Of a stretch of DNA of 64,000 nt, positions 1 through 64,000 are shown in pieces; position 1 is the stretch's first letter, and the number at the start of each line of letters is the position of its first letter. Both the position numbers and the translations under genes were made by a program. The stretch lies in the NCBI GenBank assembly GCA_001910725.1, contig MJGA01000003.1, forward strand, positions 62,001-126,000, written 5' to 3'. Source of the stretch: Phanerodontia chrysosporium. Its lineage: Eukaryota > Basidiomycota > Agaricomycetes > Polyporales > Phanerochaetaceae. The notes beneath the pieces were generated by a model. The model made no database searches. It was not told the origin of the DNA and saw only the letters and a program-made list of their open reading frames with translations.

Positions 1-202
1 GCATTCACGTGATACACCTGCGGAGCGCCGGGCGCCACAACGCTACTTTGCCCGAAGCTGTGTTGCTGTTCGACCATCATATACTCTAGGCCATACATCG
101 GTACATAAGTTCAGGTGTCTAACATGAATTGATCGAGATAGTCACTAATTTCCGTTGCTGAGAATATCCCACCTCACCACAGCCGAGGCGTAAATGTGTC
201 CT

Positions 203-2115
203 TCACCTAAACTCGCGGTCAGTAACACTGTATGTCGACGACATATTCCCGCTCACCTTTTGGAAGAAGCTCTCATCATCTATCACACGGAAACCTGTGA
301 GAGCAAGCGCTTTAGCAACTTTCAGAGTCTCCTCGTGGGCCTCCCTGGTAGCTGCGGCGGCTGCAAACTCGGCTGTATGGTTAGCTCCATTGTGCGCTGT
401 AGGTATTGCTATCGGGGTCCATGTCAATTTTATTATCAATTCAAGTACCCTCATAACGTACTGTATGAGGGATGTAGCCCTGGGAGCTCTAACATGTGGC
501 CTGCGTAAGCGTTTGTCCATATTACAATGCACATCATCTATTCTCACCGTAGGTCACATTTCCCTGTTGCACGAGTGAGAGGTCTGTGACCGTCAAGGTG
601 AGACGTCACTCACAAAATCGGTCGAGTATGCTCCGCTTTCTTCCACTTTCACTAGCAGTCATGCCCAGTCGATTGACAGATGTCCTTCCAAACTCTTGCG
701 CTGAGCAAGATGTTAGTCCTTGGCGCTACCCGATCTGCAACAAGACTAACCTAAGGCTGAGTTTTGGTGAAGATTCAGCAGGGGCTTCTTGCAGACAATG
801 GTGACCGTGCACCCTGTGGAAGTGGCAGCACCTCTGTGCCGTAGTCACTCGTGAATGGTGACGACACAGAGAATATCTCGACGACTCACTTGAAACATTC
901 GATTACGCGCTCCCTCAAGTCCTCTAGACCTTCTTTGGTCGGCGCACGGATATTCCAGACCATGGACATATCGGAAGGAATGACTAGGAACCATCAGTAT
1001 GCTGATGTTGGTGCATCTAGCTAGCAGGTCATCATACCGTTTACAGGAAGCGGAGAACGATCGAAGTATACAACACCATGAACGCGCAGATCGGGGCGTA
1101 GCTGTTGCCTCAGCATTGAGATGGCGTTAAATGAATGCACAACAGCGTCCTGGGCATTTATACCATCCCACGGTTGTAGCGCAGCCTATAGACAGACAGT
1201 TGAGCCTCTAACGAGAATTTCGTACTTTGCTGCGCTTACATGGGCGCTGAATGTCCCAAGAACATGAGTCAGACACTACGGATAGAAGAAGATACACGTA
1301 CGGCTTTCCCTTGAAGTGCACATTAATAGCCTGGATGGCTAGGCTGCTAGCTGTCACGACTATATGTTTGGGACCAGATCCCGGATGGCACCTGAGAAGC
1401 GGTGAGGAAGTGGTCGTATGAAGTGCCAATGAACGAACATAATGCAGGCATCCATCTCCTTGTACGCGCCTGCCTCTATCAAGCGGACTTTACCATGCCC
1501 GCCCTCTTCAGCTATAATAACCGCACTCATTATCAGCAGAGAAATACGACCGCGTAAAAATACTTACCTGGTGTTCCTAGCAGCACAACTGACCCCGCGA
1601 CATCGTGCACCTCTAGCGCCTTCTTGACTGCGACCGCGACCGCTACACCTGCGATGGCAATCAGGTTGTGTCCGCATGCGTGGCTTGCGCTGCCTTTTGG
1701 GATGGGAAGAGCATCCATCTCGGAGTTCACGCCCAAGGTGCGCACTGAGCGGCTAGCGCGAGCACGCCTCGGGACGTGCTTGAACGCGGCGCGCCAGGCA
1801 GTCGTCATAAACTGTGGGCTCTCCTTCGAGGGCACATGGGACATGTACCGCGGGGTGACTTCAAAGCCCTGACGAACCATGAATGCGGTTAGAGTGTCAT
1901 GAGCAAACCTGTTTGATAGGTCAGATATACAGGTCGCTGCCGAATAGCTCACGACGCAACGTACTGCTCCCGAAACTTCAGCTCGGGATGGCCTGTGTGA
2001 ATTGCGTTTAGGAATCTCGTTCGAGCTTCGAAAGTATATACCTACTATGTATCTTGAGACTTAAGTCTCGCAATTGAGCACTCAGCCGATCTATCTCCTG
2101 CTCTATGGTGTTCAT
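203..2115 (-). CDS. M20-family metallopeptidase / amidohydrolase (PM20D2-like), multi-exon
   Basis: Zn-dependent M20 peptidase or amidohydrolase, probably cytosolic. The conserved pieces lie on the minus strand in family order. The N-terminal helix MNTIEQEIDRLSAQLRDLSL starts at ATG 2115, possibly preceded in frame by a variable N-terminus reaching about 2490. HPELKF follows near 1990, then AHDTLTAFMVRQGF, NSEMDALP and HACGHN near 1660-1910 (the metal/catalytic Asp and His motifs). A dimerisation-domain piece (ASSLAIQAINVHFKG, PWDGINAQDAVV) lies near 1150-1370 and the C-terminal piece (EFAAAAATREAHEETLKVAK, TGFRVIDD) near 300-430, ending about 203. The parts are in different frames, consistent with several short introns, but I could not place every junction and some stops between exons may be lesions. 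The family is clear; intactness is not. Confidence 0.7.
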
Positions 2116-2729
2116 AACCTCGGGGCGGTATATGTCATCTTCGGCGGCTGCACCAGGTGCCGCGACGGTCTCTGCGCGGAAGGGAATGTTGTTTATAGCG
2201 TTCAACACTTTCTCGCTCGTAGCAGTTGGCAGGAGCTTCGTGTCCAACAGCCACTTGTCCTCGGTATCGCCATGAGTAACTTGGTAGCAACAAACCTCCT
2301 GGTGGAGGCCCTCGTGGTCCTCGAGGAAGCTCGTATCAACCATGGTTCCTGGCAGCAAGGGGGCAGGCGGGTACAAGCTCTCGATAGCCGAGATGACGGA
2401 GCAGTCGTTGTGAGTGATCATTCGCCTTTTACGCACGTCGTATATGAACTCAGCCGAGTATGACGGCGTGGGAAGTAAGTCACCCAACAAGAAGCTCGAT
2501 ACGACTCACGGGCTAGCCGAGCGAATGCAAGTAGCGATGTGGATGCGAAACTCCGTCTGAAGACATTCAACGTCCGAAATCGTTACTCGTATCCGACTAT
2601 GTTGCACGAGGACTATACCTGCGTTCTTTGCTATTTGTCACTGAATATCGAGGGGATGACTTCTCGCCGGGTGTTTCTCTGCTCCTCAACTGATACTATG
2701 TATTACAGTACTGCTTAACTAGTCAGCAA

Positions 2730-2802
2730 GACTCAATAGCTCAGTGGTTAGAGCATGCGATTGCAGATCGCGGGGTCCCGTGTTCAAATCACGGTTGGGT
2801 CT
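2730..2802 (+). tRNA. tRNA-Cys (GCA)
   Basis: A 73-nt cloverleaf can be folded by eye. The acceptor stem GACTCAA pairs with TTGGGTC. The D arm is GCTC/GAGC. The anticodon stem TGCGA/TCGCG encloses loop TTGCAGA with anticodon GCA. The variable loop is GGGTC and the T arm is CCGTG-TTCAAAT-CACGG. The discriminator base is T (U73), the identity base of tRNA-Cys. There is no intron. A run of T at 2805-2808 is a plausible Pol III terminator. The internal A and B boxes coincide with the D and T arms. Confidence 0.95.
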
Positions 2803-3009
2803 ACTTTTAACTTTTTCACAACCGTTAACATTTCAGATGTTGTCTCGTTCTGGAGAGTGGAGTACGTTTGCTTCGGTTGTTTTTGTTTGCATCAAATCTG
2901 GATTTTCGAGTGAGCTGGACGAGGTCACCCGATCAATTTTAGCGCCCGCTTATGGAAGGTGGGAGCACCAGGCGCTTACTTTCAGAACTCCCAGTCTTCC
3001 GCCACCGCG

Positions 3010-4728
3010 ATGCGCAAAGCCCCATTACGACAGCTTAGTGCCCTCCGCCGCAGGAATATACATACACATGACTTGGCCAAGAGTGCGGACTCTCTGGTCA
3101 AGGTGACTACCCTGCCGAACAAGATCCGGGTCGCGACGGAGCACACTCCTGGACACTTTGCCGCACTCGGGCTGTACGTCGATGCTGGTTCGCGGTATGA
3201 GACACCGTCGACGTCGGGCGTAAGCCATTTCCTGGACAGGATGGCGTTCAAGGTGTGTTAGGAATGATTTGTACTTTCTGCAATATGTTTACGGCTTTGC
3301 AGACGACGACAACTCGTTCAGACGAGGAGATGGCGCAAGCTATGGACAAGCTCGGCGGTCAGATACTGTGCTCATCCACTCGGGAAGCCATCATGTACCA
3401 GTCGTCCCACTTCTCCAATGCAACACCGCTTGCCTTGTCCCTCATTGCCGACACTGTCACCTCCCCAGCATTACTGCCCGAGGAGCTCGAAGCGCAGCGG
3501 GACGCGGCACGGTACGAGATCCGGGAGGTTATGAACAAGCCAGACATGATCCTCCCTGAGATACTTCACGACGTCGCCTACGGAGGAGTTGGCCTCGGTA
3601 ACCCGCTGCTTTGCCCATTGGAGCGGATAGATGAGATCGACGAGAACCTTATGCGGAGCTTCATGAAGCGGTGGTACCGGCCAGAGCGGATGGTCATCGC
3701 AGGCGCGGGCATGCACCATGAAGAATTGGTCGAGCTGGCGGATAAGTACTTCGGCGGTATCAAATACGACGCTCCGAGCAGCAATCCAGCAATCCTTCGC
3801 CGGCTCGTCACGGACGCAGCAAGTCCCTGCTCATCTTCTCCACAGCAAAATTCACTATACAAGACGTTCACACGGGCAGCGTCGTCTTACCTCATGCCGA
3901 ACCAACCTGCTACATTAGAGAGTCCTCCGCTTGGCTCCACATATGTTGGCGGACATCGTCACCTTCCTCCCGTACCCCCTCCACCCGCAAATCCACCTCT
4001 CCCTCAACTTTCTCACCTCTACCTCGCTTATGAAGGCCCTCAATTCATGATCCGGATGTCTACGCCATGGCTACAATCCAGGTCCTGCTTGGAGGTGGAG
4101 GTTCCTTCAGCGCCGGCGGGCCCGGCAAGGGCATGTACTCACGGCTGTACACGCACATCCTGAACCACTACCCGCAGGTCGAGCACTGCGCGTCGTTCAA
4201 CCACATCTACACGGACTCTGCGCTGTTCGGACTGTTTGCGTCGTTCGTCAGCCGGCCGGCTGGCCAGGTCGGTCGAGGACGCATTGGCGCGCGCGGGGCA
4301 GCGAGGGCAACAGCCCGCGGAGATCTTCCCGCATCTCGTGCACCAGCTCAGTCTGCTGCTGTACACACCGATACCCGAGGACGAGCTCCAGAGGGCGAAG
4401 AACCAGCTCAAGTCGAGCTTGGTCATGGCGTTGGAGAGCAGGAGTGTTGAGGTCGAGGATCTTGGCAGACAGGTGCGCTACTGCCGTCTCCTTTACCGTT
4501 CAGTAACCTAAATGTTGCTCTGTAGATGCTCGTCCATAACCGCAAGATTCCGTTCAGGAGATGTGTGACCGCATCGACGAGGTCGATGCTGCCACGATCC
4601 GTCGTGTCGCCCACAGGTTCTTTGGCCCAGAGAGCGAGAAGAAGCCGACCGTCGTCGTGATGGCTCCCGAAGACGTCTCTCGGCAGGAGTGTGCGTCGAC
4701 ACTGCGCAAGTATGGTGTCTCCGTCTAG
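3010..4728 (+). CDS. MAS2: mitochondrial processing peptidase alpha subunit, with apparent frameshifts
   Basis: Alpha subunit of the matrix protease that removes presequences from imported mitochondrial proteins; it binds presequences, and the partner beta subunit carries the zinc. The chosen ATG (3010) opens an Arg-rich amphipathic targeting peptide ([15 protein letters not shown]). The conserved body follows: [52 protein letters not shown], and the glycine-rich loop [20 protein letters not shown] near 4090-4140 that marks the alpha subunit. Introns fit at 3253-3302 and 4473-4525. Family similarity stays continuous to the stop at 4726-4728, but the frame is lost by single bases near 4043, 4245 and 4551. 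These are too close to be introns, so either the gene is decaying or the assembly has indels here. Confidence 0.85.
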
Positions 4729-5368
4729 AGTCGTAACTCGAGCTTCGAGTGTCCACTCGCTCACAGACGTCTACAGTGACTACGGTCCATGTATGCTATC
4801 ATTACACTCTTGTAATATCCAGTCGAATGCACCGCTCAGATGTCATTTGCCACGGCTCGGTTCAAAACGTAGGACTTCAGTTCCTCTCTTGTTCCCATGC
4901 AGCATCGAGAGCTTCCAAGTTATATCGCTTGATAGCGCAGCAGCCTGACATCTGCAACGGGACTAGCCTCTGGTGAAGCACCTTGGCCGCATTCACCGTT
5001 CAGGCCGCGACAGTGTGGACCCAGAGCGGTCGTTTGTGGATAACAAAGCTCGGGTGGTATGGAGGATTCACAGAGCCCACCGACCCTGGACGGCGTGGAC
5101 GAGGAAGCGGATGCGACCTCTGCTGAATGCATGCATACTCCGCGCGGCGTCGGTCGTCGTCTGTGTCGTTGACGCGGCTGAGGCCGACGACGGCGAGCGC
5201 AGTGGCGGCCGCGGGAGACCGACGTCGGCCGAGGAGAGAAAATGGCTCGTCACAGAGCGCGTCCGGTCACAGAGCGAGTTCGTGAGTCGCATTACGTCAC
5301 GCTCTACGCGCCTCCTAATTATAGTCGGATTCGCCGCCGTCCGTTTCTTCCCTTGTCCCCCTACCGCC
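4729..5368. other. intergenic, no gene recognised
   Basis: Between the stop of the processing peptidase gene and the ATG of the ceramidase gene I see no conserved reading frame. The last 150 bases are pyrimidine-rich and lie just upstream of the ceramidase start, so they probably hold its promoter and leader. The frames that exist here are short and have no recognisable motif. Confidence 0.5.
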
Positions 5369-6570
5369 ATGTCCCCCTCCGCCGCCAACATCACCCACGA
5401 CGTCCTCGACACGGCCTTCTGGGGCCCCGTCACGGCGACCTTGGACTGGTGCGAGGTGAGCTCGCCGTCCCATGCGAGTCCGCCGCCGTCATGAGCTGAA
5501 GTAAATGGCTGCAGGCAAACTACCAGTTCAGCCGGTACATCGCTGAAGCTGCCAATACCTTCTCTAACTTCATCACCCTTGCATACGCATTCTATGGCAT
5601 CTACTTGGTGCAGAAGGCGCGTTTGCCATCCGGTATCTTATCGGCTGGACGGTGTGTCTCGGGATTGTCTCCATTGCGCTTACACATTCTCATTCCTCCG
5701 TCCATGTCCGTATTCTCAAGGGGTTTGCCCTCGTTGGTCTTGGTAGCTTCATCTTTCACGCAACGCTACTCTATGAAGCGCAGCTGGCCGACGAATTACC
5801 TATGATCTACGTCGCATCGTACTGCTCTGCCGTTCTTCTCGACTCGAAGCCCGGGTACGACATTGCTAACCTCAGGTCAAGCGTCATATTCGCTTCTATG
5901 CTTGCCTTCAACGTACTCTTTACTTGGGCGTAGTACGTGGCGTCTCTGCTGCGGACAAGCTGCCGCACTAACTACTGGCGCCGTACGAGCAGTGCCGTTT
6001 ACAGGAACCCCGTCTTCCACCAGATTGTTTTCGCGTCGATTATGTTCTCGACCGTCTTCAGGACAATGTACGTTCTGGGAAACGCTTCTCCCTACGCCCA
6101 GCGCATCCCCGCACACGCTAAGAAGGTCGTCACTCGTCTGTTCGGGACTGGCGCGGCGACGTTCTTGCTGGGATTCTTCATCTGGAACCTTGACAACATC
6201 TTCTGCCTGCACCTCACGAGCTGGAAGCATCGCTTGGGCTGGCCTGGTGCCTTCGTGCTCGAGGGCCACTCCTGGTGGCACATTCTTACTGTGAGGGCTT
6301 CCCTCGTATCTACGACCTAAATTCGATGCTGAGCGTTTCACAGGCCACCGGCACATATCTCATGTTGATGGGAAACACATGTGCGTGTCTTGACATCATC
6401 TTGTTGCCTCTGCTTTAATCTGAGACACTCTTGCGTATGTTCTAGATCTGTAAGTCTGCCGTGGGTCAGCTCCCTTCAGTCATCGTGACTAAGCTCCGGA
6501 CAGGACTCTCGGCGTCAAGGACAGCTTCTCCAACTTTGAGATTACGACCGTATACGGCTGCCCGCTATAG
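5369..6570 (+). CDS. alkaline ceramidase (YPC1/YDC1/ACER family)
   Basis: Seven-pass ER membrane enzyme that hydrolyses ceramide to sphingosine and fatty acid. Translation from ATG 5369 gives DTAFWGPVTATLDWCE, then ANYQFSRYIAEAANTFSNF (the first conserved block), a hydrophobic body, GSFIFHATLLYEAQLADELP (the metal-site His region), SVIFASMLAFNVLFTWA, and WPGAFVLEGHSWWHILT, the C-terminal His pair. Introns fit at 5456-5514, 5933-5992 (branch CACTAAC), 6291-6343, 6381-6445 and 6450-6503, which leaves a 4-nt exon (ATCT) between the last two. The end reads YLTLGVKDSFSNFEI and stops at 6568-6570. One base is missing near 5632, between LPS and RYLIGW, so either the allele or the assembly is frameshifted there. 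Confidence 0.88.
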
Positions 6571-7379
6571 AACGCACGGGTGCCTCTCGCAGCAAAACAG
6601 CGAAGTCCAAGCTGCAGTAGAATTCGAAGACGCGCCACCTAGAAGTCACGACGACGATGTACACAAATTAATGTCATTATCACGACGCAGACCATCTACT
6701 AAACACTGTGTTCCATCATCCGTTCCGTGTATATTGTTTAGTCGCTTTCGCGCCTCGTCAATCGGTCACACTATCTAATACATGGGGCAATGTGTATTTC
6801 TCCAATGTTCCCTACCACTGTATCATCTCATGGACTGTTGTATACACCTATGTAGATGACTGTATATAATTTATCCCTACTCTCGGGCTTGGATTCTGTG
6901 AGCTGCAACGCAAGAGTTGTCGGGGATGCGTCCGCGGTGAGTGGTGTACGGGGTCTGCGCAGCTGGCGCTTGTCATTCCTGCTCGGCTGCACTGCTAGTG
7001 ATCATGCATCACTGTACTGTTCCGCGAAAAGAGGTGATCGTGAAGCAGTCAGCATCTCTTCCTGTTGAAGGATGCCTCGACATTCCGTATTGACGCATGG
7101 ACTTGCACTTTTCCCTACAGGTATGAATGAGAGCGGTGCCTGGGGTTCAGGCTGCGCTTGACGCCTGCTACTTGCTACCTGCGTCATCGCCGCTGCTTGG
7201 CCGGCAGCGGTCAAAGTCCTTTGAGAGCACTTGTTACCTCCCCGCGAGGAGGCCGCCGATGTCCGCAGACTCAGCGTCGTAACTCGCCAGCCTGGTACGT
7301 CTCTCATGACTGTTACTACCCTGATACCCTCTGAGCTACTGTTTTACAAAGGCCTGACCGCATGCGAACCCAATGACAC
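6571..7379. other. intergenic, no gene recognised
   Basis: No frame with recognisable protein similarity lies between the ceramidase stop and the F-box gene. The first 300 bases are relatively AT-rich, as expected for a 3' flank. Nothing structured was noticed. Confidence 0.5.
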
Positions 7380-8912
7380 ATGCATCGTTGCCTCGCAATC
7401 CCAGAAATCCTATGGCAGATCGCTCAGTGCGTGCCCGCTCACTCACATACTGGCCCACATGGCATGCCGCTGAGGGGCGCCGCCGACCTTGTGTCCATGG
7501 CATGCGCATGCAAGCTCTTCTATGAGCCCGCCATGGACGTTTTATGGGAGGAGCTGGGTGACGTGGACCCCCTGATAGCCTGTCTTCCTCCACGGTGCGC
7601 GGCAAATGTAAGCAGCATGCACAATACCTGCTGTCCCCGAGCTTATGCGTCTGTAGCACTTCTTCGCCAACGCAGCGAGGGTGCGGAAGCTGCACCTCGT
7701 CGACTTGTGCTTCGACACCGGCAGGAAGCTGCGGCAGCTCGAACAGTACATCCCCCCTTCGTCCACACTCTTACCGAACCTCCGCGACCTCAGTCTCTTC
7801 GAGATACAGGAGGCAGACGCCGACTACGTCCGTATGCTGCTCGGCCCGAAGCTGCAGTCGCTATGGATCGGCAGGGTCGTCTTCGGCGTCGAGAAATTCC
7901 TGCCGTGTTTGCCTGCGATGTGTCCGCTCCTGGAGCAGCTGTGGACGTGGTCCTGGCCCTCCGAGGCGCAAGCCATCGTCGCACGCTTGCCGTATCTCCG
8001 CGAGTTCGGCGCTCTGAAGATCGACCTACCGCCCCTCACCAAGTTCCATCTGTCGAGCTCTCCATCTCTTAGGGCGTTGCGCTTGGTCGAGGTTCCTTCC
8101 CTGTCTTGGGACTTGAGTCCAGTCAGCTTCCATCGCTTACCAGCCTCGCTCTCGAGAGCATCCATGACCTCAGATCCGTCATTCGTTTTCTGTACGCCCT
8201 GCCTACAGGCACCTTGGAGGAACTCGAGGTCGAATTCACTCCCGGGCTCCCGGAGGCTGGCATAGAGAGCAACGTCATCGAGGTCGTCTCTCGCTTCCAA
8301 AACCTGCGTCAGCTGGCCCTCGCCGGGTGGGACGACATCGCCCGAGATCCTCGCGCAAGCCCGCGGTACAGCATGGCCCCTCTCCTCCGCCTACGCAAGC
8401 TCGACACCGTCACGTTGCGGCTCGGCGGGATGGAGCATGAGATCGTCAACGCGAACATCGCGCGGCTGGGCGCGGCGTGGCCGAAGCTCAGCTACTTCAA
8501 GTTCGAGCAGAGCACGTACCGGACGATGGCCCCCGCCGGCCTGACGCTCGAGGCCCTGGGCTCTTCGCCGCGCACTGCAGGGCGCTCACGCACCTCGGGC
8601 TCGAGCTCGACGCGAGCGCGAAGCCAGCACTCCGGACCCTGTCGAGTCCTCTGGTGTTGCGCTGACGATCGAGCTCGGCGGTAGCCTGATCACGGAGGCG
8701 AGCTGGCCGTGGGTGGCCAAGTACATCTCGGCCGTGTATCCGAATGCGCGGCTGCGCGTGCATAACGAGGGTACAAGCTGGACGAAGACGAGGTGGGGTA
8801 TTGGAGGAGTGTGATCAGTGTGCTGCCTGTCATGTGCAGGATCAGGCATGAGGAGCACGGCCCGGAATCCTCGGGGTCCCTGGTCGGTACCATGGAGCCG
8901 TTTGGGAGATGA
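7380..8912 (+). CDS. F-box / leucine-rich repeat protein, with apparent frameshifts
   Basis: Basidiomycete F-box protein, probably a substrate adaptor of an SCF ubiquitin ligase. The N-terminus from ATG 7380 reads MHRCLAIPEILWQIAQ, then AADLVSMACACKLFYEPAMD and VLWEEL, the usual F-box helix pattern in these proteins. An intron starting at GTAAGC (7608) joins to FFANAARVRKLHLVDLCFD, followed by LRR-like strands (LLPNLRDLSLFEIQEADADY, LPYLREFGALKIDLPPL, FQNLRQLALAGWDDI, THLGLELDASAKPALRTL). The C-terminus near 8770-8912 reads GYKLDEDEVGYWRSVISVLP. Frame changes near 8105, 8565 and 8650-8770 break an otherwise continuous similarity, so this copy may be a pseudogene. The substrate cannot be predicted. 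Confidence 0.7.
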
Positions 8913-9090
8913 GGAGTTTGTGAATGGTGCAGTAAACGAGACGGTAACGATGTGGACAGTACACGTTGATGTAAAGCTTTTCACGGTGCTTGTAAGAGAT
9001 AGGGCGAACTACCTGCAACTCGATCCATGCTATCATACAAATATGAATTAGAAGGCCCGGTGGCATACGTATGCAGTCTGAAGTAAAGTA

Positions 9091-12000
9091 TCACGACTCA
9101 GTCTTTGCCCGCGAGACCTTGACCTTCCGCCATCGAGTATCCCTGCGTGCGATGAGGTAAATTTCGGCATCGTCTCCGCGCGGCATCCACGCCGAGGTGT
9201 TGTTCGGCTCGAGGTTCGTCACCTGCCACGGGATGAGCATCACAACAGCGATCCTAAGGGTAGAGACCCACCAAAAACCTTTCACCAGGGCGGAAGTCCC
9301 CAGCCACACCATCTTCGCTCCTATACGCCGTCAGGACATCCCAGATCGTCACTTGGGCCTGGAGCTGCTTCGGTCGCTTGCGCGTCTCGGAGTCCTCGAC
9401 GACGACGACGCGGAAGTTGCGCACTTTCCGGGGCGGACACTCCGTCTGTACGTGTGTCAAAATCAACTTCTCACATCATCCGGACGAGAAGAAACAGACC
9501 TGGAGCTCCTTCTCGATCTCGTCGGCCATATTCTCGCGATCGGTCGTGAGCTTCTGGCGCATCGCCTGCGCGAGCCAGCGCGCCTCGGCGCGGCTCGTGC
9601 GCGAAATGATGTCCTGCGGGCACTCGTACGGTTGTGGCATCGTCAGCGCGTCCTCCATCGCGCAGAGCAGGTCGTCGATCGTGTCCGGCGGCGAATCTAG
9701 CGGGGTCCAGTGAGTCGCAGGGTGGGTGAGCGAGAGCGGAACATACCATCCGGCCGTGGCTTGAATTCGAGTCCTGCACGAATTTCGAGTCTGTCCGCTT
9801 GCTTCTCCCACTCGCGGAAGAACTTCTCCATCTTGTCGCGGATGCGCTGCACTGCGGCGTCGCGCTTGGCCTGAGGGACATTAGTCTAGAAAACTACCAA
9901 GCCGTGAAAATGTACTGACATTCCACGCGTCCTGTGCCTTCATTTCCTCAGGTTCTTTCATCGGCGCGGACCACGACTTCCCGTCCGGTGTGTCGTAGAA
10001 CTCTATATAAGCGATTGGGAACGTCTAGGCACACCATGAGACTCGCGTACGAAATAGTGACACGGCAAGGCGCACCTTGACGATTGTTACATCCAGGACC
10101 GGCACGAGCCCGCCGTCAGGCGTGAGACTGCCCAGAGTTGCAACAAAGGGCGATCCCTGGAAGCCAAGCTTTGCGTGCCAGGGTGCGAGATGGCAGCCGT
10201 TTCCAGACACCACGAGCGCGAACGACGCATCTGCCCCGACGCCCGCCGTCGGATTCTCGAGCAGCTCGAACGGCTCTGCACGGCGGTCGAGCAGCTGGCA
10301 TTGGCGTCAGCCACGACTTCGCCAGAATGGGCAGAAGACGCACCTTTGCGCCGACGACTCCGACTTTCATACCCGCGCGCAACGCGCCCCGCCGTATCGC
10401 GCGTGATATTGGCGCGTCGACTTCCACGCGCACGCGGTACCACCCGTCGGTCATCTCGACCTCGGGCTGCGCGTCGTCGGACGTATCGTCCGTGGGCCAC
10501 GTGATGCTCGATATACAGAGCACGAGAGGAAGCCCCGCAGGCTTATCCTGCGCGGCGATGAGGCGCAGAGGCGGTCGGGCGCCGCCGTTCAGTTCGCGTT
10601 CATATCTGCCAGAAACGCATATAGTCAGCAAGGCCTTTTCTGTATGCGTGGCTGGGCAGGCTGAGACCCACCGGTAAAGCAGCTGCCGCAGAACCTCGCC
10701 CCAGCACCACCGCCGTGTCGCGTCTGATGCCTCGCTGTGCGGGTCGAGCGCGACCAACCCGGCAAGCTTCCACAGGATCAGACCCCAGTGGTTCTCTACC
10801 CAGCGCAATGTCGCGAGCTTGCACCCGCGCGCCTTCAGCTCCTCGAAAGCTTCCTCGGGACCCAGTATGAGTTTTTCATCGGAGCTGTCGGCACCCTGGG
10901 TCGCGGACGGTGGAGGGGTCGCGTAGAAGCGGTACCATTGGGCGGTTTCGGGCGTCATCTGGGAGAGGACTTCGTAGTTGCTATGCAGCACAGTTGGTGA
11001 TGACTCTTAAATACGCTATAAAGAGACTCACATGCCGTACGACTCCAATTCTTCTCTTGTATAGGACTGAGGGCGAAAACCGGAGGAACAGAGTGTCTTT
11101 CTGTCAGCGGGAGGGGCTATATGCGCGCATATAGTTCACTATCAAGGAGACAAGCAGGACAGCGTCACTTACTCAGGTCGCAGAACGTCGCACGGCCCTT
11201 GCCCTTGTCTCTCGAGGGTGTGGCAAACATAGCGGGAATCACACCGACGACAAGCGGTGCGGCAGTCGCACTCGCTTTCGGGTTGACGTCGAGCTGTGCC
11301 CTGCCGGGATCACCGGGCTTCATGCCCGGCTTGAACGGCGTCACGAATGCGGGCTTCTTGAGCGGACTGGCCATACCGGCGCGGCGCGGCGTCACCCCGA
11401 GCGTCTTCGTCGTTGGGGACGCAGACACACTTCCAGGGGTGGACGGAAACGCGGCCTTAAGAGGCGTTGTGAAGGACGGCGGCTTGAAGCCTGTGGAAGC
11501 GCGGCGGTTCGGGTTCAGTGGCGAGCTAAAAGACGGCGTCGAGGATGGCCCCGCAGCTGGCTTGGTGAGAAGCGGGGATTTGAAAGGCTTGCGGTTCACC
11601 GAGGGTCCAGCTTGGATGGAGGATGGAGGCTTGAATGCTGTGCGGATAGGTGTTGGCGTGTCTGGGGGCTCAGGCTGTGACAGTGGCTGGCTTGAAGGCT
11701 GAACAGCGGCGTTCTCTACGTCCTTGAGTACCACACGTCCAAATGCAGGTACTTGCGATGCTGACTCAAAAGTACTTGTTGACACGGCAGGGGCTTGTGT
11801 GGATGATCCCGAGAATTCCTTGTCTATCTCTGCTTCCCACTGTTTCATTCGCTCCGCTGCCTTCGCCAGTGCCTCGGCAGATGGCGCAGACCATGACGTC
11901 TTCTTGGCTGCCTTGCTGGGATCCAGAAGGCTCGCACTCGTTTGGAAGCCGACAAAAGCAGGTACTGCGCTCGGCTTTGCATCTGCTGTTGTGTCGAAAG

Positions 12001-12760
12001 GGTTGTGGTCCCCGTCATCCATCACGTCATCCGTCAGAGTGCTGGTGTTATTCGCAAGCAATTTGGCGGTTTGAAAGCCCAGAGAAGCACCTGGAGGAGG
12101 AGGGGCAGTGAACCAGTCGCCTGGCTCATCGTGGAACTTGTCGTCGCCACCAGTGGTCACAGCGAGGTCTTTAGCTGACCGGAACATCACAGAGCCAGGC
12201 GGCACAGTGCCCTTCGATTGAAACCAGTCAGAGAGATCCTGCTCCTGTGGAGCAGCAGGAGATGAAGACAATGTGTCAGATGATGCTGCTTCGTTCGAAT
12301 GTTCTGCGCCAGACGTAGACTGAACTGACGGCCCCAGAGGAGCATGGGCCAGCGAAGCCGCAGACTGAAATCCCGATACAGCCGTAGGAGCTAGTAGTAA
12401 CTTTCAGCATACTAGGCTGGCGTCCTGATAATATACGACCTGCCTTCCTGAGCATGGCTGAGAGGGGATTCATGTTGACTGCTGATAGGATTCGCGGATA
12501 GCGAGTGGGTGGCAACGCCTTGCGAGAACGAAGGAAGAGGCTTTATGGCAGCTGTAGCTTGAGAAAGCTGCATTTCATATTTTTCGACGGCTTCTACCTC
12601 TTCTTGTGTGAACATTTCGAACTGTTCGTCATATGTGGGCGAGGATAGTCTTTGCCGCTTGAATGGCGGAGACTCGGATTCTGTGTCAGACTCGCCTGGT
12701 ATGTTGAGAAAGGCATCTAAAGTAACAGAAGAGGCGGCCGCTCACTGTCACTACGCATCG
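9091..12760 (-). CDS. BRCA2: BRCA2 homologue, recombination mediator
   Basis: Loads Rad51 on single-stranded DNA during homologous recombination. The N-terminal part (near 12,760 down to 11,165) is low-complexity and holds three BRC-like F-x-(T/S)-A motifs: GFQSAASL near 12,370, GFQTAKLL at about 12,076 and GFQTSASLL at about 11,947; these contact Rad51. The helical domain (FSPSVLYKRR, ETAQWYRFYA, VENHWGLILWKLAGLVALDP) follows after two introns near 11,150 and 11,030. The OB1 block is RPPLRLIAAQDKPAGLPLVL, TDGWYRVRVEVDAPISRAIR, GNGCHLAPWHAKLGFQGSPF. Tower-region helices lie near 9480-9870, and the last OB fold contains RKVRNFRVVVVEDSE and LEPNNTSAWMPRGDDAEIYL, with stop at 9091-9093. Internal frame changes fit introns, for example 10,306-10,353. 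The exact first exon is uncertain (12.72-12.9 kb). Confidence 0.88.
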
Positions 12761-12849
12761 TCAGGTGAAGTCTGTTCGAGGTGGTGGTAAGCGACAGGCT
12801 GTGGGCGCTCGACGCGTAACGTCGCGCGCATCGCGCCTCTAGTGGGCGA

Positions 12850-13994
12850 TCACGTGGCCCACCTCGATCGCGTGGCCGGGGCAGACGCCAGCGACGAGAA
12901 CCACCAACGCTTTGGAGAGCAAGAATAAGTGCAATGTTAGACAGTGAGATCCATGTCTGTATGGACACAATGCGGTATTCAATCGCATTGAAATACAGAG
13001 GTCTTGTTGAGGCGGCGTAAGTGAGTTCAGCACTATTGCCGAAATTAACTGATACCGCAAGGAGGCCACAGCATAGCGATAACCGTCATGGAATCTTCAA
13101 ACTGCACCTGATTTTGTGCACAAGACTTGGTGGTATGTAGAGGTATGACATGCTGCCCGATTTGCAATCTTTGTCATGACCTACTGCTAAATCAATGACA
13201 AGAATGTAATCATGGCTCCTCACACAACTCTAGAGCAGTATCCAACAACGATTGGACTCCCCTCCGAGCCGGGCCAACTCCCGAAGCTTCGTCGACTTGA
13301 GTGCAGTGCCTGTGTAAACCAATCCCAATATTGTTCAGCGAGTCGGTGGTTGGTGCCCATCCTCTCCGGTCGTCCCAAGTAAAGTTGTGCATTTCTTTGG
13401 CCAGGGAAGCTGGGAAGGGAGATCCTGCTCCTTGAATCATGCACATCCCCTCGCCACATCGGCGTGCAACACGCGGGTCCGTTGCGCCACAATGCCGGCG
13501 CTAGTAGCATCTTCCCTTCCGTCTTGAGTGTGGAGGATACATCTGCACGACGATCCTCACGGTACGCGTTCTCAAAACCTAACACGCTGTTCACGCTCTT
13601 GCTGTGCACATCTCGGCTAGATGATATGACGGATAGAATTCTGTGACATCCGAACGAACATGACGCGCCTGAGCAAGCGGCATGTTTCCCGCGTTGCTGT
13701 GAAGTCTCATTGCGAAGCGGTGTCGGCGCATCAGGCGGAGCAGGGGCACCGGGACTGCACAGACAGGATGCGATGCAGATGCACGTAATTTTGAAGCGCG
13801 GTTGCCAACGTGCAAAGCTTGTGCAGGGCCTGGACGAGGCAGTACGGTTTACCGGCGGCAATTCCCGAAGGCTATATGACATCGATCGCTATGCGGGATT
13901 CGTCCAACACACACACCTCACCACCACCATCCCTTCCTCCTCCTTCGCCTTACTACTCTCAAGCTCCTTATAATTTCCTTCTTACGACATAACA
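12850..13994. other. intergenic / divergent promoter region of BRCA2 and UAP1
   Basis: No conserved protein was recognised on either strand. The last 90 bases before 13,995 are rich in CACCACC/CTCC pyrimidine runs, a common core-promoter context in basidiomycetes. The two flanking genes are transcribed away from each other, so both promoters should lie here. Confidence 0.5.
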
Positions 13995-15529
13995 ATGGCC
14001 GTCGAATCCCTCCGCCAACGCTACGAAGCCGCAGGCCAGGGTCACCTCTTCCAGTTCTGGCCGAAACTCTCGGACTCTGAACGCCAGGAGCTGCAGGAGC
14101 AGCTCGAGAACCTCGACATCGACCGCATCAACCGCATCTACCAGAAGGCGATCAGCGCAGAGAAGGAGCTTGCGGAACAGGCAGGCAAGGACGTCATCGA
14201 GCCTCTGCCAGAGGATGCAGCTGGTTCCGTGAAGGTCGGCAGCGAGGACGAGAAGAAGTGGAGGAGCATTGGTCTCCGGGCGGTCGCCAACGGCGAGGTC
14301 GGTGTGCTCCTCATGGCGGGCGGTCAGGGAACGCGTCTTGGCAGCACGGCGCCCAAGGGCTGCTACGACATCGGCCTGCCCTCGCACAAGTCGCTCTTCC
14401 AGTACCAGGCAGAGCGCATCTTGCGCTTGCAGAAGATCGCCGCAGAGGAGACTCAGTCGTCGACGCCTGCCATCATCCCCTGGTACGTCATGACCAGCGG
14501 ACCGACGAGGAAGGACACGGAGAAGTTCTTCGAGGAACACGCGTTCTTTGGGCTGGATTCCAAGAACGTGATTTTCTTCGAGCAAGGTACGCCTTTCCTC
14601 TCTCGAAGGCAGGCGAACGTGCCCCTCATGACATTGTGTTCTCAGGCACACTGCCCTGCCTAACCATGGATGGCAAGGTCATTCTTGAGACGCCCTCAAA
14701 GGTTGCCGTCGCGCCAGATGGCAATGGCGGCCTCTACGCCGCGCTTCGCCAGCCGCTCAACCCATTCGACGACACCCACACCGTCCTTGCCGACCTCGAG
14801 AAGCGCAACGTTCGCTACATCCACGTGTTCGGCGTTGACAACTGCCTCGTCAAGGTTGCCGACCCTGTCTTCTTGGGCTACTGCATCGAGAAGCAAGCCG
14901 ACTGCGCCGCCAAGGTCGTTCCCAAGGCGTACCCCACCGAGTCCGTCGGCGTCGTCGCGCGCCGCGGCAACAAGTTCAGCGTCGTCGAGTACTCGGAGAT
15001 CTCGCAGGAGCAGGCTGAGCGGCGCGACCCAAAGACGGGCGAGCTTGCTTTCCGCGCGGCGAACATCGTGAACCACTTCTACACGCTCGACTTCCTCAAG
15101 GCGATCGAGACCTTCGAGGACGAGCTCGCGTACCACATTGCGCGCAAGAAGATTCCGTACGTCGGCGAGGATGGCACCACGGTGAAGCCGACGAAGCCGA
15201 ATGGCATGAAGCTCGAGATGTTCGTCTTTGATGTCTTCCCCTTCACGCAACGCTTCGTCGTGCTCGAGGTCCCGCGCAACGAGGAGTTCAGCCCGCTCAA
15301 GAACGCGCCAGGCACCGGCTCTGACGACCCCGAGACGAGCCGCCGCGATCTCCTCGCGCAGCACCGTCGCTTCCTCGAGGCCGCGGGCGCGAGCGTCGCG
15401 GACGGCGTCGAGATCGAAATCTCCCCGCTCGTCAGCTACGCCGGCGAGGGCCTCGAGTCGCTCAAGGGCAAGACCTTCACCCGCTCAGGCCTCGTCGAGT
15501 CCGTCGAGGAGTTCGACGCACTGCTGTAG
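13995..15529 (+). CDS. UAP1: UDP-N-acetylglucosamine pyrophosphorylase
   Basis: Cytosolic enzyme that makes UDP-GlcNAc from UTP and GlcNAc-1-phosphate, the donor for chitin and N-glycans. Two exons (13,995-14,586 and 14,646-15,529; intron 59 nt) give 491 residues, normal for the family, with no frame break. The nucleotide-binding signature MAGGQGTRLGSTAPKGCYDI starts at residue 107, followed by SLFQYQAERI, MTSGPT, FFEQGTLPCLT (spanning the intron), GGLYAAL, HVFGVDNCLVKVADPVFLGY, VVEYSEI and NIVNHFYTLDFL. The order and spacing are those of Uap1/Qri1 rather than of UDP-glucose pyrophosphorylase. Codon use is strongly biased to C/G third positions, as expected of a well-expressed housekeeping gene. 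Confidence 0.96.
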
Positions 15530-15782
15530 TAATATGAAAGCATTCATGCCGGACGCTCCACGCATATAATCCACACATCCTCACACCTTGCACTAACAGA
15601 ATGGACTATACCCTAGAGTAGTAATCTTGGACGATGGTTAAACAGATTGTAATTGCATATAGGAACATCCCAAACAATTAGTCTCGCACCCACTCTTTAC
15701 GGCTTGATGTCAACGTCATAGCATGGTCGTGGCAGTTTGCAGCGACATAGCATTGTCTGAGGTACATGGAGAACGTCGTGTG

Positions 15783-17852
15783 CTACCCTCCCACAGGTCC
15801 ATCGGCATTGCCTACGGGCATTGTCCCACGCCTCTCGAGCTCTTCTCGTAACGACGCAAATAACCGTTGCGTCCGCTCGGCGTTTGGCTGGAGCAGCGTG
15901 TCAGTTGCGAGTCCGAGCGGGATACACGCAGCAGAGACGACGCACCTCTTTGCAGCATGCTATGAGCTTGTCGATTAGCGCGCTCTGGCCTTTTTGCACC
16001 ATCTCCAGCTCTTGTCGATAGTGCTGTGCCTGCGAGCGTGTTCACCAACGGAAACCCTGCATGGGCATGCCGTGACGCACCTCTGCTTCTGCCTTGTCTG
16101 CCCGAGCTTTCTCGCCCTCGGCAAGCTGCATCTGCTCCGCTGCTCGCGCTCGTGATAGAAGCACCTCGAGCTCTTTCGAGCGTATTACGCACTCGAAATG
16201 TCGCTCGCGGAGCTCGTACTGCCGCAGAACGTCCTTTAGGCGCTCCCGGACGCTGCAATGTCGGTGAGTTCTCGAGTATGAGCGGGCGGCCGAGGATGCT
16301 ACGCACACTCCGTCGAATATATCCTCCATCACCTTGCGGGCTCTGTGACGTGATCAGAATCCGGGGTAAACCCGCTAGAGAATGTCACGCACTCTATGGG
16401 ATCTTCTTGCCAGTGCTTCTTCAAGAGTTGCCTGCGAGGCTCGCCGCCCTCGTCCTGCCGTGGCGTCAGCCCGGGCTAGGAATCAAGACGCAGTATACGC
16501 ACGATGTCCTCCGTGCCAGGCCCCTCTGTCAGATCCATCATCTCCACAGCCAAGATCTCGTCCCCGTCTTCCATGCCCGCCTCTTCTGGTGTCTGATCCG
16601 CCTCCAGAGTGCGGCCACCATGCGAGAATATGAACTGCATCGCGCCTGCAGACAATGTCGACGAGCCGGTGGTGCCGTTCACCTGCTGGCCCGCCGCCGC
16701 GGACGTGCCAGAAGGCGACTTAGCATCACCCTTCTTCTCGTTGACCTCCATGCGCTCTGTCCACGCATTAAACAGCCGCGAGAGCTTTGTCTTGCGAGAG
16801 ATCTTGAAGAAGAGCTCCGCACGGTACTTGCAGTGCACCTTCACGACGATGTCGGGCATCTCGCGGTACTTGACATCCTGCATCTTGAGCTTCTCGGTTC
16901 GCTTAGCGACCTCGTTCTTCATCTTCTCCAACTGATCAGCGACGGAGGCATGGGTGAGACTGTGGGGAGGGCGCACAGACTGATCCGTACGCACCTGAGC
17001 GTTGGCCTCCTCCACCGACTGCATCAGTCGTTTGCTATCCTCCTAGACATGTATGAGAACACGCATACTGCTGCGTTCCTTTGAGACGGAACCCACCCGT
17101 AGCTTCTTGTTATCCTGCGGCCAATGTCAAAAGCTGAACAGATCTGCATGTAGTCGCTTTCACCTTCTGCAACTCCCGAGCCAAGTTCTCCATCTTCGTC
17201 TTCGTCTGGTTCGCCTTCGTTAACTGGTTCTTCGCTTCATTCAGAGCGTGAATACAGGTGCATAGATTGAACAACGATTTCCTAGGCACTGACCCGCATC
17301 CTTGTCCTTAACAAGCTTCTGCTTCTCCTTGGCATGGTCGCGCTCTTGACGCTTCAGCTCTGTGAACTGTCACCCGAGGACGTCAAGTCAGTCGGACGAT
17401 GACAGCATGGGGACTCACTAGCTCAACGTATTTCTGATGCACAGCACTGTCTCCGAGGCCCGCAACAGTACTCTGTGCCTCTTCCGCTATAATTGTATGC
17501 ATGTGAACGACTGACAGGTAACGTGTAGCGGCAGGTGAGGCGCACCAATTCTCCGTTCCTCCTCCTCATTATGAATCTCCTCTTCCTCCAGCGTCGCAAT
17601 GCGGTTCTTGAGACTCTCGTATAACTGTGATGGGTCCACCGGAGGTTCGCTCTTCTTCTTGCCCTTCTGAGCATGCGAGTGTGTTCCGTTCACAGGTCCG
17701 TTTGGCTGGCGACTAGCGGGTGGAGGTTGGCCAGCATTAGTCTGTGTATTTGCATTATTTGGCGGTGCCGGTGGTGCAGCAGAGGGTGCCGGAGGAGTGG
17801 GGCCCGTCGGAGGCGGTCTGGCTTGCCTGGTAGCAGCCTGCGCACCGTTCAT
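15783..17852 (-). CDS. taxilin-like coiled-coil protein with an embedded SUMO-like domain
   Basis: Read on the minus strand from ATG 17,852. A Pro/Ala/Gln-rich start (GAQAATRQARPPPTGPTPP) leads to a coiled coil with KKKSEPPVDPSQLYESLKNR, TELKRQERDHAKEKQKLVKD, LNEAKNQLTKANQTKTKMEN and LARELQK, typical of taxilin (syntaxin-binding, vesicle traffic). Short introns fit between all of these. An exon at 16,476-16,932 then changes character: PDIVVKVHCKYRAELFFKIS, TKLSRLFNAWTERM, MQFIFSHGGRTLEADQTPEE, MEDGDEILAVEMMDLTEG, a beta-grasp SUMO/Rad60-like fold. Downstream (16,270 to 15,783) taxilin resumes: VRERLKDVLRQYELRERHF, ELEVLLSRARAAEQMQLAEG, HYRQELEMVQKGQSAL, AERTQRLFASLREELERRG. Whether one protein contains both, or two genes overlap, cannot be decided from DNA. 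Confidence 0.7.
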
Positions 17853-19540
17853 ATGGAACTCCTTTTCAGCCGTATCGGAATAGTCCTGGAACGAACGGGC
17901 TGTATTCCGCGAGGGGATACAACTGGTGAATAAGCGAAGGAGTCCAATATTTCGTTGCGGCGGGCGATCAGTGTAGAGTGAGGGTAAGAACCAAAGTCAG
18001 TCAAGTCCCGCCGCGCCTGTCGCGGCTTCACACACGACGGTCATCTTGCCTCAGCTACTCATGCCCGCGACCCTCGCCATACTCCCTCCTGCTTTCTCGC
18101 TACGTCTACTGCGAGCCCAGCTTGATTGTATGCAGTCGTTTTTGCATGCCCGAACTTGTTAAAAAGCATCGCATCTCCTCTGCTCTGGGCATGCAAATTT
18201 CGCGTGTTCTCCGCGGCCGAACTCGACTTCCTTGCCACGCGCCGTGTTTCCCAGCCGCTGCAATCACGCTCCGGGCATTAGCGTCGAACTTCGTCCGGGG
18301 AGTGCACGATTGCCTCCACCAATTCGTCAAGGTTTGTGTGGACCGATTGGACAGATGTCATCTGAGGACGGAGTCGCGGTATGAGCATCTTGACTATGCT
18401 GGAGCTGATTCATTCTTGAGTCTATCCATGCATCTTATGACATCTGCTATGGTCTTGACACTCACCAGGTTTAGCTGGAAACCTTCTCTTCATCCAGTCA
18501 CGGCCCCGCGGTTTTTCGCGAGTCCTCTCTATCTCCTCTCCTCCGTGAATAACCACGGTCATCTCAGCTTGGCACGCGATCTGCAGGTACTTCTCTGTGT
18601 TCCTTGTGGCCCTTACACCTTCTTCCGCCGGACGTATGACCCGATAAAGGTACGTCGCAGTCCGACATCGCAGGCGAGGGTCACCGGTGCGTACTCGGCA
18701 GACATCTTGTCAGTCCTTCATGGCTGAATACAACGTCAGGACAATCCCATGTGTTCAGTCGTGTCATCCGACCATTGCTCACATGTTGTACGTCGCCCTT
18801 GGCGTCGTCGAAGACGAATTTACGTTCCGCCGTATGCGGAGGATGAGCGCGTCCGCGTGCACGACAGCACTTCGCGCCGCTCGGCACTCTTCCGGGCCCG
18901 CCTCAATCCCCAGTATGGGGCTTGAGAATTGTGACACAAACTGCGACGGGTGGAATGTCTCATCCCGCCCTATGGCAAGTTGATGAGTGCAATGTCAAGG
19001 ACAGGTTCTCGAAGTCGCAAATACATCTTGCCCTGCCCGACCTGACCGTACCCCGCGCGGTCGCGCCATTTGCTCTAGTTCAGCCGATGCGCTCTGGCTG
19101 CTCGCTCAATCGCGACAGTCTGGATCCTGGGCTGTGGGTCCGAGGACTATGTATGTACCTCTGACATCAATGTGGACTATCTGAGCTGGGATAACTGTGT
19201 AAACCCTCCTAGCAGGTTCCATGCATGGAGACGCGAGATAGTTTGAACACAGATGTGGAGTGATGATGACTTTCGTCTTTGATCGGCTGGTTGCCAACAC
19301 ATGTCTGGAACCTAACGGATGTCAGCGCAGCGGTGAGCCAACGATTGGCTGTCTCTCTTTTCGTCCCGGTCACTTGACCCTACAGCAAGGTCTGGTTGTT
19401 ATGATTGACCGGATCCTCACGTCGGTTCCGCGCCGCTTCGTCGTTCTGCAAGATGCGCCGGGTAGGATGGAACCCGCCATGGTCTGATACGAGACCTCAT
19501 GGCCTCGAGGTACGGAGAAGGTTTGCAGTTATCCGCGCAC
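17853..19540. other. no gene securely recognised
   Basis: Several frames exist (one of about 250 codons starts at 17,978 on the plus strand and is closed by a stop near 18,725) but their translations are rich in Arg, Ser, Cys and His, with no motif, no repeat and no obvious splice partners. I read this as non-coding or as remnants of a decayed gene. Near 19,000 one frame reads VANTSCPARPDRTPRG, which I do not recognise. Confidence 0.4.
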
Positions 19541-20070
19541 GGAATCACGTACACTGCAGACAGCCCAAAATTTCGGGCAACCGGAAATGTTTGGTAAAGG
19601 GTTTTATAAACGTTTCGTTTCCTTTGGATTTCGAGGTAAATTTCCAGGTAGGTGAAATCTTGCCTTTCCATTGCCTTTCAGGGTAATTTCTTGTGCGAAG
19701 AAACATCTGCTGTCCGGTACGCTCGAAATCAGTAGGAAATCATCTAGAAAGGCAAGCTTGCGGCGTGTCGGAAATTATCCAGAAAGGCATCATTTCTGAT
19801 ATCTTTCCGCGGACTTTCAGGGGGCTTGAAATGTGACGTGTCTACCATGAGGAAATGATACATGTCCCTATACAGGAAATTTTGAATTTTGGTCAACTTT
19901 CGAGTGGCGCGATAGGTAGCTGAAAGGTTACCTAAAGGGTAACATTTCCCGATCATTTCGAGTGCCCGAAAAGTCTAGCTTTCGTCCTCATTTCAGCCCG
20001 ATTTCATGACACGCGAAATTCTGACTTTCGGACGCCCTGAAATTGTATAGAAACTTAACATTTCCGGTGG
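19540..20070. repeat. GAAAT/ATTTC-rich low-complexity block
   Basis: About 500 bases in which short words such as GGAAAT, CGAAAT, ATTTCC and TTTCGG recur every 20-30 bases on both strands, against a more GC-rich background. No reading frame fits it. The mirror copy is cut by the right window edge at 64,000, inside this block. It could be an AT-rich subterminal region of an unidentified element or simply degraded repeat. Confidence 0.5.
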
Positions 20071-23000
20071 TTGCATCCCGATGTCACTGACACGTCGTGG
20101 TGCGTTCTGGCCCAACACATCGAGACGCGCGGCTATGTGCAACACATTTAGGTGCACCAAAATCTGCAAGACATCCGGGTGCATCTACTGGGTTGCAGTG
20201 TGATGCATCCGGTGGTACAGAGTGATGCATTCAGGTATGTCCGCGCGAGGTCAATGCTCCCACGTCTTCTTCTTTCCTTTTTGACATTAAACAAGGTTGA
20301 TTCACCTGGGACGGTACGTACATAAGCTCATGTACACACTGATGTCGTTACTAGCGAGGTTTTGGGCCGAGTCCAGTGGAACTGCACTGGGTCATCTCGA
20401 GGTACCGCATGCGAGTCATGGCACGGTTGAGGCGCGAGATCTTACTCGACTTCTGGTTCGACACTGGGAAGGCGTCCTTGTCAAGGAGTGATAGCCATCA
20501 CGAAGCTCGTCGCGGGGGCGCTGCTCGGACTCGATGCGTTGACGGCGGATCTCCTCGCGGCGCATGTCGTAGGGCATGGCCGACAAGGTCGGTTTGGAGT
20601 CGAAGTCGGACTCGCTACGGATGTCGTCGGAGCCCTGGGAACCGCCTTCTTCGCCTGGCGGGCCCATGTGCGCGTCGGGACGCCAGCGAGAGAGTTGATG
20701 CCTGTGGCTCCGCAACCACGTTGACTTGTCCGATTCGAGGCGCAACAGCTGCGGCCATTGTTGGTTATGGCAAGCAAAAAACGCACTGCTGAACTCACCA
20801 GCCTTCCATTTGTCTGTTCGCACTCTCTATCGTGCCGTAGACGGTAACCTCGGGTTCCTCTGTCGCCGATGAAGGCCTACTTATCGCTTAGACTGCCGTG
20901 TACAGGTAGTAGACTTTGCTGCCAGACTCTCGCCGTGTTGATATCGGGAGCCAGACCGCCATGCGCATTGCGATATCTTGCGCTCGAGGAGATGGTGCGC
21001 GTCCTGGTTGTCCTGAAGACCACCGCCGTAACTATCAGCACTGAAGAAGCCTGACTGGCTTGACGAAGAAGGGCATGAGTGATCGTGATCGAAGGACGAC
21101 GATTTTGAGATGGAAGTTACCGACCACTGTGAGCTTCATGGACTTGGTATAGCCGCGAGGCGGCCTGCCTCCCAGTCCTGAGCGCACGTGGATGTTTGGA
21201 AGTATTGCGCTTCGAGCAGACTTCCTTCATCTCCTCCTTGGTACAAAGCGGCCACAGACCCTGGAACTCGGCGTTGTGCAGCGACAAGCAGACCGGGAGG
21301 ACCTTCGGCAAGAGGTTGATGGGCGCGAGCGCACCGTGGTAGTCGTCGATGTGGTAGATGTCGATGAGCGGGAAGCGCTTGACGGTCGCGGCGATGGCCT
21401 GGTTCCAAGTCGAGTAGAAGATGGCAGAGCTGAGATCGTCCATACGAGCGGGATACGGGTCGGACTTGGTCTGCGCACGGAAGACGGGGCTGTCGAGGAT
21501 GACGTAGGTGATGTTGTCCAGGACGTGTGTCTCGACCTCGATGAGGTAGGGCTCGCCGAAGATGATAACCTCGATGGGCTCAGCAGGCTCGCCGGGCGGG
21601 TACTCCAGGTCTTTGACCTTGGGGATAACCCAGACCAGATCGACATCCGTCATGGCCTTACACATAAGACTGGACATGACACCGAGACCACCAATCTTGA
21701 CCTTGAGCTTCCAGTCGACGATCTCGTAGTCGAGGGTCGCGAATGAGCACCTTGCGACGCTTGTTCTTGTCCTCCGGCCAGCTTGCCTCGCACGTCCTCA
21801 CTGCCGTGGCGCCCTGCTCATTTGTCCACCGCGCCGATGACAGCTACCCAGCCGTACTATCGCTGCCGCTGCCGGCGCCGCTTGTTTGCCGGAGGCTGTC
21901 GTTGTGGTCCGTCCCGGCGGTCCTCGTCGGGAAATGACGGTCTGGAAAACCGCGCTGCAGTCGTTGACATCGGTCGCTCGGCCACGCAGAGCTGCGTCCG
22001 GTACGTTCGTCGCTGACGTCGTTCGCGATGGCCATATCTGACGCATCGTCGCCCCCAGGCCACAGCGTTCGCAGAGCTCTCGACGGGGCGGCCGCGCCGA
22101 GGTTGTCGATCCTCACCGAGCCCGGCTGTCGTTCGCCGCCGCGACGCATTCCAGCGGTACGTTCTCGCCCCTGTCGCCCGTCCCCAGCGGTCGTCTGCTT
22201 GGCAGGTTTCCCCGTGGGTTCTCTGGCAAAAACCACCCTCGCCCAGTCGGTGTCACGTCGTCGCCCTGCCTTGCGAGTCAGCGATCTTGCTTCGTCACGC
22301 ATTGCCCTTCACACTGGCCCTTCTCGCGATGCTTCTAGTACGTGCTCCCTGCGCCCCGTCGCTGCCTCGGTGCTGATGCACTGCCCGCTAGGTCTCGCTC
22401 CTACCGCCGCCGTCGTCGTCAAAGGCGCACACACCGAGGTCGCCGTGCTGTGATATCCGTCTGCTTGTGGTGTCCACCGAAGACCTTCTCGCTCATGTGC
22501 TCCTTGCTCAGGTTTGCGCTCGACTTGTGGACAAGGGCGCCGAGGATCGGGAAGTAGTTGTGCTCCTTCGTCGGCTTGACACCCCACTTGTTGTACTTGA
22601 TGCCGTAGAACGACCACATGAAGATGACGACAGCGAGGGTACCGGTGATGAGAGGGATCGACAGCAGGAGAGCGTACATGATGGCGCCGACGGCAGACTG
22701 ACCACGGGGCTCGAGAGTCCAAGTCAGAGTGGTATCGTACGAGCAGAGCCCATGCAAGATGCGGGTGCGGGGGTGCAGACATGTTCAGGTAGTTTGGCGC
22801 GGCAGTGTTGGGCAGCAGACGGTCGAGAACGCCATCGAGTCGACATCACCGTAGTAGTAATCGTTGTAGCCCCAGACGTTCAGCTGCACGTAGGTTGGCC
22901 AGGTCGCCATGATCTCGAGCTCCCACTTGCCGTCGTTGTTGTGCGTCATCTCGGCCGGAATACCCTGATCGAAACCCCACTGGTTGAAGGGACCACGGGC

Positions 23001-24670
23001 CAGGAACTGAGGGACACGGCGAGGCGTGGGGTAGCCACGATCCGCGTGCACAACGACCGCAGCCGATGCAGCGAGCGCGCTCCAGTCTGTCAAATATGGA
23101 TCAGTGCATGCACGCTACAAGTGCAAAAGAGGTCACATACACTGTACCATGATATGCTGGCCTTCCCAGAATTGCCCTCGAACTCCTTCTCGTCGATGGT
23201 AGTCGTATCCTTCCAGTTGCGCCACTCGGTCCAATTCTGACCGAAGTTAGTCGAGTAGCGGAACTTGTCTGCACCAAACACCTGGTGAGTGAACGTGTAC
23301 TGCCCGTTGTTGTAGCCGAACGCGTCGTTGTCGTAGTCAGACTCGGGGAAGACCATGACATTCTTGGCCGACCCCTTGCGGAGAAACAGACGGTCCTTGG
23401 ACTAGCAGAATTGTCAGGGAAAATGAGTGCGGGTCATGCATATTGGACACTCACACCTGTTGAGCCCCCTCCGTTCGGAGCACTCGGATTGTTGACGAGG
23501 ATCTCCAGAATACCATCGGGAACGCCCTCGAGCGTCCCAGACCAGGACCACAACGACGCGTCGACACCATTGATCGTCGAGAAAACCGGGTTCGCGATAT
23601 TCGTACAATTGATGCTGCCCCCTGGTTCTGAGTGATGGTCACCTTCGATATCAGAAACATTCGCGTTGAAGAGGCCATGGCGACCATCCGGAAGGAGGCG
23701 ACGCGACGCGTGAATACCGTCTGATCGGGAGCGTACGAGCTCTCGTTGACGCTAGCGGCGTCCCAGACGGGTGTGCTTGGTGCACGACATTTCAGACATC
23801 GTGCTCAGCAGTTGCATGTTCTCTGCCGCCATCACAATTGGAGCGCAGATAGCGTTGAGACCAGCGCGGCTGCGAGACTTGGTGATACTGAGACGGAGGA
23901 AGTCGTCCGTGGACTGACGCCATTCGAACGATGGGGAAACGTTGATGTCGTACATACAGAGACTTGCCGCGAATCCTCCCGTCTCCGACATTTGAGTGGG
24001 CCACTAAGTGACCGGTAAGTTTCGCGACCTTGAGCCAGCAAGCTATGACTCACCACCCATTTGCGGGTCGTACCCGTTCGCCTGTATCTCCTCCACATTT
24101 GGGCTCGATTGCATCACATGCAGATCCCGACATGACTCCCGCCAAGTTGCGTTCCAGATGGTTGCACAGCAACGACCATTATTTCGCATCTGAGGAGCTA
24201 GGTCGAGCAGGAGAGCCTAACGGTACAGTGAGCGAGACGCTTGATGGGCTGGGAATGGGTGTGAGTTGAGAAACGACCGCGATGGGCGAATGGATGGGGA
24301 GGGGACGGGTGGCGTCTGGGTTGCATCAAGGTGCAGTGCGATATACGGTTAGTTGCACCCGCTGCTAGACTGCTTCCTGAAGCTTGAGACCGCAATGAGC
24401 GTGATATGGGATACCCACGAAGACGGTACATACCCTGTCCGTGGTTCCCCTCTCCTCCCCCATCCCTCACGCCGCTCATTTTCGAGGGGTCCAGCACGAG
24501 CCTGCATTAGCACGCGTACATCAGGCGCAAAGACACGTCAGGACTAGTGTTGTGCGCAGAGTTAGGTTTTGAAGAGAGAAGTAGCGTTGGTCGTTGTCGA
24601 GGCTCGTGTGAGAGGCGACCTGAGGCGACCTGGAGTGACGAGTCGCACCTGCGTGTCACAGAGTGTCACA
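19879..24670 (+). repeat. left arm of a large inverted repeat (partner 59,209-64,000)
   Basis: Every position x here matches the complement of 83,879 minus x. All reading frames in this arm recur in the other arm on the opposite strand with identical lengths and translations, so there is no indel along 4,792 bases. In four segments checked base by base (around 19,880, 20,250, 21,270 and 22,830) and at the inner end, I found no mismatch. Identity stops sharply at 24,670, after GTGTCACAGAGTGTCACA. The outer limit is unknown because the partner arm runs off the window, so this arm may extend further left than 19,879. Confidence 0.97.
20430..23991 (-). pseudogene. ags1: decayed alpha-1,3-glucan synthase, left copy
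   Basis: Plasma-membrane enzyme family that polymerises cell-wall alpha-1,3-glucan. In minus-strand order the fragments are: SPSFEWRQSTDDFLRLSITK (23,930), AAENMQLLSTMSEM, ESSYAPDQTVFTRRVASFR, GVDASLWSWSGTLEGVPDGI, GYNNGQYTFTHQVFGADKFR, RGPFNQWGFDQGIPAEMTHN, the membrane segment AIMYALLLSIPLITGTLAVV (about 22,670), then the GT5 starch-synthase-like domain (KVKIGG, MCKAMTDVDLVWVIPKVKDL, LINLLPKV-like block, SLHNAEFQGLWPLCTKEEMK) to about 21,200, and part of the linker to about 20,430. The amylase start and the multi-pass C-terminus are absent. There are frame breaks near 21,742, 22,755 and 23,160. It is identical to the right copy, so it decayed before duplication. Confidence 0.9.
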
Positions 24671-24961
24671 GTCACTGCCAGCTATGTCGACCCGCTCGGA
24701 ACGCATACTCAGCTGCTGCATGAACGTAAATGCACCAATGTTTCTGATGTACTCTACATGAGTGTTGTCCTTGGCCGATGGCAAATCCTACGTCAGATTT
24801 GTGAAAGGCCTGCCGCAAGGGATACGCGGAGCACATGCACGAACACAACCTCCACACCTGCAACAAGCATGCCCGGATTCCTCTTATCAGGCCTAGGGCG
24901 GACAAGAGGGGGTAGTTTTTGCTAGATGCTAATCCTACAAGTGATATGAGCATTGGTCATA

Positions 24962-27900
24962 CTAGCACGATATTGGACGCACTCTCTGCAACGACCTTAC
25001 AACCATGCACTCTTCGCCGATGTCGTCCGGGGTATACGTATATGCTGGGAAATGCGCGACAATGTCCTTGATACGGATGACGTCGATCTCCCGGCTGAGT
25101 CGGTTGTAACAGAGCCAGGCGTTCAAGCCTTTGAATGCCCGGAACGGATCGCAGACCGAATGAGATGGGCTGAGATCTTCGTACCGTCGCACAACAGCAA
25201 AGGGTTCCACGACTAGGTCACCGTCGTCAGCCCGCCGTACATGGTAGAATACCTTTGAGATCTGCCCGGCAACAGGTCCGTCCGTGTTACCAGCAGGCCT
25301 GAACAAAACGAAGGAATTGCGCCGGCCCTTAGTGTGAGTAGCAAAGACCAAGCGGTTCACTGCGACGGAGTCGACAGATTGCACAGAGGGGTTAAGGATA
25401 GGAAGGGATTTTCCGAGCAAACCTCCGGCTCGAGGAAGATAGGCAGACCTGAACTGGAGGCTTGACTGCCGATTGATCAAGCGGAGAAGAGCATCGTAGA
25501 CGGGTTGCTCGAGACGACTCTCCTGTTTCGTATTGTAGTTGAAGGGGGCTCCCGCGGCGGGATCTGCTGCAGCACCGTGGACTTCGCGGACAACGTCTCC
25601 GAAGGTTCGGTTGTAAGCCTCCATCATGCGATGATATGGGGAAAGCGTAGGCCATCGAACAGTCGACATGAACCAGCGTAGGTTCGAGCCTATGCAGAAA
25701 TATCGCAGGAAAGTCAACGGCATGTCGGCTATCGGAGACGATGTTAGGACAGATCTCCAATAAGATAAAGGGCATGAACTTACAAGCTTTTGAATTTGTC
25801 TTAATCTGCGCGATGAGTCCGTTATAGCGTTCGAATGGGAATGCCCACCATGCTTGAACTGGTCCGAAGAGCTCTAAACACTCTCTGAGATGGAGAGCCA
25901 TGTGGTGGTTTGGGCGGAGTGAATGTTCGAAAAGTAGCTGGAGTCCGTTGAGATAACTGAGCATATGGGAGTCATACTGCTCCGCTAAATCCTTGCTCAT
26001 CGTCCGACGGGTGGCTGAATCGACTGCGACCACCAGATCGACGAAGTTGCGAAGGACCTCCCGGTCACGGGCAGTAGCCGACTTGCTGCTCCATATCCGG
26101 ACGAGGGTGATCACCATGCTGACCGTACAAGCCGTACGCCACTGATCTGCCTTCAGTTTACCATGGCTCGGACTGCCAAAGTTGTGTGGTGGTCTCTGAA
26201 GCCAAGAAGGGTAGAACGTCCTCGAGATGTCGGCGCGTATTTCGTCTAAGACCTCCGCAGACAAAACGCGAAATTTTGAGATATCGGCCTCAGCCGCAGC
26301 TTGCAGCTTGAAGTCCACAATACACTTGTCCAAGACAGGAGGAACACGGATGTCGGGTTGACTCTCTGAGTACTATGCAATGATAAGCAGGACTCGGAGG
26401 AGAAGTCACAGAGCTTAGATTTACTCACCCATCTGAGCAGTGCCCTAACATACTCCCGCTTTACGTAGGACGTCTCGACTTGCACATTGTTCAACTCAGC
26501 GATCGCCACCAGGTAGCCCTTGCGAAGGCTCTGGAGGGCACTTTCCGAGCCCTTGCGGATTGCGGCTATAGCCTTGTCTAGATTCTTTTGCTGCTCGTCT
26601 GGAGTATGAGGCCGAGCTTTTTTCTTACCATCCTTTTCCTTGCCCTTGATGTCGATGCCCCAGACCTCCATGCAGTGGTGACGTAACTGCCCCAGATAGA
26701 GATTATGCATAGCATCTATCAGCGCGTACCGGGTAGGATCCCAGTATGGCAGGCGAAGCAGGGGAGACCACCGCAATCCGTGCTTCTCGAAGATCCTTGT
26801 TCGCTCCGCATTGTCCGGCGCGTCGCGCCACCTCAAGGCTATCGACAGATGCTCGCCCCAAGATCTTCTTTGCCATGTTGCCCGGTCAAGACTGTTGATC
26901 TCCCGGAGGCGTAGTCGACAGAATGAGCAGAAGTTATGGGAACTGTAGCTGGCAAACCCGGCCGTCTTTCTGAGAGCTGGGAGATCGCAAACCAAAGGGA
27001 TCATGGCAGCTCTGACGACCCTTCCGGCTGACCTTGAAGCCGTTCGCGTGAGCAAGATGCCCCTGTTCCAAAGAGTGAGGAGGTCGTTCACCACTACGTC
27101 GAGGAAGGGGTTGAGCTCCTCCAAGGATGGTTCCGATGGACCCGGAATAATGCCAGCGAGATATATATTCTCGGTGCGATAGCGTAGGTGTGGGGGAAGG
27201 TTCAAGCATGCCATGTAAATCGCTCCGATAGAATGGGACTTTCCTGCTTTCTTGTTACCGAAAGGGTTCAGCCAGTCCACGAACAAGCTGAACACAAGGT
27301 GTATGGAGCCCTCGGTTTGTTCTGAAAACGGAGTAAGGTTGTCAGGGCCTAGGAAATGACGAATGACGGGTGCGTCCCATATATCAGTCCAACTGGCCTT
27401 CCCTGACCCATTCGTCCAAGCCATTTCGGCGACTTCCTCCAGACCAGGTCTTGAAAACAACTGACCGATCCATGTGGGCAGGCTTTGGTGCGCAAAGGTC
27501 TTGATTGGGACGAAGTTGCCTGAAGCGCCCATACTTGGCTTGAGCAACGCAGTGCCACACGGGGCTTGGTCTGGAGTCCGTCTGGCGGAGCAGTGCTCAG
27601 GATACCGCCTTCCCTTCTTAGCAGATTCAACAGGGCGATAGAGAGAAAAGCAACTTGGACAACAGGCGTAGAGGGTATACTCCGGTTCGAGTTTGAGATG
27701 GGACATGACAGTACGAACATCCCGGGGTAAACCGTCTAGAATGGCTTGTTGTGCAGGGGATGGGGTGTGAGAGGTGCCATTGGTGCTGTCGTATGTGAAG
27801 GCACCATGCAGAACCACCTCTATCATGGAAAGGACGAAATTGCTTTCGCCACGAGAGATGGTGGACAGGGTGTGAAGGATGACGACGAGTAGAAGCGCTG

Positions 27901-28960
27901 CCAAAAGGAAATATGGACGGATCTGCTTTGCATCGAAGGAACATTGGGTCTGCACTATCTCGGGCATATGAAGGCTGGAGCCTTCGGATAGACCCGAGTA
28001 TAGACCCGCTCGCGCCTTCTCCACTTCCCAGCAGGAGCTACGTACATTTTCGAGGCGGAGCTTCTCGCGGAGAAGTTGCAGTTCTAGTTTCTCTTTACAA
28101 CGTGTCACGTTCTTGTCCTCTAGTTTGGGCATCTCGCGAAGGCGCTGCAGAGTATCATCAATGAACGCTTTGAAGCTGAGGAAATGCAGGTTCTCGGGGC
28201 AAGACAGTAGGTCGGCTGGAGCATCGTCACTTGAGATAGGCTGTCCGCTGAACTTAAGACTTGTCTCATAGGAAACTGTCCGCGAATGGTGTGAGAGGGC
28301 AGACAGGAAGCCAGATATGACGCGGTGTTGCTCGCGCACCACGGTCTCCAGGTCATCCCGTGTGGACGATGTACTCTGAGCGAGCCACCAGCAACGTTAG
28401 ATAAGCACAGGAGGATTTGTTACATTACACACCTCAGCCTTGGGACGATCCATTGGCTTGTATCCTGTTTCACCACCAACAGAAATCGTCTTGCTGAACT
28501 CCTCGGTATCTCGGTGGCGGACAGTGGAAGTACTGTCTTCACCCTCCCCCTTGGCTGACAATGTGGCCATGAGCACATGTTGTTGGAAACGCTCTTCAGT
28601 CAATGCCTGGTTCAGCTCGTCTCGCTCCGTGTGGTCCCTGATGGTGTTCAGGTACTGGTAGGCACCTTGTACGCGGCGCCCGCTTGCGTCGGTAATCGTG
28701 AACCGGATACATTCGCTGCAGATGCATACAGCCTGCTTGCGAGATCGCATAGTATAGTGGACGAGAGTGAGGTTGATTGGAAGGAGTGGCGTGGGTGGCA
28801 CGCCTAAGCAACCTGTCGCGCGCTCATCGCCGTCGAATGCATCGAGGAGCGGTACAGCGCGTCTCAAAGTGTAATGGGGAATATTTAGCATCCGCCCCAG
28901 CCTAGAAGGGAAGCACATATAATTGCTCAACGTAGAGTAACTGAATGTGGATACAACTGG
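24962..28960 (-). mobile_element. Plavaka-like (CACTA/EnSpm superfamily) DNA transposon, transposase region
   Basis: Transposase of the Tnp2/Plavaka type common in Agaricomycetes. Minus-strand exons: an N-terminal part with a zinc-ribbon-like AVCICSECIRFTITDASGRR (about 28,700); a 698-codon frame (28,342-26,246) with CCPSCFSLYRP, KSHSIGAIYMACLNLPPHLR, YLAGIIPGPSEPSLEELNPF, MIPLVCDLPALRKTAGFASY, SHNFCSFCRLR and DAMHNLYLGQLRHHCMEVWG; then 26,333-25,720 (GKLKADQWRTACTVSMVITL, RPNHHMALHLRECLELFGPV, WWAFPFERYNGLIAQIKTN) and a C-terminal part down to 24,962 (GRRNSFVLFRPAG, EDLSPSHSVCDPFRAFKGLN). Short introns link these frames and no lesion is obvious inside the long ones, so it may be intact or recent. 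I could not find convincing terminal inverted repeats; the feature covers only the coding span. Confidence 0.85.
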
Positions 28961-28995
28961 ACTCGGTGAGATCGCTTGAGACTTCAGTGAGCTAT

Positions 28996-30130
28996 TCATA
29001 GCAGACAACGCCTAGTCCATCCCATCCCATTTGTGTTCTTCCACTCAGTAGAATGTGCGACATCGTTACCGTACTGAATTCGAATGCAGCTCAGCCGACC
29101 GTGGCAGGTAGCTGTCGACTTCGGCCGTGACAATCCGGTAAGCCAGCGTCGTAGCATACGTCTCTCCTCCGCCTCATTCCCAGGGTGGGCAACGAGCGAG
29201 CTAAGGGTTGAAAGGTGCAGTGTTGTAAGGAAAGGGAGCCAGCGAAGTTCTCGACCCCATCGTTCGGCATGCTTCCACACGCAACGGTGTGAGAGGCCTC
29301 GGCGCTGTTTGTGTATTAGAGATGAGACGTAGAAAGAGGATGAATTATGACTCACACTAGCTCTTGGCTTGTCGTTCAACTTGAGGTAGGTGAGATTGGG
29401 TGCAAAGTGTGAGATCAGCTGAACCACGTTAACCTCATTTGCATACACGTCCAGAACGAGTTGGCGAAGCGATCGCAACAAAGGAAGCGCGGCAAGAGAC
29501 TGAGACACGCCTGTTGAGCAGGTTTCCCGGCGCATGAATGAAGAAAGTGCGAATGTTTTATCGCTAACATATGCAGCACAACACTCCAATGGCGCCTCCA
29601 GAACTTCGATGCCACCGATGACACCGTAAGCTGCGCAGGGATGAGATGCACCACATGGACCAAGCCTCAGGCAGCGAATTGAGGTGTTGCATGAAATAAA
29701 GCCATGGATTCGAGCATGTGGGAGGTTGCTCGTGAAGGACGAGAGTTGTTCGAGCTGCAGGTTCTGCAGAAGCGCGTGGGGCGTGGATGTCGGTAACATG
29801 AGCGTGAGCTCTGTCAGATTCCGTAGGGTAGACAGGACCGTGCGAAGGGAAGACCAGCTGAATGAACTCGTCGGAGGTAGCTTGACCGTCAGCTCGCGAA
29901 CGTTATGCCGAATGACTGTGTTGTGAGTGACAGTATCTCTCAGCTCGTCGAACTCGAGTGACGAACAAGCAGTCCAACTTGTCTGCAGTTTAGTGTTAGT
30001 AGATATCATGACTGACGACTGGCTTCAAGCGTACCACGACAGGAGAGGACAACGCGAGCTAGCACAAAGTAATGAGCTCTAACAGAGAATCGTACAAATA
30101 AAGTAGTGGGCATACCAGCGAAGTGGACAT
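28996..30130 (-). CDS. F-box/LRR-like basidiomycete protein
   Basis: A long minus-strand frame (30,009-28,996) with leucine-rich periodicity: ELTVKLPPTSSFSWSSLRTV, TLRNLTELTLMLPTSTPHAL, LRSLRQLVLDVYANEVNVVQ, LISHFAPNLTYLKLNDKPRA, LRWLPFLTTLHLSTLSSL. This is the C-terminal LRR pattern of Agaricomycete F-box proteins. An intron with GTGAGTC near 29,360 and CAAACAG near 29,306 fits the frame change. A possible first exon starts at ATG 30,130 (MSTSLVCPLLYLYDSLLELI), but the F-box helix is not clear. The 3' end overlaps by a few bases the start of the transposon's N-terminal frame, so the transposon probably landed at or in its 3' end. Confidence 0.5.
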
Positions 30131-31633
30131 CGCGGCCTTGGAGCGTGTCTGTATGCCCATGACAGACTTGCTAGGGTGTTTGCGAGCGGGAAGGTGGTCG
30201 TCGAAGGTACCGAGCGAGAAAGCGTCTGGCTGTTTTTAAATGCCTCCCGTTCGCCCACGTGCTATCTTATCCTGAGGTGAGGGCGCGCAGCGGTAAAGTC
30301 AACACGCTAGCAACATTGTATCATCGGTGGCTTCTGCGGACATACCTGCTTTGCGCTCTTTAACAGGCTGTGGCAAGGCAAACAAACACCGGCGTTGGAA
30401 GAGAAAGGCATCAGAGTTGCATGTAGCTGTTTCGAATGGGTTGCTTTGTTGCAGAGGGGAGGGTGGGGACACTCTGCTTGCGACGTGCCCGCCTGCTTGG
30501 AGAATCGTGGGTCCGACTCTTGAAGCAAAGTAAATGCAGGGGTCTAGTCTGTGGTAGGGGGGTCAGTATGGGAGGTATATACGGTGGCCGACGTTACCTC
30601 ACAGTCATCAAGATTTCACAACTCTCATGCCGCCGTCTCACTCAACCCATGCTCTCAAGAGATTGCGAGTTGTCTTCTTGGCGATCATTGCACACTGGGA
30701 CCTAGCGGAAGTGGAAGCGAGCAGTGGACGGGATGATCGAGCATAACGATGCGTCCGATCGATAGGACGAGGCGGGGCAGCTATGCTGAGGCATATTCCA
30801 CACTCACCGAGTGCACACATGTCATCCTCACAATGGCTGCTAATGAGTTCTAGAGCGAGTATGCGTAAGCTCTGTGTTCAGATGCATCAGGGAGCACCGT
30901 GAGCCTTGAAGACCATCATGTATATGCGAACAAACATACGAAGTCCGTCGTTCGCTGCTGATCCCATCCAGAGTATCAGCTGGTGGATAGGGGCGACAGG
31001 CTGATGGTGGGTAGTTCGACAGCGCATAGGGAACAGGGGGAGGGGCAACGACGCATTGCAAGCCGAGTCCCGCCTTTCCGCCGGCGGCAAATCAATGGGG
31101 CACTCGGTTCCGAGGTTCCACCACGTCATCAACAGTCTCATCAAGGGCTGCACGCATCTTGACTAGGCTATACTACGCCCGACGACGAGGACGTAGCAGT
31201 GCTCCCCCGCCCCTCCGCGATATGAACCCTATCCATGGCCGCCATTGCGATGCACACATGTAGAGCGCCCGCGATGGCAGCAAACGGCGCCCCATGTTTC
31301 CCAGCATTCTCGTGCACGGACCTCACTTCCAGTTCGCGGAAGCGCAAGGACGCCCGGCCGATTGTGCTACCACGCAGGCTTTGGAGGTACGTCAACGTAC
31401 AGGAACAGATCCTTCGCATGAACTCACGATGTGCTTGCAAAGGTTGTTGAGACACAAGCCACCCTTGCTTCTCTTCTAGTCGCTCAAGATTAGATACGCT
31501 CATTTGTTACCCAAAATTCCAATGAACAGTGTTAGATGCTAGATTTCGTCGCTGCTTGGGAGCGCTCTCATAATCCTATTGGTGTGCATAACCTCGACAT
31601 CTATGTGGTACACCGCGCGGTATGTGTGGTTAT
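30131..31633. other. no gene recognised
   Basis: Short unrelated frames only. The part near 30,240-30,280 looks like a promoter of the leftward F-box-like gene (GC-rich, followed by TTTTTAAATGCC). Nothing repeated or structured was noticed. Confidence 0.4.
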
Positions 31634-31855
31634 TCACGATACCCACTGCTGCACTGTCTGGAGCATCTGGTTTCTCGCTGCAAGGTCCACCCAGAAGTGG
31701 TTCGCGCCCTCAATCCTGACGACCCGCAAATGGGCCTTGCCCTCGCCTGCGTTCTCGCGCTGCAGGCTCTCCGCCCAATCGTCGTAACTTTGCACCCCAG
31801 TGAACTCGTTACAATCACTGTAGATGACGAGTACATTCGCATGGGGATCGCGCAC
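31634..31855 (-). pseudogene. C-terminal fragment of an alpha/beta hydrolase
   Basis: The minus-strand frame reads RDPHANVLVIYSDCNEFTGV, SYDDWAESLQRE, AHLRVVRIEGANHFWVD, MLQTVQQWVS. This is the C-terminal third of a fungal S33-type alpha/beta hydrolase; the His of GANHFW is the expected catalytic His. No nucleophile elbow or N-terminus is found on this strand upstream (31,860-32,300). The missing N-terminal part of the same family lies 3.5 kb away on the opposite strand at 35,399-35,962, so this looks like half of a rearranged gene. Confidence 0.6.
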
Positions 31856-32534
31856 GAGGGCGTTTAGTGTAGCTGTGTAATGTCGCTCCCGAAATGCAGT
31901 GAGCCATGAGTGGGTATGAGAGCAGTATATGCGTGACTCTGGCCGAGGACGGTTCGGACGGAAGTGGGAAGAGCGAGGCTACAAGTGAGCCATGCGAATA
32001 GCCCTACGACACCTTCGTTGGGATTCAATGCTCAATTGGTTCCCACTCCACAAGCGGAGCCGGGATAACTGCCCTGCAAAACTCTCTGAAGCCTTCGGTC
32101 TCGCAGTCCGCCTGCCATGTCCCCATCAGCGATCCAATTTGGAAGAGTACGGTGTTTAGTGCTGCTGCACCCTGGAACCCGGAGCTCAGAGCTTGAGCTT
32201 GAGCTTGAGGCCTAGAGCTGCAGTGGCCGGGCTGAGCGGCGAATAGGGTGGCAGCCCGTTGTGGCGTTTGATTGCTTCGGCCAGATGCGCTTGTGCGCTT
32301 GCCAGCAACCAATTCAAGAATGTCATCTTTGCAGACTTGGAGCGACTATAGTCAACATGTAAACCTTGTGCAGCACATGAAGTCGTTGTGACAAGAGGTT
32401 GCATTGATATGGTATGTTTCATTACGCCTCTTTGTTTCTCAGGATCCACTGAAAACAGGACGTTCGAGGCTTCTGAGCCACTCCATCTCTTGCCTCCGAA
32501 TCCACTTCCCCTTCCCCACCCACATTTCCGGACC

Positions 32535-33662
32535 ATGGACTACCATCCTGCAATCTATCTGAATCTCGCTGTGATTCTCATTGCAACGAGTGTGTTCATG
32601 GCTCTCAAGCTCAGGCCCCGTCAACAGACACGTCGGCCTGCCAGTTCTCGGCGTTCAGCAAGCTACCCTGTTGTCACCGCTAGCGCGGAAGTCGCCCCTA
32701 ATCAAATCACTCGACTATCGTTTGCATTCCCTGCTGAGGGCAACAAGACATCTAAGATGGTCCCTATGATTTTGCGAGACCTCTGCCCCAGGTGCGAAAT
32801 TGGATTGTCTACTACTGAATGAGCATGCTAATGTTTGTCGGCCAGTGACTTGGTCAAGAACGAACCTCAGCGCTCTTGCCCACGATCTGGCTCTCATGCC
32901 TGCTCTGAAAGGCCTTGCTCTTCCACGCGTACACCAGTCGCACCTCATGTTCATTTCTCACAAGACTCGTCGTCAAAGCCTGCATCGCTTCCAAACAATG
33001 AGTGTGCGTCCAGTGGGACCAGGTCTTTCCACGAGGATTCCGCCCGAGCAGTCACTCGATCGAGGCACCACACGGCTGGAGGCGCTGCCCGAAATCCAAG
33101 CTCGGTCGAGGGAGAAGATTCTTGCCCTGTATCCGACGAGTCCGTTGAGTCGGAAGATGAACTTGAGCCACCTGCCCCTACACTCAGCGCCCGGAAGCAG
33201 GAAGCCACACTTCATCTCAGGAGCGTATCTCCACCGGTTCACAGCACCCCCTTTAGCGGAGAGGGTACTGTACGGGTAAGTACTTCAGGATAGTTTTGCT
33301 TCCAATGATTGCTCACAACCACACAGGCATACATACGCCATTACGGCAAGAAGGGACGGGCGTACTGGTTTGAATCGAGGTCGTCATCTCCGCTTGTCGG
33401 ACCTCCAGATCTCTCGAAGCGGCCAGATCTGTCATTGGGTGACCTGTACGTGCACACCAGTTCCAAGGGTAACCAATTATGGCTGTGGACCATGGAAGAC
33501 AATCGTCGGTTCTGGTTGCCTATCCAACCGGGGTATGAACGCGGCGATGGTAGAAGGCTGATTCTGACAGAGAACAAGGGGCACCCCTCATGGGTTACAG
33601 AGCGCTGGTGCTCTAAGAAGCTCAGGAATAAAGTCAACAGCGCCGCCCTTCTGAGCGGCTGA
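32535..33662 (+). CDS. hypothetical single-pass membrane protein, three exons
   Basis: Complete gene model: ATG 32,535; exons 32,535-32,791, 32,846-33,275 and 33,327-33,662; introns 54 and 51 nt with good junctions; 340 residues. The N-terminus has one membrane segment (AIYLNLAVILIATSVFMALK) followed by a basic stretch (RPRQQTRRPASSRR), so it is probably anchored with the rest cytoplasmic or lumenal. The middle is Ser-rich and acidic (SDESVESEDELEPPAP). The C-terminal exon is compact and aromatic: HYGKKGRAYWFES, LSLGDLYVHTSSKGNQLWLW, NRRFWLPIQPGY, GHPSWVTERWCSKK. This resembles a small conserved domain I have seen in unannotated basidiomycete proteins; no function can be assigned. Confidence 0.65.
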
Positions 33663-33728
33663 GCAGGGACTTGGGGTCTGAGGGCTACTGTATTTACATG
33701 TTCATGGAGTTTTCTGATCCAATGTACA

Positions 33729-34970
33729 TCATTTTCTACGCTGTCCTAGTAGGTGCTTGTATAGGAGCATCCAGTCTGGGGACAGGCTGTACGACGAGTG
33801 CGTGTCGGAGTGGGAAACGTCGATGAAGGTGTCGGATGCAATGGCGTTAAAGATGCCGACTGGTCTATATCCAAAGGGTGTGGAGTGTAGGTCGAACACC
33901 CCGAGCGTCGAGGCATCGCCCACAACGTACTGCGAGATGCTTGCTACGACGGCTTGGGCATCCTGGCTCAACGCCAACTCGTGTCTTGGGTCGGTGTAGA
34001 CGTGGACGTAGCTGGGAGGCGTATAAGCGAGGTTTATACGTCGGCACCTCGGAACAAACGTACACAACGTCGGCACGGCAGTGCTCGTCCTGCGCCTCTA
34101 TAGCATTTTGCCGGACCTGCGAAGCGCGTCAGCAACCGGCAAAGAGCAGAATATGCTGACCACTTGCTGCCACGCGTCAGTGAAGCGCACGATGCTACGG
34201 CGGTGCAGCTCGAGCGCATCGGCAGTGAATAGGACCTGCCTGGGGCCGGCCAAGATGGTGGCGAGGGAGCCAGTGAGCGCACAAACAAGTGCTGGTCTTG
34301 AAGCGCGGCGTCGCTGGGTAGAAACTCCTTGTGCATGCGTTTCGGGAGGAGTAGCAGGAGGTGCGTGTAAGGTGGGGCAAGTAGAAGTGGTGGTAATTCT
34401 ACGAGGTGAGGAGGATAGCGCGTGAGAGCATGTAAGCTGACCGCAGGTTGGGCTTCTTGGCCTCCTGGAAGTCCTGCTTGTAACGCGCAGTGTCGGATGC
34501 GGGGAGCCTCGTGTGCGTAAGATTGAACTCGGCCAAGAGGTCCTTGCCAGCGCCGCGCGAGACGACAGCGCCAGTCGGGCTGCGGCGCGACTTGAGGATC
34601 TTGTGCCGCCACTCGTGCCCGTCACACGCGAGCCTGAGGATTGCGTTGATGTAGTCGCTCCGGATGTTCTGTGCCCGTGAAGAACGCGCAGGTCATGGGC
34701 CGCACCCGCGTGAAGAGCTTATCATCCTCTGCGCGCCGTGCTGCGGCGTCGAGTGTCTCGGGTGAGCTGAATGTCCCCCGCTCGGTTGAAAGTGAGTACC
34801 CTGTTGGGTATGTACTACACACAGTGTCAACGAGCGGGGACATAGGGAGGGAGTGCATGGCGCACGCACATTGTGGTACCGGCAGAGTAGCACAGGCGCG
34901 CACACCGAGGGTGGCATATAAGTTGCAGCCAGCTGTCCGCGAAGCCGTCGCAACTGGTAATCGATGACAT
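33729..34970 (-). CDS. unrecognised protein or gene remnant
   Basis: Minus-strand pieces look protein-like but switch frame: GYSLSTERGTFSSPETLDAA and LFTRVRPMTCAFFT near 34,700-34,800, NIRSDYINAILRLACDGHEW, AGKDLLAEFNLTHTRLPAS and YKQDFQEAKKPNL near 34,450-34,650, SIVRFTDAWQQVVSIFCSL near 34,170, and INLAYTPPSYVHVYTDPRHE, STLGVFDLHSTPFGYRPVGI and SPDWMLLYKHLLG near 33,730-34,030. I do not recognise the family. It may be one multi-exon gene that follows ctf8, or a decayed one. Confidence 0.35.
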
Positions 34971-34988
34971 GCCGCTCACCCGAACGCG

Positions 34989-35174
34989 TCAGGAACTCAC
35001 TGTGTCTTTGTCCACGGACAGCTGCCCCACGAATTGCCCGTCCGAGTTTCCCTCGACCTCCAGCGCCCCCTGTAACTCGAAGAGTACAATCTCGTCCGTG
35101 CCGAATTGCGCAAATTGTGGCGGGAGAGGCCTCGAGGACGGTCCAGCGAGGTTGACATTGACTGGGATGATCAT
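34989..35174 (-). CDS. CTF8: Ctf8-like subunit of the alternative clamp loader, first exon
   Basis: From ATG 35,174 (minus): MIIPVNVNLAGPSSRPLPPQ, FAQFGTDEIVLFELQGALEV, EGNSDGQFVGQLSVDKDT. This is the N-terminal half of Ctf8, which with Dcc1 joins Ctf18-RFC and acts in sister-chromatid cohesion and PCNA loading. The exon ends at an ACA|GTGAGT donor. The usual second half (a TLxIGxHxLEG motif) was not found within 500 bases downstream, so the gene may be truncated or have a distant or diverged exon. It diverges from the hydrolase fragment at 35,399, sharing a 220-base promoter region. Confidence 0.6.
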   Translation of the reverse strand: MIIPVNVNLAGPSSRPLPPQFAQFGTDEIVLFELQGALEVEGNSDGQFVGQLSVDKDTVSS

Positions 35175-35398
35175 CTTGGGTGTTTGTGCAGTGTCTGGTG
35201 TCGTCACGGGTGTGCGAGGAGAGGATAGGGTTGTGGTCGAGTGCTGAAATGAGACGCGTCCAAGATTACAAGCGCGCGCCAGGTTCTTCACCGCAACCAC
35301 CACCGTGCTCATTGCCTCTCACGGATTTCGGCTTGCTCTACAAGACCCATATTGATTCAAACCTGAAGTGCTTGGATTGGCTGTTCCCTGCATCGGCC

Positions 35399-35962
35399 AT
35401 GTCTGCCCTGCGAGCCTTCCTGCACGACCTCATCGCCCTGCCCTCGGGGCTGCAACTCGAGGCCTCGCTCAGCCTCCCCAGAAACACATCCACAGCACAC
35501 TAACAAAACACGCTGTGGCTCGGCGGGTGGATGGACGACCCGTGTGTCACACTCATAAGCTGAACGCGCCCGCGCTCACGCTGCCCGGCCACTAGGGTGC
35601 TGCAAGCACCGAAGGTGCCGCTCCTGTGCGCGGGCTACGCCGTGCTGCGCTACAACTCGCACGGTGTCGGCCGCTCGTCGAGCTGGCCATCGCTCACGGG
35701 CCTCCATGAGGCGCGTGACCTCGAGGAGCTTGTGCATTGGGCCATGGCGCAGACACCGGGGTTCACGTCCATCGTCATTGTAGTACGCTTCACGCTCGTC
35801 CTTCGCATTCGTCTCACGCAAACTTGGCATCTCATGTGGACAATTGCGACGCACGGTAGATTTATAGCGAGCTCGTGACCTCGCTGGACCCGCTGTCACT
35901 ACTGTGGAGGCCAGGATGCATATGCACACCGACCTCGAGGCGACAAGGAGGTGACGCGCTAC
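35399..35962 (+). pseudogene. N-terminal part of an alpha/beta hydrolase, interrupted by the retrotransposon
   Basis: ATG 35,399 opens MSALRAFLHDLIALPSGLQL, then after a frame change LWLGGWMDDP (about 35,515), AGYAVLRYNSHGVGRSSSWP, SLTGLHEARDLEELVHWAMA and TSIVIV at about 35,630-35,780, and after an intron-like gap YSELVTSLDPLSLLWRP near 35,870. This is the first half of an S33-type alpha/beta hydrolase (oxyanion-loop GVG motif). An in-frame stop follows WMDDPCVTLIS, so it was probably decayed before the insertion. The frame GDKEVTRY up to 35,962 continues directly into RMLADTAVSE at 43,630, beyond the element. Confidence 0.6.
35958..35962 (+). repeat. target-site duplication, left copy (GCTAC)
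   Basis: GCTAC stands directly before the 5' LTR and again directly after the 3' LTR at 43,625-43,629. A 5-bp duplication is standard for Ty3/gypsy integrase. Removing the element and one copy gives a continuous reading frame across the site. Confidence 0.95.
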
Positions 35963-36253
35963 TGTCACGGATGTGACGGTGCTGCCCTATTTTTCGCCGA
36001 TTTTTGGCCATTTTCCTCGATTAATCCAACGGGCGAGCAGCCCTCGCGCCGCCTGGAGTCCTAGCCGCCCACACTCAGCGCCAGCGCCCTGATGGCGCAT
36101 CACCCCTAGACGCCAGCGCATCCCGCTGCGCGCTCAGACACTGCCCGGATCACCGGTCTGCCTTGCAACCGGTTCCCCGGATCGCCGAGGAGGCACTGTC
36201 ATCCCTGATGACTCCCCTCGCCGAGACACGCCGAGCTGATCAGCCTGATGACA

Positions 36254-36351
36254 CAGCCTCGGCCCGACGCAGCCTCGGACACTGCCAGCTGACACAGCCT
36301 CGTGACATAGCCCCCGCACAGCCTCGCCGCGCAGCCCGCGTCGCAGCCTCG
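36254..36351 (+). promoter_or_regulatory. five CAGCCTCG repeats in U3
   Basis: The 8-mer CAGCCTCG occurs at 36,254, 36,270, 36,295, 36,319 and 36,344, the last four about 25 bp apart and all on the same strand, 66-163 bp upstream of the TATA box. The spacing suggests phased factor sites (enhancer), but simple sequence drift in a GC-rich U3 is possible. The same array is present in the 3' LTR. Confidence 0.5.
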
Positions 36352-36416
36352 CTGGCTATGCTGAGCGCTGCCCATCAGCTTATGTAATCGTATAGCCTGC
36401 CCTAAAGGACCTGTAG

Positions 36417-36424
36417 TATATAAG
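36417..36424 (+). promoter_or_regulatory. TATA box of the element
   Basis: TATATAAG, 34 bp upstream of the predicted RNA start at 36,451. It is the only clear TATA motif in U3 and is conserved in the 3' LTR. Confidence 0.75.
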
Positions 36425-36450
36425 GGTAGCTCCCCTCGCTCCTGTTCGTC

Positions 36451-36460
36451 ATCTCGACCT
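36451..36460 (+). promoter_or_regulatory. predicted RNA 5' end / self-primer (ATCTCGACCT)
   Basis: ATCTCGACCT lies 34 bp downstream of the TATA box and is exactly complementary to AGGTCGAGAT at 36,644-36,653, which begins 2 nt after the 5' LTR, the position of the primer-binding site. No tRNA-like PBS starting with TGG is present. In Tf1 and related sushi elements the first 11 nt of the RNA fold back to prime reverse transcription; this arrangement has the same geometry. Confidence 0.65.
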
Positions 36461-36478
36461 CTTGGTCAATACGGACAG

Positions 36479-36537
36479 GTAAGCCCGTTGTTTGTACAGT
36501 AGCTACTAGTGCTAATACACTTGGTCAATACGGACAG
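36479..36537 (+). other. predicted leader intron inside the LTR (59 nt)
   Basis: The donor is CAG|GTAAGC, the branch site GCTAATAC (36,511-36,518) and the acceptor GGACAG. Length and motifs are typical for basidiomycete introns. The 18 bases before the donor (CTTGGTCAATACGGACAG, 36,461-36,478) are repeated exactly as the last 18 bases of the intron (36,520-36,537). Confidence 0.6.
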
Positions 36538-36643
36538 CTGCATAAGTTGTGCGTCGCCTGCGTGACTCGCTCCGCCGCGCCTCGTCGTCGACCTCCCCAC
36601 TTGCCCTCCCTCGTGAAGCGTTGAGCCCTAGCTCCGCGACATT

Positions 36644-36653
36644 AGGTCGAGAT
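36644..36653 (+). promoter_or_regulatory. primer-binding site for self-priming (AGGTCGAGAT)
   Basis: Ten bases starting 2 nt after the LTR, perfectly complementary to 36,451-36,460. The complement breaks on both sides, so the pairing is 10 nt. This is where minus-strand strong-stop synthesis would begin. Confidence 0.65.
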
Positions 36654-36734
36654 CTTTTGGGTGCCCTAGGCATTTCTCCCTACCGCTCCCCCCAAACCCC
36701 GTTTAAAAAAGTTTATTCCCTCCGTTTAAAGCGA

Positions 36735-36795
36735 GTACGTCGTAGTCGAGCAGCCTGCTCACTCCGTGCACGTTGCTAAGGTCCTTACTTCGCAG
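36735..36795 (+). other. predicted intron that splits the first start codon (61 nt)
   Basis: The donor is GCGA|GTACGT, the branch site TTGCTAAG (36,774-36,780) and the acceptor TTCGCAG. The exon before ends in A (36,734) and the exon after begins TGCCG (36,796), so splicing creates ATG in frame with the 229-codon ORF, which otherwise has no ATG at all. The spliced leader from 36,451 contains no earlier ATG. Confidence 0.65.
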
Positions 36796-37484
36796 TGCCG
36801 AAAGACGTCCGGCTCAAGGACCACATCCCCCAGCGCATCTTCGATCGCCTCCAACGTCGTCGCGAGGCCGGTAATCCCGTCAAGTGGACGGACCGCAAAG
36901 TCAAGGCGGTCGTCAAGTACGTGTCCACGCTCCCCCAGCCTCCGCCCTCCGTCCCCTCCATCAACTGGACTGCCGTTCGCGAGGCTCGTGAGGCCGAACA
37001 ACGCGTAGGCAACCGCATCCGCGAACAGCGCCAACGAGAGGCGCAAGAAGCCCAGGCCGCCGTAGCCTCCTCCTCCTCGAAGCTCAGTTTGGCAGAGCGC
37101 CTCAGCGCCGCCCCGACGTACGAGCCCATCGCCCGCAAGCCCGTCGGCATCGATATCCCCAAGTACTCCCCCACCGACCTCGTCGGCATCTTCACGCCTA
37201 AACTCGACGCGACCATCAAGCGTCTCAAGGCCGTTGAGGAAGTCGACCTCTTCCACCTCGTAAACAGCGACCGCGCGCACGGCGTCTGCCAGCTGCTCGA
37301 GCGTCTTCGACAGATCCGCAACGAGCTCAGCCGCCTCGCTCCCACCACCACGTTTAAGGAGTGGCACCAATACGAGCTAGGTCTTGCTCAGATTGGTGAC
37401 ATTTCGTTCGTCGGTTTAAGGCGCAATTTCCGCCGCATCGTGGGAGAGTTAGACATAGTGTACCGGGCCGGATACTTTGATTAA
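36795..37484 (+). CDS. ORF1 of the retrotransposon, unknown function
   Basis: A 229-codon frame upstream of gag. The only way to give it an AUG is the predicted splice at 36,735-36,795; the genomic codon at its head is GTG, and no Met occurs inside. The protein is basic and rich in Arg, Gln and Ala: LKDHIPQRIFDRLQRRREAG, KVKAVVKYVST, a charged helix REAREAEQRVGNRIREQRQR (about residues 60-80) likely to form a coiled coil, and a C-terminal part VCQLLERLRQIRNELSRLAP. It ends at TAA (37,482-37,484). The same frame then stays open for 140 codons into gag, so it could be the N-terminal part of a longer Gag. I recognise no domain. Confidence 0.7.
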   Translation: MPKDVRLKDHIPQRIFDRLQRRREAGNPVKWTDRKVKAVVKYVSTLPQPPPSVPSINWTAVREAREAEQRVGNRIREQRQREAQEAQAAVASSSSKLSLAERLSAAPTYEPIARKPVGIDIPKYSPTDLVGIFTPKLDATIKRLKAVEEVDLFHLVNSDRAHGVCQLLERLRQIRNELSRLAPTTTFKEWHQYELGLAQIGDISFVGLRRNFRRIVGELDIVYRAGYFD

Positions 37485-37904
37485 ATAAATACATCTCGTG
37501 TCGCTCTGGATTACGACTGCTCGCGCGATCCGCATTTCTTTGCGCGAAATCTCGAGGACCATACAGTTCGCGATTTTCACCTCATCGATCGAGGGGAAAG
37601 TTGGCAATTCGTTCCCTGTAGCGAACAACCCTGTCCACATCGAGAAAGCGCTCCAGCGGCCCCACAACTCCCGCCGAACGCTCGAGAAGTCCAATTCGAG
37701 CACCCTCGTTTCGCGCACCTGTTAGAATTCGCCCGCGCCTCCGCCACTACCCCGAATACTCCCGATCACAGTCCCCCGGACAGCAGCCACCACTCGTCTC
37801 CCGAGACATCGCTCGGCTCCGTCCTCTCTGATCACGAACCCGCTCCTTCCCCGTTTAACCTCTCCCGCGCTCACTCAGGAGCCAATACTCCCCGTCCTCC
37901 CAAT

Positions 37905-39155
37905 ATGTCCAGCACTCCCGGTGGAGCGCCTCCCGGCCCGGCTCCTCTCGACCCCGTCTCCGCTGCGCTCCTGCAAATGGCCCAGGCGATGACGCAGCTC
38001 ACCAACACGGTCAACACTCTGGCCCAGACTATTGGCGCCAATCGGACAACGGTCAACGCCACGGTTAACGCGAACAAGGAGCTGCCCTTCGTCGAGAAGC
38101 CCGTCCCGTTCAAAGGGAAAGGTTCGGACACGGCCCGTCTCTTCCGCGCCGCCTATCGCATCTACGCCGACGGACAACCGGAGAAATTTGGCAAGCGCGA
38201 CGTCGATGGTAACCTCCAGCGAGACCCCGACTCTGGCAAGATCTTGGTAGATGGTCAGAAGTGGATCGTCGGCGCCCTCTCCTTCATGCAGGACGAGGCG
38301 GCTGAATGGGCACGGCAGTACATCGAACAGGCGGCAGACGGTGTTCAGATATTCGACGGCTCTCGCGCCACGTTTTGGGAAGCGTTCAAGAACCGGTTCG
38401 AGCCCGTCGACGAGAAGGCCGAGGCCCTCAGCAAGCTGCAGGCATGCACGCAAGGCAATCGTCGGTTCGCGGAGTTCTTCGCGGAGTTCCAAGCCCTCGC
38501 CGGCCGCACGAAGCTCACCCCGGAGGACCTGGCAGCCCGGCTACGGACGAAGTTCAACAAGGACTACCTCGAGCGGATCTCATACATGGTCAACCCCGCT
38601 ACTGGCAAAGGTCCCGAGACGTACGACGAGCTCAAGAACGCGGGTTTCGCTGTCGATCGGTCGAAGGACAAGCTCTCACAAGACCTCCTGGCACAGCAAG
38701 GCAAGACGTCCTCAACTCCGGCTAGCTCGTCAGCGCGCGCTTTCCGCGACCCGAACGCGATGGACATAGACGCCGCGAACATCGACGAGCTGTTTAAGGG
38801 TCTCACTGGCACGGATCTTAAGCGCCAGTTCGACGCCGTCATGAAGGACCGCTGCAAGGTCTGTGGCTCGAAGTCCCATAAGTCCACGGACCCCGTTCAC
38901 CGTGATTCGGTCTGCAACCACTGCGGCAAGAAAGGTCACTGGTCCCGCGTCTGTCGTGCCCGCCTCGAGGGCAAGCCAAAAACCGCCCCTGCTACCGCCG
39001 CCGTTCGCGCCTCGTCTTCGGATACCTCGTCACAGGACTCCTCGTCTCCGGCCTCCTCGTCTTCTGGCAGCTCGTCTGACGACCAAGCTGCCGCGATCGC
39101 CGCCCTCCGTGATCAGCTGGCTCTGATACAAAAGCAGCTCGGGGGTTTTGCCTAA
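37905..39155 (+). CDS. gag: gag
   Basis: Structural protein of the virus-like particle; 416 codons from ATG 37,905, with open frame for 140 codons before it. The N-terminus is Pro-rich (GGAPPGPAPLDPVSAALLQM), then comes a capsid-like region (DTARLFRAAYRIYADG, QKWIVGALSFMQDEAAEWAR, FKNRFEPVDEKAEALSKLQA, RRFAEFFAEFQALAGRTKLT) and a zinc knuckle CNHCGKKGHWSRVC from residue 337 (CX2CX4HX4C), preceded by a second Cys/His cluster (CKVCGSKSH). The C-terminal tail is Ser-rich. The stop TAA (39,153-39,155) lies 3 nt after a -1 slippery heptamer. Confidence 0.95.
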   Translation: MSSTPGGAPPGPAPLDPVSAALLQMAQAMTQLTNTVNTLAQTIGANRTTVNATVNANKELPFVEKPVPFKGKGSDTARLFRAAYRIYADGQPEKFGKRDVDGNLQRDPDSGKILVDGQKWIVGALSFMQDEAAEWARQYIEQAADGVQIFDGSRATFWEAFKNRFEPVDEKAEALSKLQACTQGNRRFAEFFAEFQALAGRTKLTPEDLAARLRTKFNKDYLERISYMVNPATGKGPETYDELKNAGFAVDRSKDKLSQDLLAQQGKTSSTPASSSARAFRDPNAMDIDAANIDELFKGLTGTDLKRQFDAVMKDRCKVCGSKSHKSTDPVHRDSVCNHCGKKGHWSRVCRARLEGKPKTAPATAAVRASSSDTSSQDSSSPASSSSGSSSDDQAAAIAALRDQLALIQKQLGGFA

Positions 39156-39187
39156 GGGGCCGGAGTGACGCCGCATCGTCGGTCCCC
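39143..39187 (+). promoter_or_regulatory. -1 ribosomal frameshift signal at the gag-pol junction
   Basis: The heptamer G GGT TTT (39,143-39,149) fits the X XXY YYZ rule in the gag frame. Six nt later a stem can form: GGGGCCG (39,156-39,162) with CGGTCCCC (39,180-39,187, one bulged T). After a -1 slip the frame TGC CTA AGG continues open for 67 codons to the pol ATG at 39,350 and through pol. Sushi-type chromoviruses and their domesticated relative PEG10 use the same kind of slip. Confidence 0.8.
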
Positions 39188-39349
39188 GTTTCGTCAAGCC
39201 CGGATTCAACTCCGGCGCCTTCGTTAGACCCACAGGACATTTCGGACTCTATCCGCTCGTGTACAATATCCGTATTAGACCCTTTTTCGAATCACTACCG
39301 TGTACCAGTAAAGCTCACCGGGATCAATAAAACTATTCGCACGCCCGCA

Positions 39350-42300
39350 ATGATTGACTCCGGTGCGACTTCGCTGTTCATTCACGAAGACTTCTGCAAG
39401 CAGCATAAGATTCTCACGGTACCACTCAAAAGGGAAATTACGTTATACAACATCGACGGAACCAAGAATGAAGCAGGGTCTATCACACGTCGTGCCAGAC
39501 TCCAGCTCACTGTGGGCTCGTACACGTTTAAGGAGGAGTTTCTTGTCACGAACATCGGTCCCGAGAACGTCATCCTCGGACTTCCGTGGCTCAAGAAATG
39601 GAATCCGAACATCGACTGGGAAACGGGAGATGTCCAGTTTCAGCTCCGCGGCGGGGTTGAGGACACCCCAGTTTTCGGCATACACCAGATTGACGCCAAC
39701 CGCTCCGAACGCCGTGAATGGCTTCGGGCAGGCATTGTTGAGGACGCCAAGGACGAAGTCTGGATCCTCGCCGGCTACACTTACTCGCAAGCGATCGCTG
39801 TCGAAGCCAATCGCGAGAAGTATGCCAAGACGTTCGAAGAACTGGTTCCCAAGGAGTACCACCGACACAAGAAGGTGTTCTCTGAAGAAGAATCGCACCG
39901 TCTCCCGAAGCATCAGCCCTGGGATCACGCGATAGATCTCGTCCCAGACGCCCCGGCCTCGATCAAATCGAAGGTTTATCCCATGTCCCCGATCGAGAAC
40001 GAAGAGCTGCAGCGGTTTATCGACGACGCACTCGCCAAGGGCTACATCGTCCCCAGCAAGTCTCCGATCGCCTCGCCCGTGTTCTTCATCAAGAAAAAGG
40101 ACGGCAAGCTCCGGTTCATTCAGGACTATCGCAAGCTCAACGACATCACCGTGAAGAATCGGTACCCCCTTCCGCTCGCCTCCGACATCATCGGGAAGCT
40201 CCAGGGCGCTAAGATCTTCACTAAGTTCGACGTCCGCTGGGGCTACAACAACGTCCGGATTAAGGAAGGTGACGAGTGGAAAGCTGCCTTCGTCACCAAC
40301 CGCGGTCTCTTCGAGCCCAGAGTTATGTACTTCGGTCTGTGCAACAGCCCTGCCACGTTCCAGGCCCTCATGAATCACATCTTCGCCGACCTCATCGCCG
40401 AAAGCAAGGTCGCAGTCTACCTCGACGACATCCTCATCTGGTCGAACGATCTCGCTTCGCATCGGAAGATTGTTCACGAGGTCCTGGCACGCCTCGCCAA
40501 GTACGATCTGTACCTTCGGCCCGAGAAGTGCGAGTTCGAGCGCTCAGAGATCGAGTATCTTGGGCTCCTCATCAGCGAAGGACAAGTCGGCATGGACCCT
40601 GGCAAGGTTAAGGCAGTAGCCGAGTGGCCGACCCCGAAGAACCTCAAAGACGTGCGAGGCTTTGTCGGGTTCGCCAATTTCTATCGCCGTTTCATCAAGG
40701 ACTTCTCAAAGATCTGCCGCCCGTTGCACGATCTAACGAAGAAGGACACTCCGTTTAATTGGGGTCCCGCACAGGCAGAAGCCTTCGAGACGCTCAAGCG
40801 CGCTTTCACGACTCAGCCCGTGCTCGCCATGTGGAGCATTGATCGGCCAACTCGCGTCGAGACCGATGCTTCTGGCTACGCCACCGGAGGAGTCATAGCC
40901 CAACGCAACCCTGAAGATGGTCTCTGGCATCCAATCGCGTATCGCTCGCAGACCATGAGCCCCGCCGAGCGGAACTACGAGATCTGGGACCGCGAGATGC
41001 TTGCAATCATCGAAGCTCTCAAGGACTGGCGCCAGTTCCTCGAAGGTCTCCCGGAGCCTTTTGAGATCTGGACCGATCACCAGAATCTCCAGTACTGGAA
41101 AACTGCGCAGAATCTCACACGGCGACAAGCCCGATGGGCCTCCTACCTCGCCGAGTACGACTTCCGCATCATCCACCGCCCTGGCAAGACCCATCTCCTC
41201 GCCGACCCGCTCTCCCGGCCTTCCTCGCTGCATGTCTCTGACGAAGAGGACAACCGCTCGCAGATAGTGTTGAAGCCGGAGCTGTTTAAGATAGCCGCCA
41301 CGGTAGCTTTCGCAAACCCCTCCCCCCTCGAGAAGCGCATTCGCGAATGCTCCGAAAAGGAAAAGGAAGTCGCAGACGCCCTACAGACTCTCCGGACCAA
41401 GGGGCCCCGCAAGCTGCACAACGGCGTTCTCGAATGGGAAGAGGACAACGGCCTTCTGTACTACCATGGGAAAGTCTATGTCCCGAACAGTGTCGCGCTG
41501 CGCAACGACGTCATCAAGTCTTGCCACGACGCGCCGACCGCCGGACACCCTGGGAAGCACACCACTCTCGAGTTGGTCTCTCGGTACTATTGGTGGCCAC
41601 GCATCTCCGCCGACGTTAGCCGCTACGTGCTCGGTTGCGATCAATGCCAACGGTACAAGTCCGCCCCGCATCCGAAAGCCACCCTACAGCCCCACGACGT
41701 CCCTTCAGGGCCTTGGGAACACGTCGGCGTGGATCTCATCACGCAACTCCCACGTGACGCCAAGACCAAGAAGGACTCAATCGCGGTCTACGTGGACCAC
41801 TATTCGGATCAGTGCCACCTTGTGCCGGTCGACTCGACGATCACCGCTGCCGGCATGGGCGACGTCCACTACACAGACATCTTCCGCCTCCACGGCCTCC
41901 CACGCAAGATCTTCTCCGATCGTGGACCCCAGTTTGCAGCCCAGTACATGCGAGCGTTGTACAAGCGCCTCGGCATCGCTACCGGCCTCACCACGGCGTA
42001 TCACCCTGAAAGCAACGGCAAGGTCGAGCGCAAGAACCAGGAAGTCGAGAAATTCCTGCGTCTCTTCGTCTCCCAGCGCCAAGATGACTGGGTCGATTGG
42101 CTCCCGATGGCCGAGTTCACCCTGAACTCACACGTGTCCAGTGCTACCGAGCGCACGCCCTTCGAGATTGTTTACGGCTACACACCGGACTTCACGATCC
42201 CGGCCGGCAAACACACCAACGTTCCCGCTCTCGACGAGCGCCTAGACCGCATGGCTCACGTCCGCAAAGAGGCCGAAGCTGCCCTGCGCCTAACCAAAGC

Positions 42301-42907
42301 CCGCATGAAAGAAGAGTACGAGGCCGCGAAGAAACGCGCCCACTCCTTCAAGGTCGGCGATCAGGTTTGGCTCAGCACGAAGGACCTCAGCATCGATCAG
42401 CCCTCGCCCAAACTCGGCCCCCGCCAGCTGGGTCCGTTTAAGGTTCTGGAAAAGATCGGCGATCTGGACTATCGGCTCGAGCTCCCGAGCTGGCTGAAAA
42501 TCCACCCGGTTTTCCATGTCAACCGCCTCAGCCCGTGGCACGATCAAGGCGTTGAGAAGCCCCTGCCACCCAAACCTGTCAAGGTTGCCGGCGAAGAAGA
42601 ATACGTCGTCGAGAAAGTCCTCGACAGCCGCATATACCGCCGACAACTGCAGTACAAGGTCCACTGGAAAGGCTACAGTCAAGCCGGCGACACGTGGGAA
42701 AAAGCAGACAACCTCAAACACGCCAAAGCTCTGGTCAACAAATTCCATCGCGAAAATCCGGAAGCGCCCCGCAAGCTCGCTGCCACCGCCTTCGAAGCCC
42801 TCGCCGCCTCTTTTCGCCCGTTCGTCACCGAAGTCGACGTCTCCCACCTTTCTGCCTCTGATCGCGCCAAGGCCGATCTCGATTGGGAGGAGGGGCGTCA
42901 CCTCTGA
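39350..42907 (+). CDS. pol: pol polyprotein: protease, reverse transcriptase, RNase H, integrase, chromodomain
   Basis: 1,185 codons from ATG 39,350, but the open frame extends upstream to the gag stop (with protease sequence VPVKLTGINKTIRTPA before the ATG), so it is probably made as Gag-Pol by frameshifting. Protease: DSGA at residues 3-6. Reverse transcriptase: KKKDGKLRFIQDYRKLND and YLDD at 357-360. RNase H: TDASG with Asp at 506, DREMLAIIEALKDWRQFL. Integrase zinc site H733-X3-H737-X25-C763-X2-C766; catalytic D795, D857 and E893 (DX35E). Chromodomain about 1083-1137 (EEYVVEKVLDSRIYRRQLQY, KVHWKGYSQAGDTWE), expected to direct integration to modified histones. No frame lesion. The length is normal for chromoviruses. 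Confidence 0.97.
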   Translation: MIDSGATSLFIHEDFCKQHKILTVPLKREITLYNIDGTKNEAGSITRRARLQLTVGSYTFKEEFLVTNIGPENVILGLPWLKKWNPNIDWETGDVQFQLRGGVEDTPVFGIHQIDANRSERREWLRAGIVEDAKDEVWILAGYTYSQAIAVEANREKYAKTFEELVPKEYHRHKKVFSEEESHRLPKHQPWDHAIDLVPDAPASIKSKVYPMSPIENEELQRFIDDALAKGYIVPSKSPIASPVFFIKKKDGKLRFIQDYRKLNDITVKNRYPLPLASDIIGKLQGAKIFTKFDVRWGYNNVRIKEGDEWKAAFVTNRGLFEPRVMYFGLCNSPATFQALMNHIFADLIAESKVAVYLDDILIWSNDLASHRKIVHEVLARLAKYDLYLRPEKCEFERSEIEYLGLLISEGQVGMDPGKVKAVAEWPTPKNLKDVRGFVGFANFYRRFIKDFSKICRPLHDLTKKDTPFNWGPAQAEAFETLKRAFTTQPVLAMWSIDRPTRVETDASGYATGGVIAQRNPEDGLWHPIAYRSQTMSPAERNYEIWDREMLAIIEALKDWRQFLEGLPEPFEIWTDHQNLQYWKTAQNLTRRQARWASYLAEYDFRIIHRPGKTHLLADPLSRPSSLHVSDEEDNRSQIVLKPELFKIAATVAFANPSPLEKRIRECSEKEKEVADALQTLRTKGPRKLHNGVLEWEEDNGLLYYHGKVYVPNSVALRNDVIKSCHDAPTAGHPGKHTTLELVSRYYWWPRISADVSRYVLGCDQCQRYKSAPHPKATLQPHDVPSGPWEHVGVDLITQLPRDAKTKKDSIAVYVDHYSDQCHLVPVDSTITAAGMGDVHYTDIFRLHGLPRKIFSDRGPQFAAQYMRALYKRLGIATGLTTAYHPESNGKVERKNQEVEKFLRLFVSQRQDDWVDWLPMAEFTLNSHVSSATERTPFEIVYGYTPDFTIPAGKHTNVPALDERLDRMAHVRKEAEAALRLTKARMKEEYEAAKKRAHSFKVGDQVWLSTKDLSIDQPSPKLGPRQLGPFKVLEKIGDLDYRLELPSWLKIHPVFHVNRLSPWHDQGVEKPLPPKPVKVAGEEEYVVEKVLDSRIYRRQLQYKVHWKGYSQAGDTWEKADNLKHAKALVNKFHRENPEAPRKLAATAFEALAASFRPFVTEVDVSHLSASDRAKADLDWEEGRHL

Positions 42908-42931
42908 CGACCTCGCGAGGACGCTCGGTTT

Positions 42932-42945
42932 TAGGAGGGGGGTAA
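42932..42945 (+). promoter_or_regulatory. polypurine tract
   Basis: TAGGAGGGGGGTAA directly before the 3' LTR, the usual primer site for plus-strand synthesis. Confidence 0.85.
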
Positions 42946-43624
42946 TGTCACGGATGTGACGGTGCTGCCCTATTTTTCGCCGATTTTTGGCCATTTTCCT
43001 CGATTAATCCAACGGGCGAGCAGCCCTCGCGCCGCCTGGAGTCCTAGCCGCCCACACTCAGCGCCAGCGCCCTGATGGCGCATCACCCCTAGACGCCAGC
43101 GCATCCCGCTGCGCGCTCAGACACTGCCCGGATCACCGGTCTGCCTTGCAACCGGTTCCCCGGATCGCCGAGGAGGCACTGTCATCCCTGATGACTCCCC
43201 TCGCCGAGACACGCCGAGCTGATCAGCCTGATGACACAGCCTCGGCCCGACGCAGCCTCGGACACTGCCAGCTGACACAGCCTCGTGACATAGCCCCCGC
43301 ACAGCCTCGCCGCGCAGCCCGCGTCGCAGCCTCGCTGGCTATGCTGAGCGCTGCCCATCAGCTTATGTAATCGTATAGCCTGCCCTAAAGGACCTGTAGT
43401 ATATAAGGGTAGCTCCCCTCGCTCCTGTCCGTCATCTCGACCTCTTGGTCAATACGGACAGGTAAGCCCGTTGTTTGTACAGTAGCTACTAGTGCTAATA
43501 CACTTGGTCAATACGGACAGCTGCATAAGTTGTGCGTCGCCTGCGTGACTCGCTCCGCCGCGCCTCGTCGTCGACCTCCCCACTTGCCCTCCCTCGTGAA
43601 GCGTTGAGCCCTAGCTCTGCGACA
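42946..43624 (+). repeat. 3' LTR
   Basis: Same as the 5' LTR except C at 43,429 and T at 43,618. It ends in ...GCGACA followed by the second target copy GCTAC. Confidence 0.97.
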
Positions 43625-43833
43625 GCTACCGGATGCTCGCCGACACTGCAGTGAGCGAGAGGTCCGCTGCACAGAGGCAGACATTGCGCGCCTTAAGCGG
43701 CCCAGAAGCGATGCTGCGGACGCGCGAGTGGCAGGCAAGGGAGGAGGACCTGTATCTACCTGCCCGGTATCAGACTCAGTGCCACATGGCGGCCTCAGCT
43801 TCGCTGGTGTGTGTAACTTGCGCAACATCATGA
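43625..43833 (+). pseudogene. host reading frame downstream of the insertion
   Basis: Joined to the left flank (35,920-35,962) after removal of the element and one target copy, the frame runs GDKEVTRY then RMLADTAVSERSAAQRQTLR, EAMLRTREWQAREEDLYLPA and stops at 43,831-43,833. It may be the continuation of the hydrolase remnant or unrelated sequence in the same frame; I do not recognise it. Confidence 0.35.
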
Positions 43834-43881
43834 GACTCATGCGAACGCCACCTAAATTACTAGTCTACATGTACAAGTTCG

Positions 43882-44463
43882 TTAGACTGATGGAGAGGAA
43901 TAGCTAATAAGGGTATTTTGCAGCAGCTGGCATGCATGGCGTGCTGCAGCACACACTCGAGCAATATACATTCTGATCTCCCTGTAGGCGTTGTCAACCT
44001 CCTGCCTGAACATCTGGAAAGCCTCAGCTGTGACAAATTGCAATGTCTGAGGGTTTCCGTCGTAGTCTGTCCACTGGGCGAACCATCGGCTGGACTCGGC
44101 CTCCTGGTACTGTAGCACCATTGTTAGCGGGCATCCCGAGAGTTTGCTGGACATTGCTACTCACTTCTGCATAGGTCAGCCTGCCGATGACGCTTAGCGC
44201 GATATCGAACTCAACCTCTCCTTTCGTGTCTTGCACCAAAAGCATGACTGGGAGGCCCATCTTACGACCGAGGCATGCATGCATAGAAAAGGAGACTTAC
44301 AGCCGCACGGCTCTACTTTGGCTAGCATGATGCTAACCTCAAGCCACCCTTCGCCATCTTGCAAAAATACGTTTGGTGGCAATGCTGCGTAGAGCGGATC
44401 TACTCTGGAACGTATTCGATCTATGAAGACTTGTGGAGTGCTATATAGCTCGGGAATGCTCAC
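43882..44463 (-). CDS. small hypothetical protein, three exons
   Basis: Minus-strand exons: PELYSTPQVFIDRIRSRVDP and ALPPNVFLQDGEGWLEVSIM to about 44,300; after an intron, GLPVMLLVQDTKGEVEFDIA and LSVIGRLTYAEV; after a second intron with GTGAGTAGC (about 44,163) and CTACAG (about 44,110), YQEAESSRWFAQWTDYDGNP, QTLQFVTAEAFQMFRQEVDN and AYREIRMYIARV, stop 43,882-43,884. The start is uncertain because the frame head is GTG preceded by an acceptor-like CTTAG, so a further 5' exon is likely. No domain recognised; the composition is that of a small globular cytosolic protein. Confidence 0.45.
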
Positions 44464-44779
44464 CTAAGCTGTTCACCGTGAGCTTCGAAATCTCCATCTT
44501 GAAGCATCGATTCTGAGTGAAATACCCGCAAGAGATGTTCCGGGGGTATCGCTATGGGCTGAAGGTGCTGCATGTTCCAGGTGGAGGTGGGAATAGATGG
44601 AAAGGTGTGAAGCCAGGGGACGAGCTTTTAATAGTCTCACTTGACGGTGTCCGAATGGCGTGCATTGTTCGCGTTGTGTAGGAGAGGGCTGTATAGGCGT
44701 TGTGAATGAATAGCACATGAGCAGATGCCACTCCTCGACACTGCACAATGCCGGCTATCTGAGGTGACGACTGCAACAG

Positions 44780-45447
44780 GGCGTCATCGACACTCAGCCA
44801 GGGGTCCAGATGCAGCCTAAGGTAGTGCTTGCGTCGGGTTGACTGAGCTCTGGGGGCACCGTGACAATCTCACCTGCACAGGTATATGACAGGGGAGTGC
44901 TGCAAGCTACAGTGCTCATGTGCCATGAACAGATGCAGTTTGTGGATAGAATATGATTCACACCGTTAGGACATGGGCTTTTCTACAAGAACGTTGTGAT
45001 GCACCACAATACGCTAGTCTGATCTCACAGGTGTTGGGCCTGTCTTTTCCTTCCTGAGAGGTGAGGCGCGGTGTTTGTGGACGTAGTGGGCGTATGCATC
45101 TTGCAACATGGGAGGTCATGGCTCTTGCGAGACAGGTCGCTTCAGCGTCCAGGCAGCGGTGGACACAGCATGTCAAGCGCTCAGTAGGCTCTCCGAGTCT
45201 TGTCGCGGTTGCACGCAAGGAGAATCGATGCATTGCAAGCCAATATTTAGGCAAATTGTCATTGGACATCATTGGACTGAAACCCAAGTGGTCATAGGGC
45301 TTAGGACGATGTACAGGATAGATTAAGAGTACAACAAATAGCACCTCAAAGCGTAAAAAAAGAACGTCGGGGGCGCAGTATGTAGGTCAAGAAAGTATGG
45401 GTGTTCTATGACTGCCCAGAAGTCGTACTGGGTGACATTTTGTAGAA
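44780..45447. other. intergenic, no gene recognised
   Basis: Only short frames without motifs. Likely 3' flank of the leftward regulator gene and 5' flank of the small hypothetical gene. Confidence 0.45.
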
Positions 45448-46796
45448 TTACCCTGGGACACTATAAATCATTACTTCTCTAGGGGCGTATGATGTCATAT
45501 ACACAACATCGTCAGGATAAACATGGTTCACAGTTCGGTTCTCCATGTAACGAGGGGATACATACTGCATCTGCGCCTCTACAGGGCTGGGGTACTGGTT
45601 GGGGGCTGCGTACTCATAGCCATACCACACTGTTGAGGCGTTTTGCAGACTAGCGTAAAGTTGAAGGTTGCTGGAATGCGAAACAACTGTGTGAGACATG
45701 ACCACAAAATTGTGGCAGCGAACGCTATACGCACGAATAGAAAGGAGTCGTCCCATTGAGCCCTCCCCGGCTCTCTGTAGCCGAAACAAGCACTTCGGGC
45801 TCTGCCAACTCCGAGCTGGGCACAACAGAGTGTTCAGCTGGATGCGCTTGCAGCGCCTCAGCGGCCTCACCGGACGAGGACTGGGGCCAGACGCCGAGGG
45901 CTCCTGCTGAGTTGGTGTGCATTGATTGGAGCGAAGATGAGGCGAGGAATGCCTGCGAGGCAGAGGTGACACGTTCGTGAAGGCTAAGGGTATTAGGCAT
46001 GTCAGCGCCGCGCGAGCTATAACAGAGGGGGAGGAGTGTTGGTGCCGAGCGGTCCACAACATTGTCAGCTGTGGAGACTGTCCCAGACAGCGCTGAGCCT
46101 GTCACTGTCGAGGTGCTGGACTTGTGATAGGAGGCATGCACAACATGTCTGTCGAGATTAAAGTTGTCTCCGTGACAGGTTGCCGGTCGATGGGATGAGT
46201 GGTTGATTAGGGAGAAGTCGGGACTGTAGGACGATGTCGAGGTCTGGAGGCAGTTGGAGGTTCTATCCCGCAACAGGGACGACTTCAGGGTCTGGTCCTC
46301 TTGCTTGGTCTGAGCTCCCTTGGACGCTCCGACAGCCTGAGGAGCAACTATGGCGGGCGACTTGCAACGGATACGAACAACTCGCAGGGGGTCTGACACA
46401 GTCTTGTGGGGTATCTTGACTGGCCGTAGCGGCTTGTCAGAGGGCGGTGGGCGACGGGCCTTGGGATAGACGCATGATCGACCACTACGAGCGCAGCGGC
46501 TACAAGCTGGCTTGTCACCGCTACACTTCATTGCAGGGCCTCGTCAGCTCTGCCCGTTACTAGCATAGGAGTAGTTAACTCACCTTAGCCTTTCGTTCTC
46601 GGCAACCCCTGCATGCAATGGCGGTGCGCCTTTTGTCGGTGGGTGTCGGCGAGCGGAACATCAGGCAATCGCCGTCATAACCCGGAAGCTTCCCAGGCTT
46701 GTATTTCCAGTAGTCGTTACCCCAAGGTACATCGTATGGGATAAGGTTCCAGGGATCCGAGTCCGAGTCATCGCTGAGAGCAATAACGAGCGGCAT
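45448..46796 (-). CDS. Zn2Cys6 (Gal4-type) transcription factor
   Basis: Nuclear DNA-binding regulator of the fungal binuclear-cluster class. ATG 46,796; introns at 46,526-46,583 and 45,671-45,734; 408 residues, no frame break. The cluster CRGCRERKAKCSGDKPACSR continues with ARSGRSCVYP, so the spacing is CX2CX6CX6CX2CX6C; it is split by the first intron exactly before the third Cys. A basic linker (KARRPPPSDKPLRPVKIPHK) follows, then a long Ser/Thr-rich region (STSSYSPDFSLINHSS, SALSGTVSTADNVVDRSAPT) and a Tyr/Pro-rich C-terminus (NASTVWYGYEYAAPNQYPSP, MENRTVNHVYPDDVVYMTSY). The short middle-homology region of larger factors is absent. An acidic N-terminus (ALSDDSDSDPW) precedes the cluster. 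Targets unknown. Confidence 0.88.
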
Positions 46797-48371
46797 TGAG
46801 GCTGAGAGCTTGTGGAGGCAGCTGGTACGAGTGATATAGCAGCCTCCTCAGCACAGAATACTGGCGAATGACCCACAGCAATGCCCCGAAATAGTCCTCG
46901 TGGCCTCTTAGTCCAACGGCTCGGTCGAGACAGACACGTTCCGGACATGGGTGATGGCAGTCTCAAAGAGCGGTGAGCTAGACTGCACATGTTTTATGCA
47001 CCTTTTCTACGGCAACGCAGCTTAGTGGCAGACCCTGACCGCGTTTTTTCTATCTGCTGATCTCTTCTGACGTGATTTTCATCAGGCACAAGCTACGTAC
47101 TTCGAAAAGCTGGTGGCAAGCAGTGAGCATTCTGCTACTTAGCTAATCCGAGCTTTCGAAGTTATTCTCACCAGCCTAGGCCGTCATGGCGGACCTCCCA
47201 TTACCGCCTGTAGGGATCGCCATGAAACGTTGTGTTGAGAATGACATGAGTTCCTAGCCATGTGTCAGAAGGCATGCGCGCAGCGCTAGCAATATACGTA
47301 AATCTTGCCTGGAGCCGCTAATGATGTAGAAGGTGCGCTCGGTATTGACGGAGCTTAAACATGGGTCTGGAACGTCTCTTCAGCTTGCGTCTCCGTGGGC
47401 AGAAGGGAGTGAGAGGAAATACTAACTGCGAGGTGCAATAGCTTTTGGTCCCCTGCCGCCGCTGCCAGAGGACATCTCAAGGCAGGCAGGTGAAGATGTG
47501 CCACCTTGCCAGACGTGACAGAGGTCGCCTGGACCAATGACGACCCATTGAATCGTATGCCGCCTGCCCCACGATTTACTGTTGAGACTTGCGGATCCGA
47601 CCCGATTTCGACAATTGCGCCCAGATTTCGCTTGCTGCAAGGAGACAAGGGCGTGCCCAGGGCAGAATCACAGGAAGATTCAAATATTGCATGTGGATGG
47701 CAATGTGTCGTTGGGCTGCGAGAAGTGAGCGAACAGCGAGCGAACGAGAGGCACAACAAGTGCTTACTAAGCGAGGGAGCCGAAAGAGGAAAGTCGAGAT
47801 GTTCTCGACTATCCTCTCGCCTCCACTCGCATCGCTCCCTCGCTCGCTCCTCAAAGCAACCCACCCAACCCACAGTGCCTTGTGGTGGTGAGCCGTTTCG
47901 TCAACGCCGCCGCTGCATCGCGCTCGAGCAGGATTTCGGCCAGCCTTCAGCCCCGCCGCAGAGGTCGGGTTCTGCACGGCAATCGCGTTCCGACGCAGCC
48001 GCACCCTTGCGCGCGGCCTCCCGGTCGTCGCCGCCTGCAGAACCCGGCGAGCAGGGCACGAGCCTCCGCCAGCGGCCCGCCAAGTGCGGTTGCCGCCCGC
48101 GGCCGAAATCCGCCTCCCGGCAACAAAGTAGCGAGACTAAGCACGCCAATGCAAGGCAAACGATTAGCAACGTCGTATCACCGAACCAGCGCTGCGTGAG
48201 ACTCACCTCGTCTTCAACATCACGCAGCGCTACAACCTCGCTTTCCGGTGCGCGAACTAAGCATTAGGAAGCGTTGCGGCGCTCCGAGCTGCGCCCTGTC
48301 GCATCACATCAGGGCGCTTACGGTTGCATCAGCCAGGGCGTTAGATCAGGTCCTTTGTGTCAAGTCCCACC
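46797..48371. other. no gene recognised
   Basis: The long frames at 47,500-48,240 are Arg/Ser/Pro-rich and open on both strands, a sign of GC-rich non-coding DNA. The end, near 48,340, is the promoter region of the WD40 gene. Nothing structured was noticed. Confidence 0.4.
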
Positions 48372-49850
48372 ATGTCGCTGCAGTACGAAGTTGTCGCGAA
48401 GCTGGAGGCTGGACACAGCAAGGGGGTAACCTGCCTGGCCTTCAGTCCTGATGGTCGCTTCTTAGCAAGCGGAAGCCTGGACAGTACGGTGTGTCTATGG
48501 AACTTGTCGTCTCCGTACAAGCTAGAACACGTTTTCACTGGCGCGAGCCCTATATTATCCCTTACATGGAGAACGAAGAACATACTACTCTGTGGATTGC
48601 AGGATGGTACAGTAGCTACCTTCTTTATGGAAGCGGTGAGTTATCTCGTCAACTTTCATGAGAGCATTGCTGCTGATACCACATTGTCGGTGGCACAGAG
48701 GTCACGGGTCGACATGGCAGCTTTTCCTGCACATAAATACCCTGTCGAGCATCTGTCTATTCACAATGCCTTCTTGGCTTCTGCAGGACACTCGGAGGGC
48801 CTGGTATGGGAATATACCCCAGAAAGTGAGCATCGAACAAATGCTACTCGGAGACTCCTTCCTTACATTCCAACTTTAGCCTTGGCGAAGTGGAAGCTAT
48901 TGGCTTCAGTACCAGAGCCCCCTGAAAAGCCATCTCATGGTTCTCAACCCAAGTTCGTCACCGCTATTGGCTGGTTAACATATAACCAACACCCGGATTC
49001 CCTTCTCATCTGCTACCTGCATCACGGCATCTCGTCAGTAACTATCCCCGCATGTCCCCTCACTTTTTCACTGATACGTCCTCGGATCATACGTCTAGCA
49101 TAGTCAGCTCTGCTGATTGGACATGCATTCGGCATATATCCAAGAACGGGCTTATGTGCGTACCCCTCTGTATGAATATTATTCAAATCTCACACCCTGC
49201 CTGACGCTATAGCTCAAGCGCCAGCCTCTCCGAAGACGGGAGCCTTCTCGCCGTCTGCAATGTGACTACAGGGTTTGACATTTACCGCATGAGCTCCGGC
49301 GATTGGATAGCAAGCCTTCCGGATAACAATTGCAATGACGCGGATCGTCTCCTCATACCTGTCCTCTTGGTCCACAGAGGACGGGTCTTACTCACAGGCA
49401 GTCTCAATAGTGTCGCAAATCTCTGGGACATCGAGAGGAAGCAGGTGCTACAGACTCTCCACATCGGGACAACTCGTAAGGCGGTAATCCCCAATAGCGA
49501 GTAGAGACCGCTGACTCTATGCTTCATACAGATTCACGAAGAGTACAGGCTCTTGCAAGTTACACTGGGCCAGACCAGGCGCAAGGTCGCTTGATGATCG
49601 CCATGGGGGTCCCGAGTCGGGAGTCACCCTTTCCCATTGTGCTCTGGCGGGCGCGCGAAGTAGGCGTTGAGACTTCGTCAAGCCCTGTCTCTATGGCTTC
49701 TTCATCCTGGGTGAGTTAGCATCTCTTTACATCTTCCAAGAATCGATCGCTGATCGTCGACAGTATGTTTGGATCATGACTGTTGCCGCTGCGGCTGTTG
49801 CCTCTGTTGTGCTGTTAGGCAGAAGTGCTAGACCTGATCTAAACACATAA
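48372..49850 (+). CDS. WD40-repeat protein with C-terminal membrane anchor
   Basis: ATG 48,372: YEVVAKLEAGHSKGVTCLAF, SPDGRFLASGSLDSTVCLWN is a clear first WD blade, followed by LSLTWRTKNILLCGLQDGTV. Later blades: FPAHKYPVEHLSIHNAFLAS, GHSEGLVWEYTP, FVTAIGWLTYN, then after introns SASLSEDGSLLAVCNVTTGF, RMSSGDWIASLPD and VLLTGSLNSVANLWDIERKQ. The last exon, after an acceptor near 49,765, reads YVWIMTVAAAAVASVVLLGR and ends at 49,848-49,850: one hydrophobic segment at the very C-terminus, as in tail-anchored proteins. Introns start at 48,635 (GTGAGT) and near 49,150 and 49,500. This WD40 type is repeated in many Agaricomycete genomes; its role is unknown. Confidence 0.75.
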
Positions 49851-51282
49851 CGTTGGTTATGTTACCGTTATAACGACGCTTCCGAGTCGTTAGTGCGCTA
49901 CTGTATGCTGTTATGCCTGTAGAAGCCTTTCACCGTCCAGTCGGCTATCTCGCAGCTCATTGTATCTAATCTGTGTATTACCATTTTTGCTGTTGTATAA
50001 CAATGCCCAGGTCTTGTTCTCCATTTCGCCTACAGATCCCACCAACTAACCTGGCAATTACGTGTGTGGTTGTTGTACATGCGATTACCGAACACGCGCA
50101 TCCTCCAGACGGCGGTCAAGGTACGGCGATTTTTAGAAAGCCTTGGAGTTAACTGCTACGATACTGGTATATTGGTATATGCATGATCCTTAGCTTCAGT
50201 CAGAATGAAAGTCTACGTATCAACTCATCCAAGTTGTCAGTACAGCTGAAAAGGGTGAATAATATTCTGCGTAGTATGCTAGTACGCCCACTGGTGGCAT
50301 GCTCCAAGATATGATACAATAAGGCCGCGAGCAATCTCACCAGCGAAGATAGTGAAGCTACGCTCCCTTCGAAGGGAGCTGTACACCGGCCGATGTCTGT
50401 CTACTCTAGCTGGCCAAGGAGTGAACTCGACGACCAAGCACAAGGAGATGAAGGCGATCCACAAAGGTACCCTCGTCCCGTTAATTCGGAGTGCCATGAA
50501 ACCGCCGACAAGGCTCTTGAGTACATAACCGGTCAGAAGTCCCGCAGATACAAGGGCCTCGGACAGGTCCAGCTGGTGGCAGATGAGCGATAGAGCGGTC
50601 GTGGACACCTCAGGTGGGCATGGGATAAGTACACTGGCATACGGTGCCAGAACCGCGGGCAGCAGGAGGACGTTGTCGTGTGCATGCAAGTCATTACTAT
50701 CCTGGAAGATCATCGGGTTAGTATCGACCTGGCGTGTAAACTAGGGATATACCATGACTGGATATCCAGGGAGCGGTACAGCATCAAAGGCCGCACAGTT
50801 CTCGACTTCAACAGCTACTCCCTCTTCTGGGAGAGGCCCCGACAGTGCTGCTACTGTTGTGGTCGTGAGCTTAGAAGGGCTTGGTCACCCATTAGACGCA
50901 TCTTTGGCCCGCCTAGATTGAGTGTCTTCGCACCTTTCGCGTCCGCTACCATCTGAGGACCCCACGGGCATTGTTTACCAACTTGGAGGTCGTGCCTTGC
51001 TGCGAAGAGTATTTCAAGAGTGATGGGCGATGGGTGAGATCTAGAGGTGGACAAGAGTGGGTCTTGCCAAGTTTTGTGGGCTGTACCTTGCGGACGACCT
51101 GATCAAGTCAGGAGTGGCGGTGGCGCGGCTATGGACACAGAAGCTCAGAAAGAGACCATTGAGGCACATGACCTTGAAGCCCGTGAGCCTCACTACATGC
51201 AAGTCGGACGCGGTTGATTGTTCAACCCCATCCTCAACCACTCTCTCCCATCTGGCCATACCCACACCTCGAGACCGCAACT
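49851..51282. other. mostly non-coding; one weak hydrophobic frame on the minus strand
   Basis: A minus-strand frame at 50,713-50,279 has two possible membrane segments (ALVSAGLLTGYVLKSLVGGF and VPLWIAFISLCLVVEF), and another at about 51,220-51,050 reads LHVVRLTGFKVMCLNGLFLS. They might be exons of a membrane protein, but I cannot join them. The rest holds nothing I recognise. Confidence 0.3.
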
Positions 51283-52366
51283 ATGCCTGCAAACAGTGCA
51301 AGCCGCAGAGCGACCAGCATCGCGTCTCGCGTCGCCCACCAACCAAAACCGAACCGTAAGACGCATCATATTACCAGTTGCCACTCCAGGTACTCACTTC
51401 AGTGTTGCAGAACAAATCGAACCTGTAGCAGAAGACACGTCTGAAGGCGATATGAGGAGAGATGGTTCTGATTTGCGCCCCGAGCCGCACGCCTCAGTCG
51501 GTGCAGGAAGCGACAACCTCACAAGCATTCCTTGGAGAGCCTGTGTGCTCCTCGGAATCCTCGCACTCGCCATGGTCAATGGATGGATCTTCCGCGAGGA
51601 TCTCCCGGCCATGGGCACAGGCATACAGCGTACCTCGCAGTATGTATCCTCTCTTGCAAGTATGGCCTTCCCGTACAAGCTGCACTCTGCCCCGAAGGAT
51701 TGTCGCAGGTGCGACGTCCTCACCCCGCACATGAAGCACGCTATTAGCGAATACGTCCAGCTCTTGCTGGCTCACGGTGGTCTTGCGGGCCCAGGTGTGG
51801 GCTCTCTCCCAGTTGAACCCCAGCGGGATTATGCGTTGAGGGCAGATGGTGGCAGCGTCATCTGCGAGCTTACATCTGGGTGCTCCTGGTGGGTAGCCAA
51901 TATTCCGGGATTGTCTACCACTGCGGAATACGCAATCGACGATTCTCACGCTATTGGACGCTGCTGGCTTCTGTCGGCACCTTACGGGCAACTGGGAATT
52001 TTACTCGCCGAACCACTGTTCCTCACCTCGCTCACGATCGATCATATTCCTCAGAGCCTTGCAGCAGACATTGGGCAAGCGCCTCGAAGCATGATTCTGT
52101 GGGGCCTCCTCGATGGCGAACAGAATGAAGCTCGTTTCCGGCAACTTTCTCTGAACGAAGTACTTCCTGGCGGTCGCTCTGGCCCTCCCATCGCAACCGG
52201 TTACCGCTTCGCTCCTTTGGCTGTGTTCGAGTATGACGTCTCTGCTCCCTACCATGTTCAGACCTTCCCCGTCCTTTCCGCTATCTTAAATTCCGGGATT
52301 GACTTCACTGTAGTAGTATTAGAGCTGGTCGATAATTGGGGTAGCGCGACGACCTGCCTGTACTGA
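51283..52366 (+). CDS. SUN-domain protein (inner nuclear membrane)
   Basis: ATG 51,283; one intron 51,356-51,410; 342 residues. One membrane segment (WRACVLLGILALAMVNGWIF) follows a basic N-terminus (RRATSIASRVAHQPKP), as expected for a nucleoplasmic head. The C-terminal half is a SUN domain: RDYALRADGGSVICELTSG, AIGRCWLLSAPYGQLGILLA, EPLFLTSLTIDHIPQSL, APRSMILWGLLDGEQN, FAPLAVFEYDVS, and the end VVLELVDNWGSATTCLY with the conserved Trp-Gly and Tyr. SUN proteins bind KASH peptides in the perinuclear space and link nucleus to cytoskeleton. The coiled coil between membrane and SUN domain is short, as in small fungal SUN paralogues. Confidence 0.85.
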
Positions 52367-52651
52367 GTTAGGGTGCACGGATCGCGTGCCTCATCTTGAA
52401 TGCTTGTTGTAGTTGTACTCATTGTTGTCGTTGTAATGAGATGCTTAGCACTATGAAAGCAATGCATTTTGTAGCATCTGAACATTAAAGGATGTGTTCG
52501 ATACAGATGCAAAGGACGTTCAGTATGCCAGCTGGCATAGGAAAGATGGGCATTTGTGCCATTCTGCGCATGCACAAAACCAAACACTTCAATGAAATAT
52601 ACATATCAGAATGGACCAGTACATACAGAGGACGTATATTAGGGCAGAGCG

Positions 52652-55600
52652 ATGTCAACCTCCTCCAACCTTCCCACTTTTGTTGCACCGAGATCCTTAA
52701 TATCGCAAATGGATGCACCAGCCACCTCGAGCGCCTCTCCAGCGGCTGAAGGCCCGGAGTTCTATGTGAGTCGCCGAACCCTCCATCGCCTTTCGTCTCA
52801 CCTCATCGACCTTACAGACACCGCCTGGGACTCCCTCAGAATGTCGCACACCAAGCCCTCCTACAAGTTCAATTGGGTACAAACGTCACCAGACACCCTT
52901 CAATGTCCAGAACCATAAGCTCCGGAAAACTGAACTCACTGTGAGTCTCCTCGATCTCCCTTTTACGCCCTGTCTTGACCTGTACCCATAGTCCAGGCCT
53001 AAACCACACGCCGTACCCGATACGGTAAATCCTCTGCGACGTCTTGCTGTGAGTATCACCCCACTATCAGCCTCAAGCCCACTCTGACTCGCAAGCAGGA
53101 GCAAGACCGATCCAGAGCGAACACCTCGCGCGAATGTAGCCCTAGTTCTCCTCTGCCAGGTGAACAGCCCTTCGAACACCAATCCCCCTTTCCGCAAACC
53201 GCCAGTCAATCCCCCTCTCAGGTGCCGCAAACCGCCACTCAATTCCCTTCTCAGGACCTGGCAAGTATATTCCACACTCGAGGTTCAACCAAATCCCAAT
53301 GTAATTCGTTTCTGCTCAGATGCTCTCCATGCACGCCCCGCGGTCTGCGGCATCCACACCTCGACCTGGACAGCAATACAGGGATTCCATACCGCAGTCC
53401 TTGCCACAACCTAGGGATCCAGTGTCTCAGCACCTACCGCAGCAAACAGAGCCTGTACCCGTCCCACACGCCTCTGTGCCGCAGCCTGCAACTCCCACTT
53501 CTCGTCCTAGGGCTTCCGTGCAGACGTCCGCGGCTCCAACTTCTCTTCCGGCACCGCAATATAGGGGTTCGGTGCCATCCGCGTCAAACCAAGACAATGT
53601 GACATCCTCTACCAGCGAGAAGCGGAACGGGGAAAGGCCACAGGATGTCCAGAATCCACCGGTTCGTACGGATGTCCAACAACAGTACCCTGCCCATGCT
53701 CGCTCGATGCATGCTGCGACCTCCAGGGCTCCCGCAGCCCAGCAATTGGAACCCCAGCACGACGATATACTCAGCAAGGAGCGAAACGGCAGGCAACACC
53801 AAGTACCACCCGCACCTCCGCAGAGGCAACAGTATCAGCCGGCCAACGCAGGTGTCTATACTTATCTTCCTCCACGAGGGTACTCATCTTCGCAGGGCTT
53901 TACACAGAATGCCCTGCATCCTGGGCAGGCCGTGAATCCGGTCTTCGATCACAGTTCCATGCCGAACCTCCCTTATTTCGGTCATCCGCGGAACTATCAG
54001 CCTGTCCCGAACCATCATCCGCAGAGCTTCGCTGCAGTGCCCGGCCATCCTTCCGCGGGTCAGGTGCCGAGAGGTTACTCTTACACCTCAACTTACTCTC
54101 AGTACCCTCCCAATGCATATCATCCTAGCTTCGAAGGCCAACTTCCTGGACCGGCCCATCCTCGCTTTCCCAATCACCAGCCTTATGGCCCACGTTACTA
54201 TGAAGACAACGAGTTTCTGATGCATGAGCAGCAGCAGCGGATAGATATCTCTCGACGACTGCACGAGCACGAGCTCCGTACTCGACAGCAAGAGCACCAA
54301 CCCAATCCCGATGCGTCTTCTCGACGAGACGATGAGGACGTGGACATGAACGACGCCACCCCGAAGAACGATTCATTCCCACCCGGTCCGTCTGGTGTCA
54401 ACTCTACCTATGCACCATCTCAAGCCCTGCCTCCGCCTGCATCGTTACAAGGTGCACCTGCACCTCCATCATTCCATGGTACACCTGCACCTCCATCATT
54501 CCATGGTACGCCTGCACCTTCGTCGTCCCATGGTACACCTGCACCTTCGTCGTTCCATGGTACACCTACACCTTCGTCGTTCCATGGTACCCCTGCGCCC
54601 ATATCGTCCCGTGTAACCCCAGCCCCTGCGTCATCCCCGCCAATCCCTGGACCGTCACAGCATGCAAATGGTAAGGGTAAGGGTAAAGAGCGCGCGGATG
54701 GCCTTTCAAGGGCCCACAGCCCTTCCAACGACATATTCAGCCAGTATCAAGTGCTCATGTTACAGAGACAGTCGGAACTGTTCGCGAAGCAGTCAGAGGC
54801 GTTTGAACTGCTACAGTACGTGATGACGCTGCTTAGCTAGAAGGCTCATTCTGATTGTATGCTCAAGGCAGCAGATATTGGCCATCAATCAGACCTTGGC
54901 CACACTTTTCACTGGCGGAGCGCAGAATCAAACAGTTACACCCATTCTCTCCAACCGCCGTTCCCGTAAAAAGAAACTGCAGTCGGTCTCCGAGGCCGTC
55001 CAGGCAGAAGAGACGGACGATGAACATGCAGGTGGTGGCGATCCCGAACCCACTCGGAACAAAGAGCAGGACAAAATCTACCACTCTCGCGTGGCGGTAC
55101 GCCATTATCTTATCTTGTTCCCTCCAGTATCATGAACGCTTACTGCTATTCATCACTTTAGGAGGCTGTTCGTCACTACCTGGTGAATACTTTCAAGCTG
55201 GACACGGACACCTTCGACGGCGAAGAACTGCTTCGAAAGTTCCCTCCGTTGACGGAAGAGGAAGTTGCGGCCATCGAGGACAGCGAGGAAGGTGCTCCGG
55301 AGTGCACCGAGGAGGATTTCCGGATCGATCTCAGCCCCGGCCGGGGTTGGAAATCGTTCCGACTGAATAGGCAGGCTCGGGCTTTGCTTGTGCATGGTTT
55401 CATCGACGCCGTCCATGGTGGTGCCTATTCACATCAAGGGAATATTCCAGAGGAGCTGCTCACTCCCGAGCAGGTAGGTATCGCTATTGACAATCGCATG
55501 GAATATATCCGTGGCAACTACACCAAGGCGTTGAAAGCAAATTGGGATGAATATCGGGATGATCGCAACGCTAGGTGTCGACTCGGCCAACGAAAGCGAA

Positions 55601-56082
55601 CGGTGAGTGGCTGAAGGGACACCTTACATCAAAATCTCACATCTTATCAGCTGCTAAGGCATCGACTCAAAGTCTTGGCCATGTATCCGAACCTACGGAA
55701 GTATCTCCCGGTCCTGCGCAACTTGCAGCCCAGAAACATGAGTGGTGATGAAACTTCTGACGATGGGGAGGGTGAGCAGTTCACCACTCGACGGTATCGT
55801 ATAATCGAAGCCCAGTGGATGAGTCAAGAGGCTCGCACCTTTTTCCGCCGCCTTGATCAGCTCTACCGTGCTCACTTCTTGGAATGCACAAATGGTAATC
55901 GTCGCTCGGGTAAACCGCCCCGTGCGCGACTGCCATCGGGCAAGTCTGACAATATTCCAGCTCCCACCGGGCTTCCGAGGAACTTCTACGACGCAGCGTG
56001 GCTACGCAGAGTGATGGAGAAGGATCCAGCAGCGTATCTGCAGCTGAAAGTCAAGGATGAAGTCCTCGACTTGACGATTTAG
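52652..56082 (+). CDS. large Pro/Gln-rich Agaricomycete protein of unknown function
   Basis: One multi-exon gene. Short 5' exons from ATG 52,652 (RRTLHRLSSHLIDLTDTAWD); a 1.5-kb low-complexity exon (53,320 to about 54,819) rich in Pro, Gln, His, Tyr and Ser with six 27-bp units (GTPAPSSFH type, 54,451-54,612) and a bipartite basic patch GKGKGKERADG; intron 54,820-54,871; then QILAINQTLATLFTGGAQ, intron 55,097-55,161, and a conserved C-terminal domain: EAVRHYLVNTFKLD, FRIDLSPGRGWKSFRLNRQA, intron 55,603-55,650, LLRHRLKVLAMYP, RNMSGDETSDD, YRIIEAQWMSQEARTFFRRL, LPRNFYDAAWLRRVME, stop 56,080-56,082. The MSxDE and GLPRNxYD motifs mark a family that is multi-copy in Agaricomycetes and often lies near transposons. 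Function unknown; possibly nuclear. Confidence 0.7.
54451..54612 (+). repeat. six tandem 27-bp coding units
   Basis: Units start at 54,451, 54,478, 54,505, 54,532, 54,559 and 54,586, each coding a nine-residue GTPAPSSFH-like block; the last is diverged. Differences are mostly at one or two sites per unit. A translated minisatellite in the low-complexity exon. Confidence 0.85.
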
Positions 56083-56494
56083 TACCACCTGTCGCGTGCA
56101 CGAACTGTGTACGCAGTCTGAGACCACAATGTATCGCTGATATTACACCGTAGTCGATATCTATATATCTATCTATTTATGCATCGTCGTACATGACGGT
56201 GCGATTAACTTCTCAAGGGTACCGGGATCGCAGAGTGACGCGTGAAACCTCCGTGCGCGCTCCCCTGTAACTCATGTGTGTGACGGAGTGTGACCATTGC
56301 TGTCGCGCCGCCGCGGGCGAGCAATCGCGTTGAATGCTCCTGACTCTCAAATTGGGCAGGTAAGTAGCTGTCGCGTTCTAGTTCATCTTGGTGTACTGCG
56401 GTACTAGCCTATCAAAGCAGTGTCGAATCCTGTGAAGGTGTGAAATTCTGAGCCGCCGCAAGTCCGGATTCATGCAGACCACAAGAGGCCGCCG

Positions 56495-56897
56495 TAGGGC
56501 CAGTCAGCAGCTGATGGATCTTCGTCACCCGCGCGAACTATAGGGCTGGTCAGCCCAGCGAGCCCTTGGGGACAGGTTTGACGAAAGACACGCGCTGGCC
56601 TGCTTACTCCAGCGTGCATCATTGAGGTCCGGTCGCCATAGGGCTGGTCAGCCCAGCAGCACCGTAGGCCACCGTGCATCCTGAGGGCTGGTCAGCCCAG
56701 CGGATACTGTAGCCTTGCGCTCATGAAGGTACAGGTAGGGCCCGTTAGCCCAGCCAGCATGGTGGGGGAGCTGGTGGCCATAGGGCTGGTCAGCCCAGTG
56801 GCACCGTGCGCTGGTGTCCGTTCAGGGTTCCATAGGGCTGGTCAGCCCAGCGTTGCCCTTCATGTGCTCAGATATCCGTAGGGCTAGTTAGCCCAGC
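56495..56897. repeat. array of eight spaced short palindromes (GGGCTGGTCAGCCC core)
   Basis: The 19-mer TAGGGCTGGTCAGCCCAGC or a variant begins at 56,495, 56,541, 56,639, 56,683, 56,736, 56,781, 56,833 and 56,879: spacing 44-53 bp, with one double gap of 98. The core is self-complementary (GGGCTG-GT-CAGCCC). The copy at 56,879 is GGGCTAGTTAGCCC, changed on both sides so that the palindrome is kept; the copy at 56,736 keeps GGGC/GCCC. Spacers are unrelated. It lies 290-690 bp upstream of the oxygenase gene start. Confidence 0.85.
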
Positions 56898-57186
56898 AGA
56901 AGACAATAGCACAGTGCACAATGACTGCCAGACGGCGCGGAAGAGGGGCGCAGGCTGGTGCTCAGGTGCGTTGGGACTATATATACTCAGGCAGTGTTTG
57001 ACAAAGTGACAATAGCCCGTTGGTCCATGCTCCGAACATGGGCCACTGGGCTCTTGCGCTTTGCCCTTCTGTCCTCGGCACCCTTTGTCACATTTGACGC
57101 AGGCGGTTATAACCGCCGTCGACGGCCGAGTTCTCATCGGTCGTCTATCTGTCTACCTCTCCCATTCTTCCTCACTACTCTTCAGG

Positions 57187-58924
57187 ATGGCACCTCTTAC
57201 GCGACTCAGAGCCAAGGCTGCAGCTGGCAATGTACATGCTGCGGTACGCCCTTCCTTGTTGTCTCTCTGCCCTACCGTAAACTCACGTCTTCAGCCCAAG
57301 GCTACCGGCATGAATGTTCGTTCTTCTGACGATACAGAAGATGTCGTCGAGCTAGCTCTTCTTCTAGAGGACTGCGTGTTCGAAGACTGTCTCCGTGTTG
57401 CATTCTTGGAGTGCAATCGGCGAGAAGACGACGACGAAGGCGACACTGAGCCAGGCCAGGAAATTCGGTACCCTTCGCCATCCGGACAGTCCCAGCCACC
57501 TATCTCCCCGCCTTGCGTTGCACCTTCCTTCGACACACCACCTCCTATCCTGCCGCATACCGGACTATGCCAGACTTCCGCCATAAAACCTGCTGAAGGC
57601 CTCGATTCTCAGCCACTCGAGACTGGCCGCAATCGTCGGCGGAAGGAAGGGAAAGCCAAGCGAAGAGCCCGCGCGAAGAGCAAGATCACACCGAGCACAC
57701 ACAAGATACGGTCCTCGTTCTCGAGGAAGTACGCACAGACCGGCCGCAGGGTCTCTCTCCAGCAATTTACGATGCAAACGCTCCACACTATCGCAAGAGG
57801 GGCGTACATAGCCCGTCGGATGGCATCTGGCAAGGGCCTCACAACGCTTCAGCAGGCCCTCGCGCAAGGTCTGCGACTTATCCGCTGGGACGGCCAGTGA
57901 GTATCTTGACCTCGCTGCCACGGACCGGCCACTGATGCTCAGTTTCTCAGGAAGCCCACCCTTCTCTTGGACAAGGCCGAATATCTCTGTGCGTCGCTTG
58001 GCGGCTTTCCAGGCATGCCACCGGAGTGGAAACTCGTCCATGACGAGGCTTCCGAGGCCATGTCTGCTGCTGCTGCCTCTTTGCAGTTCGGTAAAATGGG
58101 CGATCGGCGCGGCACTTATCGCACTATCGCGTGTGGAACATCGTACGGAGGTGGGCAACGGGTGAGTGTCGCTTATTCTATGCTCAGATTCACCTCTCAT
58201 GTAGTTCACACAGCGGCCAGGCTTCCTACATCATTCCACTCATAACCAGGCCGTTCTCCGAACGCTCATGGCCAACAAAGCAATTGTCCGCATCGCGTCG
58301 ACCCAAAGCAGTACGTTTCTCAACCTTTTGAATAAGATTCTCGTAGCTCACTGTGCACACTCCTCAGGTATGTTCGCTTTCTATGCGCCGAAACTTTATC
58401 GCGATTACGCCACCCAACTGGACCGTCTCTTCCAGCGATACCCCGACCTGGGCTACAACTGGCAGTCCAGCGTATTTCCGGCGGTCTCGTTCAACTTCGG
58501 CCCTCAGGCTGTCTGCTACGAACACAACGACCACGGCAACCGTCCTGTAGGGTGGTGCGCTATCACCGCTGGCGGTGATTTTGACCCACAGCATGGCGGA
58601 CACCTCATTCTTCGCGAGTTTGGTGTGATCGTCGAGTTTCCCCCCGGATCAACCATCCTCATACCTTCTGCAAGCATCACCCACGGCAATGTCCCCATCC
58701 GTTCACATGAAACTCGGTGGTCGATAACGCAGTACGCAGCGGGGGGGCTCTTCCGCTACGTCGATTACAGCTTCCAGTCCTGGAAAAGCCTTCAGGACTC
58801 GAACGGGAAACGCGCTAAAGAGCTCCTGAAGGCGCGAGACGGTCGGTGGATCCAGGAGTTGCAGCTGCTGTCTAAAGTTGATGAGCTGCACGAGGATCGT
58901 GAGAAAGCAGGACTCATTAGTTGA
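57187..58924 (+). CDS. Tet/JBP-like 2-oxoglutarate/Fe(II) oxygenase of the Agaricomycete family
   Basis: ATG 57,187; exons 57,187-57,243, 57,295-57,896, 57,951-58,161, 58,214-58,310 and 58,368-58,924; 507 residues; all junctions are in phase. The N-terminal half is acidic, then strongly basic (NRRRKEGKAKRRARAKSK), as in nuclear or DNA-binding proteins. The C-terminal half is a double-stranded beta-helix dioxygenase: FGPQAVCYEHNDHGNRPVGW gives the H-x-D pair (H375, D377), FDPQHGGHLILREFGVIVEF, PPGSTILIPSASITHGN gives the distal His (H428), and HETRWSITQYAAGGLFRYVD gives the Arg (R439) expected to bind 2-oxoglutarate. This family is expanded in mushroom-forming fungi and has been linked to Tet/JBP 5-methylcytosine oxidases and transposons; oxidation of methylated DNA is plausible but not proven for this branch. 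Confidence 0.75.
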
Positions 58925-59208
58925 GCATGTATTGTACTGGGCGTTACGATACAGTAGGAAAGAATCCGAGACTCCCTGAGCAGCTGCGAGTGCTGAGAGG
59001 TGTGTCCCGGGGCTGGGTACTCGTTGGTGACCCGTGTCACTGCGAGATGACATCGACGATGAGGGACGATCGGTCACACTAGTGCTCCCGCGCTCCTGCT
59101 CAGCGAACCTGGGTGTCCAGGGTTCCATACGCACGCGCATGCCGTTCGAGGCCGTTCTGCGCGCTGACGACGAGGCCTGCCTCCGGGCGTCCGACTGCCC
59201 GCGTCGGG
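58925..59208. other. 3' flank of the oxygenase gene up to the inverted-repeat boundary
   Basis: 284 bases without a recognisable feature. Identity to the left arm begins abruptly at 59,209. Confidence 0.6.
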
Positions 59209-62200
59209 TGTGACACTCTGTGACACGCAGGTGCGACTCGTCACTCCAGGTCGCCTCAGGTCGCCTCTCACACGAGCCTCGACAACGACCAACGCTACTT
59301 CTCTCTTCAAAACCTAACTCTGCGCACAACACTAGTCCTGACGTGTCTTTGCGCCTGATGTACGCGTGCTAATGCAGGCTCGTGCTGGACCCCTCGAAAA
59401 TGAGCGGCGTGAGGGATGGGGGAGGAGAGGGGAACCACGGACAGGGTATGTACCGTCTTCGTGGGTATCCCATATCACGCTCATTGCGGTCTCAAGCTTC
59501 AGGAAGCAGTCTAGCAGCGGGTGCAACTAACCGTATATCGCACTGCACCTTGATGCAACCCAGACGCCACCCGTCCCCTCCCCATCCATTCGCCCATCGC
59601 GGTCGTTTCTCAACTCACACCCATTCCCAGCCCATCAAGCGTCTCGCTCACTGTACCGTTAGGCTCTCCTGCTCGACCTAGCTCCTCAGATGCGAAATAA
59701 TGGTCGTTGCTGTGCAACCATCTGGAACGCAACTTGGCGGGAGTCATGTCGGGATCTGCATGTGATGCAATCGAGCCCAAATGTGGAGGAGATACAGGCG
59801 AACGGGTACGACCCGCAAATGGGTGGTGAGTCATAGCTTGCTGGCTCAAGGTCGCGAAACTTACCGGTCACTTAGTGGCCCACTCAAATGTCGGAGACGG
59901 GAGGATTCGCGGCAAGTCTCTGTATGTACGACATCAACGTTTCCCCATCGTTCGAATGGCGTCAGTCCACGGACGACTTCCTCCGTCTCAGTATCACCAA
60001 GTCTCGCAGCCGCGCTGGTCTCAACGCTATCTGCGCTCCAATTGTGATGGCGGCAGAGAACATGCAACTGCTGAGCACGATGTCTGAAATGTCGTGCACC
60101 AAGCACACCCGTCTGGGACGCCGCTAGCGTCAACGAGAGCTCGTACGCTCCCGATCAGACGGTATTCACGCGTCGCGTCGCCTCCTTCCGGATGGTCGCC
60201 ATGGCCTCTTCAACGCGAATGTTTCTGATATCGAAGGTGACCATCACTCAGAACCAGGGGGCAGCATCAATTGTACGAATATCGCGAACCCGGTTTTCTC
60301 GACGATCAATGGTGTCGACGCGTCGTTGTGGTCCTGGTCTGGGACGCTCGAGGGCGTTCCCGATGGTATTCTGGAGATCCTCGTCAACAATCCGAGTGCT
60401 CCGAACGGAGGGGGCTCAACAGGTGTGAGTGTCCAATATGCATGACCCGCACTCATTTTCCCTGACAATTCTGCTAGTCCAAGGACCGTCTGTTTCTCCG
60501 CAAGGGGTCGGCCAAGAATGTCATGGTCTTCCCCGAGTCTGACTACGACAACGACGCGTTCGGCTACAACAACGGGCAGTACACGTTCACTCACCAGGTG
60601 TTTGGTGCAGACAAGTTCCGCTACTCGACTAACTTCGGTCAGAATTGGACCGAGTGGCGCAACTGGAAGGATACGACTACCATCGACGAGAAGGAGTTCG
60701 AGGGCAATTCTGGGAAGGCCAGCATATCATGGTACAGTGTATGTGACCTCTTTTGCACTTGTAGCGTGCATGCACTGATCCATATTTGACAGACTGGAGC
60801 GCGCTCGCTGCATCGGCTGCGGTCGTTGTGCACGCGGATCGTGGCTACCCCACGCCTCGCCGTGTCCCTCAGTTCCTGGCCCGTGGTCCCTTCAACCAGT
60901 GGGGTTTCGATCAGGGTATTCCGGCCGAGATGACGCACAACAACGACGGCAAGTGGGAGCTCGAGATCATGGCGACCTGGCCAACCTACGTGCAGCTGAA
61001 CGTCTGGGGCTACAACGATTACTACTACGGTGATGTCGACTCGATGGCGTTCTCGACCGTCTGCTGCCCAACACTGCCGCGCCAAACTACCTGAACATGT
61101 CTGCACCCCCGCACCCGCATCTTGCATGGGCTCTGCTCGTACGATACCACTCTGACTTGGACTCTCGAGCCCCGTGGTCAGTCTGCCGTCGGCGCCATCA
61201 TGTACGCTCTCCTGCTGTCGATCCCTCTCATCACCGGTACCCTCGCTGTCGTCATCTTCATGTGGTCGTTCTACGGCATCAAGTACAACAAGTGGGGTGT
61301 CAAGCCGACGAAGGAGCACAACTACTTCCCGATCCTCGGCGCCCTTGTCCACAAGTCGAGCGCAAACCTGAGCAAGGAGCACATGAGCGAGAAGGTCTTC
61401 GGTGGACACCACAAGCAGACGGATATCACAGCACGGCGACCTCGGTGTGTGCGCCTTTGACGACGACGGCGGCGGTAGGAGCGAGACCTAGCGGGCAGTG
61501 CATCAGCACCGAGGCAGCGACGGGGCGCAGGGAGCACGTACTAGAAGCATCGCGAGAAGGGCCAGTGTGAAGGGCAATGCGTGACGAAGCAAGATCGCTG
61601 ACTCGCAAGGCAGGGCGACGACGTGACACCGACTGGGCGAGGGTGGTTTTTGCCAGAGAACCCACGGGGAAACCTGCCAAGCAGACGACCGCTGGGGACG
61701 GGCGACAGGGGCGAGAACGTACCGCTGGAATGCGTCGCGGCGGCGAACGACAGCCGGGCTCGGTGAGGATCGACAACCTCGGCGCGGCCGCCCCGTCGAG
61801 AGCTCTGCGAACGCTGTGGCCTGGGGGCGACGATGCGTCAGATATGGCCATCGCGAACGACGTCAGCGACGAACGTACCGGACGCAGCTCTGCGTGGCCG
61901 AGCGACCGATGTCAACGACTGCAGCGCGGTTTTCCAGACCGTCATTTCCCGACGAGGACCGCCGGGACGGACCACAACGACAGCCTCCGGCAAACAAGCG
62001 GCGCCGGCAGCGGCAGCGATAGTACGGCTGGGTAGCTGTCATCGGCGCGGTGGACAAATGAGCAGGGCGCCACGGCAGTGAGGACGTGCGAGGCAAGCTG
62101 GCCGGAGGACAAGAACAAGCGTCGCAAGGTGCTCATTCGCGACCCTCGACTACGAGATCGTCGACTGGAAGCTCAAGGTCAAGATTGGTGGTCTCGGTGT

Positions 62201-64000
62201 CATGTCCAGTCTTATGTGTAAGGCCATGACGGATGTCGATCTGGTCTGGGTTATCCCCAAGGTCAAAGACCTGGAGTACCCGCCCGGCGAGCCTGCTGAG
62301 CCCATCGAGGTTATCATCTTCGGCGAGCCCTACCTCATCGAGGTCGAGACACACGTCCTGGACAACATCACCTACGTCATCCTCGACAGCCCCGTCTTCC
62401 GTGCGCAGACCAAGTCCGACCCGTATCCCGCTCGTATGGACGATCTCAGCTCTGCCATCTTCTACTCGACTTGGAACCAGGCCATCGCCGCGACCGTCAA
62501 GCGCTTCCCGCTCATCGACATCTACCACATCGACGACTACCACGGTGCGCTCGCGCCCATCAACCTCTTGCCGAAGGTCCTCCCGGTCTGCTTGTCGCTG
62601 CACAACGCCGAGTTCCAGGGTCTGTGGCCGCTTTGTACCAAGGAGGAGATGAAGGAAGTCTGCTCGAAGCGCAATACTTCCAAACATCCACGTGCGCTCA
62701 GGACTGGGAGGCAGGCCGCCTCGCGGCTATACCAAGTCCATGAAGCTCACAGTGGTCGGTAACTTCCATCTCAAAATCGTCGTCCTTCGATCACGATCAC
62801 TCATGCCCTTCTTCGTCAAGCCAGTCAGGCTTCTTCAGTGCTGATAGTTACGGCGGTGGTCTTCAGGACAACCAGGACGCGCACCATCTCCTCGAGCGCA
62901 AGATATCGCAATGCGCATGGCGGTCTGGCTCCCGATATCAACACGGCGAGAGTCTGGCAGCAAAGTCTACTACCTGTACACGGCAGTCTAAGCGATAAGT
63001 AGGCCTTCATCGGCGACAGAGGAACCCGAGGTTACCGTCTACGGCACGATAGAGAGTGCGAACAGACAAATGGAAGGCTGGTGAGTTCAGCAGTGCGTTT
63101 TTTGCTTGCCATAACCAACAATGGCCGCAGCTGTTGCGCCTCGAATCGGACAAGTCAACGTGGTTGCGGAGCCACAGGCATCAACTCTCTCGCTGGCGTC
63201 CCGACGCGCACATGGGCCCGCCAGGCGAAGAAGGCGGTTCCCAGGGCTCCGACGACATCCGTAGCGAGTCCGACTTCGACTCCAAACCGACCTTGTCGGC
63301 CATGCCCTACGACATGCGCCGCGAGGAGATCCGCCGTCAACGCATCGAGTCCGAGCAGCGCCCCCGCGACGAGCTTCGTGATGGCTATCACTCCTTGACA
63401 AGGACGCCTTCCCAGTGTCGAACCAGAAGTCGAGTAAGATCTCGCGCCTCAACCGTGCCATGACTCGCATGCGGTACCTCGAGATGACCCAGTGCAGTTC
63501 CACTGGACTCGGCCCAAAACCTCGCTAGTAACGACATCAGTGTGTACATGAGCTTATGTACGTACCGTCCCAGGTGAATCAACCTTGTTTAATGTCAAAA
63601 AGGAAAGAAGAAGACGTGGGAGCATTGACCTCGCGCGGACATACCTGAATGCATCACTCTGTACCACCGGATGCATCACACTGCAACCCAGTAGATGCAC
63701 CCGGATGTCTTGCAGATTTTGGTGCACCTAAATGTGTTGCACATAGCCGCGCGTCTCGATGTGTTGGGCCAGAACGCACCACGACGTGTCAGTGACATCG
63801 GGATGCAACCACCGGAAATGTTAAGTTTCTATACAATTTCAGGGCGTCCGAAAGTCAGAATTTCGCGTGTCATGAAATCGGGCTGAAATGAGGACGAAAG
63901 CTAGACTTTTCGGGCACTCGAAATGATCGGGAAATGTTACCCTTTAGGTAACCTTTCAGCTACCTATCGCGCCACTCGAAAGTTGACCAAAATTCAAAAT
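59209..64000 (-). repeat. right arm of the large inverted repeat (partner 19,879-24,670)
   Basis: Reverse complement of the left arm without gaps. The inner end is at 59,209 (TGTGACACTCTGTGACACGC); the outer end is beyond the window. Orientation is such that the glucan synthase copy here reads rightward, away from the spacer. Confidence 0.97.
59888..63449 (+). pseudogene. ags1: decayed alpha-1,3-glucan synthase, right copy
   Basis: Same content as the left copy. Fragments run in the family order from the amylase-side C-terminal region (59,888-61,090: SPSFEWRQSTDDFLRLSITK, GYNNGQYTFTHQVFGADKFR, NNDGKWELEIMATWPTYVQL) through the membrane segment at 61,200-61,260 to the GT5 domain (62,150-62,680: AMTDVDLVWVIPKVKDLEYP, NAEFQGLWPLCTKEEMKEV) and the linker with ISRLNRAMTRMRYLEM near 63,450. 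Breaks: a small deletion near 60,718, frame change near 61,125, about 650 bases (61,440-62,090) without family similarity, and one extra base near 62,137. The start codon region with signal peptide and most of the amylase domain, and the multi-pass C-terminus, are missing. Confidence 0.9.

Follow-up and report, generated by a model that had tools for sequence, protein, structure and literature searches.

The window analysed here, a 64-kb stretch of the Phanerodontia chrysosporium genome, contains a complete and young Ty3-type LTR retrotransposon of the chromovirus type. Its features, some of them described with reference to an alignment of 70 genomic copies that is introduced below, are as follows.

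35958-35962 and 43625-43629: target-site repeat GCTAC, flanking both LTRs
35963..36641, + strand: 5' LTR, 679 bp, TG...CA, with 2 mismatches to the 3' LTR
36417..36423, + strand: putative TATATAA box, 34 nt upstream of the predicted cap
36451..36478, + strand: exon 1, opening with the predicted RNA 5' end ATCTCGACCT (self-primer), nearly invariant in the 70 copies
36479..36537, + strand: predicted intron 1, with a GTAAG donor, a CTAAT branch-like motif at 36512-36516 and a CAG acceptor
36642..36654, + strand: primer-binding site (PBS) of the self-priming type, complementary to the predicted RNA 5' end
36734 (A) and 36796-36797 (TG), + strand: split start codon, in 69 of 70 copies
36735..36795, + strand: predicted intron 2, 61 nt, with a GTACGT donor (36735-36740), a branch region GTTGCTAAG (36772-36780; GCTRA branch-like motif at 36775-36779) and a CAG acceptor (TTCGCAG, ending at 36795)
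36796..37484, + strand: ORF1 exon, opening with TGCCGAAAG; 229-codon basic protein, pI 10.0
37080..37124, + strand: stretch of ORF1 with little synonymous variation (permutation P 0.0042)
37500..37904, + strand: N-terminal extension of Gag, coding most clearly in its second half; no ATG in the window copy, with the CUG at 37506 (GCUCUGGAU) as candidate start
37905..39155, + strand: gag from its first AUG, the first AUG of an intron-2-retained RNA in the window copy
39143..39149, + strand: GGGTTTT heptamer, just before the gag stop
39158..42907, + strand: pol, with protease, RT, RNase H, integrase and chromodomain
42946..43624, + strand: 3' LTR

Examination of pol with Pfam recovers, in order, the gag-asp_proteas, RVT_1, RT_RNaseH, Integrase_H2C2, rve and PF00385 Chromo domains, the first just above the cut-off and the last with an E-value of 4e-14. 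By this domain order, with protease, RT, RNase H and integrase followed by a C-terminal chromodomain, the element appears to be a chromovirus. The gag product contains a Retrotrans_gag domain, while its match to a zinc knuckle falls short of the cut-off, and the GGGTTTT heptamer near its end, judged by the heptamer rule for -1 frameshifting, fits a -1 shift into pol. Positions 36644-36653 of the PBS (AGGTCGAGAT) are the reverse complement of 36451-36460, and both segments are nearly invariant in the 70 copies. A PBS that is the reverse complement of the RNA start is the arrangement that we take to be that of self-priming Tf1/sushi-type elements, and with the RNA end as predicted the element would be of this type. 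Given this match and the distance from the TATATAA box, the cap is placed near 36451.

The first-pass annotation had pointed to a 229-codon frame upstream of gag that lacks an ATG in the DNA, and to an intron that would supply one. Direct reading of the sequence bears out both the intron coordinates and the split codon: there is no ATG between about 36451 and 37905, the exon upstream of intron 2 ends in ...AAAGCGA at 36734, and its predicted A|TG join to the next exon reads ATG+CCG..., opening 229 codons up to a TAA at 37482-37484. As had also been claimed, the assembled AUG would be the first AUG of the spliced RNA counted from the predicted cap. When leaders were shuffled with their dinucleotides kept, just 4 of 20000 contained an in-frame A|TG intron with donor, branch-like and acceptor motifs. 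Folding of intron 2 with its flanks gave an unremarkable z of -1.25. The split start codon is confirmed as a feature of the sequence, and its joining would be the work of splicing.

Comparison with other copies was confined to the element's own genome, in which 150 of 222 candidate ORF1 matches were scored. Among the matches listed, 108 are near-full-length, i.e. cover at least 217 ORF1 residues, and the aligned set comprises the 70 of these that rank best by ORF1 similarity (L031-L100), a non-random sample. Sixty-nine of the 70 are distinct in sequence; they share ancestry, so that counts over them are not independent. The alignment of other copies, which had been proposed as a check on the split codon, shows the donor GTACGT in 70/70, the acceptor CAG in 70/70 and the A|TG in 69/70, the sole exception (L100) reading ATA. 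The length of intron 2 is 61 nt in 27 copies, 60 nt in 39 and 59 nt in 4. All 12 core splice-signal sites are invariant, as against 35 of the 61 intron 2 sites (hypergeometric P 4.8e-4, the copies being related); donor and branch taken alone give P 0.004, and the GCTRA motif has a single variable site, A/G. Averaged over pairs of copies, divergence is 0 in the donor, 0.36 from branch to acceptor and 0.19 at fourfold sites of ORF1. Positions 36741-36774, outside the splice signals, are also conserved (divergence 0.05), and the longest invariant run outside the signals is 36757-36765. Conservation of intron 2 thus reflects more than splicing, and this additional constraint might mean another role, e.g. 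in packaging.

A search of the same genome for the spliced intron 2 junction found 0 places at up to 3 mismatches, as against 124 for the unspliced donor context and 0 for a reversed control pattern. This agrees with the earlier claim that the reverse-transcribed RNA keeps the intron. In its presence in genomic copies and the absence of the spliced form from the DNA, intron 2 matches the facultative introns of LTR elements such as copia and BARE1.

The ORF1 frame is stop-free in 103 of the 108 near-full-length rows among the matches listed, and unbroken in 69 of the 70 aligned copies. Its dN/dS is 0.082, compared with 2.6 and 3.3 in the two shifted frames, and over 228 codons a base other than the commonest is found in at least two copies at 24, 14 and 146 sites of codon positions 1, 2 and 3, respectively. 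The only length change is a 36-nt in-frame insertion near the N terminus, found in 18 of 70 copies (L055, L056 and 16 others), which form a subfamily. Judged by its substitution pattern, ORF1 is a real gene under strong selection. It matched no Pfam family above the cut-off and no relatives in a collection of viral contigs, and an AlphaFold model from the single sequence is helical, with a mean pLDDT of 51 that is too low for use. The stretch with little synonymous variation within it is possibly a cis-acting RNA element, perhaps a packaging signal.

The strongest new sign, absent from the first-pass annotation, is the exclusion of AUG from the leader. The window copy has no ATG in any frame of 36451-37904, where 7.5 are expected, and over the 70 copies the interval from the cap to 37905 outside intron 1 holds 9 ATGs as against 449 expected (ratio 0.02), with 6 versus 217 in ORF1 and 3 versus 133 in the region that follows. 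ATG is the scarcest of the 64 triplets in the leader of these copies, the next-lowest triplet having a ratio of 0.65. Its 9 occurrences lie at 9 separate places in one copy each, with no place common to two copies; every other triplet has at least 14 leader places common to two or more. Control ratios from 29-30 copies are 0.78 for U3 upstream of the cap, 0.02 for the leader and 1.9 for gag downstream of its AUG. Synonymous resampling of the window copy alone gives weaker values (P 0.05 for ORF1, P 0.30 for the Gag extension); thus the statistical power comes from the many copies, with their shared ancestry. The gag AUG at the end of this interval is kept in the window and in 69 of 69 copies read there, one locus ending before it.

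An ORF1 that is translated needs no avoidance of internal AUGs, whereas one that is scanned across does, so this pattern argues that some RNA without the start of ORF1 is translated. Such an RNA would keep intron 2 or, on a rival view considered below, use a weak non-AUG start. The sequence pattern indicates that ribosomes scan this RNA and make Gag from it, so that it does more than serve as genome. The switch envisaged earlier was between ORF1 translation and use as genome: its unspliced replicated RNA stands, and with AUG excluded right up to the gag AUG the choice is better framed as one between ORF1 and Gag-Pol.

Intron 1, which lies inside the LTR and had been missed by the first-pass annotation, is present in 68 of the 70 copies. 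Its GTAAG is unchanged in all 68 carriers and the last three bases of the CTAAT are invariant; the interior is hypervariable (divergence 0.35). Across the 70 copies it contains 39 ATGs versus 60.6 expected (ratio 0.64) at five places, three of them common to several copies (36488 in 6, 36492 in 4 and 36515 in 27) and two confined to a single copy (36496 and 36509). Every leader ATG place common to at least two copies falls within this intron. An ATG is found there in 34 of 70 copies, and 33 of these 34 have an unbroken ORF1 frame (including L100, which is without the split ATG). Since ATGs at these places would stand in the way of scanning ribosomes if the segment stayed in, intron 1 is probably spliced from the mRNA. 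Intron 2 holds 0 ATGs in the same copies against 6.3 expected, over 61 nt only, and the contrast between the two fits the removal of intron 1 from mRNA and, weakly, the frequent retention of intron 2.

In those copies that have intron 1, the genome RNA must also keep it. The intron is absent from L076 and L097, i.e. at least 2 of the 70 copies, and from further LTRs; a search for the junction without it lists 37 places at up to 3 mismatches, of which some with 2-3 mismatches may contain the intron. An exact 18-nt direct repeat, CTTGGTCAATACGGACAG, occupies 36461-36478 at the end of exon 1 and 36520-36537 at the 3' end of intron 1, both units being nearly invariant despite the hypervariable intron interior. 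With this repeat at the ends of the intron, splicing and repeat-mediated deletion leave the same DNA, and loss of intron 1 was therefore set aside as a product of splicing, being indistinguishable from such a deletion.

The N-terminal extension of Gag spans 135-137 codons and is open from a common [VIA]ALD start in 62 of 71 sequences. For the extension as a whole dN/dS is 0.26, falling to about 0.06 in codons 81-120. In codons 21-40 it reaches 0.74 when all pairs are taken and 1.03 when the two main types are compared, with no clear sign of constraint, so that the coding case is strong only for the second half. Only three ATGs occur in it among the copies, each in a single copy. The genome carries two diverged versions of the extension (37500-37720), the window type in 17 of 62 and the commoner type in 45 of 62. 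For its start the simplest guess is a long Gag from the CUG at 37506, which we offer as a suggestion: CTGGAT (37506-37511) is invariant in 70/70 copies and in good context, and 37506 is the only leader RNNCTGG in the window copy and alone among CUGs in being fixed (70/70). As a uniquely marked start it was rejected. Other copies have RNNCTGG at 37468 (38/70), at 37449 (13/70) and at a few rarer places, and strong-context CUGs elsewhere are not notably rare (5.6% of CTGs, versus a median triplet of 8.5%). Comparable near-cognates in good context are also nearly fixed (TTG at 37089 in 70/70, GTG at 37361 in 69/70), and for this reason the CUG start is put forward as a suggestion only. The glycoGag of MLV is a longer Gag made from an upstream CUG, and its likeness to the candidate long Gag is one of analogy only.

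Two further routes into Gag were considered and rejected. In the window copy ORF1 and gag lie in one frame; over 71 sequences the spacing between the stop of ORF1 and the AUG of gag is 0, 1 and 2 modulo 3 in 28, 18 and 25, respectively, which argues against a fixed fusion of the two proteins through readthrough of the stop. Against a third intron that would lead into the extension, the window copy has no AG anywhere from the ORF1 stop up to the point where the extension begins.

In light of these observations, we propose that one promoter gives rise to several RNAs, intron 1 being cut from the mRNAs and intron 2 from only part of them. Removal of both introns would join A to TG and create the only AUG upstream of gag, from which ORF1 would be translated. 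Removal of intron 1 with retention of intron 2 would leave an AUG-free leader of 1.4 kb, so that ribosomes would scan across a silent ORF1 and start Gag(-Pol) at the AUG at 37905, some perhaps having begun a longer Gag at the CUG at 37506. The RNA with both introns would be the genome that is reverse-transcribed. We assign a probability of about 0.72 to this model of a partly spliced split-codon intron that sets ORF1 against Gag-Pol, with an unspliced genome. A fuller version appears to us evenly poised between right and wrong: a three-way switch in which RNA without intron 2 yields ORF1, RNA with it yields Gag-Pol and RNA that also keeps the LTR intron becomes genome, ORF1 possibly acting like Rev or CERV to favour unspliced RNA in a feedback loop and the CUG adding a second form of Gag.

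An explanation without splicing of intron 2 is that ORF1 starts inefficiently at an in-frame GUG at 36795 and that most ribosomes leak to the gag AUG, in which case the AUG exclusion has the same cause as in our model, namely scanning to that AUG. The GTG at 36795-36797 is indeed in the ORF1 frame, with a purine kept at its -3 position (36792 is G in 63/70 copies and A in 7/70), and the ORF I of rice tungro bacilliform virus (RTBV) starts at a non-AUG codon, with ribosomes leaking onward through ORFs that are free of AUG (PMC5902531). We nevertheless consider it unlikely, as it accounts neither for the invariance of GTACGT and of the A before it, 61 nt upstream, nor for the branch-like motif (P 0.004), nor for the very existence of a matching in-frame A|TG intron (4/20000 shuffles). 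Slightly less probable still is a reading in which splicing of intron 2 is constitutive, like that of host genes with A|TG first exons; the switch would then be absent, Gag would arise from reinitiation downstream of ORF1, and the intron would survive in the DNA only through packaged RNA that escapes splicing. PMC2911113 describes 47 Yarrowia lipolytica genes whose first coding exon is one base, the A of ATG, and reinitiation at 37905, about 420 nt past the ORF1 stop, could conceivably occur; yet AUGs inside a translated ORF1 would be harmless and are nonetheless excluded in all frames (6 versus 217 expected), and intron 2 has no ATGs in the copies compared. That the element is decayed, with an ORF1 that lost its ATG (the window copy has none) and splice-like motifs that arose by chance, is highly improbable given the same state in 69/70 copies, LTRs that differ at 2 of 679 sites and the strong selection on ORF1.

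Splicing does not, to our knowledge, usually figure in accounts of Ty3-type elements. We propose RTBV as the nearest mechanistic parallel to the model favoured here: RTBV and badnaviruses have the start codon of P4 supplied by splicing of the pregenomic RNA and use a non-AUG start (PMC5902531). RTBV is a plant pararetrovirus, whereas the present element is an LTR retrotransposon, and RTBV splices an upstream ORF that already possesses an AUG to a distal ORF and starts ORF I at AUU (PMC5902531). Here the AUG itself would be created where the exons on either side of a 61-nt intron meet, and the ORF that it opens is part of the leader. The element shares the leaky-scanning trait of upstream ORFs devoid of internal AUG in any frame (9 versus 449 expected in 70 copies); the window leader, having 0 AUG, lacks the AUG-bearing upstream ORF that goes with a stem-loop in ribosome shunt. 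It would thus work like RTBV in part without being a member of that type.

Facultative splicing in BARE1 and copia likewise gives separate RNAs from one LTR element, the replicated RNA of BARE being unspliced, as stated in the accessible part of PMC3735527. In these elements splicing favours Gag over Pol, by a frameshift in BARE1 and by removal of 2.9 kb of pol in copia, and unlike in the present case that part describes no splice-made start codon (PMC3735527). The Cer1 LTR element of C. elegans makes CERV from a spliced RNA and Gag-Pol and genome from the unspliced RNA, CERV being required for export of the genome RNA; it is a five-exon product with exons 1-3 in the gag frame, and the portion of PMC10309623 at hand describes no split start codon (PMC10309623). 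The Y. lipolytica cases are, like ours, fungal A|TG split starts, but in host genes, with no choice between two proteins described in what was accessible of PMC2911113. A search that took in mostly literature outside subscription, including parts of PMC5014426, PMC2864245, PMC7264820, PMC2911113, PMC10309623, PMC3735527 and PMC5902531, found no precedent among fungal LTR elements for a start codon created by splicing.

The element bears on the unsettled question of how an LTR element apportions one RNA to translation and to reverse transcription. If the proposed model is true, a single intron chooses between two proteins by making or withholding a start codon. ORF1 is a conserved accessory protein. 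Gene finders that require an ATG in the DNA would overlook both ORF1 and the Gag extension. An almost complete lack of AUG across 1.4 kb, broken only at the LTR intron, is an unusually clear mark for which any genome can be scanned.

Elsewhere in the window lies an inverted repeat with arms that match perfectly over at least 4792 nt (19879-24670 and 59209-64000), whose right arm reaches the window end and whose left arm is overlapped by only two open frames of more than 220 codons; it is either a recent duplication or an assembly effect.
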